From positions 868,001-932,000 of the forward strand of contig NZ_CP058910.1 in NCBI RefSeq assembly GCF_013415885.1: a stretch of DNA of 64,000 nucleotides, in the 5' to 3' direction. The stretch is from Halosimplex rubrum. Its GTDB lineage: Archaea > Halobacteriota > Halobacteria > Halobacteriales > Haloarculaceae. Both the position numbers and the translations under genes were made by a program. Shown in pieces: positions 1-64,000 of the stretch; positions within the stretch are counted from its first letter, which is position 1, and every line of letters begins with the position of its first letter. A model generated the notes under the pieces. The model saw nothing but the letters and a program-made list of their open reading frames with translations, searched no databases and was not told the DNA's origin.

Positions 1-477
1 AGCCTCGCGCTGGTCGACGACGGTCGGGAGCGAATCGGCGGTGACTTCGACCGCGTCGGCGGCGTCGCGGGCGCGGTAGCGGTCGTCGGCGACGACCGCG
101 GCGATCGGCTGGCCCTGGTAGCGGACGCGGTCGCGGGCGAGCACGGGGTGGCCCGGCGGGTCGCAGTCCAGCCCGTGCGTCGAGAGCGGGAGCACCCCCG
201 GGATCTCGGAGGCGGCCAGGTCGTCCCAGGTGTAGACCGCGAGGACGCCGTCCATCGACTCGGCGGCGGCGGTGTCGACGGCCTCGACGTCGGCGTGGGC
301 CACCTCGCTGCGGAGGAAGGCGAGATAGGTCAGGTCCGGGTGGTCGATGTCGTCGGTGTAGGTGGCGTCGCCGGTCAGCAGCGCCGCGTCCTCGCGGCGG
401 TCGACGCCCTCGCCGACCAACTGCCCCGAGTCCGCGGATCCGTCGGCCGGCGGGTCAGCCTGCGCGTCGTCGCTCAT
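1..477 (-). CDS. Molybdopterin-binding large subunit, xanthine dehydrogenase / CO dehydrogenase (CoxL) family, partial
   Basis: The gene reads leftwards from an ATG at 477 and runs off the window, so only about 159 N-terminal residues are visible. After a roughly 20-residue acidic leader, the segment VGEGVDRREDAALLTGDATY followed by TDDI is the usual opening of the aldehyde oxidase/xanthine dehydrogenase a/b hammerhead domain. RVRYQGQPIAAVVADDRYRA is the second conserved block of the same domain. Family members oxidise aldehydes, purines or CO at a molybdenum-cytosine dinucleotide site, with FAD and 2Fe-2S partner subunits that would lie outside this window. The catalytic part is missing, so the substrate cannot be stated. 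Confidence 0.82.
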   Translation of the reverse strand, partial: MSDDAQADPPADGSADSGQLVGEGVDRREDAALLTGDATYTDDIDHPDLTYLAFLRSEVAHADVEAVDTAAAESMDGVLAVYTWDDLAASEIPGVLPLSTHGLDCDPPGHPVLARDRVRYQGQPIAAVVADDRYRARDAADAVEVTADSLPTVVDQREA

Positions 478-534
478 GGAACGTACGTGCGGCGACAGCG
501 GCTAAACTGTTGTCCCGGCGGGGTCGCCGAGCGC

Positions 535-1044
535 TCAGACGGGCAGGGAGACCGAACTGACCGACTGGGAGCGCTCGGCGTCCCAGAACTGCAGGCGCTC
601 GACGGTCCAGTCGACGGGGTCGAAGGGGGTGTCCCGGAGGGCGGCCGCCCGTTCGACGGAGCCGCCGCGAGCGACGGTGACGTGGGGTGTGTAGTCGTCG
701 CCCTCCACGTCGGCGACGGGGTCGAAGCGGTCGCAGAGCCGCTCGTGGAGGGATTCGAGGCCGGGGCTGTCGACGGCGAGGTAGACGACGGGGCCCTCGC
801 CGCGGGGCACGTCGGTGAACACGTCGACGCCGGTGACGCGGACTTCGAAGGGTGGCTCCCCGCGGAGCGCCTCGCGGGCGCGGGCTTCGAGCTCGTGGTA
901 GCTGGCGGCGTCGCCGCGACCGAGGCGCTTGGCGACGAGGGTGTGCTCGCCGCGCTGGCGGAGTTCGGCGGTGCCGAGGCGGGTGCCCAGGTCGCGGGCG
1001 AGCGAAGCGACCGTCCCGGGGACGGGGACGTTCAGGCTGTACAC
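535..1044 (-). CDS. 2'-5' RNA ligase-like 2H phosphoesterase
   Basis: This 169-residue protein has the two-lobed layout of the 2H phosphoesterase superfamily. The C-terminal motif is clear (YTPHVTVARG near residue 120, giving H-x-T). The N-terminal motif reads EHTLVAKRLG near residue 34, where H directly precedes T-L instead of the usual H-x-T-L. As I recall, haloarchaeal relatives share that form. The family acts on cyclic phosphates or 2'-5' bonds in RNA, but the real substrate here is unknown. It is followed closely by a small membrane-protein gene on the same strand. Family assignment is fairly secure; the ligase name is historical. Confidence 0.72.
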   Translation of the reverse strand: MYSLNVPVPGTVASLARDLGTRLGTAELRQRGEHTLVAKRLGRGDAASYHELEARAREALRGEPPFEVRVTGVDVFTDVPRGEGPVVYLAVDSPGLESLHERLCDRFDPVADVEGDDYTPHVTVARGGSVERAAALRDTPFDPVDWTVERLQFWDAERSQSVSSVSLPV

Positions 1045-1092
1045 GTCCGCGGAGAGGGGCCAGCGGCCGAAAAGACCGTCGTTCGTCGCCGT

Positions 1093-1275
1093 TCAGATCC
1101 GGTCGAGCAGCCAGAGGACGATCAGGACGACGATTATCAGCCCGAACACGGACTTCAACGGGCCGAGGACGAAGGATAGCGCGGCGTCGAGTATCTCGAT
1201 CGCGATCCAGACGACGACGAGGACGAGGACGACTTTCAGCAGCGTCTCGGCGTCCAGATCGGCTCGTGAATCCAT
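1093..1275 (-). CDS. Small two-helix membrane protein (hypothetical)
   Basis: A 60-residue protein with two hydrophobic helices, about residues 12-35 (LLKVVLVLVVVWIAIEIL) and 42-58 (VFGLIIVVLIVLWLL), after a short acidic N terminus. This is a common type of haloarchaeal small membrane protein. I recognise no catalytic residues and propose no function. It starts at the ATG at 1275 and is separated by a short gap from the 2H-phosphoesterase gene on the same strand, with which it may be co-transcribed. Confidence 0.65.
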   Translation of the reverse strand: MDSRADLDAETLLKVVLVLVVVWIAIEILDAALSFVLGPLKSVFGLIIVVLIVLWLLDRI

Positions 1276-1385
1276 GAACGGACCGTCGGTTTCCGGCCCG
1301 AAAGGCGTTGTGGCCGCCCCGTCACGGCGCGACTCGGCGGTCCACTACCCAAAGCATATCGCCGTCCGGACTAACCCCAGTGACG

Positions 1386-2522
1386 ATGAGAGGCACGTCG
1401 CGTCGGGTCGCCGTGTCGGTCGCGGTCGCACTCGTCTGTCTGTCGGCGGTCGGGCCCGCGCTCGGGGCCGGCGGGCAGTCGGTCGACCGGACGGGCACGG
1501 AACGAGCAGCGCTCGGACAGCAGGCCGCGGCCGCCCAGCAGGTGCCGGGCTTCCAGTCGGCGGTCGACCCCGACTCGGTGGAGCTCCGGGCAGCCGTCGG
1601 CGAGGACGGCACGGCCGAGTGGACCGTCGAGTTCCGGGTGCGCCTGAGCGACGAGAACGCGACGGCGGCCTTCGAGTCCGTGCAGGACGACGTCGCGGCG
1701 AACGCGACGGCGTTCACGAGCCAGTTCGCGGACGGAATGGAGCGCACGGTCGCGAGCGCCGAGAACCGAACCGGCCGCGAGATGGCGCTCGAGAACGTCA
1801 CCGTCACCGCGACGACGGAGCGACTCCCGCAGGAGTACGGCGTGCTCACCTACCGGTTCACGTGGACGAACTTCGCGGCGACCGACGGCGACCGCCTCCG
1901 GATCGGCGACGCCATGTCGGGCTTCTTCCTCGACAGCGAGTCCGCACTGGTGTTCGCGTGGCCCGCCGGCTACGAGCGCCAGTCGGTGACGCCCGGCCCG
2001 GACGACACGGGTAACGGCTCGGTCACGTGGCGTGGCCCCGCCGACTTCGGTCCGAACGAACCACGCGTCGTCGTCGCACCCGCCGGCGGACTACCGACGA
2101 CCGCGCTGGCCGGGGTCGCCCTCCTCGTCCTCGCGTTGGCGGCCGGCGGCCTGCTGTATCGCTCTCGACGTGGCGACTCCGACCCGGGGACCGAGACCGA
2201 CGCCGGCGATGCCGTGGTCACCGACGAGGCGACCGCCGCCGGGGCGGCGAGTGGCGGGGCCAGTTCGGACGAGTCGGACGAGTCGGACGACGAGGCCGAC
2301 GACGGACCGCCAGAGGAACTCCTGAGCAACGAGGAGCGCGTGCTCCGCCTGCTCGACGACAACGGCGGTCGGATCAAACAACAGCAGATCGCCGGGGAGT
2401 TCGACTGGACCGACGCCAAGACCAGTCAGGTCGTCGGGACCCTCCGCGACGAGGACGCCGTCGAGACGTTCCGGATCGGTCGCGAGAACGTCGTCGCGCT
2501 TCCCGAAGCGAGCGACTTGTAG
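1386..2522 (+). CDS. Membrane-anchored winged-helix transcriptional regulator
   Basis: The 378-residue product has a signal-like segment (residues 8-28), an extracellular domain to about 235 with several N-x-S/T sites, one membrane helix (237-258), an acidic Asp/Ser-rich linker and a C-terminal winged helix-turn-helix (about 313-372, LSNEERVLRLLDDNGGRIKQ onward). This architecture is frequent in haloarchaea (DUF7345/DUF7343-type proteins). It suggests a one-component sensor that binds DNA from the membrane, but no ligand is known. I chose the ATG at 1386, just before the signal segment; an upstream in-frame ATG at 1308 would add a 26-residue hydrophilic extension and is less likely. Confidence 0.72.
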   Translation: MRGTSRRVAVSVAVALVCLSAVGPALGAGGQSVDRTGTERAALGQQAAAAQQVPGFQSAVDPDSVELRAAVGEDGTAEWTVEFRVRLSDENATAAFESVQDDVAANATAFTSQFADGMERTVASAENRTGREMALENVTVTATTERLPQEYGVLTYRFTWTNFAATDGDRLRIGDAMSGFFLDSESALVFAWPAGYERQSVTPGPDDTGNGSVTWRGPADFGPNEPRVVVAPAGGLPTTALAGVALLVLALAAGGLLYRSRRGDSDPGTETDAGDAVVTDEATAAGAASGGASSDESDESDDEADDGPPEELLSNEERVLRLLDDNGGRIKQQQIAGEFDWTDAKTSQVVGTLRDEDAVETFRIGRENVVALPEASDL

Positions 2523-2677
2523 CTACCGGTCGTTCACGCCCCCGCGAACCCAGTTATCGGAGACGTATCCCCGGACGGCGTGGCGGTCTATCGACCTCGA
2601 AATCCGGCTTAATCGGGATTGAACGGGATTGAGGACTGTGGGTTTATATGCGATGCCCGGACCAAGGAGGAGACAGG

Positions 2678-3655
2678 ATGGACCAAGTATCACCCGTCGC
2701 CGCGGCGCTGCTGGTCGTGCTCGCCGCCGTCGGCGCAGTGCCGGTCGCCGCGCTGTCGGGTTCCGGGCTCGACGCACGACAGACCGCCGCGAACGAGACG
2801 GCGAACGAGTCGCTGGCGCCCGGCGAACGGTTCGCCGGCGTCGTCGGCGTCGAACAGGCCGAGATATCGGGCGAACTCGAGGCCAGAGCGTTCGGCCAGC
2901 GGATCGCCGCCGCACGGTCGAACGCGTCGACCGCCGGCGTCGTCGCCGACGAGGTGTCGAACCTGAACGAGCGGCTGGCGGAGCTCGACGGACGGATGGC
3001 CGAACTGGAGCGGGCCCACGAGAACGGGACGCTCAGCGAGGGGCAGTACCGCGCTCGACTGGCGCGAGTCCACGCCGAGCAACGCGCGCTCCAGCGGCAG
3101 GTCAACCAGACCGAGTACGTCGCCCGCGAACTCCCCGCCGCGGCGCTCGAAGCGAAGGGCGTGAACGTGAGCGCCATCGAGACGCTCCGGACGCGGGCCA
3201 GCGAGATGAGCGGACCCGAAGTCGCGGCCATCGCGCGGAGCATCGCCGGGAAGAACGCCGGCAGCGGCATGGGCGGCCCGCCCGAACAGGCAGGCCCACC
3301 GGCGTTCGTGCAGAACCGAACTAGCGGTCCGGGCGCACCCGGGAACGGCAACGGAGGCGGACAGGGAAATGGCGGTCCGCCCGCTGACGCCGGCTCGAAC
3401 AACGAAACCGGCCCGCCCGCCGACGTTGGCCCGAACAACGAAACCGGCCCGCCCGCCGACGTTGGCCCGAACAACGAAACCGGACCGCCTGCCAACGTTG
3501 GTCCGAACAACGAAACCGGTCAGCCCGCCGACGCCGGCGCAAGTAACCAGACCGGATCACCCGCCGACGCCGACCAGAACGACGGGACCGAACGCGCCGG
3601 GAACGGCGGTTCGGGCGGCAGTGACGACGGTGCCGGCGGTTCGAACGCCGAGTAG
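2678..3655 (+). CDS. Secreted coiled-coil protein with C-terminal 12-residue repeats (DUF7096-like)
   Basis: The 325-residue product begins with a signal peptide (residues 2-26), followed by an Ala/Glu-rich helical region with heptad character (about 55-190). It ends in a low-complexity tail rich in Gly, Pro, Asn and Asp that contains a 12-residue unit NNETGPPADVGP. The start ATG at 2678 is supported by a strong Shine-Dalgarno sequence (AAGGAGGA at 2664-2671), unusual beside the many leaderless genes here. The helical part resembles haloarchaeal proteins annotated DUF7096. Several N-x-T/S sites suggest a glycosylated cell-surface protein. No enzymatic function is apparent. Confidence 0.7.
   Translation: MDQVSPVAAALLVVLAAVGAVPVAALSGSGLDARQTAANETANESLAPGERFAGVVGVEQAEISGELEARAFGQRIAAARSNASTAGVVADEVSNLNERLAELDGRMAELERAHENGTLSEGQYRARLARVHAEQRALQRQVNQTEYVARELPAAALEAKGVNVSAIETLRTRASEMSGPEVAAIARSIAGKNAGSGMGGPPEQAGPPAFVQNRTSGPGAPGNGNGGGQGNGGPPADAGSNNETGPPADVGPNNETGPPADVGPNNETGPPANVGPNNETGQPADAGASNQTGSPADADQNDGTERAGNGGSGGSDDGAGGSNAE
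3398..3577 (+). repeat. Five tandem 36-bp units inside the secreted-protein gene
   Basis: Units start at 3398, 3434, 3470, 3506 and 3542. The first three are nearly identical in DNA (AACAACGAAACCGG then CCGCCCGCCGACGTTGGCCC in register) and the last two diverge. The unit length is a multiple of three, so copy-number change keeps the frame. This looks like recent slippage or unequal exchange in a surface-protein tail. Confidence 0.85.
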
Positions 3656-3770
3656 GCGGCGGTCCTGTTCGGCGTCTCGGTCGTGCGTTCGTACGCACCC
3701 GATAGCGGCGCTCGGTGCGGTGTTTCTTGGGAAGCGATCGCAGACGATAGTCGCCCGCTCGAGGGCGCTT

Positions 3771-3785
3771 CGGAAAGTTTTAGTA
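3771..3785 (+). promoter_or_regulatory. Putative promoter ahead of argG leader region
   Basis: CGGAAAGTTTTAGTA contains a haloarchaeal-type TATA box (TTTTAGTA, 3778-3785) preceded by a purine-rich BRE-like stretch. Its centre lies about 29 bases before the ATG at 3811 and about 270 before argG. Transcription would therefore begin near the small reading frame and not next to argG. Confidence 0.45.
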
Positions 3786-3810
3786 CCGAACTATCGGTAG
3801 TAGCAGGTAC

Positions 3811-3951
3811 ATGGCTCGGACCAGCCCTACCGGCACGCAGGCCGCGTCGAGTGGCGGGTCCGCCGACCGACTTTTCACGCGTCGAGTCGCGTCCGCGGCG
3901 GGCAGCCGCGTCGAGACTCGACGACCGCGGCGACGACGACCGGGCCGTTAG
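3811..3951 (+). CDS. Putative Arg-rich leader peptide of argG (46 aa)
   Basis: A 46-codon frame starting where a leaderless transcript from the TATA box at 3778-3785 would start. Twelve codons are Arg, seven of them in the last ten (ending RRPRRRRPGR). Five of those seven are CGA, a codon expected to be uncommon in haloarchaea. The stop codon (3949-3951) lies inside a perfect hairpin (3941-3956), 100 bases before argG. This is the layout of a ribosome-stalling attenuator leader. However, GC-rich non-coding DNA often gives Arg-rich frames by chance, so the peptide is a hypothesis only. The 396-base gap between 3655 and 4052 holds nothing else I recognise. Confidence 0.3.
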   Translation: MARTSPTGTQAASSGGSADRLFTRRVASAAGSRVETRRPRRRRPGR

Positions 3952-3956
3952 GCCCG
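3941..3956 (+). promoter_or_regulatory. Small hairpin overlapping the leader stop codon
   Basis: CGGGCC-GTTA-GGCCCG is a perfect 6-bp stem with a 4-base loop, placed on the stop codon of the putative Arg-rich leader. No T-tract follows directly, so it is not a classical intrinsic terminator. Confidence 0.35.
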
Positions 3957-4051
3957 CAACTACTCCTCCCCACGTCGCCACGTCTCGATTTCGACTCCCG
4001 CCACCGTCGGGTTCCGGGCGGACACCTCACCCGACAGTCACCACACAACAC

Positions 4052-5308
4052 ATGACATCCGACCCATCCGGCACCGTCGCGCTCGCCTTCTCCGGCGGGC
4101 TCGACACGACAGTCTGCGTCCCGCTCATCAAGGAAGAGTACGGCTACGACGACGTCATCGGCGTCACCGTCGACGTCGGCCAGCCCGAGAAAGAGTTCGA
4201 CGAGGCCGCCGAGACCGCCGAGGAACTCGACCTCGAACACTACGTCGTCGACGCCAAGGAGGAGTTCGCCGACCTCTGCCTCCAGTCCGTCAAGGCCAAC
4301 GGCACCTACCAGGGCTACCCGCTGGGCACTGCGCTCGCCCGCCCGGTCATCGCCAACGCCATCCTCGAGGTCGCCGAGGAACAGGGCTGTAGCGCCCTCG
4401 CCCACGGCTGTACGGGGAAGGGCAACGACCAGCTCCGGTTCGAGGCCGTCTGGCGCGCCTCCGACCTGGACGTGCTCGCGCCGGTGCGCGAACTCGGCCT
4501 GACCCGCGAGTGGGAGAGCGAGTACGCCGCCGAGAAGGGCCTGCCCGTCGAGGGCGGCGACGGCGGCCGCTGGAGCATCGACACCAACCTCTGGAGCCGT
4601 TCGGTCGAGGGCTCGGAGCTGGAGGACCCCGCTCACGTCCCCGGCGAGGAGATCTACGACTGGACGACCGCGCCCGGCAACGCCGAGCCCGAGACGGTCG
4701 AGGTCGAGTTCGACCAGGGCGAGGTCGTCGCCGTCGACGGCCAGGAGCAGGACGCGGTCTCGCTGATCGAGGACCTCAACGAGCGCGCCGGTGCCCACGG
4801 CGTCGGCCGCTCTGACATCATGGAGGACCGCATGCTCGGGCTCAAGGTCCGCGAGAACTACGAGCACCCCGCGGCGACGGTGCTGCTGACGGCCCACGAG
4901 GCGCTCGAATCGCTCGTGCTCACGCAGGAGGAGCGCTCGTTCAAGACGCAGATAGACCAGCGCTGGGCCGAGAAGGGCTACGAGGGCCTGGTCGACGCGC
5001 CGCTGACGAAGGCCTTGGAGAGCTTCATCGAGCAGACCCAGACCAAAGTGACGGGGACCGTGACGGTCAAGCTCGACGGCGGCCAGGCCCGCGCGGTCGG
5101 CCGCGACAGCGAGTACGCGGTCTACAGCGAGTCCGCGGCCTCGTTCAACGAGGAGGCGGTGACCGACGACATCGAACAGGACGACGCGACCGGCGTCGCG
5201 AAGTACCACGGCTTCCAGTCGCGCCTGGCCAACCGCGTCGCCGAGAACGTCGCCGCGAAACAGGCCGAAGCCGCCACGGACGGCGGCCAGAGCGAAGACG
5301 AGAACTGA
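4052..5308 (+). CDS. argG: Argininosuccinate synthase
   Basis: This enzyme condenses citrulline and aspartate with ATP to make argininosuccinate, the penultimate step of arginine synthesis, in the cytoplasm. The 418-residue protein opens with the ATP-pyrophosphatase loop SGGLDTT (residues 14-20). It carries further conserved blocks such as ALAHGCTGKGNDQLRFE and EDRMLGLKVRENYEHPAA. Length is usual for the family. The start ATG at 4052 is set by homology just before the P-loop. It ends one base before argH, so the two are one transcription unit. The 243 bases before it hold a possible leader peptide and hairpin. Confidence 0.97.
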   Translation: MTSDPSGTVALAFSGGLDTTVCVPLIKEEYGYDDVIGVTVDVGQPEKEFDEAAETAEELDLEHYVVDAKEEFADLCLQSVKANGTYQGYPLGTALARPVIANAILEVAEEQGCSALAHGCTGKGNDQLRFEAVWRASDLDVLAPVRELGLTREWESEYAAEKGLPVEGGDGGRWSIDTNLWSRSVEGSELEDPAHVPGEEIYDWTTAPGNAEPETVEVEFDQGEVVAVDGQEQDAVSLIEDLNERAGAHGVGRSDIMEDRMLGLKVRENYEHPAATVLLTAHEALESLVLTQEERSFKTQIDQRWAEKGYEGLVDAPLTKALESFIEQTQTKVTGTVTVKLDGGQARAVGRDSEYAVYSESAASFNEEAVTDDIEQDDATGVAKYHGFQSRLANRVAENVAAKQAEAATDGGQSEDEN

Positions 5309-5309
5309 G

Positions 5310-6851
5310 ATGACCGACGGCGAGGACACTCCCGACGCGGGCGAGTCGACAGCGGCGAGCGGCGCGGACGGGGCCGACGACGGCGCCGACGCGACCGGCG
5401 GGACCGCGATCCGCCGGGACCGCTTCTCGGGCGGCCCCGCCCGCGGATTCATGTCCTCGCTGGCCGCCGACGAGCGCATCTTCGCCGCGGACCTGCAGGT
5501 CGACCGCGCCCACACGGTGATGCTGGCCGAGCAGGACATCGTCGACGACGACGACGCGGCGGCCATTCTGGGTGCCCTCGACGACGTGGCGGCGGCGGGC
5601 CACGGCGAGTTACCCGGCGCCGAGGACGTCCACGAGGCCATCGAGACGGCGGTCATCCAGCGCGTCGGCCCCGAAGGCGGGCGGATGCACACCGCGCGCT
5701 CGCGCAACGATGAGGTGGCGACCTGCATCCGCTACCGGCTGCGGGCGGACCTGTTCGAGGCGCTGGAGACGGTCGTCGGCGCGCGCGAGCAGTTGCTCGA
5801 CGCCGCCGAGGCCCACACCGAGACGGTGATGCCCGGGTTCACGCACCTGCAGTACGCCCAGCCGGTGACGGTGGCCCACTGGGTCCTGTCCTACGAGGGT
5901 CCCCTCGCACGCGACACCGAGCGCCTGCTTTCGGCGTTCGACACGACCAATCAGTCGCCCCTCGGTGCGGCCGCCTTCGCGGGCACGCCCTTCGACGTCG
6001 ACAGGGAGCGCACGGCCGAACTGCTGGGCTTCGACGGCACCGTCGCCAACTCGATGGACGCCACGTCCTCGCGCGATTTCCTCGTCGAGACGACGAGCGC
6101 CCTGACGACGCTGGCGACGACGCTGTCCGGCATGGCCGAAGACCTGGTCGTCTACAGCGGCCGGGACTACATCGAGATCAGCGACGACTACGCCTCCACG
6201 TCGTCGATCATGCCCCAGAAGAAGAACCCCGACACGCTGGAGATCGTCCGGGCGACCGCCGGCGAGGCCCAGGGCGCGCTCCAGCGATTGCTGACGACGC
6301 TGAAGGGGCTGCCCCGCTCGTACAACATCGACCTGCAGGAGGCGACGCCGCCGGCCTGGACCGCCGTCGATTCGGTGCCGCCCGCGCTGGAAGTGGTGAC
6401 GGGCGCGCTGACGACCGCCGAGTGGCACGAGGACGTGCTGGCCGCGGAGGCGGCGGCCGGGTTCTCGACGGCGACGGGTGTCGCCGACCGGCTGGCGATG
6501 GCGGGCGTCCCGTTCCGGACGGCCCACGAGGTCGTGGCGACGGTCGCCGAGGACCTCGACCCCGGACAGGACGCGCCCGCGATCGACGACCTCGAAGCGG
6601 CCGCCGAGGAGATCCTGGGCGAGCCGCTCACCGCCTACGTCGACCGGGAGACGCTGGAAGCGACGCTCGACCCCGTCGAGAGCGTGGCGATGCGCGACTC
6701 GGCGGGCGGCCCCGCGCCCACCGCAGTGGCGGCACAGATCGACGACGCCCGCGAGCGCCTAGCGGTCGACGAGGACGCGGTCGCCGAGCGCACCGACGCG
6801 GTCGCGACGGCGCTCGCCGACCTCGAATCGGAGGTGGCCGCGTATGAGTGA
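5310..6851 (+). CDS. argH: Argininosuccinate lyase
   Basis: Cleaves argininosuccinate to arginine and fumarate, the last step of the pathway. The 513-residue protein has the fumarase/aspartase superfamily signature TSSIMPQKKNPD (about residues 295-306) and the block HTARSRNDEVATCIRYRLRA. A roughly 30-residue Asp/Gly/Ala-rich N-terminal extension precedes the conserved core, typical of halophilic adaptation. The ATG at 5310 begins one base after the argG stop, so translation is probably coupled. A 191-base gap follows before lysW, which has its own TATA box. Confidence 0.97.
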   Translation: MTDGEDTPDAGESTAASGADGADDGADATGGTAIRRDRFSGGPARGFMSSLAADERIFAADLQVDRAHTVMLAEQDIVDDDDAAAILGALDDVAAAGHGELPGAEDVHEAIETAVIQRVGPEGGRMHTARSRNDEVATCIRYRLRADLFEALETVVGAREQLLDAAEAHTETVMPGFTHLQYAQPVTVAHWVLSYEGPLARDTERLLSAFDTTNQSPLGAAAFAGTPFDVDRERTAELLGFDGTVANSMDATSSRDFLVETTSALTTLATTLSGMAEDLVVYSGRDYIEISDDYASTSSIMPQKKNPDTLEIVRATAGEAQGALQRLLTTLKGLPRSYNIDLQEATPPAWTAVDSVPPALEVVTGALTTAEWHEDVLAAEAAAGFSTATGVADRLAMAGVPFRTAHEVVATVAEDLDPGQDAPAIDDLEAAAEEILGEPLTAYVDRETLEATLDPVESVAMRDSAGGPAPTAVAAQIDDARERLAVDEDAVAERTDAVATALADLESEVAAYE

Positions 6852-7009
6852 GATCCGCGACCGCCGTCACCGACCGCAGCCGCTCCCACGACCCCGCGAG
6901 GGGAACTAACATAAAACTGATACAGTGAACGGACTGTCCACGAAATCGGACTCGCGACGCGCTTAGCGTCGAGTACGCGTAACTATTTTTGTCTGATAGG
7001 TTCGAAGCG

Positions 7010-7017
7010 TTTAAGTA
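7010..7017 (+). promoter_or_regulatory. TATA box of the lysW-argF operon
   Basis: TTTAAGTA lies about 30 bases before the lysW ATG at 7043, the usual spacing for a leaderless or nearly leaderless haloarchaeal transcript. A second AT-rich stretch (AACTATTTTTG) lies at 6981-6991. Confidence 0.6.
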
Positions 7018-7042
7018 GATAGCAGGGTGAGTAGGGGGTACG

Positions 7043-7207
7043 ATGGCAGAATGCGTCGAGTGCGGAGCGGAAGTAACTCTGCACGACGGCATCGAGATAG
7101 GAGAGATCGTCGACTGTGGCACCTGCGGTGCGGAGCTCGAAGTCGTCGACACCGAACCTCCAGTCCTCGAGACGGCCCCCGAGCTCGAAGAGGACTGGGG
7201 TGAGTGA
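7043..7207 (+). CDS. lysW: LysW/ArgW amino-group carrier protein
   Basis: A 54-residue acidic zinc-finger protein with two CxxC pairs (CVEC near residue 5 and CGTC near residue 25) and the diagnostic C-terminal EDWGE. Its terminal glutamate is joined to the alpha-amino group of glutamate by ArgX. That protects the substrate and gives it a handle recognised by the following enzymes. Archaea use this carrier in place of N-acetylation. The stop codon overlaps the argX GTG start (GTGA). The presence of argF, argG and argH next door argues for arginine synthesis, though lysine use cannot be excluded from sequence alone. Confidence 0.95.
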   Translation: MAECVECGAEVTLHDGIEIGEIVDCGTCGAELEVVDTEPPVLETAPELEEDWGE

Positions 7208-8109
7208 GAGTGAAGGTCGGCATCCTCTACTCCCGGATCCGCCGGGACGAGAAGCTCCTGCTGAACGAGCTGCGTGAGCGCGACCACGAGGTCGTCAAGG
7301 TCGACGTGCGCAAGCAGCGCTTCGGGCTCTCGGAACCGCCCGAGGACATGCGCGGCGTCGACGTGCTCGTCGACCGCTGTCTGGCGACGAGCCGCTCGCT
7401 GTACGCCACGGAGTTCGCCGACGCCTACGGCATCCCGGTCGTCAACAGCGCCGAGACCGCCGAGGTCTGTGCGAACAAGGTGAAAAACAGCCTCGCGCTG
7501 GAGAAGGCGGGGGTCCCCACGCCCGCGACGGACGTGGCGTTCACGAAGGACGCCGCCCTCGAGAGCATCGAGGACTTCGGCTATCCCTGTGTCCTCAAGC
7601 CCGTGGTCGGGTCGTGGGGTCGCCTGATGGCGAAGATCGACTCCCGGTCGGCCGCGGAGGCGATCCTCGAACACAAGGAGACCCTGGGCCACTACGAGCA
7701 CAAAGTCTTCTACATCCAGGAGTTCGTCGACAAGCCGGGCCGGGACATCCGTATCGTCGCGGTCGACGGCGAGCCGGTCGCCGGCATGGTCCGCTCGTCG
7801 GACCACTGGCTGACCAACGCCGCCAAGGGTGCCGAGACCTCGGAGATCGAGATCACGCCGGAGATGGAAGACCTCGTCACCAAGGCCAGCGACGCGGTCG
7901 GCGGCGGCCTCCTGGGGATCGACCTCATGGAGACCGGCGTCGGCGAGGACGGCGAGCCCTCGGGCTACACCGTCCACGAGGTCAATCATACTGTGGAGTT
8001 CAAGGCGCTCGACGAGGTCACCGACGTGGACGTGCCCGCGACGGTCGTCGACTGGCTGGAGACAACCGCCGGCGCCGGCGAGAGCGAGACCGCAGAGGCG
8101 GCGACATGA
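7204..8109 (+). CDS. argX: Glutamate--LysW ligase ArgX (LysX/RimK-type ATP-grasp)
   Basis: ATP-dependent ligase that attaches glutamate to the C-terminal Glu of LysW. The 301-residue protein has the ATP-grasp core (YPCVLKPVVGSWGRLMAKI near residue 125 and FVDKPGRDIRIVAVDGEPVA near 178) and the N-terminal MKVGILYSRIR expected for LysX/ArgX. The GTG at 7204 overlaps the lysW stop; a second GTG at 7210 is an equally plausible start and fits the family N terminus slightly better. Choice of glutamate over aminoadipate is inferred from the arginine context. Confidence 0.93.
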   Translation: MRVKVGILYSRIRRDEKLLLNELRERDHEVVKVDVRKQRFGLSEPPEDMRGVDVLVDRCLATSRSLYATEFADAYGIPVVNSAETAEVCANKVKNSLALEKAGVPTPATDVAFTKDAALESIEDFGYPCVLKPVVGSWGRLMAKIDSRSAAEAILEHKETLGHYEHKVFYIQEFVDKPGRDIRIVAVDGEPVAGMVRSSDHWLTNAAKGAETSEIEITPEMEDLVTKASDAVGGGLLGIDLMETGVGEDGEPSGYTVHEVNHTVEFKALDEVTDVDVPATVVDWLETTAGAGESETAEAAT

Positions 8110-8125
8110 CGGGAGAGGAGACCGC

Positions 8126-9175
8126 ATGAGCGACGACGCGACCTACACGGCATCGGTCGTCGGCGGTACGGGCTTTACGGGCGGCGAACTGCTTCGCCTG
8201 CTCGCGGGCCACCCCGAGTTCGATGTCGTCCAGGCGACCAGCCGCTCGAAGGAGAACAAGACGGTGGGCCACGCCCACCCGAATCTGCGCGACCTGGACC
8301 TGCGCTTTTCCTCCCCGGAGGAGCTAGAGAGCGTCGACGCCCTGTTCGCGGCGACGCCACACGGCGTCTCGATGGAGCAGATCGACGAGTTCCAGACGGC
8401 CGCCGACACCGTCGTCGACCTCTCGGCGGACTTCCGGCTCGATACGGAAGGACAGTACGACGAGTGGTACGACGGGCACACCCGTCCCGAGCTGCTCGAA
8501 GACTCGGTCTACGCGCTCCCGGAACTGACTCGCGACGAGCTCCCGGGCGCGGATCTGATCGCGTCGGGCGGCTGCAACGCCACGGCGACGATCCTCGGGC
8601 TCAAACCGCTGGTCGAGGAGGGGATCCTCACCGGCGACGAGCAGATCGTGGTGGACGTGAAGGTCGGCTCCTCGGAGGGCGGCGCGGGGGGCGGCGAAGC
8701 CTCCTCCCACCCCGAGCGCTCGGGCGTCGTCCGCCCGTACGCGCCGACGGGCCACCGCCACGAGGCCGAGATCGAGCAGTTCCTCGGCCTGGACGTCTCG
8801 TTCACCGTCCACGCGGTGGACATGATCCGCGGCGCGAGCGCGACCTGTCACGTCTTCCCGGGCGAGCCCGTCTCGAAGGGCGACCTCTGGGGGGCGTATC
8901 GCGGCGAGTACGGCGAGGAGCCGTTCGTCGAACTCGTGGCGGGCGGCGGTGGCGTGTATCGCTACCCCGAGCCCAAGGCGGTCGCGGGGACGAATCGTGC
9001 GGAGGTCGGGTTCGAGCTCGACCCCGGAAACAGGCGCCTCGTCGTCTTCTCGGCGATCGACAACATGATGAAGGGCTCGGCGGGGCAGGCGGTCCACGCC
9101 GCCAACGTCGCCCTCGGTATCGAGGAGACCGCGGGGCTGGAGTTCGGGGGCCTCCACCCGGTCGGCGCCCCCTGA
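8126..9175 (+). CDS. argC: [LysW]-glutamyl-phosphate reductase (ArgC/LysY)
   Basis: NADPH-dependent reduction of the LysW-bound gamma-glutamyl phosphate to the semialdehyde. The 349-residue protein has the Rossmann motif GGTGFTGG (13-20) and the catalytic cysteine in ASGGCNATAT (Cys150). The ATG at 8126 is preceded by a purine-rich GGGAGAGGAG at 8110-8119 that can act as a ribosome-binding site. The gap to argX is 16 bases. Confidence 0.95.
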   Translation: MSDDATYTASVVGGTGFTGGELLRLLAGHPEFDVVQATSRSKENKTVGHAHPNLRDLDLRFSSPEELESVDALFAATPHGVSMEQIDEFQTAADTVVDLSADFRLDTEGQYDEWYDGHTRPELLEDSVYALPELTRDELPGADLIASGGCNATATILGLKPLVEEGILTGDEQIVVDVKVGSSEGGAGGGEASSHPERSGVVRPYAPTGHRHEAEIEQFLGLDVSFTVHAVDMIRGASATCHVFPGEPVSKGDLWGAYRGEYGEEPFVELVAGGGGVYRYPEPKAVAGTNRAEVGFELDPGNRRLVVFSAIDNMMKGSAGQAVHAANVALGIEETAGLEFGGLHPVGAP

Positions 9176-9189
9176 GCAGGTGATTTTTC

Positions 9190-10044
9190 GTGACTACAGT
9201 CGTCAAGATCGGCGGCGCCCGCGCGGTCGACCCGGCGGGCGCTCTGGCGGACGTTGCAACGCTTACCGAGGACAGAGAGGAGTCGGTCGCCGTGGTTCAC
9301 GGCGGTTCGACGGCCGTCGACGAGACGCTCGAACGGCTCGGCATCGAACCCGAATACGTCGAGACGCCGTCGGGCGTCGTCGGCCGGTTCACCGACGAGG
9401 ACACCATGGAAGTGTTCGAGATGGTCTTCGGCCACCTCAACACGCAACTCGTCGCGGGGCTCCAGAGCCAGGGCGTCGACGCAGTTGGCCTGAACGGCGT
9501 GGACGGCAAACTGCTGTACGGCCCGCGCAAGTCCGCCGTGCGGGTCATGGAGGACGGCACGCGCAAGATCAAACGGGGTGACCACTCGGGGTCGATCAAG
9601 CAGGTCAACGCTGACCTGCTCCAGACGCTGTTTTCGGACGGCTACACGCCGGTTGCGTCGCCGCCGATGGCCGGCAAAGACGACGACGAAGTGATCCCGG
9701 TCAACACCGACGCCGACCGCTCGGCGGCTCACGTCGCCGGTGCGGTCGACGCGACGCTCGTCTTGCTGACGGACGTGGAAGGCATCTACGCGGACCCCGA
9801 CGACCCCTCGACGCTCATCGAGTCGGTCGAGACGAGCGAGGAGTGGGCCGACCTGGAGGACGCCGCCGAGGGGTTCATGGAGCGCAAGGTGATGGCCATC
9901 GAAGAGGCCATCGAGGGCGGCGCCGCGGAAGTGGTGGTGGCGGACGCCAACGCCGAGGAGCCGATCCTGTCGGCGCTGGACGGCGGCGGCACGCACGTCC
10001 ATGCGTCGGCGCTTTCAGATACTGCGGAGGAGGAGACACAATGA
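9190..10044 (+). CDS. argB: [LysW]-glutamate kinase (ArgB/LysZ, amino acid kinase family)
   Basis: Phosphorylates the side-chain carboxylate of the LysW-bound glutamate. The 284-residue protein opens with the kinase motif VVKIGGARAV and has VVHGGSTAVDETL (about 40-52) and the nucleotide-site block VLLTDVEGIYADP (about 191-203). The start is a GTG at 9190, 14 bases after argC. Its stop overlaps the argD ATG in an ATGA junction at 10041-10044, so translation is coupled. Confidence 0.94.
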   Translation: MTTVVKIGGARAVDPAGALADVATLTEDREESVAVVHGGSTAVDETLERLGIEPEYVETPSGVVGRFTDEDTMEVFEMVFGHLNTQLVAGLQSQGVDAVGLNGVDGKLLYGPRKSAVRVMEDGTRKIKRGDHSGSIKQVNADLLQTLFSDGYTPVASPPMAGKDDDEVIPVNTDADRSAAHVAGAVDATLVLLTDVEGIYADPDDPSTLIESVETSEEWADLEDAAEGFMERKVMAIEEAIEGGAAEVVVADANAEEPILSALDGGGTHVHASALSDTAEEETQ

Positions 10045-11174
10045 GCGGATTCGTCTTTTCGGAGAAACCCATCCAGATCGAGGAGGGCGACGGCGCCTTC
10101 CTCTACGACGACAGCGGCAACGAGTACCTCGACTTCGGCGCGTCGTACGCCTGCGTCCCGCTGGGCCACGGCCACGAGGCCGTCCACGACGCCGTGACCG
10201 AGCAGTTCGAGAAGCTGACCTACGTGCAGGCGTCGTACCCCAACGCCGCGCGGACGGCGCTGTACGAGCGACTCGCAGACACCGCGCCGGACCCGATCGA
10301 CTACACGTGGCTCTGCAACTCCGGGACCGAGGCCAACGAGGCGGCGCTGAAGTTCGCCCGCGCGGCCACCGGGAACTCGAAGATCGTCGCGACGATGAAG
10401 GGGTTCCACGGCCGGACGATGGGCGCGCTCGCGACGACGTGGAAGAGCAAGTATAAGAAGCCCTACGAGCCGCTGATGGGCGACGTGGAGTTCGTCCCCT
10501 ACGACGACGGCGACGAACTCGCCGACGCCGTCGACGACGAGACCGCGGCGGTCATCGTCGAACCCGTCCAGGGCGAGGGCGGCATCAACCCCGCCTCCGC
10601 CGAGTTCCTCCAGCGCGCCCGCGAGGAGACCGAGGAGGCCGGCGCGGCGCTGATCTTCGACGAGGTCCAGACCGGCATGGGCCGGACGGGCTCGCTGTGG
10701 GCCGCGGAGCAGTCCGGCGTCGTCCCGGACATGATCACCGCGGCGAAGGGCCTCGGGAACGGCTTCCCGGTCGGCGCGACGCTCTGCCGGGAGTGGATCG
10801 CCGACAACTACGGCAGCCACGCCTCGACGTTCTCGGGCGGGCCGGTCATCTCGGCGGCCGCGGGCGCGACCGTCTCGACCATCGTCGAGGAGGACGTGCC
10901 CACCCACGCCGGCGACGTGGGCGCGTACATGCAGGAAGAACTGGAAGCGGCGATCGGCGACGACGTGCGCGAGGTGCGCGGCGAGGGGCTGATGGTCGGC
11001 GTCGAGGTCGGCCGCGGCGCCAACCGCGCGCTGAAACAGCTCGCCGTGAACCACGGCGTCCTCGCGCTGCCGGCCGGGCGGACCGTCGTGCGGTTCCTCC
11101 CGCCGCTGACGGTCACCGAGGACGAGGTCGACCGGGTGGTCGACGCCATGGCGGAGGTCGTCGGCGATGAGTGA
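10041..11174 (+). CDS. argD: [LysW]-aminoadipate/glutamate semialdehyde transaminase (ArgD/LysJ)
   Basis: PLP-dependent class III aminotransferase giving LysW-ornithine. The 377-residue protein shows CNSGTEANEAALKFAR (92-107), the cofactor Asp in LIFDEVQTGMGRTG (Asp207) and the Schiff-base lysine in TAAKGLGNGFPVGA (Lys236). Length matches ArgD/LysJ. It overlaps argB by four bases and lysK by eight. Confidence 0.95.
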   Translation: MSGFVFSEKPIQIEEGDGAFLYDDSGNEYLDFGASYACVPLGHGHEAVHDAVTEQFEKLTYVQASYPNAARTALYERLADTAPDPIDYTWLCNSGTEANEAALKFARAATGNSKIVATMKGFHGRTMGALATTWKSKYKKPYEPLMGDVEFVPYDDGDELADAVDDETAAVIVEPVQGEGGINPASAEFLQRAREETEEAGAALIFDEVQTGMGRTGSLWAAEQSGVVPDMITAAKGLGNGFPVGATLCREWIADNYGSHASTFSGGPVISAAAGATVSTIVEEDVPTHAGDVGAYMQEELEAAIGDDVREVRGEGLMVGVEVGRGANRALKQLAVNHGVLALPAGRTVVRFLPPLTVTEDEVDRVVDAMAEVVGDE

Positions 11175-12249
11175 GAGCGCCGGCGAATCGGAGGACGCGA
11201 GCGCGTCGGTTCCCGTCGACGAGCAAGCGCGCGAACTGCTGGTCGACGTGGTCGACACGCCGTCGGTGACCGGCGAGGAGGAAGAAGCGGCGAGAGTCCT
11301 CGTCGACTTCTTCGAGCGCCACGACCGCGAGGTGTGGGTCGACGACGTTGGCAACGTCCGCGCGCCGGCCGACGACAGCGTGCTCCTGACCTCCCATATC
11401 GACACCGTCCCGGGCGACATCCCGGTGCGCGTCGAGGAGAACGACGAGGGCGAGGAACAGCTCTGGGGCCGTGGAAGCGTCGACGCGAAGGGGCCGCTCT
11501 GTTCGATGGCCGTCGCGGCCGTCCGCACGGGCGCCTCGTTCGTCGGCGTCGTCGGCGAGGAGGTGGACTCGCGGGGTGCGCGCCACCTCGTCGACGAGCG
11601 CGACGCCGAGCCCGGGGCCGTCGTCAACGGCGAGCCCTCGGGCTGGGACGGCATCACGCTCGGCTACCGCGGGCTGCTCGCCGGCACCTACGTCGCCACC
11701 TCGGAGTCGGGTCACTCCTCGCGGCCGGAGAACAACGCCGTCCAGGACGCCATCGCCTGGTGGTCGGCGGTCGAAGAGGAGTTCGCCCACGACGACTGGG
11801 TGCCCGTTTTCGAGCGCGTGACGGCCAAGCCCATCAGCTTCGAGGGCGGGATCTCCGACGACGGCCTCTCGGTCGAGGCGACGGCGGACGTGCAGCTGCG
11901 AGTCCCGCCGGAGTACACGACCGAGGAGGTCCGCGAGATCGCCGACGGTCACCTCGAAAACGGGACGGTCCACTGGCACGACGCGGTCGAGCCGGTGATG
12001 ATGAACCCGCGGACAGCGGCGGCCCGAGCCTTCCGCGCGGCGGTCCGGCAGGTCGGCGGCGACCCCCGTCTGCTGCGCAAGACCGGCACAAGTGATATGA
12101 ACGTCTACGCACAGGAGTGGGACTGTCCGATGGTGACCTACGGACCCGGCGACTCCGACCTGGACCACGCGCCCGACGAGCACGTCTCGCTCGCCGAGTA
12201 CGACCGCGCCGTGGCCGTCCTGGAGACCGCGACGGAGCAACTACAATGA
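11167..12249 (+). CDS. lysK: [LysW]-ornithine/lysine hydrolase (LysK/ArgE, M20 peptidase)
   Basis: Releases ornithine from LysW and regenerates the carrier. The 360-residue M20 metallopeptidase has the metal and catalytic motifs SHIDTVPG (His77, Asp79), GRGSVDAKG (Asp106) and VVGEEVDSRGAR (Glu131, Glu132). An acidic N-terminal stretch of about 20 residues precedes the core. The start ATG at 11167 lies inside the end of argD, and the stop shares an ATGA with argF. Confidence 0.93.
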   Translation: MSESAGESEDASASVPVDEQARELLVDVVDTPSVTGEEEEAARVLVDFFERHDREVWVDDVGNVRAPADDSVLLTSHIDTVPGDIPVRVEENDEGEEQLWGRGSVDAKGPLCSMAVAAVRTGASFVGVVGEEVDSRGARHLVDERDAEPGAVVNGEPSGWDGITLGYRGLLAGTYVATSESGHSSRPENNAVQDAIAWWSAVEEEFAHDDWVPVFERVTAKPISFEGGISDDGLSVEATADVQLRVPPEYTTEEVREIADGHLENGTVHWHDAVEPVMMNPRTAAARAFRAAVRQVGGDPRLLRKTGTSDMNVYAQEWDCPMVTYGPGDSDLDHAPDEHVSLAEYDRAVAVLETATEQLQ

Positions 12250-13133
12250 ACTTCCTCGACGTCGACGACCTCACGACCGGCGAACTGGCGGCCGTCCTCG
12301 ACCGCGCGGCGGCGATCAAGACCGACTACCGCGAGGACGGCGCGACCGACCTGCTGGACGGTCAGACACTCGGGATGATCTTCGAGAAACCGTCGACGCG
12401 GACGCGCGTCTCCTTCGAGACCGGCATGACCCAGCTGGGCGGTCACGCCGTCTTCCTCGGTCCAGACGACATCGGGCTGCACGGGCGCGAACCCGTGAAG
12501 GACATCGCGCGGGCGCTCGGTCGCTACGTCGACTTCGTGATGGCCCGCGTGTACGACCACGCCGACGTGGTCGAACTCGGCGAGTACGCCGAGGTCCCCG
12601 TCATCAACGCGCTGACCGACGACGCCCACCCCTGCCAGACGCTCGCCGACCTGCTGACGATCCGCGAGCACTTCGACGACCCGACGGTCGCGTGGGTCGG
12701 CGACGGCAACAACGTCTGCCAGTCGTTCGTCCTCGGCGCGGCGATGTCCGGCCTAGACCTGACCGTCGCCACGCCCGAGGGGTACGGCGTCGACGAGGGC
12801 GTCCTCGAGCGCGCCGAGGGGCTCGGGACCGCACCGGCGACGACGACCGACCCCGAGGCCGCCATCGCCGACGCGGACGTGGTGTACACGGACGTGTGGG
12901 TCAGCATGGGTCAGGAGGACGAGCGCGCGGAGAAGCTGGCGGCCTTCGAGGGCTTTCAGATCACGCCCGAGTTGCTTGGCGACCGCGCGCTGATGCACTG
13001 TCTGCCCGCCCATCGCGGGGAGGAGGTCACCGACGCCGTCATCGAGAGCGACAACGCCATCGTCTGGGACCAGGCCGAGAACCGCCTGCACGCCCAGAAA
13101 GGGCTGCTGGCGTGGCTGGCCGAGCAGGAATAG
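12246..13133 (+). CDS. argF: Ornithine carbamoyltransferase
   Basis: Makes citrulline from ornithine and carbamoyl phosphate, linking the LysW branch to argG and argH. The 295-residue enzyme has the carbamoyl-phosphate site EKPSTRTR (47-54), HPCQ (128-131), the SMG loop (220-222) and HCLPAHRG (251-258). Its last 64 or so coding bases, together with the stop codon and 10 bases beyond, occur again 231 bp downstream after a structured element. The gene itself is full length and intact. It is the last gene of the operon. Confidence 0.96.
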   Translation: MNFLDVDDLTTGELAAVLDRAAAIKTDYREDGATDLLDGQTLGMIFEKPSTRTRVSFETGMTQLGGHAVFLGPDDIGLHGREPVKDIARALGRYVDFVMARVYDHADVVELGEYAEVPVINALTDDAHPCQTLADLLTIREHFDDPTVAWVGDGNNVCQSFVLGAAMSGLDLTVATPEGYGVDEGVLERAEGLGTAPATTTDPEAAIADADVVYTDVWVSMGQEDERAEKLAAFEGFQITPELLGDRALMHCLPAHRGEEVTDAVIESDNAIVWDQAENRLHAQKGLLAWLAEQE

Positions 13134-13297
13134 CGTCCGCGCGAGCGAAGCGAGGTGCGACGAAAGGAGCACCTCGTTGCGAACGGCGCGAAGCGCCGTG
13201 AGCGCAGTGAGCGCGTTTTTCGCCCACGTTTTTCTCCTCGGGTGTCCTCAGTCGCTTCGCTCCCTGCGAGCACCACTCGTCGAAAAACGTGGCTGCC
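13134..13297 (+). repeat. Structured intergenic element, copy 1 (after argF stop)
   Basis: Starts at the base after the argF stop. It holds a hairpin CGAGGTGC (13151-13158) / GCACCTCG (13169-13176), a series of AGCG-rich palindromes, and a long-range perfect inverted repeat CCACGTTTTTC (13224-13234) / GAAAAACGTGG (13282-13292). Five bases later the second copy of the argF 3' end begins. T-tracts at 13216-13220 and 13229-13233 could end transcription of the arginine operon. Homologous to the element after pheT. Confidence 0.75.
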
Positions 13298-13374
13298 GGA
13301 CCAGGCCGAGAACCGCCTGCACGCACAGAAAGGGCTGCTGGCGTGGCTGGCCGAGCAGGAATAGCGTCCGCGCG
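13298..13374 (+). repeat. Duplicate of the argF 3' end (77 bp, one mismatch)
   Basis: Bases 13298-13374 match 13067-13143 with one difference (GCACAG for GCCCAG). The copy begins at GGACCAGGCC, runs through the stop codon and ends ten bases beyond. It has no start of its own and is not a gene. The offset is 231 bp. Confidence 0.95.
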
Positions 13375-13556
13375 CCCGCGGCGCGCGGTTCACCGGGCCG
13401 AACGGAGTGAGGCCCGCTTTTTGCCCCACCTTTTTGCGCGGGTGGTCTCGGAGCGAGCGGAGTCGTTCGAACGAGCGCTACGCGCTCGGTCGTGATGACG
13501 AGAGAGCTTGGCTCTCTCGGAGTACGAGCGAGGATACCCGAGCGGAAAAAGGTGGG
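13375..13556 (+). repeat. Structured intergenic element, copy 2 (divergent)
   Basis: Follows the duplicated argF end and runs to the stop codon of the convergent M50-like gene. It contains GGGCC-AACGGAGTGA-GGCCC, the T-rich stretch CTTTTTGCCCCACCTTTTTG and a perfect inverted repeat CCCACCTTTTT (13425-13435) / AAAAAGGTGGG (13546-13556). Two smaller hairpins lie in the loop. The T-tract stem matches copy 1 in design but with C-G swapped for G-C. Confidence 0.7.
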
Positions 13557-14042
13557 TTAGGACCGGACGAGCCTGAGGAACTGTTTCCCGTCGCTGTCCA
13601 GTCCGGCGTAAGCGCCGCGGGAGTACGTCCGCGGCACGATGGTCTGGACGGCCCGGAAGAATTCGCTGTAGAAGATCGCCCGCAGGCAGAACGATATCGG
13701 GGTGGTACCGTCGCGGAACATGACCGGGCCCAGCGCCGCGACGATGAGGACCGTCATCGCCGGCCCGGCCGCGATGGAGGCCGTTCGGACGCGCTTCGAG
13801 TGCGTCCCCTCCCACTCGTGATACCCGTAGGCCACGAGCTTCCGGACGCCGTCGAACCCGACCGTTACCGTCAGCGGACCGAAGCGGGCCGTCCGCCCCG
13901 AGTCGCTCCCGACCGAGATGTGTGAACTGCCGCCCGCGAGCAGGACCGGCGCGGCGTGGGCGGCCTCGTGGAGGAAGAGCGCGACGACGATCCCGACGAC
14001 AGCGGCCGGGACGGCCAGCGCGTACAGTAGCACGTCGCTCAT
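13557..14042 (-). CDS. Small M50-like (site-2 protease type) membrane metalloprotease
   Basis: A 161-residue membrane protein. A first hydrophobic helix carries the zinc motif HEAAH (His25, Glu26, His29) and the C terminus has YAGLDSDGKQFLRLVRS, matching the second metal-ligand region (DG) of compact M50 peptidases. Such enzymes cut membrane-spanning substrates within the bilayer. The protein is short, with about four membrane segments. No substrate can be named. Its stop codon abuts the repeat element on its 3' side. Confidence 0.62.
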   Translation of the reverse strand: MSDVLLYALAVPAAVVGIVVALFLHEAAHAAPVLLAGGSSHISVGSDSGRTARFGPLTVTVGFDGVRKLVAYGYHEWEGTHSKRVRTASIAAGPAMTVLIVAALGPVMFRDGTTPISFCLRAIFYSEFFRAVQTIVPRTYSRGAYAGLDSDGKQFLRLVRS

Positions 14043-14199
14043 GTAAATGACGTTCGACTCACAGGTCTGTAAAGCTACTCTTCACGCGAGCGGGAGCCGC
14101 CGTGTTCACGAACCCGCGTCGCCCTAGGTTCGGACTATCGTCGGTAAGGCGTCTCGACCGGCGAGAACGGTCTACGATGGTCAAGGTGTCGCCGGTCCA

Positions 14200-15021
14200 A
14201 TGTATCGTATGGCCTCGACGGAGACGACCGTGACCGAGCGCGGACCGGCAAGCGGGAGTACAGAGCGACGGGCGCGGCGAGTCGTGGACTGGGCGGTGCC
14301 GATACTACTGGGGCTGTACGGGCTGGCGGTGAGCTTCGGCGGGGCGGCGCTGGCAGTGGCCGCGGACCGTGACGTCATCGCCGAGCTGGTCGCGGAGGGG
14401 ATGATCGTCTCCGAGGTGTTCACGGACGCGGCGCTGGTGGACGTGAGCTTCGCGACGGCGCGCTGGAGCGGGATCGGACTCGTGGTGACGGGGCTGTCGT
14501 CGTGGGCCGCGGCGCTGGCGTTCGTCGCACATCGGCGGCGCGAGCGGAGCCGGGAAGCCGGGACGGGACCCGACCCGACGTACACGTGGACAGACGCGGC
14601 CGCCGGTGGCGTGGTGACGGCGGTCGCCTCGTTCCTGTTGCCGTTCGCACCGATGCTCGGCGGGTTCGCCGCCGGGTACCTCCACCGCAACGAGCGGACG
14701 AGCGCGACGCGGGTGGGCGCGCTGTCGGGGCTGCTGTCGGTGCTGCCGCTGGCAGTGGCGTTCCTGTTCGTGGCCGCGGGCGTCGCCGTCGGGACCCTGC
14801 GGGTCGACGCCGTGGGCGTCGCGCTGCTGGTCGTCGGCGTCGTGCTCGTGTCGCTGCTGTTCGCGGCGCTCTTCTCGGGCGGATTCGGTGCGCTCGGCGG
14901 TTACATCGGCGGCCGGCTCCGCGACCGCGACGCGGACGGACCCGACGAGTTCGGCGGCGAACGCGAGGAGGGCCGCCTCGGCGACGACAGACCCGACCGC
15001 GACGAGTCGACCGCCGACTGA
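14200..15021 (+). CDS. Polytopic membrane protein (DUF5518-like)
   Basis: The 273-residue protein has about five predicted membrane helices (roughly 32-55, 87-110, 135-160, 170-195 and 205-240) and an Asp/Glu/Arg-rich cytoplasmic tail. The blocks FAPMLGGFAAGYLHR and FGALGGYIGGRLRDRD resemble haloarchaeal DUF5518 proteins, whose function is unknown. Possible starts are the ATG at 14200 or the in-frame ATG at 14209. No operon partner is evident. Confidence 0.6.
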   Translation: MYRMASTETTVTERGPASGSTERRARRVVDWAVPILLGLYGLAVSFGGAALAVAADRDVIAELVAEGMIVSEVFTDAALVDVSFATARWSGIGLVVTGLSSWAAALAFVAHRRRERSREAGTGPDPTYTWTDAAAGGVVTAVASFLLPFAPMLGGFAAGYLHRNERTSATRVGALSGLLSVLPLAVAFLFVAAGVAVGTLRVDAVGVALLVVGVVLVSLLFAALFSGGFGALGGYIGGRLRDRDADGPDEFGGEREEGRLGDDRPDRDESTAD

Positions 15022-15153
15022 GCGTTCCCCTCGCGGGCACGACGGACCGACCGGTGGCACCGGACTCGTCAGTTCTTCCGGGGCGCCGTCCACGCTCGTC
15101 CAGAACGGGGCCCCGAATCCGTGCGAGATATTGACACCCAGAAACCCTAATGA

Positions 15154-15160
15154 TTTATAA
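15154..15160 (+). promoter_or_regulatory. TATA box of the DUF5789-like gene
   Basis: TTTATAA centred 30 bases before the ATG at 15187, in an otherwise GC-rich gap; a leaderless transcript is expected. Confidence 0.6.
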
Positions 15161-15186
15161 TGCAGTAGAATAATCGTGGCGTACAG

Positions 15187-15468
15187 ATGCGGATCACAGA
15201 AACGCGGCAGTTGTTCACGGAATCGTGCGAGTATCCGACGGACGCGGCGACGGTCGCCGACCGGGTCGGCGACGTGGAGATCGAGGCGCCGACGGGCGAC
15301 ACGACGACGGTCGAGACGGTGCTGGCGCGGTCGAACGTCGGGACCTACGAGTCGGCCGACGACGTGTACACGGCGCTGATGGGCAACCTCGACGATTCGT
15401 TCATCGGGCTGAAGTACTACGACGACCGCGGCGACAACCAGCCCCACCCCCACCGCAACTGGCACTGA
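15187..15468 (+). CDS. DUF5789-like small soluble protein
   Basis: A 93-residue acidic protein beginning MRITETRQLFTESCEYPTDA and containing VETVLARSNVGTYESADDVY. This pattern recalls haloarchaeal DUF5789 proteins, which are small, soluble and uncharacterised. A strong TATA box at the right distance supports expression. The C terminus is His/Pro-rich. No function can be given. Confidence 0.65.
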   Translation: MRITETRQLFTESCEYPTDAATVADRVGDVEIEAPTGDTTTVETVLARSNVGTYESADDVYTALMGNLDDSFIGLKYYDDRGDNQPHPHRNWH

Positions 15469-15690
15469 GCCGGGCGATCCCGGCGGTGGGACAACGGTGC
15501 CGGCGACGTGGCGGGCCGAGCCGGCAGTGAGACGGGTGGGGCCGCGGTGGGCATCCGCGGAGGGTCGGAACGGGTGGTTCGGTCCGCGGTGGATCGGAAC
15601 TCCGGGACGGGGAGACGCGGACACCGGCGTGTGTGCGACCGCCGCGCGACCGGCGAACACTGATTGTCGGAGCGGTCGAAGCGGGCGGTG

Positions 15691-15924
15691 ATGGCCGACC
15701 CGCCCGTCGTCGACGCCGGCGCGCTGGACGCCGACGAGCTGCTCGACCGGATCAAATCGGAGGGCCGGGTCCGACTGCGGACGGATTTTCTCGACGCCGA
15801 GCACGAGGTGACGCTCCGCTGGGACGGCGAGGTCTTCTACTGCGACACGCCGACGCGCTTGCACAGACACGAGACCGAGTCGGCGATGCGAACCTGCTTG
15901 ATCGAGCAGGGGTACGGTCGCTGA
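15691..15924 (+). CDS. Small conserved haloarchaeal protein (hypothetical)
   Basis: A 77-residue protein with a charged helical N terminus and a C-terminal YCDTPTRLHRHETESAMRTC that I have seen in unnamed haloarchaeal proteins. The ATG at 15691 is preferred over an upstream in-frame ATG at 15664 because conservation seems to begin there. Both cysteines lie in the C-terminal half. It precedes an HTH regulator gene that has its own TATA box. Confidence 0.55.
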   Translation: MADPPVVDAGALDADELLDRIKSEGRVRLRTDFLDAEHEVTLRWDGEVFYCDTPTRLHRHETESAMRTCLIEQGYGR

Positions 15925-15958
15925 CTCGCCGGTCGTCCCGGCCGGGTTACCGTGTCCG

Positions 15959-15964
15959 TTTAAG
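15959..15964 (+). promoter_or_regulatory. TATA box of the HTH regulator gene
   Basis: TTTAAG about 30 bases before the ATG at 15992, fitting a leaderless transcript. Confidence 0.5.
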
Positions 15965-15991
15965 CAGCGGGGGTGCCAAGTCAGCGACACC

Positions 15992-16381
15992 ATGGTCGAG
16001 GCGGACCCTTCGCCCCAGCGGTTTCGGGAGTTGATGCTCGACGAGCAGCCGGGCTTCGCGGACGTGCTCGCCTGCGTCTTCAACATTCAGGAACACGAGG
16101 TGCGGACGTTCCTGACGCTGCAGGACTACCCCGGGAGCACCGTCGCCGAGCTGGCCGACCAGCTCGAACGCGACCGCAGCAACGTCAACCGCTCGCTGTC
16201 GACGCTCCGCGAGAAGGGCCTGGCCGAACGCGAGCGGCGACTGTTAGACGGCGGCGGGCACGTCTATCAGTACGCCGCGACGCCGCTGCCCGAGGCCCGC
16301 GAGCTGATGCACGAGACCCTCGACGAGTGGACCGCCTACGTCCACGACCGCATCGACGAGTTCGGCGAGGAAGACCTCTGA
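15992..16381 (+). CDS. MarR/TrmB-like winged-helix transcriptional regulator
   Basis: A 129-residue protein with a winged helix-turn-helix (about 30-95). The recognition helix region is LADQLERDRSNVNRSLSTLR, and the wing includes GGHVYQYAATPLPEARELM. Only a short helical C-terminal segment follows, so this is a minimal regulator with no obvious ligand domain. Target genes are unknown; the small upstream gene or its own promoter are the first candidates. Confidence 0.75.
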   Translation: MVEADPSPQRFRELMLDEQPGFADVLACVFNIQEHEVRTFLTLQDYPGSTVAELADQLERDRSNVNRSLSTLREKGLAERERRLLDGGGHVYQYAATPLPEARELMHETLDEWTAYVHDRIDEFGEEDL

Positions 16382-16475
16382 TCGGTCGAATCCCCCTCTG
16401 AGGTGGCGGTCCTATCCGTCCAGCGTGAGAGCTGAGAGCCTTCGGCCCGCGCTCTCGAACCACGCGACACATCCC

Positions 16476-16563
16476 CGCTCTCGGCACTGTCCGCTCACGG
16501 CAAAGCCGCTGCTCGCGGGCAAGAGGCTCGCTCGCACGGTCCGCGGGAGCTTCGCTCCCGCGC
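16476..16563 (+). repeat. Dispersed palindromic repeat, copy A
   Basis: About 88 bases that match 54150-54238 at roughly 85-90 percent. Internal palindromes include GGGAGCTTCGCTCCC. It lies in the 275-base gap between the convergent HTH and lpdA genes. No coding frame in the gap looks real. Confidence 0.7.
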
Positions 16564-16656
16564 GATTCACTTCGAGGCGCACAGCGCCTCGCACCGCTCG
16601 ACAGCACGCGCCAACACGGAACGCACGTCGGCACAAACGGACAGGCCGGCCGCGAG

Positions 16657-18081
16657 TCACCGATTCAGCGTGTGGATCGCCTCTCCGAGCGCGTTCGCGC
16701 AGGCCTCGCCGACGGCCTCGGAGAGGGTGGGGTGGGTGTGGATGGTGGCGGCCACGTCTTCGAGTTGGGCGCCCATCTCGACGGCGAGGGCGAGTTCGGC
16801 GATCAACTCGGAGGCCTCGGGGGCGACGACCTGGGCGCCCAGGAGGAACCCGCTGTCGTCGTCGCCGACGACGCGGACGAACCCGTCGCGCTCGTCGAGC
16901 GTGAGCGCGCGGCCGTTGGCCCGGAGCGGGAACTGCCCGACGACGGGGTCGAACCCGGCCTCTGCGGCCTCGTCCTCGGTCATGCCGACGGTGCCGATCT
17001 CGGGGTCGGTGAACACGGCCGCGGGGATCGCCTGGTGGTCCAGCGCGGCGGGCTCGCCGGCGACGACCTCCGCGGCGACCTCGCCCTCGGCGCTGGCCGT
17101 GTGGGCGAGCATCGGCTCGCCGGCCACGTCGCCGACCGCGAAGACGTGCTCGACGTCCGTGCGGGCCTCGTGGTCGGTCTCGAGGAACCCGTCCTCGTTC
17201 GGTTCGAGGCCGACGGCCTCCAGATTGAGGGTGTCGGTGACGGGCTGGCGACCGACGGCGACCAGACATTTCTCGGCGCCGAACTCCGCGATCTCGCCGT
17301 CCTCGTCCTCGGTGCGGACGGTGATGCCGTCGCCGGCTTCCTCCCAGCTATCGGCGGCCTGGCCGAAGTGGAAGTCCACGCCGAGGGCTTCGGCGCGCTC
17401 GCGGACGACGCGGGCCACGTCGTCCTCGTACCCCGGGAGCACGTCGTCCAGCATCTCGACGACGGTCACGTCGCAGCCCAGTTTCTGGTAGACGGTGGAG
17501 AGCTCCATCCCGATGTAGCCGGCGCCGACGACGACCATGCTCGCCGGGACGGCGTCGAGGGCGAGCGCCTCGCGCGAGGAGAGTATCTGCTCGCCGTCGA
17601 ACTCGAAGCCCGGCACCTCGATGGGTCGAGACCCCGTCGAGACGACGGCGTGCTCGAACTCGATGGTCTCCGATCCCTGGCCCTCGCCGCCGTGGACGAT
17701 TCGGGCCGTGTGCTCGCCGGCGAACTCCGCGCGGCCCTCGACGAGGTTCACCCCCGAAGCCTTGCAGAGCTTCTCGACGCCGCCGGTGAGCTGGTCGACG
17801 ACGCCGTCTTTCCACTCGACCATGCGCTGCAGGTCCACGGCGGGGTCGGCGTAGATGCCCATCTCCTCGGCGTCGCCGGCGTCGTGGGCGACGTCCGTCG
17901 CGGAGATCAGCGCCTTCGAGGGGATGCAGCCGTAGTTCAGGCAGGTGCCGCCGTAGGCGTCTCTCTCGACGAGGGTCACGTCCAGACCGAGCTGCCCGGC
18001 GCGGATGGCGGCGACGTAGCCGCCCGGTCCCGCGCCGATGACCAGTACGTCAGTTCCGGTAGTCACGTCTCCGACGACCAT
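16657..18081 (-). CDS. lpdA: Dihydrolipoyl dehydrogenase (E3)
   Basis: Flavoprotein that re-oxidises the dihydrolipoyl arm of the 2-oxoacid dehydrogenase complex with NAD. The 474-residue protein has the FAD-binding GAGPGGYVAAIRAG (16-29), the redox disulfide GGTCLNYGC (Cys47, Cys52), a second Rossmann motif VVGAGYIGMELS and the C-terminal HTHPTLSE (His450, Glu455). It is the last gene of the E1alpha-E1beta-E2-E3 order, 103 bases after E2. Length is normal. Confidence 0.96.
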   Translation of the reverse strand: MVVGDVTTGTDVLVIGAGPGGYVAAIRAGQLGLDVTLVERDAYGGTCLNYGCIPSKALISATDVAHDAGDAEEMGIYADPAVDLQRMVEWKDGVVDQLTGGVEKLCKASGVNLVEGRAEFAGEHTARIVHGGEGQGSETIEFEHAVVSTGSRPIEVPGFEFDGEQILSSREALALDAVPASMVVVGAGYIGMELSTVYQKLGCDVTVVEMLDDVLPGYEDDVARVVRERAEALGVDFHFGQAADSWEEAGDGITVRTEDEDGEIAEFGAEKCLVAVGRQPVTDTLNLEAVGLEPNEDGFLETDHEARTDVEHVFAVGDVAGEPMLAHTASAEGEVAAEVVAGEPAALDHQAIPAAVFTDPEIGTVGMTEDEAAEAGFDPVVGQFPLRANGRALTLDERDGFVRVVGDDDSGFLLGAQVVAPEASELIAELALAVEMGAQLEDVAATIHTHPTLSEAVGEACANALGEAIHTLNR

Positions 18082-18184
18082 TGTCGGAGGGTGGAGTGCC
18101 CGCGTAAAAAGAGGCGGGTTGACGGCACCGTCGCGGTCACGCTCGCCCGGCGGGACACCGAGTCGCTGCTCGCCGCCCTCCGAA

Positions 18185-19804
18185 CTACTCCAGCAACAGC
18201 AGCGTCGGGTCTTCGAGGTACTCTTTCAGCGTCTCGACGAACCGCGCGGCGTCGGCGCCGTCGACGACCCGGTGGTCCACCGACAGCGACAGGGGCAACA
18301 CGTCCCGGGCGACCACCTCGCCGTCGACCGCTACCGGCCGTTCCTCGATGGTGCCCAGCCCCAGGATCGCGGTCTCGGGGTAGTTGACGATCGGCGTGGC
18401 GTACTCGCCGCCGATGGCGCCGAAGTTGGTGATCGTGAAGGTACCCCCCTGCATCTCCGCGCGGGCGATCGAGCGGTCGCGAGCCTTCGCGACGAGTTCG
18501 TTCGTCTCCGAGGCCAGTTGCAGTAGGCCCTTCTCGTCGACGTCGTCGACGACCGGCACCATCAGCCCGGCGTCGGTCGCGGTCGCGACGCCGACGTTGC
18601 GGTCCGATTTGAAGACGATCTCCTCGCTGTCCTCGTCGAGTTGCGTGTTGAGCACCGGATGCTCGTCCAGTGCGGCGACGACGGCCTTCATCACGAACGG
18701 CATGTAGGTGAGCTTCACGCCGCGTTCCTCGGCGCGCGCTTTGAGCTTCTCCCGCGTCTCCACGAGCGCCGTCGCGTCCACCTTCTCGTGGTGGGTGACG
18801 TGGGGCGCGGTGAACTTCGAGCGCTGCATCGCCTCGCCGATAGTACGGCGCATCCCCGCGTAGGGCTCGCGGCGGTCGCCCTCGGCGGCGTCGACGGTTT
18901 CGCTCGCCTCGCCGCCGGCCGCAGTCTCCGTTTCGCCGGCGTCGTCGGCGAGCGCCTCGGCGTCCGCCTCCTGGGCCCGCTGCTGGGCCTCGGTGTACTC
19001 GCGGACGGCGGCCTCGTCGACGAACGCCTGCCCGTCGCGCACCTCGTCGGTCGGCACGTCGTCGATGTCGACGCCCAGGTCGTCGGCGACCTGCCGGGTG
19101 GCCGGCGCGGCCAGCGTCCGATCGCGGCTCGCGGCCTCGACGGCGCCGCCGGTCGCTTCGGACGGGCTCGCTTCCGTATCGCCGTCGTCGACGCGGGAGA
19201 CCGCGGACTTCAGTCCGTCGCCGACGCTCGATTTGCCGTCGCCGCCCTCACCGTCGTCGATCCGCGAAACCGCGGATTTGAGCTGTTTGCCGTCGTCGGT
19301 CCCGTCGTCGCTGGCATCGTCGGACTCGGCGGCGGCGCGCACGTCCGACTCGGTGACGCGACCGCCGGGACCGGACCCGTCGACGGCGGCGATGTTCACG
19401 CCGAGTTCGCGGGCGAGCCGGCGGGCGCTCGGGGCAGCGAAGACGCGCCCGCCCTGGCCGTCGCCCGACGCCGAATCGGTCGCGTCCTGCTCGCTCTCCG
19501 CCGACGCCTCACCGCCGTCTCGCGGCTCCGCCGCTTGACTGCCCGAGGCGCCGGTCGGCGCCTCGCCCTCCACGTCGAAGGTGATGATGACCTCGCCGAC
19601 GGGGACCACGTCGCCGGGCTCGGCGAGCAACTCGCGGACGGTGCCGTTCACGGGGGAGGGCACGTCGACGACGGCCTTGTCGGTCTCGACGTCGGCGACG
19701 ACCTGATCCTCGGAGACGGTGTCGCCCGGTTCGACGTGCCACTCCAGCAGTTCGCCCTCGGCGACGCCCTCTCCCACGTCGGGGAGCTTGAACTCGCGGA
19801 CCAT
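18185..19804 (-). CDS. pdhC: 2-oxoacid dehydrogenase E2, dihydrolipoyl acyltransferase
   Basis: The 539-residue protein has an N-terminal lipoyl domain (ETDKAVVDVPSP, lipoylated Lys43) and then an acidic linker. It has two peripheral-subunit-binding-like segments (VFAAPSARRLARELGVNIAA and TLAAPATRQVADDLGVDIDD). The catalytic domain ends with SVDHRVVDGADAARF (His511, Asp515). Between the two binding segments a short motif LKSAVSR-(I/V)-DDG occurs twice. The domain transfers acyl groups from E1 to CoA. The gene starts 3 bases after the E1beta stop. In Haloferax a similar complex serves isoleucine breakdown and not pyruvate oxidation, so the pdh name gives family, not substrate. Confidence 0.93.
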   Translation of the reverse strand: MVREFKLPDVGEGVAEGELLEWHVEPGDTVSEDQVVADVETDKAVVDVPSPVNGTVRELLAEPGDVVPVGEVIITFDVEGEAPTGASGSQAAEPRDGGEASAESEQDATDSASGDGQGGRVFAAPSARRLARELGVNIAAVDGSGPGGRVTESDVRAAAESDDASDDGTDDGKQLKSAVSRIDDGEGGDGKSSVGDGLKSAVSRVDDGDTEASPSEATGGAVEAASRDRTLAAPATRQVADDLGVDIDDVPTDEVRDGQAFVDEAAVREYTEAQQRAQEADAEALADDAGETETAAGGEASETVDAAEGDRREPYAGMRRTIGEAMQRSKFTAPHVTHHEKVDATALVETREKLKARAEERGVKLTYMPFVMKAVVAALDEHPVLNTQLDEDSEEIVFKSDRNVGVATATDAGLMVPVVDDVDEKGLLQLASETNELVAKARDRSIARAEMQGGTFTITNFGAIGGEYATPIVNYPETAILGLGTIEERPVAVDGEVVARDVLPLSLSVDHRVVDGADAARFVETLKEYLEDPTLLLLE

Positions 19805-19807
19805 GGC

Positions 19808-20833
19808 TCAGAACTCGACGGCGTCCCTGATGCCGTCTTCGATGCGTTCGGGCTCGGGCAGGTAGTAGTCCTCCAGCGCGTACAGCGGGTACGGCACGTC
19901 GAATCCCGTGATCCTCTCGATCGGTGCCTCCTGGTAGATCAGCGCTTCCTCCTGGATGGTCGCCGTGATCTCGCCGGCGAGCCCGCCCGTCTTGGGCGCC
20001 TCGTGGACGACGGCGGCGCGACCGGTCTTCTCGAACGACTCGACGATGGTCTCCTCGTCCATCGGCGAGAGCGTCCGCAGATCCACCACTTCGACATCGA
20101 TCTCGCCCGACAGGTTGTCGGCCGCCTCCATCGTCGGGCGGGTCATCGCGCCCCAGGTGAACACGGAGATATCGGTGCCCTCCTTGCGGACCGCGGCCTC
20201 GCCGAGCGGCACGGTGTACTCGCTCTCGGGCACGTCCTCGCGGAACGCTCGGTAGATGAGCTTGGGTTCGAGGAACATCACCGGGTCGGGGTCCCGGATG
20301 GCCGCGGCGAGCAGCCCCTTCGCGTCGTGTGGCGTGCTCGGGATCACCACCTTGAGGCCCGGTTCGTGGACGAAGAAGGCCTCCTTGGACTCGGAGTGGT
20401 GTTCGGGGGCGCGGATGCCGCCGCCGTAGGGCGCGCGGATCACGAGCGGACAGGTGAACTCGCCGCGCGAGCGCGTCCGCAGGCGCGCAGCGTGGGAGAC
20501 GATCTGGTCGAACGCGGGGTAGATGAACCCCATGAACTGGATCTCGGGGACCGGGCGCAGCCCGTAGGCGGCCATGCCGATGGCGGTGCCGACGATGCCC
20601 GACTCGGCGAGGGGGGTGTCGATCACGCGGTCCTCGCCGAACTCGTCGAGCAGGCCCTCGGTGGCGCGGAAGACGCCGCCGTTTTTCCCCACGTCTTCGC
20701 CCATCACGAGGACGCGCTCGTCGCGGCCCATCTCCGTCGCCAGCCCGTCGCGGACCGCCTGGACGAGCGTCAGGCTCTGCGATTCGTCGCTCGATACCTC
20801 GTCGTCGATCTCGGTGTCGGTGGTCTCGCTCAT
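19808..20833 (-). CDS. pdhB: 2-oxoacid dehydrogenase E1 component, beta subunit
   Basis: The 341-residue protein matches transketolase-like pyrimidine and C-terminal domains: VLVMGEDVGKNGGVFRATEG near residue 40, AEIQF-like segment PEIQFMGFIYPAFDQIVSH, and the C-terminal AAVVHEAPKTGGLAGEI. With E1alpha it binds thiamine diphosphate and decarboxylates a 2-oxoacid. The ATG at 20833 lies two bases after the E1alpha stop, and E2 begins three bases after its own stop, so the three are tightly co-translated. Confidence 0.94.
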   Translation of the reverse strand: MSETTDTEIDDEVSSDESQSLTLVQAVRDGLATEMGRDERVLVMGEDVGKNGGVFRATEGLLDEFGEDRVIDTPLAESGIVGTAIGMAAYGLRPVPEIQFMGFIYPAFDQIVSHAARLRTRSRGEFTCPLVIRAPYGGGIRAPEHHSESKEAFFVHEPGLKVVIPSTPHDAKGLLAAAIRDPDPVMFLEPKLIYRAFREDVPESEYTVPLGEAAVRKEGTDISVFTWGAMTRPTMEAADNLSGEIDVEVVDLRTLSPMDEETIVESFEKTGRAAVVHEAPKTGGLAGEITATIQEEALIYQEAPIERITGFDVPYPLYALEDYYLPEPERIEDGIRDAVEF

Positions 20834-20835
20834 GG

Positions 20836-21939
20836 TCACTCCAGCAGGGCTTCGTCGCCGTGTCGGTCGCGCAGCCGCCGCAGGTACGCGAGCTGTTCGT
20901 CCAGCCGGTCGGGCATCCCCTCGTAGACGTGCGCGAACAGCTCCGCGGGGTCGGGCCGCTTGACGCTCTCGGCGGCCGCAATGGCGTCGGCCACCGCGTC
21001 TTCCACGTCGCTCTCGATGGCGTCGACGCGCTCGTCGTCGAGGATCCCCCGGTCGCGGAGGAACCGCTCCATCCGCGGGATCGGGTCCTTCGCGCGCCAC
21101 TGTTCGACCTCCGCGTCGTCCCGATACACGGAGGGGTCGTCGGCGGTGGTGTGGGCGCCGTAGCGGTACTGGACCGCCTCGATCAGGGTGGGTCGCAGCT
21201 CGTCGGGGTTGGGGTGTCTGGCCTTCTCGACGGCGGCCTCCGTCACCTGGTAGACGGCGAGCGGGTCCATCCCGTCGACCTGTACCCCCTCGAACCCGTA
21301 GGCGTCGGCCTTCTGGGCCAGGGTGGCGCTCGCCGTCTGGCGTTCGCGCGGGACGGAGATGGCCCACTGGTTGTTGTTGCAGAAGAAGACGGCGGGGGCG
21401 TCGAACACGCCCGCGAAGTTGAGCCCCTCGTGGAAGTCGCCCTCCGACGTGGCGCCGTCGCCGAAGTAACAGAGGAAGGCCTTGTGCTCGCCTTGCAGCT
21501 TCGACGCCCACGCCGCGCCCGTGGCGTGGGGGATCTGCGTGGCGATGGGGACGGCGACGGAGAAGATGTTCACGTCCTCGCGGACGTTGCCCTCCTCGTG
21601 GCCCATCCAGTACAGCAGGGTCTGCTCCAGCGAGAGGCCCCTGTGGAGCATCGCGGCGTGCTCGCGGTAGCTCGGGAACAGCCAGTCGTCGTCGGCCAGC
21701 GCGTGGGCGCTGCCGATCTGGGCGCCCTCCTGGCCGGACATCGGCGGATACGTCCCCATCCGACCCTGGCGCTGGAGGCTCACCGCCCGCTGGTCGAAGT
21801 GCCTGGCGAGTTTCATCTCCCGGTACATCTCGACGAGCGTCTCCTCCGACAGGTCCGGGACGGTCGCGCCCTCCCGTACCTGGCCGTCCTCGTCCAGGAT
21901 CTGGACCCGGTCTCCCGGGTCGCGCTGCAAAGTACTCAC
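20836..21939 (-). CDS. pdhA: 2-oxoacid dehydrogenase E1 component, alpha subunit
   Basis: The 367-residue protein has the thiamine diphosphate motif [17 protein letters not shown] ending at CNNNQWAIS (about 170-200) and the N-terminal block [20 protein letters not shown]. First gene of the complex operon. The substrate may be pyruvate or a branched-chain 2-oxoacid. On the minus strand a TCCTTAAG box (21986-21993) lies about 50 bases before the start and is the best promoter candidate. Confidence 0.93.
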
Positions 21940-22328
21940 GAAAACTCCCTCCTCGGGAACATACCCGGAGCAAGGGGGGCTGTCGGCTTAAGGATTTTCG
22001 TAAATAGCTTTCGCTGTGGCCCATTCTTGCCGGTCGCGGTGGGCGAAACGGCGCTATCGGGGCGGAAATATCGAAGATATCTCCGTCCGAACCGGGTCGA
22101 AACTGGTCGTTCGTCCAAAGGGCACGATCGTACCCTCGTGGGCACGTCGCCGCCGTCGGGGAACGGTCGGACGCCCCGAGCCGTCGGAGGTTGCGAGTCG
22201 GTTGCGCTATGACTGCTCAATAGCCGTTGGATCGTCTCCCTGGCGAACGTCCCGGTACCGAACCGTCAATCCGGGGATATAGCACTCATACCAGCGGTTA
22301 AGGGACGAGTCGGTGGATCGCCGCCCGT
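21940..22328. other. Divergent intergenic region, pdhA / ECF importer
   Basis: This 389-base gap separates two divergent operons. It holds a minus-strand TATA candidate at 21986-21993, an imperfect 21-base palindrome at 22064-22084 (GGAAATATC-GAA-GATATCTCC), and a plus-strand TATA box GTTAAG at 22297-22302, 29 bases before the importer ATG. No convincing coding frame is present. Confidence 0.5.
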
Positions 22329-23192
22329 ATGGCGACGACTACATCGGCGGATTCGAGCGGGGTGTTCAGTTTCGACCACAGGGACATGATGGCGTTCATC
22401 CTCGTCATGTCGCTGCACGGTCTGCAGAGCATGATCACGGAGCTGCTGCCGGAGTTCTCGGTGGGCGGGCTCGGCGTCTCGATCGGACCGTTCTGGTTCG
22501 TCGCGATGTCGGTCGTCCTCCTGTTTCGCTCCTTTTGGGCCTGTCTGGCCATTCCGGTCGGCGGGATCGTCTTCGGCGAGATCCTCATCGGCGACTTCAG
22601 CGCGCTCGGGGCGGTGGAGGGGCTCGTCGTCATCACGGCGTCGTGGTTCTTCGCGATGTCGCTGATCACCGACCCGTCGGACGTCAAGCAGGTCGCGGCG
22701 GTCGGCTTCCTCGCGAAAGCCATGGAGGAGACCGCCGCGTGGTTCATCGACGTGGGCAAGTTCTACGTCGGCGTCGAGGAACTCGAAGCGATCTCGTGGC
22801 TCCCCGCGACGGTGTGGGCCACCGAGGGGATGGGCGCGCTGATGCAGATCGTCGTCGCCGGGATCGTCTTCGGCGCCGTTCCGACGCTGTTCCTGTATCC
22901 GCGCCTGCGCGGGAAGATCGAGCCGCTGCTGGGGATGCAGCCGGTCGACGGGCGTACCGGGCCGATGTTCACGCGCTCGTCGCTGAAGCGACTCGTCGCC
23001 TGGGTGGCGGTCCTGCCGGTCGCGTTCGCCGTCGAGACGTTCAGCGAGACCAGCGGCGGCATCGTCACGTTCACGCCGGAGTTCGTCGAGACCTACGGCC
23101 AGACGTTCCTGTTCGTGCCGATCGTCGCCGCGGCCCTGATCGCGTTCGGCCTCGTCGCCTACCGACAGCGCAAGGTCGAGGGCGGGGTCTAG
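22329..23192 (+). CDS. Membrane component of an ECF-type importer, probable substrate-binding (S) subunit
   Basis: The 287-residue protein has about seven hydrophobic segments and no ATPase motif. Its position directly before a double ATPase and an EcfT-like protein makes it the likely substrate-specific subunit of an energy-coupling-factor transporter. I see no sequence signature of a known vitamin, cobalt or nickel S component, so the substrate is unknown. A TATA box at 22297-22302 suggests it is the first gene of a leaderless three-gene transcript. Confidence 0.6.
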   Translation: MATTTSADSSGVFSFDHRDMMAFILVMSLHGLQSMITELLPEFSVGGLGVSIGPFWFVAMSVVLLFRSFWACLAIPVGGIVFGEILIGDFSALGAVEGLVVITASWFFAMSLITDPSDVKQVAAVGFLAKAMEETAAWFIDVGKFYVGVEELEAISWLPATVWATEGMGALMQIVVAGIVFGAVPTLFLYPRLRGKIEPLLGMQPVDGRTGPMFTRSSLKRLVAWVAVLPVAFAVETFSETSGGIVTFTPEFVETYGQTFLFVPIVAAALIAFGLVAYRQRKVEGGV

Positions 23193-23210
23193 CCCGGCGG
23201 TTTCGTTTTC

Positions 23211-25025
23211 ATGCCTTCATCAGACATCGTCGTCGAGGACCTGACGTTCCAGTACCCCGGCGGCGACGAGCCGGTGTTGCGCGACGCGAACCTGCGGATC
23301 GAGCCCGGCGAGTTCACCGCCGTCGTGGGGGGGAACGGCAGCGGCAAGACGACGCTGTGCAAGACGTTCAACGGGCTGATCCCGCACTTCTTCGAGGGGC
23401 GGTTCGACGGCCGCGTCACGGTCGCCGGGACCGACACCCGCGAGGCCGGCGTCGCCGAACTCTCGAAGACCGTCGGCTACGTCTTCCAGGACTTCGAGAA
23501 CCAGCTCGTCCAGGAGACCGTGCGCGACGACGTGGAGTTCGCCCCGCTGAACCACGGCCTCGAGGACTACGCCGAGCGGGCGACCCGCGCGCTGGAGATG
23601 GTCGGCCTGGAACACCTCGAAGACCGGTTCGTCTGGGAGCTCTCCGGGGGGCAACAACACCTCGTCGCGCTCGCGGGCGTGCTCGCGATGGACCCGGAGT
23701 TCGTCTTCGTCGACGAGCCCGCCGCCCAGCTGGACCCGCACAACGCCCGCGAGGCCTACGAGCAGCTCCGCCGACTCCACGAGGACCACGGCAAGACGGT
23801 GATCGTCATCGAGCACCACTCGGAGTTCGTCGCCGACTACTGCGACGAGATGGTGCTGGTCTCCGACGGCGGCGTCGCCTGGAAAGAGCCCGTCGAGGTC
23901 GGGCTCAACAGGCTGGACGACCTGAAGGCCCACGACATCCACCCGCCGCAGGTCACGGGCATCGGCGCCGACCTGCCGGAGGGGACGGGCGCGCTCGACG
24001 ACGGGCGCTACCCCGTCACCGTCGACGAGGCGGCGACGGCGTTCCCGTCTGTCGGCCGCGGCGAGCGACTCCGCGCGGCTGATGGGGGCGAGCGGGCCGC
24101 GCGAGGGTCCCCAGCCGCCGGCGAAGGCGGCGACGCGCTGATCACCCTCGACGGCGTCGGCCACGGCTACCCGACGCTCCGGGAGGGGTACAACCGGGTG
24201 CTCGACGGCGTCGATCTGGACCTGTACGCGGGTGACCGCGTGGCGCTGGTCGGCGCCAACGGCGCCGGCAAGTCGACGCTCCTTCGACTGATCACGGGGC
24301 TGGAGTCCCCCGACGAGGGGACGGTGACGGTGCTCGGCCGGGACACGGGCGAGACGCTCCCGGAGACGCTGGCCGACGACACCGTCTACATCCACCAGAA
24401 CCCCGAGGAGATGTTCGTCGAGGACACCGTCCGCAAGGACGTGGGCTACTACCTGCGGAACCGCGGCGCCGAGGACGCCGACGAGCGCGTCGACGATATC
24501 CTCGACTACCTCGACCTGACGGATCTGGCCGACCGCGACGGCCGGCTGCTGAGTCTCGGCCAGCAGCGCCGGGCCTCGCTGGCCATCGGCCTCGCGACCG
24601 ACCCGACGGTCGTCCTGCTGGACGAGCCGACCGGCAGTCTCGACCTGCAGAGCCGCCGCGAAGTGACGGGGATGCTCCGGAAGGCCGAGAGCCGCGTCGA
24701 GACCGTCGTCGTCGCCTCCCACGACCTGCAGCTGGTCGCCGAGTGGGCCGACCGCGTGGTCGTCATGGGCGAGGGGACGGTGCTCGCCGACGCCCCGCCC
24801 GGCGAGGTGTTCGACGACCCCGACCTGCTGGCACGCACCGACCTCCGCCGCCCGCAGGTCGTCGAACTGAGCGACCGGCTGGGGGTCGACCCGGCCGCGC
24901 TCACCGCCGACGAGATGGTCGAGACCCTGACCGACGCGGCCGAGGCGACCGACGCACTCGCCGACGGCGGACCGGGCGTCGGCGGGGCCGACGACGGGAC
25001 GAACACACGGGGTGACCGTCGGTGA
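23211..25025 (+). CDS. Energy-coupling factor ATPase with two fused ABC domains (EcfA)
   Basis: The 604-residue protein holds two complete nucleotide-binding domains. Domain 1 has Walker A GGNGSGKTT (40-48) and signature LSGGQQHLVA. After a variable linker, domain 2 has Walker A GANGAGKST, signature LSLGQQRRAS and Walker B VVLLDEPTGSLD. The second signature is LSLGQ, a small deviation from LSGGQ. Fused EcfA1-EcfA2 proteins power ECF importers through EcfT. The stop overlaps the EcfT GTG in a GTGA junction. Confidence 0.9.
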   Translation: MPSSDIVVEDLTFQYPGGDEPVLRDANLRIEPGEFTAVVGGNGSGKTTLCKTFNGLIPHFFEGRFDGRVTVAGTDTREAGVAELSKTVGYVFQDFENQLVQETVRDDVEFAPLNHGLEDYAERATRALEMVGLEHLEDRFVWELSGGQQHLVALAGVLAMDPEFVFVDEPAAQLDPHNAREAYEQLRRLHEDHGKTVIVIEHHSEFVADYCDEMVLVSDGGVAWKEPVEVGLNRLDDLKAHDIHPPQVTGIGADLPEGTGALDDGRYPVTVDEAATAFPSVGRGERLRAADGGERAARGSPAAGEGGDALITLDGVGHGYPTLREGYNRVLDGVDLDLYAGDRVALVGANGAGKSTLLRLITGLESPDEGTVTVLGRDTGETLPETLADDTVYIHQNPEEMFVEDTVRKDVGYYLRNRGAEDADERVDDILDYLDLTDLADRDGRLLSLGQQRRASLAIGLATDPTVVLLDEPTGSLDLQSRREVTGMLRKAESRVETVVVASHDLQLVAEWADRVVVMGEGTVLADAPPGEVFDDPDLLARTDLRRPQVVELSDRLGVDPAALTADEMVETLTDAAEATDALADGGPGVGGADDGTNTRGDRR

Positions 25026-25981
25026 AGTACGTCGACGCGGTCACCGACATCTCGATCGCCGACATCAAGGTCGACCTGATGCGGACGGCCTACGACAACG
25101 ACCGGGCGCTTTTGAACAGCTTCGACCCCCGGGTGGTCCTGCTATGGACGGTCCTGTTCATGATCGTCCCGTGGCTGTTCTACGACCCGCTCCCGCTCGC
25201 GGTCTTGCTGGCGGCGGCGTTCGCCCTCGCCGCCCTCTCGCAGGTCAGCAAGTACCTGCTCGCGCTGCTTTTGTTCGGCCAGGTCACGAACGTCGGCTTC
25301 TTCGTCGTGATGGTGCCGGCGGTGGGCGGGGCGATCCAGGCCTTCGGCTACCTCGGGGACAACGCCGGGCGCGTCACCGAGGCGGTCGCGACGCTCGACC
25401 CCGCGGTCTTCGGCGAGGTCTGGTCGATCGCCGCGGGGGCGACCGCCCGCGGCGTCGACACCGCCCTCACCAGCCAGGAGGTCGGCATCGACGCCGTCGG
25501 CGCGGTCGTCCCCTTCTTCCTGAAGCTGACCATCATCTCGGTGATCAGCCTCGCGGTCTTCTCGGCGATGAGCCCGCGGAAGCTCTCGAAGGGGATGCTC
25601 CGGCTGGGCGTCCCCCGGCAGCTCACCTTCGCCATCGCCTACGGCTACCGGATGATGCCGCTGCTCGTCGAGGAATACCACGCCCTGGTCAACTCCTTCC
25701 GCCTGCGCAGCCAGGTACCCGAGAACACGGGCTTCCTGAAGTGGCGCTACTTCTACTACCTGCTGAAGTTGTCGGTGAAGGCGTTCTACCCGCTCATCTT
25801 CAACGTCGCGAAGCGCTCGCGGGTCACCGTCGAGGCGATGGAGACCAAGGGGTTCTCGCGCTCGCTCGGCGACGAGCAGAGCCGCGCGCTCCGGACGGAG
25901 GGTATGATGGTCCGGACCCGCGACGTGTCGTTCGTTTTCGGGTCGCTGCTGTTCGTCGCGGCCGTCTGGGCGTTCACCTGA
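25022..25981 (+). CDS. Energy-coupling factor transmembrane protein (EcfT-like)
   Basis: The 319-residue membrane protein has five or more helices and a long cytoplasmic part. It has the EcfT-type block GVPRQLTFAIAYGYRMMPLL and the coupling-helix segment VTVEAMETKGFSRS, equivalent to the AMEARG motif. It transmits ATPase movement to the S subunit. The GTG start at 25022 overlaps the ATPase stop. With the two preceding genes this makes a complete ECF importer. Confidence 0.85.
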   Translation: MKYVDAVTDISIADIKVDLMRTAYDNDRALLNSFDPRVVLLWTVLFMIVPWLFYDPLPLAVLLAAAFALAALSQVSKYLLALLLFGQVTNVGFFVVMVPAVGGAIQAFGYLGDNAGRVTEAVATLDPAVFGEVWSIAAGATARGVDTALTSQEVGIDAVGAVVPFFLKLTIISVISLAVFSAMSPRKLSKGMLRLGVPRQLTFAIAYGYRMMPLLVEEYHALVNSFRLRSQVPENTGFLKWRYFYYLLKLSVKAFYPLIFNVAKRSRVTVEAMETKGFSRSLGDEQSRALRTEGMMVRTRDVSFVFGSLLFVAAVWAFT

Positions 25982-26021
25982 CGGTCGCCGTCCGTCCGTT
26001 CTCCAGAAGATCCGCACGAGG

Positions 26022-26798
26022 CTACTGTACGACCGTTTTCGGTTCGAACTCCGTCAGCGGAACGTCGTGGGCTTCGACGACCTCGCGGAGCGCCGGCACG
26101 CGCCGCTCGATCTCTCTCGGCGAGTGGCTGTCGGTGCCCAGGACGAAGCGCACGTCCCGGTCCAGAAACGCGTCGAGCATCGCGGGGTCCGGATGCGCGC
26201 GCCCGAGCGAGTCGTGGACGCGGCCGGCGTTGATCTCGGGGACCGTCTCCGAGTCGGCCAGGGCCGCGGCGACCCGCTCGTAGTCCGACCGGCGGGCGTG
26301 GCCGCGCAACGGCGCCATCCGCTCGGGTAGGTCGAGGTGGCCGAGCACGTCGAACAGCTCCGAGTCGACCGCCGCGACGACGGCGTCGAAGTAGCGCTCG
26401 ACGGCCGCCCGCCGTTCCGCCTCGCTCGCGTCGGCGTACCCCGAGGCGGTCGTGTAGTCGTACTCGCCGGCGAAGTGGACGCTCCCGATCGTGTAGTCGA
26501 ACTCGGCCGCGGCGAGCAAGTCGGCCGTCTCGGCCTCCGCGTCGGCGACGTAACTCACTTCGGCGGCGTCGTAGACCGTGAGGTCGGTCCGCGGGCGGAA
26601 CCGCTCGATCGCCTCGCGGCGGCGCTCGTAGGTCTCGACGAGGTCGTAGCGCTCGCGGCGGCCGAACTCGTCGTCGACGACGATGCAGTGGTCGGTGAAC
26701 CCCACGGCGTCCAGGCCCGCCGCCTCGGCCGCGCGGCACATCTCGGGGAGCGGCGACCCGTCCGAGTAGGTCGTGTGAGCGTGCAGGTCGGCGCGCAT
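26022..26798 (-). CDS. PHP-domain phosphoesterase (histidinol-phosphatase-like)
   Basis: The 258-residue protein shows the metal-binding PHP motifs in order: DLHAHTTYSDGS (from residue 4), FTDHC, GSVHFAG, GHLDLPER, EINAGR and LGTDSHSPREI. PHP enzymes hydrolyse phosphoesters; HisK-type histidinol phosphatase is one option, but no histidine gene is nearby. The ATG at 26798 shares its A with the stop codon of the preceding gene, so the two are co-translated. Confidence 0.82.
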   Translation of the reverse strand: MRADLHAHTTYSDGSPLPEMCRAAEAAGLDAVGFTDHCIVVDDEFGRRERYDLVETYERRREAIERFRPRTDLTVYDAAEVSYVADAEAETADLLAAAEFDYTIGSVHFAGEYDYTTASGYADASEAERRAAVERYFDAVVAAVDSELFDVLGHLDLPERMAPLRGHARRSDYERVAAALADSETVPEINAGRVHDSLGRAHPDPAMLDAFLDRDVRFVLGTDSHSPREIERRVPALREVVEAHDVPLTEFEPKTVVQ

Positions 26799-27535
26799 TA
26801 CTCCTCGCTTACGTCGTGGAGCCGCTGGCCCTCGAGCGTTGGGACGACCGCGCTCTCGCTGAACCGCAGATCGTACTCGACGAGGTCGTTCAGCCGGATG
26901 TCGGCCTTCTGTTCGTACTTGGGCGCTTTGCCGAGCTTGGCGACCTGGCGGTAGAGCGCTCGCTCCTCGTCGGTCGGCGCCTCGCCGTAGACGTGGCGAC
27001 CGATGACGACGGCGCCGACGGTGTCCTCGGGAGAGGGCTTGCCCTTCGAGCCCGCGGCGACCATGTAGGTCGGCTTCTCCGCGCCGTCGAGGTGGTCGGC
27101 CACCGCGCGGGCGTTGGCGAGGGTGCCGACGTACACGTCCACGTCGTCGCCGCCGCCCAGCCGGAGGTCCGTCACCGCGGCGCCGCCGTTGGTCGAGGTG
27201 AGCGCGGTCGGGCGGCCGGTCACGTCGGTGTCGTTCACCCACGTCGGGGAGTTGAAGAAGTCGTAGCCCTCGGTGGGGGTGTAGTCGTCGCTGGAGCCGC
27301 CGCCGATCCGCGCCTCGGGGTGGGCCTCCTTGAACGCGTGTTCGTCGCCGCGCTCCTCGGTGACGTGGACGTACTCGGCGCCGTTTTCGAACAGTTCGAC
27401 GACGGTCGTCGAGAAGTGGGTCACGTCGATGACGACGTAGTTCCCCGCAGGCGGCTCCTCGGGGATCCGGGCCCGCGAGGGCAGGATGCGGTCGGTGAGT
27501 CGGTCCTCGATGTCGGTGTCGGCGAGCGACGCCAT
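26798..27535 (-). CDS. 2-phosphosulfolactate phosphatase family protein (ComB-like)
   Basis: The 245-residue protein matches the ComB family: YVVIDVTHFSTTVVELFENG near residue 32 and ALTSTNGGAAVTDLRLGG near residue 125. In methanogens ComB dephosphorylates 2-phosphosulfolactate on the way to coenzyme M, which haloarchaea are not known to make, so another phosphoester is likely. The start ATG at 27535 is chosen at MASLADTDIEDRL; an upstream in-frame ATG would add a basic segment. It is coupled to the PHP gene through a one-base overlap. Confidence 0.78.
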   Translation of the reverse strand: MASLADTDIEDRLTDRILPSRARIPEEPPAGNYVVIDVTHFSTTVVELFENGAEYVHVTEERGDEHAFKEAHPEARIGGGSSDDYTPTEGYDFFNSPTWVNDTDVTGRPTALTSTNGGAAVTDLRLGGGDDVDVYVGTLANARAVADHLDGAEKPTYMVAAGSKGKPSPEDTVGAVVIGRHVYGEAPTDEERALYRQVAKLGKAPKYEQKADIRLNDLVEYDLRFSESAVVPTLEGQRLHDVSEE

Positions 27536-27624
27536 ACCCCTGCCCGCGCGGACCGGACGGAAGCCCCTTGCTAAGAGCCCTATTGTCGGGAACCGTCGGG
27601 TCCGGACCGGTATTGAGCCCTCGG

Positions 27625-28317
27625 TCACCGACCGTCGCGGTCGACGCGGGCGGCCAGACCCAGGTCGAGCGCCTCGACCCCATCGAGTATCAGCTCGGCC
27701 ATCCGGCGTGCGCCGCGCTCGCTGAAGTGCGTGTCGTCGGCCACGCCGTCGGGGTAGTTGGGGTGTTCGCCCGGCGGGAGGTGGTTGTAGAGGGGCTTCG
27801 ACCCCTCGGGCCCCAGGTCGGCCAGGAGCGCCCGGCTCCGCTCGTCCGCGTCGATCAGCGCCACGTCGCGGTCCCGCGCGACCTCCCGCGTCAGCGCCGC
27901 GTAGTCGTGATGGGTGTCCTCGGGCTCGCCCGCCTCGTCGAAGTGCCGCCGCGCGATGGGCGTGAGCAACACGGGCGTCGCCCCGCGGTCGCGCGTCTCC
28001 GCGACGAACTGTTCGAGGTTGGCGACGAACGCCGACTCGGTCGTGTACTGCTCTTTCGAGGGGACCTCGTCGTTGTGGCCGAACTGCACGAACACGTAGT
28101 GGGTCTCGGTCAGACCGTCCACCACGGGGTCCCAGCGCCCCTCTTCGAGGAAGGTGCGGGTGCTACGCCCGTTGCGGGCGTGGTTGGCCACCGTCACCGA
28201 GTCGTCGAAACGCTCGGCGAACGGCGTCCCCCAGCCCGTCTCGGGGCGTTCGTCCGGATCTTTCTCCGCTGCGGTGGAGTCCCCGATCAGGTGGACGGTG
28301 GTCGAGTCGGACGGCAT
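27625..28317 (-). CDS. SGNH/GDSL hydrolase, rhamnogalacturonan acetylesterase-like
   Basis: The 230-residue protein has the SGNH blocks in order: HLIGDSTAAEKD (Ser in GDS), NHARNGRSTRTF (Gly/Asn), FVQFGHNDEVP (Asn in GHND) and VADDTHFSERGA (Asp and His). This order fits the acetylesterase subgroup that removes acetyl groups from polysaccharides. No signal peptide is seen, so it may act in the cytoplasm. The ATG at 28317 is preferred as start. Confidence 0.82.
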   Translation of the reverse strand: MPSDSTTVHLIGDSTAAEKDPDERPETGWGTPFAERFDDSVTVANHARNGRSTRTFLEEGRWDPVVDGLTETHYVFVQFGHNDEVPSKEQYTTESAFVANLEQFVAETRDRGATPVLLTPIARRHFDEAGEPEDTHHDYAALTREVARDRDVALIDADERSRALLADLGPEGSKPLYNHLPPGEHPNYPDGVADDTHFSERGARRMAELILDGVEALDLGLAARVDRDGR

Positions 28318-28385
28318 TTCCGTATCCGAAGTCCGACCGGGATATACGCGCGTCGGTTCCGCGCCGCTCGGCGGGATGACGGCCG

Positions 28386-29318
28386 TCAGTCGCCGCCGGC
28401 TCGCGCCTCGGCGCGGGCCCGCTCGACGCTCTCGCCCTCGCGGGCTAGGGCGTCGACGAACAGCTCGCCGGCCCGATAGGACGACCGGACCATCGGGCCG
28501 GCGGCGCAGTAGAGAAAGTCCAGTTCCTCCTCGGCGACCCGCCGCCAGGTGTCGAAGGCGTCGGGGTGGACGTACTCGCTGACCTCCAGGTGTGAGCGGG
28601 AGGGCTGGAGGTACTGGCCGAGCGTCACCACGTCGACGCCGACGCTTCGGAGGTCGGCGAGGGTCTGGTACACCTCGTGGTCGTACTCGCCGACGCCGAG
28701 CATGAGGCTGGTCTTGACGTACGAGTCGGACTCGCGGGCGGCCTGCCGGAGGACCGACAGCGACTGCTCGTAGCCCGCGCGTCGGTCCCGCACGGGCCAC
28801 TGCAGGCGGTCGACCGTCTCGACGTTGTGCGCGAACACGTCCGGTTCGGCGTCCAGCACTCTCCGGACGAGTCGCTCCTCGCCCCGGAAGTCCGGCACGA
28901 GCGCCTCGACGAGGGTACCGGGATTGCGCTCCTCGATCGCCTCGATGGTCCGGGCGAAGTGGCCGGCACCCTGGTCGGGCAGGTCGTCCCGATCCACCGA
29001 GGTCAGGACCACGTAGTCCAGGCCGATCTCGGCGACGGCGTCGGCCACCTGCTCGGGTTCCTCGTGGTCGAGGGCGTCCATCCCGCCGGTCTCGACGTCG
29101 CAGAAGTTACAGCCCCGCGAGCAGCGGTCGCCCATCAGCATGAACGTGGCCGTTCCGGGGCCGTCGCGACCGGACCAGCACTCCCCGAGGTTCGGACAGT
29201 TGGCCTCCTCGCAGACCGTGTTGAGGTCGCGCTCACGGAGGCTCTCCTTGATGTCCGTGAAGCGCTCGCCCGACGGCGGCCGGGTCTTCAGCCACTCGGG
29301 CTTGCGGGCGCGACTCAT
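28386..29318 (-). CDS. lipA: Lipoyl synthase (radical SAM)
   Basis: Inserts two sulfurs into octanoyl groups on lipoyl domains, making lipoate for complexes such as the 2-oxoacid dehydrogenase encoded at 16657-21939. The 310-residue enzyme has the auxiliary cluster cysteines in [14 protein letters not shown] (Cys36, Cys41, Cys47), the radical-SAM motif CSRGCNFC (Cys66, Cys70, Cys73) and the terminal RSSY. Lipoylation partners are not visible here. The start is the ATG at 29318. Confidence 0.96.
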
Positions 29319-29380
29319 TGGTGGGGGTTGGGTTCGGTCGGGCAAAAGCCTGGGGAGTTGGACCGGGCGTCGAACGAGGC

Positions 29381-30523
29381 TCAGCCGACCCGCGACCCCG
29401 GAGAACCCGGCGACCGCCCCCGCAGCCACTCGATCCGGTCGGCGAGGGGCGGGTGATACGAGAGCAACCGCGCCGGTCCGCCGCCCTCGACGATGTAGCG
29501 GCGGTCTGCCAGCACCTCCAGCGCACCGGCGAGGGCGGCCCCGCTCACCACCTCGGCGGCGTAGGCGTCGGCCTGTTCCTCCGTCCGGCGGACGACCCAG
29601 GCGAGGGCGACGGCGAACGGCGGCGTCCCGGCGAGGACCGCGACCAGTGCGGCGTCGGGCGCCACGCTCGCGGCGCCGAGGGCGGCCCCGGCGGCGACGG
29701 CGACCAGCAGGTACCGCAGGAGGACGTGCCCGCCCGCGTGGTGGCCGACCTCGTGGGCGACGACGGCGCGCAACTCGTCGCCGTCGAGGGTGTCGAACAG
29801 CGACTCGGTGAGGAAGACGTACTCGGCGCCCGGGACGATTCCGGCGGCGACGGCGCTGCCGAGGCGGGTGCGGTCGTCGACGACCCGCAGGCGAATGCCG
29901 TCGGGGAGGGCGGCGTCGACGGCCGCCCGCTCGGCGTCGGTCGGCCAGCGGGTCCGCAGTCCGACGACGAGCGCGAACGGCGCCAGCGCCGTCGCGACCA
30001 GCCCGAGGCCGACCGCGGCGACGACGCGAGGCCAGCCGGCGGGGACCAGCGCGATGACTCCCGCGGCCAGCAGGACCCCCGCGAAGCCGACCCCGTCGCG
30101 TTCGAGTTCCCAGGCGGCGGCGTCGCGGTAGCGGACGCGGAAGCCGCGGACCGCGCGGCGGTACGGGACCGTGGCAAGGCGCGCCGCGAGCGCGACGACG
30201 ACGACCGGGAGCACGTAGGCGGCGACCGCGGCGACCACGCCGACGACCGCGCCCGCGGTCGGACTCACCGCCGCCGCGACCTCGGCGGTCGCGTCGGCCT
30301 GGACCGTTCGAGCGAGGCCGGACAGGCGGGTGCAGACGGCGGTGACCGCGGCGCCGACCAGGACGCCGCGGCGTCGCAGGCGGCCGAGCGCGGCGGCCGT
30401 CTCGGCGTCGTCCGCCGGCCCCTCGTAGGCCGACCGGCCCCGCCAGCGGACCGCCGCGCCGACGGTGATCGCGACGACGACCTGGAGGGCGACCGCCACC
30501 GGCGGGGTAAGGGAGGGACTCAC
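29381..30523 (-). CDS. M48-family membrane zinc metalloprotease (HtpX-like)
   Basis: The 380-residue protein has several N-terminal membrane helices, a soluble part with [20 protein letters not shown], the zinc motif [13 protein letters not shown], further membrane helices and the third ligand region [15 protein letters not shown]. HtpX-type enzymes degrade misfolded membrane proteins. The most likely start is a GTG at 30523; no ATG fits without adding a non-homologous extension. The gene is divergent from a MATE transporter gene. Confidence 0.8.
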
Positions 30524-30593
30524 GCGCGGACCGACGACCCCGACCGACAAAATGTCACCGAACGGTCCCGTAGATCGTTCAACACCTAAATAC

Positions 30594-30603
30594 AAATATT
30601 TAA
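30594..30603 (+). promoter_or_regulatory. TATA box of the MATE transporter gene
   Basis: AAATATTTAA is centred about 31 bases before the ATG at 30630, which favours that ATG over the one at 30609. Confidence 0.55.
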
Positions 30604-30629
30604 CATGTATGGGGGCGAGACAGTGTGGT

Positions 30630-32024
30630 ATGTTCGACGTGACGCGCGACGACATCGTCGGGGGATCCCTGTCGCGCGCGCTCGTGGTGCTGGCGGCGCC
30701 GCTGGTCGCCCAGAACTTCGCGCTGGTGGCCCAGTCGGTCGTCGACCTGTTCTGGGTCGGCCGCCTCGGGGGGACCGCGGTCGCGGCGGTCGGGCTCGCG
30801 ACGGTCGTCGTCGGGCTGTTGACCGTCCCGCTCCGGGCGTTTTTCACCGGGAGCCAGGTGGTCACCTCCCAGCGAGTGGGTGCGGACGAGACCGAGGCCG
30901 CGCGCCGGGTCCCGTTCACCGCCGCGGTCTGTGCGATGGCCGTCGCGGCGGTGATCGGCGCGGCGCTCGTCGTCGGGGCGGACGCGGTCGCGGCGCTGTT
31001 CACCGACGACGCCGCGGTGGCGTCGGCGACCGCCGGCTACCTCACCGCCTACGCGCTGGCGCTGGTGACGACCGCGGCGAGCGACACGCTGGAGAGCGGC
31101 TTCACCGGCTGGGGGGACACGACGGCGGCGCTGTACGTCAACCTCACCGCTATCGTCGTCAACGTCGTCCTCGACCCGCTGTTGATCCTCGGCTGGTGGG
31201 TGTTCCCGCGGCTCGAACTGTTCGGCGCGGCGCTGGCGACGGCTATCGGCTACGGCGCCGGGGCGCTGCTGGCCGTCGCGCTCGCCGCGCGCGGTCGCGA
31301 GAGGTTCCGGCTGACCCGCGACGCGGTCCGCCCGCGTCTGGAGGCGGCCCGCGCCGTCCTCGACGTGGGGCTGCCCATCGCCGGCCAGTACGGCGGTCGG
31401 CAGGTCGCGCGGGTCGGCGTGATCGGTATCGTCTCCGCCGTCGGCGGGCCGGCCGCCCTCGCGGCGTACCACATCGGGTCGCAGGTCGCCACCGTCGCGT
31501 TCGTCCCCGCGCAGGGACTCGCCCAGGCCGCGACCAGCGTCGTCGGGCAGAACCTCGGGGCGGAGCAGCCCGCCCGCGCCCGCCGCGCGACCTGGGTCGG
31601 CGCCGCCATCGCGGCGGTCGGCCTCACAGTCTTCGGCGCGGTGCAGTGGGTCGTCCCCGCGCCCATCGCGCACGTGTTCGTGCCCGACCTCTCCGGGCAG
31701 GCCCTGGAGTACTCCGTCCTCTACCTCCAGATCCTCGCCTACGGCTACTGGGCGCTGGGGGTCATCTACACGGTCGAGGCCGGCTTCAACGGCGCCGGCA
31801 ACACGGACGTGAGCATGTACTCGACGCTCGCGCAGTACTGGGCGGTCCGCCTGCCGGTAGCGGCGGTCGGCGCGTACGTCCTCGATCTGGGCGTCGCCGC
31901 GGTCTTCTGGGGGGTCACGCTGTCGAACGTCGCCGCGGCGCTGTGGCTGGCCGGCTACTTCTACCGGTCGACCGACGGCGGGATGTTGGTCCGTGCGGCC
32001 GACGACGCCGCGGCGTCGGACTGA
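30630..32024 (+). CDS. MATE-family multidrug/toxin efflux transporter
   Basis: The 464-residue integral membrane protein has about twelve helices in two related halves. Family blocks include LSRALVVLAAPLVAQNFAL near the N terminus and GTAVAAVGLATVVVGLL. The second half has FVPAQGLAQAATSVVGQNLG. MATE proteins export cationic drugs or metabolites in exchange for H+ or Na+. Its substrate is not predictable. The start at 30630 fits the TATA box; 30609 is an alternative. Confidence 0.88.
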   Translation: MFDVTRDDIVGGSLSRALVVLAAPLVAQNFALVAQSVVDLFWVGRLGGTAVAAVGLATVVVGLLTVPLRAFFTGSQVVTSQRVGADETEAARRVPFTAAVCAMAVAAVIGAALVVGADAVAALFTDDAAVASATAGYLTAYALALVTTAASDTLESGFTGWGDTTAALYVNLTAIVVNVVLDPLLILGWWVFPRLELFGAALATAIGYGAGALLAVALAARGRERFRLTRDAVRPRLEAARAVLDVGLPIAGQYGGRQVARVGVIGIVSAVGGPAALAAYHIGSQVATVAFVPAQGLAQAATSVVGQNLGAEQPARARRATWVGAAIAAVGLTVFGAVQWVVPAPIAHVFVPDLSGQALEYSVLYLQILAYGYWALGVIYTVEAGFNGAGNTDVSMYSTLAQYWAVRLPVAAVGAYVLDLGVAAVFWGVTLSNVAAALWLAGYFYRSTDGGMLVRAADDAAASD

Positions 32025-32095
32025 GCGGGGGCGGCCGCTCCGGTCGCCGCGCGGCCGCCGCGACCGACTACTTTCAGTGCGCCATAGAAACGCAT

Positions 32096-34501
32096 ATGGC
32101 GGCGGGGCCCCCGGTTTCGTTCGTGTCACGGCACGCCGACGGCGAGACGGAACTGGCGGTGTCGGAGGTGCTGCCCGACTACGCCGGGGCCTTTCCCTTC
32201 GAGCGATTCAACGCGATGCAGTGCGAGGTGCTGCCGGCCCTGCTCGACTCCACGGAGAACGTCGTCGTCAGCGCGCCGACCGCCAGCGGCAAGACCGCCC
32301 TCGCGGAGGTGGCCATCTGCGAGGCGCTCGACGCCGACGGGACCGCCCTCTTTCTCGCCCCCTTGCGCGCGCTCACCAACGAGAAGGAGAGCGAGTGGGA
32401 GCGATTCGAGGACCTGGGGTATTCGGTCTACGTCGTCACCGGCGAGCGCGACCTGAACCCGCGCCGCGCCGAGCGGGCCGACATCCTCGTGATGACTCCC
32501 GAGAAGGCCGATTCGGCCACCCGGAAACACGACTCGCCGCGCTACTCCTTTATCACCGACGTGGACTGTTGCGTCATCGACGAGGTCCACCTGCTCGACT
32601 CGGAGAAGCGCGGGTCCGTGCTGGAAGTGACGGTGTCGCGCCTGCGTCGCCTCTGCGATCCCCGCGTGGTCGCCCTGTCGGCGACGATGCCGAACGTCGA
32701 CGACGTGGCCGGGTGGCTCGACGCCCCCGCCGACAACACCTTCGAGTTCGGCGACGACTACCGACCGGTCCCGCTGCACGCCGACGTGCGGACCTACGCC
32801 CACGGCGACAACGCCTTCGCCGACAAGTACCGCCGCCTGTATCGCGCGCTCGACATCGCCGAGCCGCACATCCGCGACGAGGGCCAGGCGCTCGTGTTCG
32901 TCTCCTCGCGCCAGGACACCGTCCAGGCCGCCAAGAAATCCAGAGACGAGATCGTCGAGCGCGACATTCCCATGGGCGCCCGCGGCGACTACGACTTCCA
33001 CAACGACGCCGCCGAGCTCTCGAACGACACGCTCAGGCAGTCGGTGCTCGACGGCGTCGGCTTCCACCACGCCGGCCTCTCGAAGGAGGACAAGAACCTC
33101 GTCGAGCAGTGGTTCAAGGAGGGGAAACTCCAGTTGCTGTTCTCGACCTCGACGCTCGCGTGGGGGGTGAACCTCCCGGCGCGCTGCGTCGTGATCCGCG
33201 ACACCAAGCTTCACGACCCGCTGGAGGGCGAGGTGGACATGAGCCCGCTGGACGTGCTCCAGATGCTCGGCCGCGCCGGCCGGCCGGGCTACGACGACAA
33301 GGGCTACGCCTGGGTCGTCTGTGACTCCTCGGACGCCGACAAGTACCGCGCGTTGCTCCGGGACGGCAAGGAGATCGAGTCGCGGCTGGCCGAGGATCTC
33401 GACGCCCACCTCAACGCCGAGATCGCGCTGGGGACGGTGGGCGACATCGAGGACGTGATGGACTGGCTGGAGACGACGTTCTACTACGTGCGCGCGGCGA
33501 GCGCCCCCGACGAGTACGCCTCCGAGAGCGCGCTGCGCGAGCGCGTCAGCGACACGCTGCGCTCGCTCGTGGCCCGCGGGTTCGTCGAACGGGAGAACAT
33601 GCGCCTCGAACCCACGCCGCTCGGACGGCTCGCCTCGAAGTTCTACCTGCGGCTCGACACCGCCCGGGAGTTCGCCGACCTGGCCGAGCAGGCGGAGGAA
33701 GACGACGCTCGCCTCGACCAGGACGGGATCCTGCGGGCCATCGCGACCGCGGCGGAGTTCGACAGCGTCAGCGCCCGGTCGGACGAGCGCGACGCCGTCG
33801 CCGCCGTCCTCGGCGAGACCGACGACCTGGATCCCGGCGGCCGGAAGGTGCTGGCGATCCTCGAATCGCGGATGCGCGGGACGACGCCCGGCGAGTTGCA
33901 GAGCGACGCGTGGGTGATCACCCAGAACGCGCTGCGCCTGCTCGCCGCGCTCCGGGCCTTCCTCGACCGGCTGGCCGGCCCCGCGGCCGCGAACCTCGCC
34001 TGCCGCATCGAGGCGCGCATCGAGGACGGCATCAGCGACGACGCGGTCGGGCTCACCGCCATCGACGGCGTCGGCTCCGGCCGGGCGAGCAAACTGGCCG
34101 CCGAGGGGATCACGACGCCGGCCGACGTGCGCGAGGCGGGCGTCTCGGGGCTACACGCCGCCGGCCTCTCCGAGGGCGTCGCCGAGCGCGTCGTCGACAG
34201 CGCCGGCGAGCTCCCCAACGTCGTCGTCGAGTGGGGCGAGTTCCCCGACAGCGTCGCCGCCGGCGAGAACGACATGCGGGAGGTGACCGTCCGGAACGTC
34301 GGCGGCGACGCCCGCGCGGGCCTGCGCGTCACGGTCAACGGGGTCGAGATGGCGACCAGGAACCGCTATCTCGGCGAGGCCGACCTTCCCGTGGGCGTCT
34401 TCGGCGGGAACGCCGACGAGCTGGAGTACGCGATCGAAGTCGCGTTCCCGGAACTCCCGCTCCACCCCGTCGTCGAGACGCGCTCGGTCCGCGTCGAGTG
34501 A
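32096..34501 (+). CDS. Ski2-like / Hel308-type superfamily 2 helicase
   Basis: The 801-residue helicase has motif I APTASGKTA (60-68), the Walker B variant DEVH (162-165), motif III SATMPN (195-200) and motif IV-VI blocks FHHAGLSKED and QMLGRAGRPGYDDKG. A winged-helix and ratchet region follows, then a helix-hairpin-helix near LTAIDGVGSGRASKLAAEGI. The last hundred or so residues (VEWGEFPDSVAAGENDMREV onward) look like an added beta-sandwich rather than part of Hel308. Hel308 enzymes remodel stalled replication forks. Whether this is the main Hel308 or a paralogue is not decidable here. Confidence 0.86.
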   Translation: MAAGPPVSFVSRHADGETELAVSEVLPDYAGAFPFERFNAMQCEVLPALLDSTENVVVSAPTASGKTALAEVAICEALDADGTALFLAPLRALTNEKESEWERFEDLGYSVYVVTGERDLNPRRAERADILVMTPEKADSATRKHDSPRYSFITDVDCCVIDEVHLLDSEKRGSVLEVTVSRLRRLCDPRVVALSATMPNVDDVAGWLDAPADNTFEFGDDYRPVPLHADVRTYAHGDNAFADKYRRLYRALDIAEPHIRDEGQALVFVSSRQDTVQAAKKSRDEIVERDIPMGARGDYDFHNDAAELSNDTLRQSVLDGVGFHHAGLSKEDKNLVEQWFKEGKLQLLFSTSTLAWGVNLPARCVVIRDTKLHDPLEGEVDMSPLDVLQMLGRAGRPGYDDKGYAWVVCDSSDADKYRALLRDGKEIESRLAEDLDAHLNAEIALGTVGDIEDVMDWLETTFYYVRAASAPDEYASESALRERVSDTLRSLVARGFVERENMRLEPTPLGRLASKFYLRLDTAREFADLAEQAEEDDARLDQDGILRAIATAAEFDSVSARSDERDAVAAVLGETDDLDPGGRKVLAILESRMRGTTPGELQSDAWVITQNALRLLAALRAFLDRLAGPAAANLACRIEARIEDGISDDAVGLTAIDGVGSGRASKLAAEGITTPADVREAGVSGLHAAGLSEGVAERVVDSAGELPNVVVEWGEFPDSVAAGENDMREVTVRNVGGDARAGLRVTVNGVEMATRNRYLGEADLPVGVFGGNADELEYAIEVAFPELPLHPVVETRSVRVE

Positions 34502-34909
34502 ACGACGGCCCGACGCGACCGCCGCCGGCGCCACGCGACTCGTCGACCGGCGGCACCGCCGACCGCGCACCGCCTCCCGAGCGCGCGCTCGCCTCTCCGG
34601 CCGCGCGCACCACTCCCCCGGCCGCGCGCACCGGCCCGGTCGCCCCGCCGAGTCGCCCCTCTTTCGACCCGAGACGTGGGGCGAATCGGCGTCCGTCGAA
34701 AATATACCCACGCTGTCTATTTTCCACTTAGATCCGGTTCTAAATCTTCTAACCGATTCTCGAACGGTACTAAAACGTTAGGGAGCCAACTGAAAGGTCG
34801 GTTCGGGGGCGGATAAAACGGGCCGTCGGGGAGAAACGACGCGAAATCACGCTAGCGGTCGTTCCTTTATATGGGGTAGTCGATGCAAGTGGGAGGTAGG
34901 TGACGAACA
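34502..34909. other. Intergenic region with an AT-rich stretch and a promoter
   Basis: This 408-base gap is GC-rich to about 34690 and then unusually AT-rich (34695-34780). I see no gene. A TATA box CTTTATATG at 34865-34873 and a Shine-Dalgarno GGAGGT at 34892-34897 precede the small membrane-protein gene at 34910, which may therefore have a short 5' leader. Confidence 0.5.
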
Positions 34910-35158
34910 ATGTCCAACGCCTCCCCGTTCCGTCGGTCCACTCCCGAACTCCCCTCGACTACCGGTGTACAGCGCCTCCAGTCGTTCGCGGTCGGTTCGG
35001 CCCAGTTCGCCGGCTTCTGGTCGGCCGTCGTCCTCCCGTTCGCGATGCTCGCCCTGATCGTCTCGGGGTCGGTCGTCCAGCAGGTCCCGCTGTTCGTCGG
35101 GCTGTTGCTCGCGAACGTCGCCGCGCTCCGCGTCGGACACGGCCACAAGCAGGACTGA
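34910..35158 (+). CDS. Small two-helix membrane protein (hypothetical)
   Basis: An 82-residue protein with two hydrophobic helices (about 32-55 and 57-73) after a polar N terminus rich in Ser/Thr, ending in a His/Lys-containing tail GHGHKQD. A good TATA box and Shine-Dalgarno sequence support expression. I do not recognise a function; similar short proteins are common in haloarchaea. Confidence 0.6.
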   Translation: MSNASPFRRSTPELPSTTGVQRLQSFAVGSAQFAGFWSAVVLPFAMLALIVSGSVVQQVPLFVGLLLANVAALRVGHGHKQD

Positions 35159-35347
35159 CCTCGCCCGTCCGACCGACTGCGCCCACCGCGGTCCCCGCGG
35201 TCACCTGCCCGTTCCTCCGCCGACTGCTCTCCTCGTCCCCGACCGATTCGACCACGCGACCACACCGACGAGGCGGCCAGAATCCCGCGTTCAATCGTTG
35301 TACGTGGGCAAATCATTTGAACGAGGAGTGGAAACGGTGGGACCGAC

Positions 35348-36178
35348 ATGCCTGACGAAAGCGACGTGAAGGCCGTTCTCGATCAACTGAACAGTCTCAC
35401 GCAGTCTCGGGTCAAATTTCAGATTCTCCTCGACGCCGCCGACGGCCTCGACGCGGACGCGGTCACCGAAGCGTACCCCGGAGTCCCGTACACGAACAAG
35501 AGCAAGAAAGACGAGCTGAAAAAGGAGGGGCTCGTCCGCGAGGACGACGGGGAGATAACCCTGACCCAGCGGGGGAGACACATCGAGCGCTCGCTGCGGA
35601 CCCTCTTCGACGAGTTCCTCATCGACAACCGAGTTCGACCGTTCTTTCGGTCGATCGAGTGCGACGACGAGTACGTCCCGGACGTGACGCACTTCGCGCA
35701 GGACGCGACGATCCACCGGGAGTCCGACGACCTCGACCTCACCGTGAAAAACCGGTACAAGGAGTGTCTCCGGGAATCCGAGACGCTCCGGGAGCTGTTG
35801 CCGTTCCCGCTGGGGCTGCGGCAACCGACCGAGGCGGAACTGGTCACCGACGACGCGTTCGACGCGGAGTACGTCCTCAGCGACGATTTCTTCTCCGATA
35901 TCACCAACAACGCTCACTACCAGCAGCGGATGTACGACTACGCCGCCGACGGGACCGTCTCGTGGTACGTCGCCTCGGAGTTGCCGTACATGCTCAGCGT
36001 CTTCGACGACAGGGTGCTGTTCATCACCCAGAACGGGCGACTCAAGATCGCCCTCGAATCGGCCGACGAGGACATCGTCGACTGGGCGCGCGAGCGGTAC
36101 CGAACGATTCGAGAGGCGGCGGCCGAACTCGACCTCGCAAGCGAGAACGGGGGCGTCCGTATCGAGCGGACAGAGTGA
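35348..36178 (+). CDS. HTH transcriptional regulator, FilR1/DUF1724-like
   Basis: The 276-residue protein starts with a winged helix-turn-helix (about 10-80, SRVKFQILLDAADGLDADAV then KDELKKEGLVREDDGEITLT). The rest resembles the DUF1724 ligand/sensor domain of methanogenesis regulator-like proteins, with LPYMLSVFDDRVLFITQNGR near the C terminus. Such proteins are common haloarchaeal regulators without known ligands. The stop TGA overlaps the ATG of the next gene by one base, so the pair is co-translated. Confidence 0.68.
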   Translation: MPDESDVKAVLDQLNSLTQSRVKFQILLDAADGLDADAVTEAYPGVPYTNKSKKDELKKEGLVREDDGEITLTQRGRHIERSLRTLFDEFLIDNRVRPFFRSIECDDEYVPDVTHFAQDATIHRESDDLDLTVKNRYKECLRESETLRELLPFPLGLRQPTEAELVTDDAFDAEYVLSDDFFSDITNNAHYQQRMYDYAADGTVSWYVASELPYMLSVFDDRVLFITQNGRLKIALESADEDIVDWARERYRTIREAAAELDLASENGGVRIERTE

Positions 36179-36831
36179 TGAGCGCGGACGCCGACCACTT
36201 CCCCCGCGACCCCCGTCGGACGCTCCTCGTCGACAACGTCCGCGTCGCGACCGAGGTCGACTTCCTGGTCCCGCCGGCTGAGGCGTTCGCGACGGTCGAG
36301 TGGATCGACGAGCGGGCGGAGACGGACGACGGGTTCGGTGCCGCGGTCCGCGAACTGGACGACGAGGGGCTGGTCCGGTTCTACACCTCCGGGATGGTCG
36401 ACTGCATCGACGTCGACGATCCGGTCGGAGCCTGCACCGCGCTCGGGTCGGTGGTCGAACGGCTCCGCGAGTCGGGCGTGGTCGGCGGGAGACGGTACGA
36501 CCGCCGGATATCCAACATGTCGGCGAGGGCGGTTCTGGGCGTCCCGGTCCGGTTGAACAGGCTCTATCACGTGCTCCCCGTCCCGAAAGGCGACGTACAG
36601 CCGCCGGACGAGGGGTCGAACTCCCTCGACGTCGTCGTAGAGAGCGACGCCGTTCCCACCGAGCGGTACAACGACGAGCGCGACCTCGATTCGATGACGA
36701 TGCGCGTCTCCGTGTTCGGCACCGGCACGATCCAGATCAAGGGGGCCAGACACCCCGATATGCTCGAGTGGGCGGTCTCTCTCGTCGCCGAGTCGGTGAC
36801 CCCGGAGTGTCTCGGCGCCGACGCTCGGTGA
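36178..36831 (+). CDS. Divergent TBP-fold protein (two TBP-like half repeats)
   Basis: This 217-residue protein has two halves that each follow the pattern of a TATA-binding-protein repeat. Half 1 runs from VDNVRVATEVDFLV (18-31) to VRFYTSGMVDCIDVDDPVGA (66-85); half 2 from ISNMSARAVLGVPVRLNRL (111-129) to RVSVFGTGTIQIKGARHPD (166-184). The SG, C and G-A positions line up without gaps against the IFSSGKxVCTGAKSEED pattern of true TBP. The FPG segment that carries the other intercalating Phe is not conserved. This is my pattern match, not a search result. The gene overlaps an HTH regulator gene by one base. Possible roles are an alternative TBP, a decoy or a small-molecule sensor. Confidence 0.5.
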   Translation: MSADADHFPRDPRRTLLVDNVRVATEVDFLVPPAEAFATVEWIDERAETDDGFGAAVRELDDEGLVRFYTSGMVDCIDVDDPVGACTALGSVVERLRESGVVGGRRYDRRISNMSARAVLGVPVRLNRLYHVLPVPKGDVQPPDEGSNSLDVVVESDAVPTERYNDERDLDSMTMRVSVFGTGTIQIKGARHPDMLEWAVSLVAESVTPECLGADAR

Positions 36832-36999
36832 CGGACGTGACCGCACGGTTCGCTTCGCTCGGCTACCTCCGCCTCGGCTAGGGGGGTTTGGATCCAGGAC
36901 CCGCTAGGTGACGGAGGGGTCGACGGAACTGAGCCGGGGCGGGATCGAACCGTCCGCGATCCGAGCACACGCAGCGACCGCGCCCCTATCTTCGTCCGT

Positions 37000-37449
37000 A
37001 TGTCCGAGACGCGTACACTCGAACGGCACGAAGGCGCGGTTCGCGTCGCCGGCGCGGACGACCTGTCGTCGGAGGCGGTCGCCGAACTGCTGGCGTTACA
37101 GTCTCGAAAGGAGCGGCTCGAGGCCCGAATCGACGACATCCGTCGGGAGCGGAGCCTCCAGGCCGACTGTATCGGCGAACTGAAGTTTCAGGGCGAGGAC
37201 GCGGCGGTTCGGACCCACGAGGAGCGGATGGCGACGCTGGGCGAGGAGCTGACGGCCGTCCGGGAGCGGCTGGAGACCGTCGAGACGGAGATCGACCGGA
37301 CGCTGGCCGCAGTGGTGGACGCCCGCGAGCGGGCCGGGCGTCGACGAGGGGTCGAGGGCTCCGACGACAGTGCCGACGCTACCGACGACAATGCCGACGG
37401 GGCGGTCGACGCGCCCGACGAGGACTCGGGGGGGCCGTCGGCCCGATGA
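37000..37449 (+). CDS. Coiled-coil protein (hypothetical)
   Basis: A 149-residue protein with a long charged helix (about 25-105) of heptad type, for example LQSRKERLEARIDDIRRERS. A disordered tail rich in Asp, Ala and Gly follows. No enzymatic motif. Its end overlaps the next gene by four bases (ATGA), indicating one transcription unit. Function unknown. Confidence 0.6.
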   Translation: MSETRTLERHEGAVRVAGADDLSSEAVAELLALQSRKERLEARIDDIRRERSLQADCIGELKFQGEDAAVRTHEERMATLGEELTAVRERLETVETEIDRTLAAVVDARERAGRRRGVEGSDDSADATDDNADGAVDAPDEDSGGPSAR

Positions 37450-37742
37450 GCCGAGACGTCGCGAGCGAACTGGCCGCCGAGCACGGTGACGACTACTCGG
37501 GCGCGCAACTGCGAGCGGTCGAGGCGGTGATCGAGAACAAACTGGACGGGGACCGCTCCGGCGAGGCGATCGACCTCGAACCGGGACCCGAATCGGTCGT
37601 GGTCGTGCGCTTCGACGGCGAGCGGTACTACGCAGACCCGGACAACGAGTACTGCATGAACCACGGTGTCAGGGCCGGGAACGCCCCGCCGGAAGCGGAG
37701 ACGACCGACGGACGCGGGGAGACGAACTACGGCGTTCGATGA
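37446..37742 (+). CDS. Small acidic protein of unknown function
   Basis: A 98-residue soluble protein with a short beta-rich centre (VVVVRFDGERYYADPDNEYC) and a disordered C terminus. The start ATG at 37446 overlaps the coiled-coil gene. I recognise no family. Pairing with the coiled-coil gene suggests the two act together. Confidence 0.55.
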   Translation: MSRDVASELAAEHGDDYSGAQLRAVEAVIENKLDGDRSGEAIDLEPGPESVVVVRFDGERYYADPDNEYCMNHGVRAGNAPPEAETTDGRGETNYGVR

Positions 37743-37837
37743 GTCCGCCGCGCCGGTCGTCTCCCGCCTGCATCCGGGTGCGGTGGCACCGCGTCCGCGG
37801 ATTTCCGGCCGCGAGAACGGATCTGTGGGGCGCTTCG

Positions 37838-37847
37838 TAATACATAT
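37838..37847 (+). promoter_or_regulatory. TATA box of the M29-like aminopeptidase gene
   Basis: TAATACATAT is centred 29 bases before the GTG at 37872, supporting that GTG as the start of a leaderless message. Confidence 0.6.
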
Positions 37848-37871
37848 TGAGCCCGGACTCGATGATTCGCT

Positions 37872-38822
37872 GTGACCGATCTCCGCCGGCCAGCCGAGAC
37901 GGCAGTCGAGAAGTGTCTGGGACTCGAGTCCGCAGAATCGTGTCTCGTCGTCACAGACGAGGTGTGCCAGTCAGTGGGGGAAGCCATCTACGAGGTCGCT
38001 CGGGAGACCACCGACGACGCCGCCATCGTCAGGTACGGATCCGGCGACCAGTTCAGCGAGGAGCCGCCGACGCCCGTGGCGGCGGCGATGCAGCACGCGG
38101 ACGTCGTGTTCGCGCCGACCGCCAACAGTCTCAGCCACACGCAGGCGCGGTCGGCCGCGACCGACGCCGGCGCCCGCGTCGCGACGCTCCCGACGATCAC
38201 CGAGACGGTCTTCGAGACGGGGCTGAACGCCGACTACGACCGGATCGCCGACGCGTGCGAGGACATCTTCTCGCAGGTCGTCGACGCCGAGGAGATCCGG
38301 GTCGTCACCGACCGCGGGACGGACATCACCCTCGAAACCGGTTCGGCCGACTGGTACCAGGATACCGGGATCCTCCGCGAACCCGGTGAGATGACGAACC
38401 TCCCGGCGGGCGAGGTGTTCACGAGTCCGACCAGCGGCGACGGGACCTTCGTGGTCGACGGGACGATGCGCCCCCACGGGCTCCTGGACGACACCGACCC
38501 GATCGAGATCGACGTCGAGGCGGGGCAGGTGACCCGCATCAGCGACCCGGCGGTCCGCGAGGAGATCGAGTCCGCGGCCGAGACCGCGGGCGACGCCGCC
38601 TACAACCTCGCGGAGCTGGGTATCGGGACCAACACCGGCGTGACCGAGCTCGTCGGCTCGGTCCTCCTCGACGAGAAGGCCGCGGGGACCGTCCACATCG
38701 CGGTCGGCGACGACCACGCGATCGGCGGTGACACGGCGGCCCCGATCCACCTCGACGGCGTCATCCGCGACCCGACGGTGTACGCCGACGGGGACGAGAT
38801 CGAACTGCCGAGCGGTATCTGA
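37872..38822 (+). CDS. Aminopeptidase T-like (M29-related) protein
   Basis: The 316-residue protein resembles archaeal proteins annotated leucyl aminopeptidase or aminopeptidase T. Typical blocks are ADVVFAPTANSLSHTQARSA, NLPAGEVFTSPTSGDGTFVV and the C-terminal GTVHIAVGDDHAIGGDTAAP followed by IHLD. The Glu in LPAGEV and the His/Asp in the later blocks match M29 metal ligands. It is shorter than bacterial AmpT. The start is a GTG at 37872. Confidence 0.78.
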   Translation: MTDLRRPAETAVEKCLGLESAESCLVVTDEVCQSVGEAIYEVARETTDDAAIVRYGSGDQFSEEPPTPVAAAMQHADVVFAPTANSLSHTQARSAATDAGARVATLPTITETVFETGLNADYDRIADACEDIFSQVVDAEEIRVVTDRGTDITLETGSADWYQDTGILREPGEMTNLPAGEVFTSPTSGDGTFVVDGTMRPHGLLDDTDPIEIDVEAGQVTRISDPAVREEIESAAETAGDAAYNLAELGIGTNTGVTELVGSVLLDEKAAGTVHIAVGDDHAIGGDTAAPIHLDGVIRDPTVYADGDEIELPSGI

Positions 38823-39122
38823 CTGTTTCTGCCCGACCGTCGCGGCTCCGGTTTCCTGGGTAGCCGGTGGTCCGACAGGGCCGCCGATCGGAACGGGTGT
38901 CGAATCTAGCGGGGGTTTGTGTCAAACGGCCCCGCCGGTTCCACCGTTCGGAACGGTTCGCCGGGGGTCCGGCGTTCGAACCCGCCCGACGGGAGCGGCA
39001 CGCCCGCCTCGCCAACGGCGGTCACGTTCGAGTCGACCCCGGGCGGTCGGACGCCGCCCGGAATCCGGCGGTGGCCGTACCGAAGCTCGCGGACTCCTAC
39101 CCCCATTACGTACTGTTGTCGC
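38823..39122. other. Intergenic region with a strong hairpin
   Basis: A 300-base gap without a convincing gene. A hairpin at 38909-38936 pairs GCGGGG and TTTG with CAAA and CCCCGC around a 3-base loop. It lies about 85 bases after the aminopeptidase stop and could act in termination or mRNA stability. Confidence 0.4.
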
Positions 39123-39941
39123 ATGCTTCGGAACGAACCGGGAGACCGGCCGACTCGACCGTCGCTCGGACACGACAGCGCCGCCGCGGTGTCCGGACGC
39201 GAGTCCGCCGTCGCTCTCCTCCGACGAACCGGTACCGACGACGACAACCACGCCCGCTCGCGGGTCGCGGCCTACACCGCGTGTCTCCTGCTGGTCTCGC
39301 TGGCCGTGTTCGCACCGGCGGCCGCGGGGATGCCGAGCGAGGGGGACGAGTCCTGTGACGCGCCCGTCTCGGTGCGCGAGACCGCTCACGAGCGGCTGAA
39401 CTCGATGCGCCAGGTCGACGACGACGCGCTCGTCGGCGTCCCCGAGGAGACGATCGACGCCGCGGCGCGGCAGGTGTCCGACGGGGACACGAGCTACGAC
39501 CTCGGCGAGTACTGCAGCGCACGGGACGCCTACCGGGCGGCCGTCGAGCAGGCGACGCCCGCGCTCCGCGAGGCCTACCGCACCGGTGCCGCCCGCTCGC
39601 TCAACGCCTCGCGACGCATGGTCGAGGCCGAGCGGGCGGACGGGAACCCCGCCCCCGAGACCGGCGCGCTCGCGGTGAAGATCGACCAGCAGTCCCGAGA
39701 GCTGGCGAACGCCTCGTCGCTCGCGGCGCTGGAGACCCGGTACGAACGGGCGACCGCCCTGCAGCGGGAGACGCGCCAGCGGCTCCCGACTCGGCCCGCC
39801 GGGCTGGTCGCCGAAGCGCTGACCGAACAGCCGGTGGTCACGGCCGTCGCCGCGGTCGCGACGCTCCTGGCCGCCGTCTTCGCCCGCCTGCTGTGGGCCA
39901 CCCGCACCGACTCGTCCACGACCGCCCACCTCACCCGGTGA
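39123..39941 (+). CDS. Exported or membrane-anchored helical protein (hypothetical)
   Basis: The 272-residue product has a long polar N terminus (about 45 residues), a hydrophobic segment VAAYTACLLLVSLAVFAPAA, an outer helical domain with one pair of cysteines, and a second hydrophobic helix near the C terminus (VVTAVAAVATLLAAVFARLL). The start is uncertain because the first hydrophobic segment begins about 50 residues in. No family recognised. It ends five bases before the next gene. Confidence 0.5.
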   Translation: MLRNEPGDRPTRPSLGHDSAAAVSGRESAVALLRRTGTDDDNHARSRVAAYTACLLLVSLAVFAPAAAGMPSEGDESCDAPVSVRETAHERLNSMRQVDDDALVGVPEETIDAAARQVSDGDTSYDLGEYCSARDAYRAAVEQATPALREAYRTGAARSLNASRRMVEAERADGNPAPETGALAVKIDQQSRELANASSLAALETRYERATALQRETRQRLPTRPAGLVAEALTEQPVVTAVAAVATLLAAVFARLLWATRTDSSTTAHLTR

Positions 39942-39946
39942 TTCAC

Positions 39947-41056
39947 ATGAACTTCGACATCGACACCCTGTTCGATTCGCGCACCGAACTCAAACGCCAC
40001 CAGCAGTCCAAAGCGATGGTCAACCTCTGGTCGAGCCTCAGCGACCAGAGCCACGAGGAGTTCGCCGCGCTGCTGGAAACCCTCGGTATCGACCACGCCG
40101 TCACCACGTACCGCTGCGAGGACCGCCCCGGCGGCCGGAGCGTCCACCGGGCCGCCGACCAGGCGCAGGTCGGCGGCCGTCACGAACTCGACGACCTCTC
40201 GGAGGCCCTCGGCGACTGCGCGGAGGTGCTGACCTACCAGACGCCGAACGGCACCGGGATGATCCGCATGGAGTCGATCCGGCCGTGCGGCAGCGAGCCG
40301 CTCGACGCCATCACCCGGATCCTCGTCGTGAGCCCGTCGCCGACCGACCGCGAGCGCATCTGTAACGCGTTCAACCTCGCCACGCTCGACCGGGACAACG
40401 CGCAGAACGTCTTCGTCTCGAAGGCGTCGCACAACGAGACGCCCCGGTACCCGGCGGCGCTGGGCGAACTCGGCACCACGATGGTGTTCGTCGACACGAT
40501 GAACCTCTTCTGCCCGGCCGTCACCCACGGGACGGTCCCGGCCGGCGGGGTCAGCGTCACGCGCCAGCGGATCGCCTCGGAGATCCTCGACCAGCGCGCC
40601 CGACTGGGCCGCGCGCACAACGAGCTGCTCGGGTTCGACCCGAACGACTGGTTGCCTCCCGGTCTCGCGGCCGACGACCTGCGGGTCTGGAGCGACAACG
40701 ACACCCGAGCGTACCTCGTCTTCCCGCGCGACTACGACCAGACGCGGCTGACTGACGACCTGCTGGCCGACGACGACGGGATCCGGATCACGTCCTTCGA
40801 GGCGCCCGTCGACCGCATCCGGGTCATGCTCACGCGGGAGCTCGCCGACGAGTTCGTCCGGACGGTCAAGGTGTCGAACGTCCGCTGGCTCTACGAGAAC
40901 GCCGCCGACCTCGACGCCTGGCGCAAAGAGGTCGACCGCGAGTGCAGCCCGACGACCGACCCCCGGGAGGAGGTCGTCCGGTTCCTCACCGAGGAGATGA
41001 ACGTCTACGACCCGGACGTCCGGGCCGCGCTCCGGGAGGCGGGCGCCGATGTCTGA
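39947..41056 (+). CDS. Protein of unknown function, 369 aa, first of a three-gene set
   Basis: A soluble acidic protein starting MNFDIDTLFDSRTELKRHQQ. No membrane segments and no motif I recognise, although segments such as AITRILVVSPSPTDRERICN and NVFVSKASHNETPRYPAALG suggest an alpha/beta fold. Its stop overlaps the next gene by eight bases. It belongs to a run with a membrane protein and a YdjM-like protein, which points to a shared membrane-associated role. Confidence 0.55.
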   Translation: MNFDIDTLFDSRTELKRHQQSKAMVNLWSSLSDQSHEEFAALLETLGIDHAVTTYRCEDRPGGRSVHRAADQAQVGGRHELDDLSEALGDCAEVLTYQTPNGTGMIRMESIRPCGSEPLDAITRILVVSPSPTDRERICNAFNLATLDRDNAQNVFVSKASHNETPRYPAALGELGTTMVFVDTMNLFCPAVTHGTVPAGGVSVTRQRIASEILDQRARLGRAHNELLGFDPNDWLPPGLAADDLRVWSDNDTRAYLVFPRDYDQTRLTDDLLADDDGIRITSFEAPVDRIRVMLTRELADEFVRTVKVSNVRWLYENAADLDAWRKEVDRECSPTTDPREEVVRFLTEEMNVYDPDVRAALREAGADV

Positions 41057-42089
41057 CCACGAACGCGACGGTGCGGTCCGCGCCGTCGAGGTCGGCGAGG
41101 TCCTCCCGCGGGTCGAACGCGCCGCGCGGTCGCCCGCCACGCTCGGGGCCGTCCTCGCGGTCGGCTTCGCGGCCGCCCTCGCGGTCGCCGTCGCCACCGC
41201 GGGGCCGGTGCGCCTGCTCGCGGTCGTCCCGGCCGCGGCCGCCGCCGCCCTCGCGGTCCGGCTCCGACGGGCGACCCGGGCCGTGCTGCCGGCCGTGCCG
41301 AGCGTCGACCTCCGGGCGTTCCCCGAGGTCGACCCCGGGTGTATCGCGGACCACCTCGTCGGCTCGCACGGGGGACCGCCCCGGGGGCTCCCCGGCGGGG
41401 AACTCGTGGTCGCCGAACTCGACACGGAGTCGGCCGACCGCCTCGCCCGGATCCCCGACGAGTGCGCGTCGCGGTGGTCGGACGAGGGGCTCCACACCGT
41501 CCTCGTCGCGGTCCCGCGAGCGCCGGCCGACGTCGTCGAGTCGGTCGCCGAGTCCTACGACGCCACGCTGCTGGTGAGCGACCCGGCCGATATCCAGCCG
41601 CTGCTGGGGTACCTGCCGGACCTCATGGCCGAACCCGAAAGCGACGCGCTCACCGGGGTCGGGTCCGCGACGGTTCGGCAGACGCCCGTCGACGGCCGCC
41701 TCCCCGGCGACCCGGCGCTGCGCGAGGACCTCAAGAACGGGAAGGGCAAACCCCTCAACCCGGTCGTCGAGAGCCTCCGCGAGGAGCCCGGTCGGCGGCC
41801 GAGAGCGACGATACTGTCGGCGCCGCGGGACTACGTCTCGCCCGCGCTCACGGCGCGCGAACGGACCGCGCGGCGGCTGGTCACCGTCCAGCACGACGAG
41901 CCGACGGTCGACCTCGTCCGGTTCTACCTGGCCGACGAGCTGTCCGGGGACGACCGGCCCGTGACCTGGCGCCGGAACTCCATCCGGGAGGACGACCCCG
42001 AGCGCTCCCGACGGAAGCCGGACCGCGACTGCCGGACGCCCGACGACGGCGCTCCCGAGGCCGACCGCCGCCTCGGATCCGAGTGCTAG
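41049..42089 (+). CDS. Membrane protein of unknown function with soluble C-terminal domain
   Basis: The 346-residue protein has two adjacent N-terminal membrane helices (about 30-52 and 53-68) followed by a cytoplasmic alpha/beta-like region. The tail is Arg/Asp-rich and disordered. The start ATG at 41049 overlaps the previous gene by eight bases, and the next begins one base after its stop. No family recognised. Confidence 0.55.
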   Translation: MSDHERDGAVRAVEVGEVLPRVERAARSPATLGAVLAVGFAAALAVAVATAGPVRLLAVVPAAAAAALAVRLRRATRAVLPAVPSVDLRAFPEVDPGCIADHLVGSHGGPPRGLPGGELVVAELDTESADRLARIPDECASRWSDEGLHTVLVAVPRAPADVVESVAESYDATLLVSDPADIQPLLGYLPDLMAEPESDALTGVGSATVRQTPVDGRLPGDPALREDLKNGKGKPLNPVVESLREEPGRRPRATILSAPRDYVSPALTARERTARRLVTVQHDEPTVDLVRFYLADELSGDDRPVTWRRNSIREDDPERSRRKPDRDCRTPDDGAPEADRRLGSEC

Positions 42090-42090
42090 C

Positions 42091-42675
42091 ATGGGTTCGT
42101 TTCGGGCACACCTGCGCGCCGGGGCCGGCGCGCACCTCGCGCTCGTCTCCGGGACCGTCCTCCTGGCGCTCCCTCACGCGCCGGTCGAAGCCGTCGTCGC
42201 GGCCGTCGTCGGGGCTCCGGTGACCGTCGCCGGCGCCGTCGTTCCGGACGTCGACCACCCGAACAGCCGTCCGTACCGCGTCGCGCGGGTCTGGGTGCCG
42301 CGCCTGACCGCGGGGGCCGTCGGATTCGCGGGCGCGGCGTCGCGGGAGTCGGTCGTCGGTCTCTTCCGGCGCGGTCCGGTGCCCGACCCCGCGCCGTTCT
42401 GGGCCGGCGTCGCCGTCACCGCCGCGACCGCGACCGCGTTCGTCGCGACCGCGCGCGCCGTCCCGTTGGTCCGTCCGACCCACCGGGGAGTCACGCACCA
42501 TCCGGCCTTCGGGGTCGCCGCGGGTCTGGCGCTGACCGCGCTCACCCTGACGCTCCTCCGCGCTGCCGGTGTCGAGCATCTCCGCCTCGTCTCGCTGGTC
42601 GTGGGGCTCTGTTTTCTCTGCGGGTTCGGGTCGCACCTGTTCGTCGACGACATCTGGCAGGTGCCGTCGCGCTGA
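42091..42675 (+). CDS. YdjM-like membrane-bound metal-dependent hydrolase
   Basis: The 194-residue protein has four to five membrane helices and the family ligands in order: GAVVPDVDHPNSRPYR (PDxDH), PTHRGVTHHPAFG (HRGxTH) and FGSHLFVDD (HxxxD). These match the LexA-regulated YdjM / DUF457 group of inner-membrane hydrolases. The physiological substrate is not established. It is the third gene of a tightly packed set beginning at 39947. Confidence 0.72.
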   Translation: MGSFRAHLRAGAGAHLALVSGTVLLALPHAPVEAVVAAVVGAPVTVAGAVVPDVDHPNSRPYRVARVWVPRLTAGAVGFAGAASRESVVGLFRRGPVPDPAPFWAGVAVTAATATAFVATARAVPLVRPTHRGVTHHPAFGVAAGLALTALTLTLLRAAGVEHLRLVSLVVGLCFLCGFGSHLFVDDIWQVPSR

Positions 42676-42800
42676 GCGCCGCCCGGTCCGTCTTCGCTCC
42701 CGGTTGGCCGCCGTGTCGACCGCGACGACCGACCGGTCGCCGTGGCCCCGATGCGCGGCCACGCGTAGGTATAAGTCGGAGAGCGCGACCAGGCCGACCC

Positions 42801-43520
42801 ATGCACGACGAGGTGCGCGTCGTCGCGGGCGACTGCACGACGACGTTCGACGGCCGCAACGAGCGCGAACACCGCGGCGACGTGGTCACGGTGGTCAAAC
42901 CGGACAACACGGTGCTGGTCCACGACGCCGACGGCTACCAGCCGGTCGCCTGGCTCACCAGGGCCGACAGCGTCCAGTTCGTCGACGGCGTCCTCGACGC
43001 CCGCGAGGGCGACCAGCACCTCCGCGTCGAGGTCCACGACGAACACGGCGCCGCCCGCCACCCCGTCTCGCGGGCGGGCGTCCCGGTCGGCGACTGCCCG
43101 ACCTGTGAGGGGCGGCTCGTCCTCGCCCGCGGGGCCGTGCTGTGTCGGACCTGCGACGAGGAGTACTCGATCCCGCGGGACGGCGCGGTGCTGGAGGAGT
43201 CCTGTCCGGTCTGCGCGCTCCCCCTGCTTCGGGTCGAGCGAGGCGCAGAGTTCGAGGTCTGCGTCGACCGCGACTGCGAGTCCATCGACGACCGGGTGAC
43301 CGAGCGCTTCGACCGGGAGTGGGACTGTCCGAACTGCGAGGGGGACCTGCGGATCCTCCGTCGGGGCGGCCTGATCGCCGGCTGCGAGCGCTACCCCGAC
43401 TGCGATACCGGGTTCGGCGTCCCCACGGGCGTCGTCGACGGGACCTGCGACTGCGGCCTGCCGGTGTTCGAGACGCCGTCCGGTCGGCGGTGTCTGGATA
43501 CGGGGTGCGAACGGCCCTGA
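42801..43520 (+). CDS. NucS-N-like domain fused to zinc ribbons
   Basis: The 239-residue protein starts with a region like the N-terminal domain of endonuclease NucS (DUF91): RVVAGDCTTTFDGRNEREHR, then VVKPDNTVLVHDADGYQPVA. Cysteine clusters follow in place of the nuclease domain: CPTC/CRTC (99-118), CPVC...CVDRDC (135-159), CPNC...CERYPDC (176-201, topoisomerase-type) and CDC...C (216-236). A DNA-binding protein without nuclease activity is the best guess. It is convergent with the HAD gene with no gap. Confidence 0.7.
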   Translation: MHDEVRVVAGDCTTTFDGRNEREHRGDVVTVVKPDNTVLVHDADGYQPVAWLTRADSVQFVDGVLDAREGDQHLRVEVHDEHGAARHPVSRAGVPVGDCPTCEGRLVLARGAVLCRTCDEEYSIPRDGAVLEESCPVCALPLLRVERGAEFEVCVDRDCESIDDRVTERFDREWDCPNCEGDLRILRRGGLIAGCERYPDCDTGFGVPTGVVDGTCDCGLPVFETPSGRRCLDTGCERP

Positions 43521-44168
43521 TCAGTCCCCGTCCGCGCGGGCGAGCAGGTGCTCGCGCAGGTCGTTCGGGGAGTCGGCGACGTAGTCGGCCCCGCTCCGGT
43601 CGGTCTCGTCGGCGGCGCCGTGGCGGAAGCCGACGACGTGCATCCCCGCCCGACCCGCCGACTCGATCCCGTGCAGCGAGTCCTCGACTGCGACCGTCTC
43701 GACGGGGTCGACGCCGATCCGCTCGGCGGCGTGTTCGTAGACGCCCGGTTCGGGTTTGCCGGGGCCGTCGAAGGCGTCGGCGCTGACGACGGCGTCGAAG
43801 TCGAGACCGAAGCGGTCGAGCACCACGTCGATCCAGTCGTGGGGCGACGAGGAGACCAGCGCGACGGTGACGCCGCGCTCGCGGAGTTCGGCGAGCAACT
43901 CGTCGCCGTCGGCGAGCAGGGCGACCTCCTCGCCGTAGATGGCCGTCGCGGTCTCCTCGTACCAGCCGAGGAACTCCCCGCGATCGGCCTCGATCTCGTA
44001 GGTCTCGGCGAGGTAGTCGTAGATCTCCCGGTAGTTCATACCCGTGATCTCGTCGAGATCGAGGTCCTCCAGGCCTACCAGCGGGAGGAGCTGTTCGCGT
44101 TCGTAGGGGTGCCAGTAGTCCTCGGAGTCGACCACCACTCCGTCCATGTCGAAACAGACCGCGTCCAT
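43521..44168 (-). CDS. HAD-family hydrolase (beta-phosphoglucomutase-like)
   Basis: The 215-residue protein has the HAD motifs FDMDGVVVDSE (Asp7, Asp9), VSSSPHDW, the lysine in GPGKPEPGVY and VEDSLHGIESA. A helical cap lies between motifs 1 and 2. This subgroup hydrolyses or transfers sugar phosphates. The substrate is unknown. The start is the ATG at 44168. Confidence 0.85.
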   Translation of the reverse strand: MDAVCFDMDGVVVDSEDYWHPYEREQLLPLVGLEDLDLDEITGMNYREIYDYLAETYEIEADRGEFLGWYEETATAIYGEEVALLADGDELLAELRERGVTVALVSSSPHDWIDVVLDRFGLDFDAVVSADAFDGPGKPEPGVYEHAAERIGVDPVETVAVEDSLHGIESAGRAGMHVVGFRHGAADETDRSGADYVADSPNDLREHLLARADGD

Positions 44169-44308
44169 GGCCCGTGGTCGCCCGGCGGCGTGGTGTGTCT
44201 TTCGGCGGGGAGCGTCCCCGCCGTCCGTCGCCGGTGCGTCTCCGAGGCCCCGTCGACTCGGAACCCGTGATCGCAGGTGCTTTCCGCGGCGGTAGGTTGC
44301 TCTCACAC

Positions 44309-45391
44309 ATGCACGCGACGCTCTCGGGGGACGTGGTTCGAGCGGGCGAGCGGGCCCGCGAGCGCTTCTACGACTCGAGCGGCTACGGCCATCCCGTCGA
44401 CAGCGGGTCGCTCGAACTCGCGCCCGTCGAGGCGGCCCACCTGCTCTACCGCGGCGACCTCGACGCGGTCGAGGGGCCCGACGGCGCGGCGATGGACTTC
44501 CGGGCGTTCCTCTCCTCCGCCGCGGTCTCGGAGATCGCCTTCCTCGTCTACAAGGACCTGCGCGACCGCGGGTTCTACCTCTCGCCCGCACGCGCTGGCT
44601 GGAGCGACTCCTCGGCCGCCCGGGCGGCCGTCGACGACCCCGCGGTCGACTTCGTCGTCTATCCCCGCGGCTCCGGCCCGTGGGACGACGAGGTGGCCTA
44701 TCGCGTCGGCGTCGTCAGCGAGCGCGAGGCCGTTCCGGCGAGCGGTCTGGGCGACCTCGTCCTCGCCGTCGTCGACGAGGAGGGCGCGCTCACCTACCTG
44801 CAGACGGAGCATCGGGAGGTGTCGGGGACGAGCGAGGCGGACCTTCCGACGGGCGTCTCAGGCGAGTTGCTGTCCGACCGGTCGCTCCTCTGGGACCCGC
44901 CGGCGGCGATCTACGACCTGGGGTTCTACGGCCAGCCGCTCGACGACCGGGACGGCGACGTGATACAGCTCTCGCTGCTCGAAGCGTCGTATCTCGCCCG
45001 CGAGGGCGTGCTCGACGTCGAGGGTGGGGTGGCGGCCGTGGTCGAGCGCGGCCGCGAGGTCGAGGGCGAGCGCTTCGACCGCCGCCTGCGGGTGTACGAG
45101 TCGCTGCGCGAGCGCGGACTCGTGCCCAAGACCGGCTACAAGTTCGGCGCGGACTTCCGGACGTATTCGGACGTGCAGTCCGTCGACGACCTGGGCCACT
45201 CGGAGCTGTTGATCCGGGTGCTCGCCGGCGACCACACCTTCTCGCCGCGGGATCTGGCGCTGGACGTGCGGCTGGCCCACGGCGTCCGGAAGACGATGGC
45301 GTTCGCGCTGGTCGGCGACGAGGACGACACCGCCGACACCGACGATTCGGACGGGATCGAGTGGCTGTCCGTGACGCGGCTGACGCCGTAG
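44309..45391 (+). CDS. endA: tRNA-splicing endonuclease (fused two-repeat type)
   Basis: Cuts introns from tRNA precursors, and the bulge-helix-bulge stems of pre-rRNA, at such motifs. The 360-residue protein has two related halves. The second keeps the catalytic triad: Tyr286 in FGADFRTY, His297 in DLGHSELLIRV and Lys328 in HGVRKTMAFALV. The first half lacks it and has a structural role. Haloarchaeal EndA of this type acts as a dimer. It lies just before trpS, an arrangement also seen in other haloarchaea. Confidence 0.93.
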   Translation: MHATLSGDVVRAGERARERFYDSSGYGHPVDSGSLELAPVEAAHLLYRGDLDAVEGPDGAAMDFRAFLSSAAVSEIAFLVYKDLRDRGFYLSPARAGWSDSSAARAAVDDPAVDFVVYPRGSGPWDDEVAYRVGVVSEREAVPASGLGDLVLAVVDEEGALTYLQTEHREVSGTSEADLPTGVSGELLSDRSLLWDPPAAIYDLGFYGQPLDDRDGDVIQLSLLEASYLAREGVLDVEGGVAAVVERGREVEGERFDRRLRVYESLRERGLVPKTGYKFGADFRTYSDVQSVDDLGHSELLIRVLAGDHTFSPRDLALDVRLAHGVRKTMAFALVGDEDDTADTDDSDGIEWLSVTRLTP

Positions 45392-45419
45392 GTCGTCCCG
45401 ACGTTTCGTCTGGGTGGCG

Positions 45420-46040
45420 TCAGTCGAGGACGGCCCGGACGTCGCCGATCACGTCACCGCTCTCGTCGGGGTCGGCCGGGAGTTCGTCGTACCAGCCGGC
45501 GCGCCACCCGTCGACGCCGCTGGAGACATCGTCGGACGCGTCGACGGGTGACCCGCGGAACAGCACGTGCCAGGTCGTGTTCTGGTGTCGGGTGTCGCCG
45601 TCCGTTCCGACGACGTGGTCGACCGTCCGAAGCCGTTCGACACCGTCCAGTCGGACGGTCGTGCCCGCCTCTTCGGCGACCGCCCGGCGAGCGGCGTCCG
45701 CCCAGTCCCCGTCCGCCTCGACGACGGTGTTGGGCAGAAAGACGCGGTCCGCGTCTTCCGGGCGGAGGAGCAACACCGCTCCGCTGTCGTTCGTCACGCC
45801 GACGACCGCCCGACCGGCGGCCGTCGCCTCGCAGTGGTCCGGGTCCTCGTGCGCGTGCGTCCGCTCGGCGACGGTCGGTCCCTCCCGTCCGCGCAGGGAT
45901 CCCGGGTCCGTCAGCGATTCCACCGGCGTCTCGGTCGTCGGATCGATCTCCGTCGCCGTGACCTCCGCGTTCGCCTCGTCGTTCGTCTCCCTCTCCGTTC
46001 CGCCGTCCGCGGCGAAGCCGTATGGTGCGAGTACTGTCAT
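45420..46040 (-). CDS. Nudix hydrolase-like protein
   Basis: The 206-residue protein has a degenerate Nudix box (ADGDWADAARRAVAEEAGTT), in which the first Glu is not obvious but RxxxEExG remains, and a preceding RVFLPNTVVEADG strand. An acidic N-terminal extension of about 80 residues is present. The ATG at 46040 is preferred as start; an in-frame ATG at 46175 would add a poorly conserved segment. Nudix enzymes split nucleoside diphosphate derivatives; the substrate is unknown. Confidence 0.72.
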   Translation of the reverse strand: MTVLAPYGFAADGGTERETNDEANAEVTATEIDPTTETPVESLTDPGSLRGREGPTVAERTHAHEDPDHCEATAAGRAVVGVTNDSGAVLLLRPEDADRVFLPNTVVEADGDWADAARRAVAEEAGTTVRLDGVERLRTVDHVVGTDGDTRHQNTTWHVLFRGSPVDASDDVSSGVDGWRAGWYDELPADPDESGDVIGDVRAVLD

Positions 46041-46269
46041 ATGGGTGGCGCTGTCGCTGGTCGGCAGGCAGTGCATCCGGGCCGTAGCGGTCGAGAGCCG
46101 TCGACGCTCTCGGGATACCGGTATAGTTGCGACTCCCGGATAAAATTTACTACTTGGATTAAGTTTACTCTTCACTTACAAATTCGCGTGCCTAGGTGAT
46201 AAAGTTTGGGGCGGCGGTCGACCCGCGGTGGGCGGCGGATCGGCGCGGCGGGGTGGGGGAAAGCGAACG

Positions 46270-46278
46270 CTATTAGTG
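46270..46278 (+). promoter_or_regulatory. TATA box of trpS
   Basis: CTATTAGTG is centred about 32 bases before the trpS ATG. The same nine bases occur before the ABC exporter gene (54350-54358). Confidence 0.5.
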
Positions 46279-46305
46279 CGTGTCGGGGCGAATACCTCCC
46301 AATCG

Positions 46306-47946
46306 ATGACATCCGATTCGCCCGATTCAGACGCGGCCGAGGGGGACGCCGGCACCGAGGAGGCCCGGCTCCACACAGACGGTGGGGTCAACGCCGAAGG
46401 CGCCGACGACACGACGCTGGACCCGTGGGGGTCGGCGACCGTCTCGGACTACCGGAAGCTGTTCGCCGAGTTCGGCATCGAGGCGTTCGACGAGGTGCTG
46501 CCCGAGGTGCCCGACCCACACTACCTGATGCGCCGCGGGGTCATCTTCGGCCACCGCGACTACCGCCCGGTCGCTCGCGCGATGCGCGACGGCGAGGACT
46601 TCGCCGCGCTCTCGGGGTTCATGCCCACCGGCGACCCGCACATCGGCCACAAGCTCGTCTTCGACGAGATCATCTGGCACCAGCAACAGGGCGGCGACGC
46701 CTACGGCCTCATCGCCGACCTCGAAGCCCACAGCGCCCGCGGTCTGACCTGGGACGAAATCGACACGCACGCGCGGGACTACGTCCTCTCGCTGCTCGCG
46801 CTCGGGTTCGACCCCGAGGAGGGCGAACTGTACCGCCAGTCGACCAACCGCGACGTGCAGGACCTGGCCTTCGAACTCGGCGTCGAGGCGAACTTCTCGG
46901 AGCTGCAGGCGATCTACGACTTCGACGGCGAGACGGACGTCTCGCACATGCAGAGCGTCGTCACGCAGATGGCGGACATCCTCTACCCGCAGGCCGACGA
47001 GCCGCGCCCCACGGTGATCCCGGTCGGCCCCGACCAGGACCCGCACATGCGTCTCGCGCGGGACCTCGCCGCGCGGATGCGCTACTTCCGCGTCACCGAG
47101 GCGTTCGCCGGGTTCGAAGTCGCAGACGAGCGCGAGCGCGCCCTGCTCGGCGAGGTGTACGAGTCGCTCGACGAGGGCGACGCGGCCGCCGGGGACGCCG
47201 GCGACGACACCCTGCGCTGCGAGGACGCCGCCGACGCCCTGCGCGCCGACCGCGCCGACTACGAGACCGCCGGCTACGACGCGGCCACCGTCGAGGGGGT
47301 CCTCGAGAAGCTGGAGAACGCCGGCATGGAGCCGATCCGCCGGCGGACCCGGTTCCTCGGGCGCAACGCGACCGACGCGGCTTTCGACGCGCTGGTCGAG
47401 GCCGTCGACGGCGAGAAGCGCGTCTACGACGAGCACGTCGACGCCTTCGAGCTCTCCCGCGAACGAGCGGAGGACCTCGCTCGCGAGGTCGAACTCGACC
47501 ACGGCGGCTACGGCTTCCTGGCGCCCTCGTCGATCTACCACCGGTTCATGACCGGGCTGACCGGCGGCAAGATGTCCTCGTCGGTGCCCGCCTCGCACAT
47601 CTCCCTGCTCGACGACCCCGAGGAGGGCTACGACAAGGTCAAGGCGGCGACCACCGGCGGTCGCCAGTCCGCCGAGGAACAGCGCGAACTCGGCGGCGAG
47701 GCCGACGAGTGCCCGGTCTACGAGCTGTACGCTTACCTGCTGGCGGGCGACGACGACGAGTTCGCCACGGAGGTCTACGAGGAGTGCGTCGGCGGCGAGC
47801 GCCTCTGCGGCGGGTGCAAGGAGCAGGCCGCCGAGCTGATGGCCGAGTTCCTCGAAGACCACCAGGAGAAACGCGCGGAGTGGACCGAGAGGCTCGACGA
47901 ACTGGACATCGACCTGAACGTCGCGGCCGATCGACGGGGCCGGTGA
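46306..47946 (+). CDS. trpS: Tryptophanyl-tRNA synthetase
   Basis: Charges tRNA-Trp. The 546-residue class I synthetase has the HIGH motif PHIGH (111-115) in a FMPTGDPHIGHK context, and the KMSKS equivalent KMSSS (422-426). An acidic segment at about 270-400 is an insertion relative to short bacterial TrpS. The N terminus has a 40-residue acidic extension. It lies beside endA. Cys-rich segments near the C terminus (CVGGERLCGGC) may bind metal. Confidence 0.95.
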   Translation: MTSDSPDSDAAEGDAGTEEARLHTDGGVNAEGADDTTLDPWGSATVSDYRKLFAEFGIEAFDEVLPEVPDPHYLMRRGVIFGHRDYRPVARAMRDGEDFAALSGFMPTGDPHIGHKLVFDEIIWHQQQGGDAYGLIADLEAHSARGLTWDEIDTHARDYVLSLLALGFDPEEGELYRQSTNRDVQDLAFELGVEANFSELQAIYDFDGETDVSHMQSVVTQMADILYPQADEPRPTVIPVGPDQDPHMRLARDLAARMRYFRVTEAFAGFEVADERERALLGEVYESLDEGDAAAGDAGDDTLRCEDAADALRADRADYETAGYDAATVEGVLEKLENAGMEPIRRRTRFLGRNATDAAFDALVEAVDGEKRVYDEHVDAFELSRERAEDLAREVELDHGGYGFLAPSSIYHRFMTGLTGGKMSSSVPASHISLLDDPEEGYDKVKAATTGGRQSAEEQRELGGEADECPVYELYAYLLAGDDDEFATEVYEECVGGERLCGGCKEQAAELMAEFLEDHQEKRAEWTERLDELDIDLNVAADRRGR

Positions 47947-48036
47947 GGCGGGGACTGCAGGGCTCGCGGGACGGGGACGGCGGTCTCGGCCGTCTCGCAC
48001 ACCCGCACGAACGCGGCACGAATCCCCAAGGGTAAT

Positions 48037-48057
48037 GTTCGTAAGTGGCATACGAAC
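48037..48057 (+). promoter_or_regulatory. Candidate operator (7-7-7 inverted repeat)
   Basis: GTTCGTA (48037-48043) and TACGAAC (48051-48057) form a perfect inverted repeat around a 7-base spacer. It ends 6 bases before the lipoprotein ATG at 48064, where a leaderless transcript would begin. Confidence 0.4.
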
Positions 48058-48063
48058 GAGCGG

Positions 48064-49323
48064 ATGACTGACAGTGGTAGTGGACGGGGTAGTATCGACA
48101 CGGACGAGCGAGGCCGGTTCGGTCGCGCGATGACGACGGCCCGGTCGCTCGCGATCGTCGTGCTGGTCGTCACGGCCGCGAGTCTCGCCGGGTGTGGGAT
48201 GCTCGGCGGCGGTGGCGGCGGTGGCGGCGGTGGCGACGACGGCGTCGACGGCGCAGCACAGGGGAACGTCGACGCGCCGCGCGAGGTCTCCGAACCGATG
48301 GACCCCTCGGCGAGCGAGGTCTTCAGCCGCGTCACCGAGATCATGGACGTAGAGGCCGAGGCGCCGGGCGTCAGGGTGACGAACCTGCCGACCGGCCAGA
48401 ATCAGTCGACCGCGTTCGTGACCGCGATGGTCGGGCTGCCCGACGACCCACAGCGGTTGCGGGTCCCGGTCAACGCGACGTACGACCCCGAAGAGAACTC
48501 GGTCCTGTTCAACGACGAGACCGTCTTCGACCTGAACGGCTCCCGGACCGAGTATCTCCTCGCATACAACTTCGCACTCGGGATCCACTACCAGAACGAC
48601 TGGATCGATACCAACAGCTCCCAGAGCGCCGTCTTGCGGGGGACGTTGGAAGCCGTCATGCGCGAGTACGCCGACGAGTACGACCTGGACGGCAACCTCG
48701 TGACCGCGCACGACTCCGCCGACGCCGCCTTCGAGGCGTCGACGCCCTACGAGTGGGCGACCTTCGACGCGCTGAACTACTACGGCGCCGAGTACGTCGA
48801 CTCGCAGATCGACTCGGCCAGCGAGATCCCGTCGATCTACGAGGACGGCCTTCCCGAGACGACCGAGCAGTTGCTCCACGACACCGACGAGGGGCCGACC
48901 GACCTCTCGGTGAGGACCGACGTGTCGAACTGGTGGATCGACGAGCGGATGCCGTTCCTGGAGTCGACGCTCGGTGAACTCGGGACCCGAGCGGTCCTCC
49001 GAAGCCAGCTCTCGGCCTCGGACGCCGCCGCCGCGGCCGATGGCTGGGGCGACGACACCGGGATGGCGTTCACCTCGGCCCGCAACAGCTCCGCCGGCGC
49101 CGTCTGGGTCCACAGCTGGGACTCGGCGTCCGAAGCCGACGAGTTCGTCAACGCGACCGAGGCCTACGCCGAGGCCAGAAGCGACGACACGTACGCCGTC
49201 AACGTCACGCGACCGGCCGAGGACACGACCGTGGTGGTCGCCCACCGCGGGAACTTCATGTCGAACGTGGAGATCGCCTACGCCGACGGGACCGTCGAGG
49301 TCGTCGTCGGCGGCGGCTCGTAG
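48064..49323 (+). CDS. Hvo_1808-type surface lipoprotein
   Basis: The 419-residue protein has a signal segment ending in the lipobox SLAGCG (lipidated Cys44), then a Gly-rich linker. A large extracellular domain resembles the haloarchaeal Hvo_1808 surface protein family. Several N-x-S/T sites suggest glycosylation. The first ATG is at 48064, with an in-frame alternative at 48130 directly before the signal helix. Function is not known. A palindrome sits just before the gene. Confidence 0.72.
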   Translation: MTDSGSGRGSIDTDERGRFGRAMTTARSLAIVVLVVTAASLAGCGMLGGGGGGGGGGDDGVDGAAQGNVDAPREVSEPMDPSASEVFSRVTEIMDVEAEAPGVRVTNLPTGQNQSTAFVTAMVGLPDDPQRLRVPVNATYDPEENSVLFNDETVFDLNGSRTEYLLAYNFALGIHYQNDWIDTNSSQSAVLRGTLEAVMREYADEYDLDGNLVTAHDSADAAFEASTPYEWATFDALNYYGAEYVDSQIDSASEIPSIYEDGLPETTEQLLHDTDEGPTDLSVRTDVSNWWIDERMPFLESTLGELGTRAVLRSQLSASDAAAAADGWGDDTGMAFTSARNSSAGAVWVHSWDSASEADEFVNATEAYAEARSDDTYAVNVTRPAEDTTVVVAHRGNFMSNVEIAYADGTVEVVVGGGS

Positions 49324-49366
49324 ATCCTATCCGCGGATTCTCCGTTTTCCACCGTCGTAGCGGCCG

Positions 49367-49582
49367 CTACTCCTCTATCTCGATCTCGATCGGCTCGGCG
49401 GCGGGCTCGGCGCCACCGGCGTCGAACCGCTCGGCCAGTCGCCAGCTCGCGACGGCACCCACGGTCCCGAGGACGACGCCCGCCCGAACCCCGGTGTCGC
49501 GGTCGCGCAGGACGCGACCGAGGACGTAGCCCACGAGGAAGTTGATCGCGAAGTTACCCACGGCGCTGCGAGTGCGGTCCAT
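49367..49582 (-). CDS. Small membrane protein (hypothetical)
   Basis: A 71-residue protein with one or two hydrophobic segments (about 8-22 and 33-46), a basic loop LRDRDTG and a very acidic tail ending PIEIEIEE. It is divergent from the leader/pheST unit. No function proposed. Confidence 0.6.
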   Translation of the reverse strand: MDRTRSAVGNFAINFLVGYVLGRVLRDRDTGVRAGVVLGTVGAVASWRLAERFDAGGAEPAAEPIEIEIEE

Positions 49583-49673
49583 ACGCGCCCTTTGTGACCC
49601 GGCGGCATAGACGTTGCCTCGTGGTCACCTCGGACGGGTCGCGGTGGTCGGACCCGGTCGTCGAGTCCGGAAC

Positions 49674-49681
49674 GCTTTTGC
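49674..49681 (+). promoter_or_regulatory. Putative promoter of the pheST leader
   Basis: CTTTTGCG is TATA-like and centred about 28 bases before the ATG at 49705, the spacing expected for a leaderless transcript. Confidence 0.4.
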
Positions 49682-49704
49682 GCGGCGCCGTGAATGGCCT
49701 TCAC

Positions 49705-49788
49705 ATGGCACCCGAACCCTCGACGGGACGGATCGCACGCGAACGGCCAGCAGTGCGATCCGGGTTCGGGTTTTTCTCCGGCGCCTGA
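49705..49788 (+). CDS. Putative Phe-containing leader peptide of pheST (27 aa)
   Basis: A 27-codon frame with three Phe in codons 21, 23 and 24 (SGFGFFSGA at the C terminus), starting at the position expected for a leaderless message. The DNA of the Phe codons forms a T5 tract, which can itself promote archaeal termination. A stem-loop set begins at the stop codon (GACGGACGG at 49787-49795 pairing with CCGTCCG at 49852-49858). It resembles bacterial pheST attenuation leaders. Phe clusters are rare by chance at this GC content, so this candidate is stronger than the Arg one, but translation is unproven. Confidence 0.4.
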   Translation: MAPEPSTGRIARERPAVRSGFGFFSGA

Positions 49789-50047
49789 CGGACGGCGGAC
49801 GCCCGGGCCGACGGTTCGTGTCGAAACGAACGCCCGGGGTCCCGGCGGAAACCGTCCGCGTCGGCTCGCGGCGCGGCGCCGACCGCGTCACCCGTGGCCC
49901 GCGGCCGCTCGCATCGTCGAGGTCCTCACGTCTCGCGGGAACCGCCGTTTCCCGCTCGCGTCGCCGAGGCGCTCCCGGTGGTCGCGCCTCGCTTCGCTCG
50001 GACCTCGCAACCGTTAACTGACGACCACGCAGATTCACGACCAACGA
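49789..50047 (+). promoter_or_regulatory. Structured pheST 5' region and candidate pheS promoter
   Basis: Contains CGGACGG (49789-49795) / CCGTCCG (49852-49858), inside it GTTCGT (49814-49819) / ACGAAC (49826-49831), and further on CGAGGCGC (49965-49972) / GCGCCTCG (49984-49991). The last pair resembles, in reverse orientation, the head hairpin of the elements after argF and pheT. A TATA-like GTTAACT (50013-50019) lies 32 bases before pheS, so a second, leader-independent promoter is possible. Confidence 0.45.
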
Positions 50048-51577
50048 ATGAAACTTCCGGAAACGCAGGTCGCCGTGCTCGAAGCCGCGAGCGCGGACGA
50101 CCCCACACCAGTCGAACAGATCGCCGAGGAGACCGGCGAGCAGGTCCAGGCGGTGGCCGGCGCCGCCTTCGAACTCGAAGCACAGGGCTTGCTCGCCGTC
50201 ACCGAACGGACCGACGCCGAACTCGTCCTCACCGAGGAGGGCGATGACTACGCCTACGACGGCCTGCCCGAACACAGCCTCTGGGTCGGCGGCCTCTCCA
50301 ACGACGCCGTCGACGAGCCGATCGAACTCGGTCAGGCCATCGGCCGCGGCGGCCTGGAAGACGAACAGGTCGAGATCGCGCTCTCGAACTTCGCCCGCAA
50401 GGGCATGGGGACCATCGACAGCGGCTCCATCCAGGTCGACCCCGACTTCGACCTCGAAGCCGATGCCGAGCGCACGCTCCTCGAAGTGCTCCGCGGCGAG
50501 GAGGGCGAGATCGCCCCCGACGAGGCCGACGAGGAAGCCGTCGCGTCGCTCGAACGCCGCGGGCTCGTCGAACGCGAGGAGTCGACGGTGCGGGAGGTCA
50601 CGCTGACCGACGAGGGCGTCACCGCGATGATGGAGGGCATCGAGGTCGCCGAGACCGTCGGTCAGATCACGCCGGAACTGCTGACCTCCGGCGAGTGGGA
50701 GGCGGTCGAGTTCGCCGAGTACAACGTCCAGGCGGACGCCGAGACGGTCCACGGCGGCAAGCCCCACGCGCTGCGGGAGATGTCCGAGCGCGTCACGGAC
50801 GTGCTCGTCGGGATGGGCTTCGAGGAGATGCAGGGGCCCCACGTCGACGCCGACTTCTACATCAACGACTGCCTGTTCATGCCCCAGGACCACCCGGCGC
50901 GCAACCACTGGGACCGCTTCGCCCTCGAGGAGCCGGCGGCGATCGACCGCGAGCACCTCCCGCCGGATCTCGTCGACCGCGTCGAGGCCGCCCACCGCGA
51001 CGGCGTCGGCCCCGACGGCGAGGGGTATCACTCCCCCTGGGACGAGGACTTCGCCCGGGCGCTCGCGCTGCGCGGCCACACCACGAACCTCTCGGTGCGT
51101 CACCTCGCCGGCCTCGCCGAGGGCGACCTGGAACCGCCCCAACGGTACTTCTCCATCGAGAAAGCGTATCGCAACGACACCCTCGACTCGACGCATCTGC
51201 TGGAGTTCTTCCAGATCGAGGGCTGGGTGATGGCCGAGGACCTCTCGGTGCGGGACCTGATGGGCACGTTCACCGAGTTCTACGAGCAGTTCGGCATCAC
51301 CGACATCCAGTTCAAGCCCCACTACAATCCCTACACCGAGCCGAGCTTCGAGCTGTTCGGCCGCCACCCCGAGACGGACGAACTCATCGAGATCGGTAAC
51401 TCGGGCATCTTCCGCCCGGAGATGCTCGAACCGCTCGGCGTGGAGGCCGACGTGATGGCGTGGGGACTCGCGCTCGAACGGCTGTTCATGCTCGCGACCG
51501 GCGCCGAAGACATCCGCGACGTCCACGGCACGCTCGTGGACCTGGAGTTCCTGCGGAACGAGGAGGTGGTGTACTGA
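50048..51577 (+). CDS. pheS: Phenylalanyl-tRNA synthetase alpha subunit
   Basis: Catalytic subunit of the alpha2-beta2 class IIc enzyme that charges tRNA-Phe. The 509-residue protein has N-terminal winged-helix domains typical of archaeal and eukaryotic PheS. Motif 2 is QRYFSIEKAYRND and motif 3 is GLALERLFMLATGAEDIR near the C terminus. The ATG at 50048 follows a possible TATA box. Its stop shares a base with the pheT ATG (TGATG at 51575-51579). Confidence 0.96.
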   Translation: MKLPETQVAVLEAASADDPTPVEQIAEETGEQVQAVAGAAFELEAQGLLAVTERTDAELVLTEEGDDYAYDGLPEHSLWVGGLSNDAVDEPIELGQAIGRGGLEDEQVEIALSNFARKGMGTIDSGSIQVDPDFDLEADAERTLLEVLRGEEGEIAPDEADEEAVASLERRGLVEREESTVREVTLTDEGVTAMMEGIEVAETVGQITPELLTSGEWEAVEFAEYNVQADAETVHGGKPHALREMSERVTDVLVGMGFEEMQGPHVDADFYINDCLFMPQDHPARNHWDRFALEEPAAIDREHLPPDLVDRVEAAHRDGVGPDGEGYHSPWDEDFARALALRGHTTNLSVRHLAGLAEGDLEPPQRYFSIEKAYRNDTLDSTHLLEFFQIEGWVMAEDLSVRDLMGTFTEFYEQFGITDIQFKPHYNPYTEPSFELFGRHPETDELIEIGNSGIFRPEMLEPLGVEADVMAWGLALERLFMLATGAEDIRDVHGTLVDLEFLRNEEVVY

Positions 51578-53409
51578 TGCCGACCGTCGAGATAGACCCC
51601 GACGAGCTCCGAGAGCTCACCGGCCACGACGAGAAGAGCGACGAACAGCTGCGCGAGGACATGTTCGCCCTCGGCCTCGAGTACGAGGGCGAGACCGACG
51701 ACGGCGAGTTCGAGCTGGAGTTCGCGCCCGACCGACTCGACCGCCTCTCGGTCGAGGGTGTCGCCCGCTCGCTGCGCTACCAGTACGGCGACGACCGGGG
51801 CGTCTACGTCCCGACGACCAACGACGCCGACTGGACCATCGAGGTCGACGCCGACGTGCCCGACGAGCGCCCGTACGTCACCGGCGCCGTCGTCCGCGGG
51901 CTGGACATGGACGAGGCCGCCCTCGAATCGCTCATCCAGCTGCAGGAGAAGCTCCACGCGACGATGGGCCGCCAGCGCGCCAAGGGCGCCATCGGCGTCC
52001 ACGACCTGACCATGCTGAAGGGCCAGGTCGGCGCTACCGGCGGCGAGGACACGCCCGAGGAGGAGGCCGACCCCCGCACCGAGGTCGCGCCCTCGGGCGG
52101 CAACTCCGTCCGCTACACCGGGATCGGCAAGCGCGAGGACCGCTTCGTCCCCCTGGAGGAGAACCACGAGATGACTCCCCAGGAGGTCTTGATGGCCCAC
52201 CACACCGCAAACAAGTTCTCCGACTTGGTCGAGGACTACGGGTCGATGCCGGCCATCTACGACGACGTCGGGATGTTCTCGTTCCCGCCGATCATCAACG
52301 GCAAGCGCACCGAGGTCACCACCGACTCCCGGGATCTGTTCGTCGAGATGACCGGCACCGACCAGTGGACGATCGACCACATGCTCAACATCGTCTGCTA
52401 CGCGCTCGACGCCCGCGGCGGCCGCGTCGAGGAGATCGAAATCGAGTACGCCGACGACGCAAGCGGCGACTACGCGGGCAACACGCTCGTCCGCCCGAAC
52501 TTCGAGACGAAGACCAAGACCGTCGACCACGCCGACATCGAGTCGATGCTCGGGATCGACCTCGACGGCGAGGAAGTCGTCGACCTGATGCAGCGCGCCG
52601 GGTTGGACGCCGCCGCGGACGACGACACGGAACGCGAGCCCGAGCGGCGGGAGACCCCGGACGCGAGCGCCGACGCGCTGTCCTACGAGGTGGAGATCCC
52701 GCCCTACCGCGTGGACGTGCTCCACCCCGTCGACGTGATCGACGACGTGGGCCGGGCCTTCGGGTTCAACGAACTCGACCCCCGCTACCCCGACGTGTCC
52801 ACCGTCGGCGGTCGCCACGACCGCTCCCGGCTGGAGCGGGCCGCCCGCGAGTCGCTCGTCGGGCTCGGCTTCGAGGACCTGCTCAATTTCCACCTCATCA
52901 GCGAGGCGGCCAACTACGAGCGACCGGGCGTCGAGCGCGGCAGCGACGCCCTCGGCGGCGGCGAACCCGCCGTCATCGGGGAACCCTACAGCGAGGACTA
53001 CGAGATCGTCCGCACCTGGGCGTTGCCCTCGATCATGCTCGTCCTCGAAAACAACACCCACCGGTCGTACCCCCAGCACCTCTCGGAGGTCGGGCTCGCC
53101 ATCGAGCAGGACGAGACCCAGCCGACGCTGGTCGACGAACGGCACACCGTCGCGGCCGCGCTCGCCCGCCACGACGCCTCCTACGAGGACGCCAAGGCCA
53201 GCCTCCAGGCGCTGTGTCGCGCCTTCGACGTCGAGCTGGCCACCCCGCCGACCGACCACCCGACGTTCATCTCCGGCCGCACCGCCGACATCGTCATCGA
53301 CGGCCGGAAGGTCGGCGTCATCGGCGAGGTCCACCCGAAGGTGCTCGTCGAGTACGATCTGGAGGTCCCCGTCGCGGCCTTCGAGTTCGAACTGGACGCG
53401 CTCCGGTAG
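51577..53409 (+). CDS. pheT: Phenylalanyl-tRNA synthetase beta subunit
   Basis: The 610-residue partner subunit has the B3/B4 tRNA-editing region (about 100-300, RAKGAIGVHDLTMLKG then MFSFPPIINGKRTEVT), B5 and the catalytic-like core. It edits mischarged Tyr-tRNA-Phe. The archaeal short form is expected. The final 55 or so bases are repeated 236 bp downstream behind a structured element, but this gene is complete. Confidence 0.96.
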   Translation: MPTVEIDPDELRELTGHDEKSDEQLREDMFALGLEYEGETDDGEFELEFAPDRLDRLSVEGVARSLRYQYGDDRGVYVPTTNDADWTIEVDADVPDERPYVTGAVVRGLDMDEAALESLIQLQEKLHATMGRQRAKGAIGVHDLTMLKGQVGATGGEDTPEEEADPRTEVAPSGGNSVRYTGIGKREDRFVPLEENHEMTPQEVLMAHHTANKFSDLVEDYGSMPAIYDDVGMFSFPPIINGKRTEVTTDSRDLFVEMTGTDQWTIDHMLNIVCYALDARGGRVEEIEIEYADDASGDYAGNTLVRPNFETKTKTVDHADIESMLGIDLDGEEVVDLMQRAGLDAAADDDTEREPERRETPDASADALSYEVEIPPYRVDVLHPVDVIDDVGRAFGFNELDPRYPDVSTVGGRHDRSRLERAARESLVGLGFEDLLNFHLISEAANYERPGVERGSDALGGGEPAVIGEPYSEDYEIVRTWALPSIMLVLENNTHRSYPQHLSEVGLAIEQDETQPTLVDERHTVAAALARHDASYEDAKASLQALCRAFDVELATPPTDHPTFISGRTADIVIDGRKVGVIGEVHPKVLVEYDLEVPVAAFEFELDALR

Positions 53410-53586
53410 CTCCGCGAGCGAACGGGGCGAGGTGCGACCGGAGGACGCACCTCGGTGTGAACGGGGAGCGAAGCGACCCGTGAACGGAGTGAGCGAGCGT
53501 CTTTTTGCCCCATCTTTTTGCGGTGAGCGGTGCCCGCAACCCGGCGAAGCCGGGTGAGGACATCCGAACCGGAAAAAGGTGGTCGC
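53410..53586 (+). repeat. Structured intergenic element, copy 3 (after pheT stop)
   Basis: Begins at the base after the pheT stop. It shares with the argF element the hairpin CGAGGTGC (53428-53435) / GCACCTCG (53447-53454), the AGCG palindromes, the T-rich stretch CTTTTTGCCCCATCTTTTTG and a distal stem CCATCTTTTT (53510-53519) / AAAAAGGTGG (53573-53582) with one G-T pair. The copied pheT end follows four bases later. Confidence 0.75.
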
Positions 53587-53641
53587 AGTACGACCTGGAG
53601 GTCCCCGTCGCGGCCTCCGAGTTCGAACTGGACGCGCTGCG
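53587..53641 (+). repeat. Duplicate of the pheT 3' end (55 bp, three mismatches)
   Basis: Matches 53351-53405 with three base differences. In the same frame it would encode the last residues of PheT with Phe to Ser at one site, then two extra residues and a stop at 53649-53651. It has no start and is not a gene. Confidence 0.92.
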
Positions 53642-53711
53642 AAGCGACTGACGGCGTATCCGTCCGTTCCCCCGAGCCGCTTTCTGTGGGCGATCCGCTA
53701 GCAGCCGACGG

Positions 53712-54014
53712 TCACTCCGAGCCGGCCGACCCCGACTCCGCCAGCCGACGCTCGTACTTCGCCAGCGAGGTCTCCAGCGCTTCCTCGGCGTCGATATCCA
53801 GCGCGTCGGCGGTCGCCAGCAGCGCGAAGACGGCGTCGCCGAGTTCGTCCTCGCTGACGGCCAGTTCCTCGGGTGCGGCGCCGTACTCGCTGGACTTGGC
53901 TGCGTCGGCGGCGATCTCGCCGACCTCGGCGGCCAGGTCCAGCACACGGTAGGCCGGGTCGGCGTCCATGTCGTGTTCGTCGGCGAACGCGGCGACGCGG
54001 TCCTGTGCGTCCAT
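53712..54014 (-). CDS. MazG-like nucleotide pyrophosphohydrolase family protein
   Basis: The 100-residue helical protein shows the MazG-type metal motif AAEVGEIAADAAKS (ExxE) and SEDELGDAVFALLATADALD (ExxD). This superfamily hydrolyses non-canonical nucleoside triphosphates. It is a short single-domain form. The start is the ATG at 54014. Regulation is not visible. Confidence 0.75.
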   Translation of the reverse strand: MDAQDRVAAFADEHDMDADPAYRVLDLAAEVGEIAADAAKSSEYGAAPEELAVSEDELGDAVFALLATADALDIDAEEALETSLAKYERRLAESGSAGSE

Positions 54015-54149
54015 GGAGCGGGGTTGAATCGGTGTCCGGAAAACGATTCGGTGCCGAGAGCGGCGGATCGGTACCCTTCGGTTCGGTGTGCTCGTCGATC
54101 GGTTGTGTCTGCTGGGATCGGTTCGGACGGAAGTCGCACGAGAGATCCG

Positions 54150-54238
54150 CGCTCTCGGCACCGCCCGCTCACGGCGGAGCCGTCTGCTCGCGGGCCGGAG
54201 GCCCGCTCGCACGGTCCGTGGGAGCTTCGCTCCCACGC
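54150..54238 (+). repeat. Dispersed palindromic repeat, copy B
   Basis: Matches copy A at 16476-16563 at about 85-90 percent, with palindromes such as GGGCCGGAGGCCC and TGGGAGCTTCGCTCCCA. It lies in the 366-base gap between the divergent MazG-like and ABC exporter genes, upstream of the exporter promoter. Confidence 0.7.
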
Positions 54239-54349
54239 TATCGCCGCCACGCGCGGCTACGTCGCGCCACGGAGGCCGCGACAGCGCGCGCCGACCGCAC
54301 CGCAACCGACACCGCCTGTACTGAACACTCCTGGCGGGCCGCGGCGAGG

Positions 54350-54358
54350 CTATTAGTG
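54350..54358 (+). promoter_or_regulatory. TATA box of the ABC exporter operon
   Basis: CTATTAGTG is centred 27 bases before the ATG at 54381, consistent with a leaderless transcript. Confidence 0.55.
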
Positions 54359-54380
54359 GGTGCCCGTCGCACTGAGAGGC

Positions 54381-55349
54381 ATGGCAGCGCTCGAAGTCGC
54401 GGGGCTCACCAAGGACTACGGGGAGGTCCTCGCCAACGACGACGTGACCTTCGCCGTCGAGGAGGGCGAGGTGTTCGGCTACCTCGGCCCCAACGGCGCG
54501 GGGAAGACGACGACCATCCGGACGCTGATGGGGTTCCAGTCGCCGACGAGCGGCGGCGGGACGGTCCTCGGCCACGACGTGACCGACGAGCGCGACCTGA
54601 TCGCGGCCAAGCGACGGATCGGCTACCTCCCGGCCAACCCCGCGTTCGACGAGGGCGTGACCGGCCGCGAGATCCTCGACCTGCACGCGTCGATCAAGGG
54701 CGACGAGCGCCGCGGGGAGCTGCTGGAGACGTTCGATCCGCCGGTCGACCGCAAGGTTCGGGACTACTCGACGGGTAACGTCCAGAAGCTCGGGCTCGTC
54801 CAGGCGTTCATGCACGACCCCGACCTGGTCGTGATGGACGAGCCCACCGCCGGCCTCGACCCGCTCATGCAGCGGGCCTTCAACGACTTCGTCGAGGCCG
54901 AGCAGGAGCGCGGCCTCACAGTCTTCCTCTCCTCGCACGTCCTCAGCGAGGTCCGTCGGATCTGTGACCGGGTAGCCATCCTCCGCGAGGGGCGACTCGT
55001 GACGACCGAACGGATCGAGGACCTGCTCCATCGCACAGGCAAGTTCGTTCGCGTGCGCGTCGCGGGCGACGTGGGCCCGGCCGCCTTCGATGTCGACGGC
55101 GTCCACGACATCTCTTGCAGCACGACCGACGGCGGTCGAGCCGAGGACGCCGCCGACGCGGTCGACGCCTCCGACGCGACCGGCCGCCGCCGCATCGACG
55201 GCCCGATCACCGAGTGTACGTTCACCTTCACCGGCGACGTGAACGAGCTGATCGCAACGCTGGGCGAGCGGCGAGTCCTCGACCTCGACATCGAGGAGGC
55301 ACCGCTCGAAGAGGTGTTCATGCGGTTCTACGGGGGAACGGATGCTTGA
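54381..55349 (+). CDS. ABC-2 type exporter, ATP-binding protein
   Basis: The 322-residue ATPase has Walker A GPNGAGKTT (36-44), signature YSTGNVQKLGLVQAF (STGNVQK in place of LSGGQ), Walker B LVVMDEPTAGLD and a C-terminal extension rich in acidic residues. It is paired with one permease through an eight-base overlap. Such systems export drugs, lipids or peptides. Substrate unknown. Confidence 0.9.
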   Translation: MAALEVAGLTKDYGEVLANDDVTFAVEEGEVFGYLGPNGAGKTTTIRTLMGFQSPTSGGGTVLGHDVTDERDLIAAKRRIGYLPANPAFDEGVTGREILDLHASIKGDERRGELLETFDPPVDRKVRDYSTGNVQKLGLVQAFMHDPDLVVMDEPTAGLDPLMQRAFNDFVEAEQERGLTVFLSSHVLSEVRRICDRVAILREGRLVTTERIEDLLHRTGKFVRVRVAGDVGPAAFDVDGVHDISCSTTDGGRAEDAADAVDASDATGRRRIDGPITECTFTFTGDVNELIATLGERRVLDLDIEEAPLEEVFMRFYGGTDA

Positions 55350-56136
55350 GATAGCCCGCTACGAGGGGGGCCACCGGATCCGCGGGGCCGCGGCCGCGAC
55401 CGCCGCGCTCGCGGGGTTCGCCCTTCTCTATATCTTCGTCTACCCGACCTTCGCCGAGAGCCTCGGCGCCGACATCGACCAGTTGCTCGAAGCCTACCCG
55501 GAGGCGCTCTCGAAGGCCTTCGGCGTCCAGTCGCTGGCGACCATGGAGGGGTATCTCGCCTCCGAGCTGTACACGTTCGGCTGGCTGCTGGTCGTCGGGA
55601 TCTACTTCGCCTACGCCGGCGCGTCGCTGATCGCCGCCGACGTCGAGCGCGAGCGGATGGATATGCTCCTCTCGCTGCCGGTCTCGCGGGCGCGGGTCGT
55701 CCTCGAATCGTTCGCCTCGCTTGCCGTCCCGCTGGTCGCGCTCTCGACGGTCGTCCCCGTCGTCGTGGTCGTCGCCACCGAGGTCGTCGGCTACCCCGTC
55801 TCCGCCGTCGACGTGGCCGCCGTCCACTTGCTCTCGGTCCCGTATCTCACGACCTGCGCCGCGCTCGGCCTCGTCGCCTCCGTCGTCTTCGACCGGGCGG
55901 GGGTCGCCCAGCGGGTCGCCGCCGGCGCGCTGGTCGGGCTCTTCTTCGCCGAGTCGCTCGTCACCGACACGGACTTCGAGGCCGTGGGCGCCGTCTCTCC
56001 GACTCGGTACGTCGACCCCAACGCCGTCCTCCGGGAGAGCGAGTACGTCTTCGGCGACGCCGCCGTCCTCGTCGCCGCGACGCTGGCGCTGCTCGCGCTC
56101 GCAGTCGTGATCTTCCGGCGGAAAGACATCGAGTAG
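55342..56136 (+). CDS. ABC-2 type exporter, permease
   Basis: The 264-residue membrane protein has six helices and the cytoplasmic segment IAADVERERMDMLLSLPVSR typical of ABC-2 permeases. It overlaps the ATPase gene by eight bases, so the complex is probably a homodimer of each. No substrate hint is present. Confidence 0.86.
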   Translation: MLEIARYEGGHRIRGAAAATAALAGFALLYIFVYPTFAESLGADIDQLLEAYPEALSKAFGVQSLATMEGYLASELYTFGWLLVVGIYFAYAGASLIAADVERERMDMLLSLPVSRARVVLESFASLAVPLVALSTVVPVVVVVATEVVGYPVSAVDVAAVHLLSVPYLTTCAALGLVASVVFDRAGVAQRVAAGALVGLFFAESLVTDTDFEAVGAVSPTRYVDPNAVLRESEYVFGDAAVLVAATLALLALAVVIFRRKDIE

Positions 56137-56171
56137 CGCCGTCCGCTCGTCCCGCCGCGCCCGTCGCCCCG

Positions 56172-57227
56172 CTAGTTCAGGTCGGCACCGACGGCCGCTT
56201 CGACCGAGTCGAAACCGTCCCGTTCCAGCAGGTCGAGGAGGCCGAGATTGATCTCGCGGGCGATGGCGGGGCCGCGGTAGAGGAAGGCGGTGTACAGCTG
56301 GACGAGCGAGGCGCCCGCGCGGATCTTCCGGTAGGCGTCTTCCGCGGTGGCGACGCCGCCGACGCCGACGACCGGTACGTCGACGCGTTCGGCGACGAAG
56401 CGGGTCATCTCCGTGGCCCGGGCCTCGATAGGGGCGCCCGAGAGCCCGCCGGTCTCGACGCGGTTGGGGCTCTCCAGGCCGTCCGGTCGTTCCGTCGAGG
56501 TGTTGGTGGCGACGACGCCGTCCAATCCGAGTTCGGTGACGAGATCGAGGGTGTCCGCGACCGCGGGCTCGGGGAGGTCCGGCGAGAGCTTGATGAGGAG
56601 CGGCGCGGCGCCGGCGTCCTGCAGCTCGGTGAGGATCGCCGTCATCGCCTCGCGGTTCTGTAGCTCCTCGAACCCCTGGGAGTTCGGACAGGAGACGTTG
56701 ACGACGAAGAAGTCGCCCCCGGCGGCGACCTCCTCGTAGGTGGCCAGGTAGTCCGCGGGCGCGCCCGCGGTGTCGACGTGTTCCGACTTGGCGATGTTGA
56801 CGCCGACGGGGACCGGCGCGTCGAGGGCCGCGAGGCGCTCGCCGACGACCTCGGCGCCGTCGTTGTTGAGGCCCATGCGGTTGATGACGGCGTCGTCGGC
56901 GCGCAGGCGGAACATCCGCGGGCGCTGGTTGCCCGACTGGGGGACGGCGGTGACGCCGCCGACCTCGACGAAGCCGAAGCCCAGCGCGGCCAGTCCGCGG
57001 ACGGCCTCGGCGTTCTTGTCGAAGCCCGCGGCCACCCCGACGGGATTGGGGAACGACTGCTCGAGCGCGTCGACGCGCAGCCGCGGGTCGTCGACGGCGT
57101 AGTGCCGGGCGAGCGCGCGGTCGAGCGGTGCGTGGCCAGCGAGGCCGACGACGCCGTGGCCGAGGCCGTGGGCGGTCTCTGCGGGGAGCGAGAACAACAG
57201 TGGTTTTGCGATATCGTACGCGTTCAT
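56172..57227 (-). CDS. pyrD: Quinone-dependent dihydroorotate dehydrogenase (class 2-like)
   Basis: Oxidises dihydroorotate to orotate in pyrimidine synthesis, passing electrons through FMN to the membrane quinone pool. The 351-residue protein has the N-terminal helical extension (AETAHGLGHGVVGLAGHAPL) of class 2 enzymes and the FMN region AAGFDKNAEAVRGLAALGFG. The catalytic loop reads NVSCPNSQGF with Cys180, where class 2 enzymes normally have Ser (SSPNT). Class 1 enzymes use Cys. Class 2 fits the overall length. The start is the ATG at 57227. Confidence 0.93.
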   Translation of the reverse strand: MNAYDIAKPLLFSLPAETAHGLGHGVVGLAGHAPLDRALARHYAVDDPRLRVDALEQSFPNPVGVAAGFDKNAEAVRGLAALGFGFVEVGGVTAVPQSGNQRPRMFRLRADDAVINRMGLNNDGAEVVGERLAALDAPVPVGVNIAKSEHVDTAGAPADYLATYEEVAAGGDFFVVNVSCPNSQGFEELQNREAMTAILTELQDAGAAPLLIKLSPDLPEPAVADTLDLVTELGLDGVVATNTSTERPDGLESPNRVETGGLSGAPIEARATEMTRFVAERVDVPVVGVGGVATAEDAYRKIRAGASLVQLYTAFLYRGPAIAREINLGLLDLLERDGFDSVEAAVGADLN

Positions 57228-57270
57228 AGGGGTGAGATCGCCCCTTGGTGGGGCGGGGCCGGCCCGGGCG

Positions 57271-57468
57271 CTAGAACTCGTGCTCCACGTCGTCCGGGTC
57301 GGCCTTCTGAATGATGATCTTGTTGTCGCGGACCCGGACGAACACCTCGTCGCCGATCTCCATGCCGGCGACGGCCAGCTCGTCCTCGTGGATGTTGATA
57401 TGGACGTTGTGGTACTCGCCGTCCTCGTCTTTGGCGCCACTCGGGCTGAGCTTCTTCTTTCGCACCAT
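57271..57468 (-). CDS. AbrB/SpoVT-like swapped-hairpin protein
   Basis: A 65-residue protein with a basic start (MVRKKKLSPSG), the segment VHINIHEDELAVAGMEIGDE and a closing strand VRVRDNKIIIQKAD. This fits the AbrB-type DNA-binding hairpin, without a partner toxin next to it. A small regulator is likely. It precedes pyrD by 43 bases on the same strand and may be co-transcribed. Confidence 0.62.
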   Translation of the reverse strand: MVRKKKLSPSGAKDEDGEYHNVHINIHEDELAVAGMEIGDEVFVRVRDNKIIIQKADPDDVEHEF

Positions 57469-57735
57469 CGCGCTATCCTATTCGGCCCTTCGCCGCAGGA
57501 TCCACTTAAGTCTACCGTGCCCGCCCGCCGGTCGCGGTCGATCCCGTTCCGACGGCGCTGATCGACCGTGCGCGCGAGTTTTATTCCCCCCGCTCGAGGC
57601 GGAAATCTGGTCGATATCGACCGCCGTCAGCCCACCGACCGGGCCAGCTTATAAACGAATCGCCAGCACGCGCCCCGATCCGGGGGTATATTTATAATGA
57701 ATCATGTGCTGGGTTGTCATGGAGCGGTCGAACCA

Positions 57736-58083
57736 ATGGCACCCGATAGCGACAAGCGCAACTTCGCGCTCAGGACGGAGAACGGTGAGGAAGACAGCGT
57801 CTTTTCGGGGAGTACACCTCGGCAGGCGGCACTGAAGGCGGCGCGGCGGCTCGACCCGGCCAGCAGCGAAGCGGCGGCCGCACGGGAGTCGATCCGCCTG
57901 CGGGAGAAGGGCACGCACAAGGTCCACATCTACGAGGGGTGGTCCTGGAAGGAGTCGCCGCCGGACGTCGACATGAACGAGTGGGACGCCGAGGACCCCT
58001 CGGACGTGTGGATGAACCAGGTCGACGAGATCACGAAGGCGAACGTGTCGAAACAGGGCGTCGAACACCTCGACGATATTTGA
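57736..58083 (+). CDS. Nonhistone chromosomal protein MC1
   Basis: The 115-residue protein has the MC1 core: RNFALRTENGEEDSVFSGST, PRQAALKAARRLDP, IRLREKGTHKVHIYEGWSW. MC1 bends and compacts DNA and is an abundant architectural protein in many haloarchaea. Compared with methanosarcinal MC1 (93 residues), the C terminus is acidic and extended. A strong TATA box TATATTTATAAT at 57687-57698 implies high expression with a roughly 20-base leader. An in-frame ATG at 57697 overlaps that TATA box and is rejected. Confidence 0.9.
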   Translation: MAPDSDKRNFALRTENGEEDSVFSGSTPRQAALKAARRLDPASSEAAAARESIRLREKGTHKVHIYEGWSWKESPPDVDMNEWDAEDPSDVWMNQVDEITKANVSKQGVEHLDDI

Positions 58084-58369
58084 GTCGGTCGCTGACAGTT
58101 CTCCCCGACTCCCCCCCTCCGACGCCCGATCCCGTCCAAGCCGCGGGACCATCACCCGCGTGTCGCGCTCGGCGTGCGTGAACTACATAGGGCAGCCGCC
58201 CCGACGAGCGGATGCGTGGCTCCCACTCGGCCACACCGAGCGCGCGACGCGCGGGATGACTGGCCGCCCTCCTGCCACGCGACACCCGACTCGACCAGCG
58301 ACGGCTCCGACTCCCGCCCGTCACCCGGTCGCTCGTGTGAGCTGGACCCATGAAATCGCATGACGTGGC

Positions 58370-58410
58370 GGGTACCGATTCGACGGCCTTAAGTGAATCA
58401 CCCCCATCGG
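58370..58410 (+). promoter_or_regulatory. rRNA promoter P1
   Basis: GATTCGACGGCCTTAAGTG (58377-58395) has the TTAAGT box of haloarchaeal rRNA promoters. The same layout recurs at 58551 and 60524. The 58084-58369 stretch before it shows no gene. Confidence 0.65.
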
Positions 58411-58535
58411 AATAGATACGAAGCGGCGCGGGGCACACGCCCCCGCCGGGCCGCGGGACGCGCCCCTCGTTCGCCGGACGACCGGCCGAACGGATCGGGC
58501 ACCTGTCCCCGTCCCGTCGTGCGGTTTCGACGGGA

Positions 58536-58575
58536 ATCGATCCGACGCCCTTAAGTGTAACAGGGCACTCGGATG
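58536..58575 (+). promoter_or_regulatory. rRNA promoter P2
   Basis: GATCCGACGCCCTTAAGTG contains TTAAGT at 58551-58556, closest of the recognised boxes to 16S. Confidence 0.65.
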
Positions 58576-58728
58576 GATTGCAAGCGCGGCCCGGTCGGGG
58601 CCGACGAAACCCGGCCGTCCGGACCGACGCGATGTCGAAGGGGTTATGTACCCTCCTCGACCTACGTTGAGGTCCGAAGGAAATGAGGATTCCACCCCTG
58701 CGGTCCGCCGTACAGATGGGATCTGATG

Positions 58729-58785
58729 TTAGCCCTGGTAGTTCGGTGACACTCGGTCTGTGACTGCGTGTCGCCGGATGCTAGA
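58729..58785 (+). other. 16S pre-rRNA processing stem, 5' arm
   Basis: Segments TTAGCCCTGGTAGTTC, GGTCTGTGACTGCG and GGATGCTAGA pair in order with GAACTACCAGGGTTAA, CGCCCGCAGACC and TCTAGCGTCC downstream of 16S (60364-60417). This is the long helix that carries the bulge-helix-bulge cleavage site of EndA. Confidence 0.85.
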
Positions 58786-58855
58786 CAACGATAGCGATCG
58801 AGATCACACTCATATCGAGTGTGTTCCCGCCTAACCCCCCTGCTTTGCAGGGGAC

Positions 58856-60328
<1,473 letters not shown>

Positions 60329-60363
60329 ACTGACCGGGACTGGGGCGTCGCCCCAGCCCACCT

Positions 60364-60417
60364 TCTAGCGTCCCGCGACCGCCCGCAGACCGGGCACCTA
60401 TGAACTACCAGGGTTAA
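60364..60417 (+). other. 16S pre-rRNA processing stem, 3' arm
   Basis: Complements the 5' arm at 58729-58785. It ends just before tRNA-Ala. Confidence 0.85.
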
Positions 60418-60421
60418 CGAC

Positions 60422-60493
60422 GGGCCCATAGCTCAGCGGCAGAGCGCCGCCTTTGCAAGGCGGAGGCCCTGGGTTCAAATCCCAGTGGGTCCA
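60422..60493 (+). tRNA. tRNA-Ala (anticodon TGC)
   Basis: 72 bases with a 7-bp acceptor stem (GGGCCCA/TGGGTCC with one G-T pair), anticodon loop TTTGCAA, T-arm GGTTCAAATCC and discriminator A. No intron. Its place in the 16S-23S spacer is typical of euryarchaea. Confidence 0.98.
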
Positions 60494-60509
60494 TGTCACG
60501 TACGGCGAT

Positions 60510-60545
60510 TCGAACCGTGTCCCTTAAGTGGGTCACTCCACTCGA
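60510..60545 (+). promoter_or_regulatory. Internal promoter in the 16S-23S spacer
   Basis: TTCGAACCG and CCCTTAAGTGGG match the layout of the P1 and P2 boxes upstream of 16S. A transcript from here would carry 23S and 5S without 16S or tRNA-Ala. Confidence 0.6.
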
Positions 60546-60648
60546 ATCGTAGTACGGAAGACCGGTGCACCATCCCGTGCGAACGCGGATGGGAAGGGTC
60601 GATGCACGCGCCACCTCACTCGTGGGTGTGCAGATGAGACTGTGTGTA

Positions 60649-60680
60649 CGTGCGATCCAGGCGTCCACTGGACTCGTTCA
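60649..60680 (+). other. 23S pre-rRNA processing stem, 5' arm
   Basis: GTGCGATCCAG and CTGGACTCGTTCA are perfectly complementary to CTGGATCGCAC and TGAACGAGTCCAG at 63718-63749, downstream of 23S. Confidence 0.88.
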
Positions 60681-60697
60681 TCGAGTCCAACGACGTA

Positions 60698-60774
60698 GGA
60701 GATCCATCACTGGATCTCCACATTCGGAGGTCCCTCACCGGACCTCCACATTGAAGGTCCCTCACCGGACCTTC
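60698..60774 (+). repeat. Three tandem 22-base hairpins in the 16S-23S spacer
   Basis: 60698-60719, 60726-60747 and 60753-60774 are each an 8-bp perfect stem with a 6-base loop. The stems read GGAGATCC/GGATCTCC, GGAGGTCC/GGACCTCC and GAAGGTCC/GGACCTTC. Differences between copies are compensated on the other arm. They end ten bases before 23S. Confidence 0.9.
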
Positions 60775-60783
60775 TCCACTAAC

Positions 60784-63697
<2,914 letters not shown>

Positions 63698-63717
63698 TCA
63701 TACGCACTGCGACTCGC

Positions 63718-63749
63718 TGAACGAGTCCAGGCGCAATCTGGATCGCACG
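63718..63749 (+). other. 23S pre-rRNA processing stem, 3' arm
   Basis: Complement of 60649-60680. Confidence 0.88.
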
Positions 63750-63828
63750 TATCACACGGTTCCTATCGACCACCGATACTGGTATCCGAACGCGGTGTTC
63801 GGACGCGGTTCGATTCCGCGGATCGGCG

Positions 63829-63950
63829 TTAGGGCGGCCATAGCGGCGGGGCGACACCCGTACCCATCCCGAACACGGACGTTAAGCCCGCCTGCGTTCC
63901 GGCGAGTACTGGAGTACGAGAGTCTCTGGGAAACCTGGTTCGCCGCCTCC
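63829..63950 (+). rRNA. rrf: 5S ribosomal RNA
   Basis: 122 bases beginning TTAGGGCGGCCATAGCGG and ending CGCCGCCTCC, with the conserved loop CCCATCCCGAACACGG. Terminal bases pair (GGCGGC/GCCGCC). Confidence 0.95.
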
Positions 63951-64000
63951 ACTCATTTCTGGCCATCCCGGCCAGGTTCATCACCCTCGACCAGTCTCAT
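63951..64000 (+). other. Downstream of 5S: small hairpin
   Basis: CTGGCC-ATCC-CGGCCAG (63960-63976) is a stable hairpin about ten bases after 5S. It may mark processing or termination. No gene is visible before the window ends. Confidence 0.35.

Follow-up and report, generated by a model that had tools for sequence, protein, structure and literature searches.

A family of hairpin elements at gene 3' ends in haloarchaea and the long direct repeats of host gene ends around them

How do copies of one structured element come to lie directly behind the stop codons of different genes? This question is raised by a 64,000-nucleotide stretch of the Halosimplex rubrum genome (here called the window), in which an earlier note, made from the sequence alone, had described three related elements at 13134-13297, 13375-13556, and 53410-53586. 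The three copies are present at these positions, and they fold far more stably than shuffled sequences (z scores of -4.7, -6.5, and -5.8, respectively). Copies 1 and 3 begin one base past a stop codon, that of argF (TAG, 13131-13133) and that of pheT (TAG, 53407-53409), and have in common the head hairpin CGAGGTGC/GCACCTCG, which is absent from copy 2. As described, long-range arms close all three copies. The main feature of these loci was overlooked in that description: a long direct repeat of the host gene 3' end surrounds copies 1 and 3.

The elements at argF and pheT

At both loci, the gene body runs into a gene end (G), after which come the element and then the gene end a second time (G'). 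The features of the window are as follows.

12246-13133, +, argF (ornithine carbamoyltransferase), host gene, with Pfam domains OTCace_N and OTCace
13067-13143, +, argF 3' end, left copy of a 77-bp direct repeat (98.7% identity), comprising the last 22 codons, the stop, and 10 nt beyond
13144-13292, +, element 1, with head hairpins, a T5C tract (13216-13221), and the core
13224-13292, +, core hairpin 1, CCACGTTTTT...AAAAACGTGG
13293-13297, +, junction scar CTGCC, common to argF insertions of other genera
13298-13374, +, argF 3' end, right copy of the direct repeat, untranslated
13375-13555, +, element 2, with its core at 13426-13555 and extra hairpins within the core loop
53351-53405, +, pheT 3' end, left copy of a 55-bp direct repeat (pheT identified by Pfam)
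53406-53582, +, element 3, which provides the stop TAG (53407-53409), head hairpins, a T5 tract (53502-53506), and the core
53510-53582, +, core hairpin 3, CCATCTTTTT...AAAAAGGTGG
53583-53586, +, junction scar TCGC, common to pheT insertions of other species
53587-53651, +, native pheT end, displaced, consisting of the right repeat copy (53587-53641), the native last codons, and the stop TGA (53649-53651); relatives without the element end pheT in this way

Element 2 comes after G' of argF and reaches to within 1 nt of the stop of a convergent gene on its right (13557-14042, minus strand). Two of the cores have peculiarities of their own. Core 1 has its inner hairpin, between the T5 and A5 arms, in the reverse of the usual orientation, as judged against orthologous copies from other Halosimplex species. 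Core 2, as well as several other copies of the family, carries extra hairpins in the loop, as if hairpins insert into hairpins.

Architecture, fold, and distribution of the family

A full copy reads AGCATCCGCG-hp1-GGTTCACCG-hp2-CTTTTTC-CCAYG-T5-hp3-A5-GRTGG, and two types can be told apart by the right end, GGTGG or GATGG. The element is short and noncoding, with arms CCAYG/GRTGG, and its left end, AGCATCC, falls outside these arms. A pattern search of the window's genome returned 25 exact cores (CCAYN-T5-N(25-55)-A5-N-RTGG) versus none for the reversed pattern; therefore, the copies are not due to chance. Related Halosimplex genomes held up to about 50 such pattern matches when both strands were counted. 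The named matches came nearly all from Halobacteria, mostly from Haloarcula, Halorientalis, Halosimplex, Halomicrobium, and Halovenus, and the family occurs mainly in Haloarculaceae. The recurrence in related haloarchaea for which the earlier note had suggested a search was thus found. In Rfam, there was no gathering match at the elements, and the best subthreshold matches look like chance. We also considered whether the element simply contains a general haloarchaeal terminator motif. This was rejected: of 102 T5CRCCCAY sites in 0.99 Mb, 95 belong to the element.

The fold was then examined across 164 distinct cores. In the inner stem, pairing far exceeded that with shuffled partners at position 2 (0.68 versus 0.34) and at position 5 (0.72 versus 0.37), and CG, GC, AT, and TA pairs were all used; the fourth arm pair was C-G in 135 cores and T-A in 23. 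These values come from an anchored pairing test, which was used for covariation; RNAalifold on a MAFFT alignment gave a weak signal because stem lengths vary. The covariation anticipated for a larger alignment is therefore present, in the inner stem and the fourth arm pair, and the fold is conserved. The G-C to C-G swap that the earlier note had read as compensatory fared less well: the fifth arm pair is a G.G mismatch in 153 of the 164 cores, so the swap is weak evidence for independent compensation. Copies 1 (CCACG/CGTGG) and 2 (CCACC/GGTGG) look like two possible repairs of this conserved mismatch.

Some individual copies are worth recording. At three loci (L035, L039, and L041), identical or near-identical GATGG copies have CTGTACTGA, or a variant of it, on their right side; this sequence also borders several further full-length elements on their left. 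An argF-linked element (L194) contains a G/C run that looks like an assembly or sequencing fault.

Gene-end duplication, junctions, and placement

Flanking direct repeats were found at 49 of 184 cores but at none of 1020 positions drawn at random from the same loci; they were 35 to 141 bp long (median, 69 bp). All 49 repeat-flanked cores were of the GGTGG type, versus 0 of the 32 GATGG cores in the same set, a split between types that is not absolute since one GATGG copy with a gene-end repeat was found later (L244). Two-thirds of the GGTGG cores had no duplication. The right repeat copy started within 10 nt of the GGTGG right end in 47 of the 49 cases, while the left copy ended at variable distances. 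In about 23 of 49 cases by our count, GGTGG was followed by three native bases, after which an extra pyrimidine (at times two bases) interrupted the native sequence. The extra pyrimidine, about four bases past GGTGG, recurs in displaced gene ends. Reading frame was considered as the cause of this scar and was discarded, a by-eye check of a few genes having revealed no consistent phase. At the native insertion point, 45 sites, not all of them independent, gave a weak consensus with A or T at +1 (77%, versus 34% in the background) and A at +7 (64% versus 19%). Differences between G and G' favored third codon positions (84 of 133 overall), a bias that is probably underestimated because the count included some wrong reading frames.

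The duplicated stretch was not always the end of a protein gene. At L069, the element duplicates what is apparently the 3' part of a tRNA gene, and at L088, CAT closes the repeated segment, which resembles a gene start on the other strand.

Placement relative to genes was assessed with gene calls from a simple home-made predictor. By these calls, the neighboring gene reads into the left side in 93 of the 117 GGTGG cores located outside genes, which extends to the family the nonrandom position after stop codons first noticed in the window. Where the right-hand gene was convergent, its stop lay within 10 nt of the element's right end in 24 of 59 cases. Almost every repeat-flanked GGTGG core has TTTTTC at positions -8 to -3 on its left. 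In Haloferax, T5C is a proven terminator with 95% termination (PMC7237163). The hairpin and T5C tract carried by the insert would therefore form a putative terminator, at which the host transcript probably ends in vivo. This lends some support to the terminator guess of the earlier note. The elements resemble the T5C terminators of haloarchaea (PMC7237163) in having the tract past the stop codon, where it follows a hairpin. They differ from ordinary T-tracts in being dispersed repeats with a covarying hairpin downstream.

Insertion history, rival explanations, and known systems

To follow the history of the insertions, the same sites were compared in seven Halosimplex species. The pheT site was filled in three species and empty in four. 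The same numbers applied to etfA, where each of the three insertions had its own breakpoint; a locus labeled bis was filled in three, and a locus labeled glyox carried the element in all seven. At filled sites, the DNA beyond G' corresponded by homology to what lies downstream at empty sites. Moreover, full-length copies with 100% identity, 164 bp in one case and 185 bp in the other, were present at unrelated places in the window's genome. Given the empty sites, the independent insertions with different breakpoints, and the identical dispersed copies, we conclude that the family moves, and the guess of a mobile element made from the window has gained support. The identical copies at unrelated places belong to the GATGG type, which is mostly without long duplication; for the GGTGG type, it is only the comparison of sites that points to recent movement. 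In Halosimplex, G and G' were equally far from native ends (0.873 each, versus 0.917 for the gene body; 51 pairs), as expected for in-place duplication. At glyox, G and G' had species-specific variants in common in several species, which suggests gene conversion.

The explanation that we favor, with moderate confidence, is a nonautonomous hairpin-ended mobile element of about 120 to 190 bp that inserts near gene 3' ends and leaves the host gene intact. The right end of the insert, GGTGG or GATGG, would be constant, and insertion of the GGTGG type would commonly duplicate 35 to 141 bp of the target. Because the target is duplicated, the gene would retain an intact 3' end on the left, with the second copy beyond the element. 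We infer that an enzyme provided in trans nicks the two strands at distant points and that filling of the gap then gives the duplication. The two gene-end copies could later be homogenized by gene conversion, deleted, or swapped for foreign ends by recombination. Several observations weigh against a mobile element: no transposase was found (see below), two-thirds of the GGTGG cores are unduplicated, and the spread in duplication length is far beyond what transposases are known to allow. The third-codon bias is a further one, as it is unpredicted by simple decay of an untranslated copy.

This bias appears to fit an exchange of gene ends better than neutral decay of G', and it belongs to the evidence for a different account, in which a cassette made up of the gene 3' end, the untranslated region, and the core moves between species and displaces the native end downstream. 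The cassette would enter a homologous gene end by homologous recombination, through a Campbell-like single crossover or a short double crossover. The clearest case is in another genus (g33), where L241 carries the element and L243 does not. The two gene bodies share about 95% of their bases, but over roughly the last 90 nt before the stop, identity falls to 70 to 87%; the displaced end at L241 matches the empty site L243 at 75 of 81 positions. Judged from these identities, the gene-attached end of L241 is foreign and the displaced end native. A foreign gene-attached end in one genus therefore suggests that whole gene-end units are also imported. In some argF comparisons, the last 66 to 72 nt change faster than the gene body. 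The same genes, breakpoints, and scars also recur across genera. However, the equal distance of both copies from native ends in Halosimplex speaks against such a cassette, which in addition leaves unaccounted for its first formation at each gene, the fixed right end, and the independent breakpoints within one gene. We therefore regard it as an unlikely general explanation; import of gene-end units by recombination may nevertheless run alongside insertion of a mobile element.

Less probable still is that the hairpins are host terminators only, selected at gene ends, with duplications arising when replication slips or switches template at the hairpin. Hairpins do promote slippage, and the placement at gene 3' ends, the T5C tracts, and the strong covariation would all suit host terminators. 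They would not account for 100%-identical copies of 164 to 185 bp at unrelated loci, for empty sites in congeners, or for the sequence preference at the breakpoint. Retrotransposition of a hairpin RNA via target-primed reverse transcription, which the LINE-like combination of a fixed 3' end, a variable left end, and a long variable duplication brings to mind, is very improbable, since reverse transcriptase domains (PF00078) were found in 0 of 30 genomes, including all eight Halosimplex genomes, while control genomes gave matches.

The search for an enzyme that could mobilize the elements yielded no transposase and no autonomous relative, and there was no cargo-bearing autonomous form among 123 cores in 8-kb loci. 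An IS200/IS605 route was dismissed: the presence of TnpA does not track the copy number of the element, and element ends were found at 0 of 30 TnpB loci in five genomes. Y1_Tnp was absent from one of the genomes richest in elements (G006; 49 pattern matches on both strands). Guide-RNA homing, with the element as scaffold and the displaced end as guide, was dropped because the extra pyrimidine about 4 nt past GGTGG would disrupt the guide and because no nuclease partner was found.

Among known systems, the elements seem to work most like SMR-A and SMR-B of Haloquadratum walsbyi, which are about 80 to 110 bp long and present in tens of copies, with no transposase and an enigmatic mobilization (PMC3119063). 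Both are short and haloarchaeal, and neither has a transposase that was found. SMRs have inverted terminal repeats unrelated to known transposons; the hairpin elements have the CCAYG/GRTGG arms, with the left end outside them. However, SMRs make no target duplication and favor other mobile elements, whereas the hairpin elements are located at gene 3' ends and often have a 35- to 141-bp duplication (49 of 184 cores). PATEs and nonautonomous IS200/IS605 elements (PMC3119063) are similarly short and noncoding, with near-terminal palindromes and conserved left and right ends, but PATEs make no target duplication, and neither the TnpB loci nor the copy-rich genome described above fits them. Fungal mitochondrial mORF elements of Allomyces and Glomus (PMC3630166) also supply a replacement 3' end and displace the native end downstream, and their divergence is mostly synonymous, as at L241; they belong to a different domain of life, however, and encode a homing endonuclease. 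The haloarchaeal inserts, at roughly 45 to 300 bp, encode nothing and have no room for one. REP sequences, which go with RAYT, are repeated palindromes enriched after genes. The hairpin elements share this feature, but they show no link to a Y1 transposase and have a long gene-end duplication. The target duplications left by known DNA transposons are short and of fixed length, as those of a MITE of a DDE transposon would be, in contrast to the variable 35 to 141 bp observed here.

We found no published description, in the open literature, of this arrangement of gene-end duplication and hairpin. The elements may, as a tentative proposal that we hold at somewhat less than even confidence, represent a kind of prokaryotic mobile element whose insertion, in coding DNA near the 3' end, spares the gene through a long, variable target duplication, with neither a reverse transcriptase nor any transposase identified so far. 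If variable gene-end duplications of 35 to 141 bp are indeed made without reverse transcriptase, the insertion chemistry would be one undescribed in prokaryotes. The layout also shows, in nature, how core genes such as argF, pheT, and gltA can take up an insert without harm, and it offers a system for studying the spread of terminators, gene conversion of nearby repeats, and the exchange of gene ends between archaeal species.

A related arrangement was noticed at two argF loci, L206 and L208. There, argF is separated from a displaced copy of its 3' end by a gene for a VapC-like PIN-domain protein, accompanied by a likely antitoxin that was recognized by eye (at L206, +150 to +1110 past the argF stop). 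The displaced end measures about 120 bp and is identical at 122 of 123 positions in two species. The layout is that of a gene-end duplication in a cargo-bearing version.

Follow-up and report, generated by a model that had tools for sequence, protein, structure and literature searches.

Gene 3′ ends duplicated around a dispersed T-tract hairpin in Halosimplex rubrum and other haloarchaea

Organization of the pheT and argF loci

The gene pheT of Halosimplex rubrum is followed by a T-tract hairpin and a second copy of its own 3′ end, and argF of the same chromosome (4,480,147 bases) is built likewise. The features of both loci are listed below. Coordinates without a further label are positions in the window, i.e., the whole 64,000-nt stretch of the H. 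rubrum chromosome that was analyzed, while L and G numbers are our labels for loci and genomes.

pheT locus
51577..53409, + strand: pheT (phenylalanine--tRNA ligase beta), open reading frame, pheT_arch TIGR00471 with E=5.6e-117, stop codon TAG at 53407-53409
53348-53350, + strand: TCG just ahead of the first copy, the 3-nt match at the joint
53351..53405, + strand: pheT 3′ end, first copy, inside the gene
53410..53501, + strand: GC-rich cassette of the 3′ UTR, contains short inverted repeats and has related sequence at unrelated loci
53502..53582, + strand: T-tract and hairpin, TTTTTGCCCCATCTTTTT...AAAAAGGTGG, arms at 53510-53519 and 53573-53582
53583..53586, + strand: joint TCGC, i.e., TCG as in the gene at 53348-53350, then one extra C
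53587..53641, + strand: pheT 3′ end, second copy, 52/55 against 53351-53405
53642..53651, + strand: second copy continued to its stop, AAGCGACTGA, TGA at 53649-53651

argF locus
13067..13143, + strand: argF 3′ end, first copy, stop codon TAG at 13131-13133
13216..13292, + strand: hairpin, its loop reversed against its own arms by comparison with other hairpins
13293..13297, + strand: joint CTGCC, i.e., CTG as in the gene, then two extra bases
13298..13374, + strand: argF 3′ end, second copy, found by repeat comparison and by the de novo scan
13418..13555, + strand: second element, a different hairpin without a copy behind it, adjoining a convergent open reading frame (13557-14042, - strand)

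A preliminary description of the window had reported the repeat of the pheT 3′ end with an element in between, and this was borne out: the two copies lie 236 bp apart and enclose the T-tract and the hairpin. The second copy runs on to ...ALRSD*, while a similar gene end, ...ALRND*, is the sole one in the element-free congener G007, and the sequence that follows resembles the downstream sequence of element-free congeners such as G007. Thus the older gene end appears to be that of the second copy; the first copy, now ending in ...ALR*, appears to have taken its stop codon from the inserted sequence. A relative of the UTR and hairpin (window 53413-53582, query 114-283) was found at G000:C1:2463241-2463416 with 77% identity. 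It is located behind an unrelated locus and consequently this 170-bp cassette is dispersed.

At argF, the repeat 13067-13152 / 13298-13383 comprises 94% identity. The preliminary description had set argF apart from pheT because a second element follows there. Such an element does follow; however, it is a dissimilar hairpin that abuts a convergent open reading frame. Thus argF and pheT share one structure, consisting of gene end, hairpin, gene end and original downstream sequence, and the element at 13418-13555 is probably argF's original terminator. The loop of the first argF hairpin (13216-13292) is reverse-complemented relative to the arms, with CTCCTCGGGTGTCC... where others have CGAGGAGTGGT..., which suggests an inversion between the hairpin arms.

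Among Rfam families only rRNA and tRNA were detected in the window, and no covariance model matched the hairpin. A complete rRNA operon (16S, tRNA, 23S, 5S) lies at the window's end (58856-63951), and a tandem repeat of six overlapping 108-nt matches with 36-nt spacing is found at 3337-3624, probably within a coding region.

The hairpin family

The motif T5-CCCA-T5 occurs exactly three times in the window, twice at argF and once at pheT, while none would be expected by chance; a wider form of it occurs 30 times in the genome. The inner tracts of the TTTTTGCCCCATCTTTTT...AAAAAGGTGG motif form a hairpin by pairing (z = -3.9 in the DNA fold at pheT). When 25 hairpin copies were aligned, the outer arms were near-invariant, while both partners of three inner pairs were substituted in 8 to 10 sequences with pairing retained. 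These compensatory changes demonstrate that the hairpin structure is conserved. The family has the terminal inverted repeats CCCAYSTTTTT/AAAAASGTGG and is found, together with the UTR cassette, behind unrelated genes.

T-tract and stem-loop stand close behind the stop codon (median distance from stop to T-tract 37 nt at loci with a copy) and, with the conserved structure, these are traits of a terminator. Since the terminators of Haloferax include T-stretches and hairpins, such a role is plausible, and judged by its sequence the hairpin in place probably acts as an ordinary T-tract/hairpin terminator. The gene-end copy, in turn, probably has no function. Right flanks of the GATGG type (e.g., L106 and L119) show a weak consensus T-Y-K-C-G-M-A-A after GATGG, possibly a promoter or an extension of the element.

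Frequency and distribution of gene-end copies

Hairpins were collected by pattern from the H. rubrum genome, seven congeners and named genomes of the class Halobacteria, and the sequence behind each hairpin was compared with the sequence ahead of the same hairpin. Among the first 80 testable hairpins of the GGTGG type from named genomes, 38 had a copy, while mismatched pairings gave low scores. In the entire haloarchaeal collection, a gene-end copy, usually including the stop codon, was present within a few bases of 83 out of 210 hairpins. Sorted by right end, copies accompanied 78/160 GGTGG, 2/35 GATGG, 2/13 AGTGG and 1/2 CGTGG hairpins, whereby these sets, such as the 160 GGTGG hairpins, include orthologues and related loci and are not independent. 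Copies were commoner with the loop motif GAGYGG (59/97) than without it (19/63), and most frequent if the gene's stop codon was at most 60 nt from the T-tract (56/75). If a convergent open reading frame ended within 12 nt of GGTGG, none of 30 hairpins had a copy, against 73 of 113 otherwise; what adjoins the right edge of the hairpin is thus often the end of a convergent gene or else a repeat of the upstream gene's end. A stricter form of the pattern was detected in 115 out of 391 genomes of the class, and the family of H. rubrum accounts for most of these 115.

The H. rubrum genome itself harbors at least ten such loci (argF, pheT, L052, L053, L055, L056, L108, L118, L120, and L058). An element-blind de novo scan for repeats, as proposed in the preliminary description, covered 864 kb, composed of the window and 40 evenly spaced 20-kb stretches (19% of the genome); beyond this sample the genome was covered by the pattern searches. 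The scan revealed three gene-end repeats around a hairpin (pheT, argF, and L058:18815) and one without (L059:2364, spacing 307). The latter is a gene-end duplication of 122 bp (L059:2364-2485 / 2671-2792) with 121/122 identical positions, 307 bp apart and with no T-tract hairpin in between. The phenomenon is hence confined neither to the two initial cases, nor are repeats lacking the element equally common, both of which had been named as findings that would speak against a common process. Other repeats observed were a non-coding 120-bp direct repeat with many GAGCGAAGCG-type motifs (L059:7783-7902 / 7998-8117, 215 bp apart) and what appears to be a tandem array, with direct repeats spaced by 120 and 159 bp (L060:3376-3676).

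Two simple accounts were rejected. Chance, already doubted in the preliminary description, is ruled out by the pairing comparison, the de novo scan and the motif expectation, and the pattern recurs at a large number of unrelated genes. Integration specific to the 3′ end of a single gene is ruled out too, as it is copies of many genes without relation to one another that flank the same element. The same recurrence agrees with the earlier proposal of a shared process tied to gene 3′ ends.

Joints and arrays

In most loci the copy starts 112-243 nt ahead of the right end of the hairpin and 30-140 nt ahead of the stop codon (median 52, from a table in which seven stop assignments are evidently wrong). 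Duplication lengths thereby differ by more than 100 bp between loci. The right joint is more regular. Where the gene reads NNN-rest, 28 of the 56 testable loci, far more than chance would give, have a joint that reads GGTGG-NNN-x-rest and so contains one additional base; the 56 include orthologues and yet comprise 14 different triplets. Among the same 56, four joints showed no shift, four had two additional bases and none lacked a base, with about one expected by chance for each. The extra base was C in 19 cases, T in 6 and G in 3. Of all features of the pattern this regular joint is the strangest, and no known process accounts for it. Inspection by eye of the genes revealed no recognition motif ahead of the joint. 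An explanation by reading frame was discarded, as the copies of pheT and L152 lie, by eye, in different frames relative to the hairpin and follow no common rule.

Altogether, 73 loci with a copy were compared. In 59 the copy is not followed by any hairpin, in 11 by a hairpin and a further copy, and in three by a terminal hairpin, which is dissimilar at argF and L247 and similar at L260. Nearly all 73 loci thus obey the rule [gene-end + hairpin]n + gene-end, with n hairpins and n+1 gene-end copies. This fits an insertion with target duplication and not a plain tandem duplication, which the preliminary description had likewise considered inadequate. The long target duplication that it had suggested instead suits the form of the arrays, since they end in a bare gene-end copy.

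Evolution of the duplicated gene ends

The pheT arrangement is present in G000, G002, G005, G022, G023, and G008. On the pheT gene tree six changes are needed to account for this presence, as many as with shuffled labels. Seven changes are needed for a second gene (L230 and its orthologues), which shows one left boundary in many genomes of what is evidently the genus of L230 (Haloarcula amylolytica). In two pairs of sister genomes, G012/G067 and G002/G007, one member has exactly one repeat and hairpin more than the other, and overall the arrangement is gained and lost quickly. Individual cases had been called independent. This has to be qualified: at a given gene several species share the left boundary, so some cases would have been inherited or exchanged and then homogenized or lost.

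Copies resemble the gene beside them: the pheT copy differs from its own gene at 0-3 of 55 positions, while 6-17 differences are found between species, and for the L230 orthologues the mean is 2.7/36 differences to the own gene vs. 6.8. Such likeness would result from gene conversion that is still going on, from repeated formation or from the two combined. Gene conversion that equalizes genome copies is among the processes documented in polyploid Haloferax volcanii (PMC8223754, PMC11276520).

Discussion

How could a gene end come to stand on both sides of a hairpin? Our best, though tentative, explanation (probability about 0.45) is a template switch to another dispersed terminator repeat, copying of its hairpin and re-entry upstream, with gene conversion and recombination between the repeats acting afterwards. 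During repair or replication, the growing strand would leave at the gene's own terminator (3′ UTR/T-tract) and switch, via short homology among dispersed terminator repeats, to a hairpin-bearing terminator elsewhere. At L178, L215, L216, and L230 the second copy extends through the UTR into TTTTTCGCCC(ACGTT) and then diverges, as expected if the exit occurs in the terminator. The donor hairpin would then be copied up to its fixed right end GGTGG, and the strand would re-enter the original template 50-150 nt ahead of the T-tract, where a match of about 3 nt would guide it. Re-entry would leave about one extra base, and the gene end would be copied anew. The product would have the order that is observed, gene end, hairpin and gene end, followed after the second copy by the older 3′ end and the DNA downstream. 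Subsequently, gene conversion may keep the two copies as alike as they are found to be, and recombination between them may yield the observed arrays or restore the empty site.

Template switching explains why the elements are oriented as they are and lie at gene ends, why the left joint varies while the right one is fixed, and why there are n+1 copies. However, it leaves the regular extra base unaccounted for, as generic microhomology repair would not place an extra base at +4 with such regularity, in half of all joints. In addition, re-entry downstream should be as frequent as re-entry upstream, and one boundary in several species also fits old insertions that were inherited, exchanged and lost. 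A donor-recipient pair for a recent insertion was not identified.

A dedicated enzyme would account for the extra base. The hairpin might be a true non-autonomous mobile element, similar to MITEs or small mobile repeats (SMRs), that inserts at terminator T-tracts with a long and variable target duplication (30-140+ bp) and is served by an enzyme in trans, a possibility that we consider doubtful. The fixed right end with its regular NNN-plus-one-base joint, the n hairpins with n+1 gene-end copies, the terminal inverted repeats CCCAYSTTTTT/AAAAASGTGG, the orientation tied to the gene and the patchy distribution would all fit. Against this stand the variable left end and the size and spread of the duplications, as we know of no transposase family with comparable target duplications. 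Furthermore, no candidate enzyme was found in a search limited to reverse transcriptase. Transposase-free small mobile repeats are known in Haloquadratum, yet those lack target duplications (PMC3119063). That we are dealing with a new kind of archaeal mobile hairpin, inserted into gene 3′ ends by dedicated machinery with a fixed joint rule (three bases of the target, then one extra) and with a long target duplication by which the gene stays intact, is likewise conceivable rather than likely. If true, it would allow repeated insertion and precise loss.

Unequal crossing-over or slippage could have tandem-duplicated a gene end together with its existing terminator hairpin, the downstream hairpin being lost later. 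The multi-unit arrays, the similar terminal hairpin behind the copy at L260 and second copies that retain only the start of the hairpin motif point in this direction. Still, we regard such an origin as unlikely: the downstream hairpin would have to be lost and the upstream one kept in nearly all 73 loci, and at argF and L247 the last copy is followed by a dissimilar hairpin.

Even less probable is that the copy is retained for a function, for example in templating an antisense RNA that would terminate at the T-tract of the reverse strand, or in providing a homology arm by which hairpins might spread more readily between strains. While this T-tract directly adjoins the copy, the boundary is constant at the same gene across several species and copies match their own gene, such likeness is explicable by neutral gene conversion, on the pheT tree the arrangement is no less scattered than shuffled labels would be, and the pheT copy of G000 turns a conserved Phe codon into Ser. 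The mRNA-derived copy invoked by the preliminary description, reverse-transcribed and recombined behind the gene, or else a retro-type insertion by target priming, would explain duplicated stretches at the transcript's 3′ end that sometimes reach the T-tract, the one fixed and one variable end and the extra base, but such a route is highly improbable, since no RVT_1 reverse transcriptase matched in the complete H. rubrum genome and the cassette can be copied from DNA to DNA.

Whatever the process, the pattern points to a recurrent route by which non-coding hairpins would enter gene 3′ ends across a whole archaeal family, leave the gene unbroken and later exit without a trace. It also tells annotators how spurious C-terminal fragments downstream of genes can arise. 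Because the one-base scar is so regular, the mechanism becomes testable, i.e., a dedicated enzyme against repair-driven template switching.

Comparison with known systems

A search of openly accessible literature by title and abstract gave no description of the arrangement of gene end, hairpin and gene end, so that a prior description is possible. The preferred template switching has a counterpart in FoSTeS/MMBIR-like events, which join a distant insert to a flanking local duplication with few matching bases at the joint. Such features are found here as well, whereas the fixed end of the hairpin and the one-base offset at +4 show an unusual regularity. Diversity-generating retroelements consist of variable repeat, hairpin and template repeat and need a reverse transcriptase. 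They share with our loci a gene 3′ end, a hairpin and a near-identical copy of that end. In contrast, no reverse transcriptase was found here and the hosts are housekeeping genes (pheT, argF). REP/BIME palindromes of bacteria, associated with TnpA_REP, are dispersed extragenic hairpins often located near gene ends and are in this respect alike, while their sequence differs; adjacent gene-end copies are, to our knowledge, no feature of theirs.

Haloarchaeal terminators resemble our loci in having a T-tract and hairpin behind the stop codon: for Haloferax volcanii, T-stretches and hairpins are described in passages on terminator signals and activity, in which copied gene ends, the feature seen here, are not mentioned (PMC7237163). 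The SMRs of Haloquadratum walsbyi cause no target duplication, SMR-A favor other mobile elements and their route of movement is unknown (PMC3119063). As with SMRs and MITEs, which are short, non-coding and dispersed, with terminal inverted repeats and no transposase of their own (PMC3119063), our hairpin is short and non-coding, has terminal inverted repeats and occurs in many dispersed copies. However, about 80 of the 210 hairpins carry a gene-end duplication of 30-140 bp, whereas SMRs have none, and thus the hairpin does not belong to the SMRs. MITE duplications follow those of the helper transposon, while the duplications described here vary in length by more than 100 bp.
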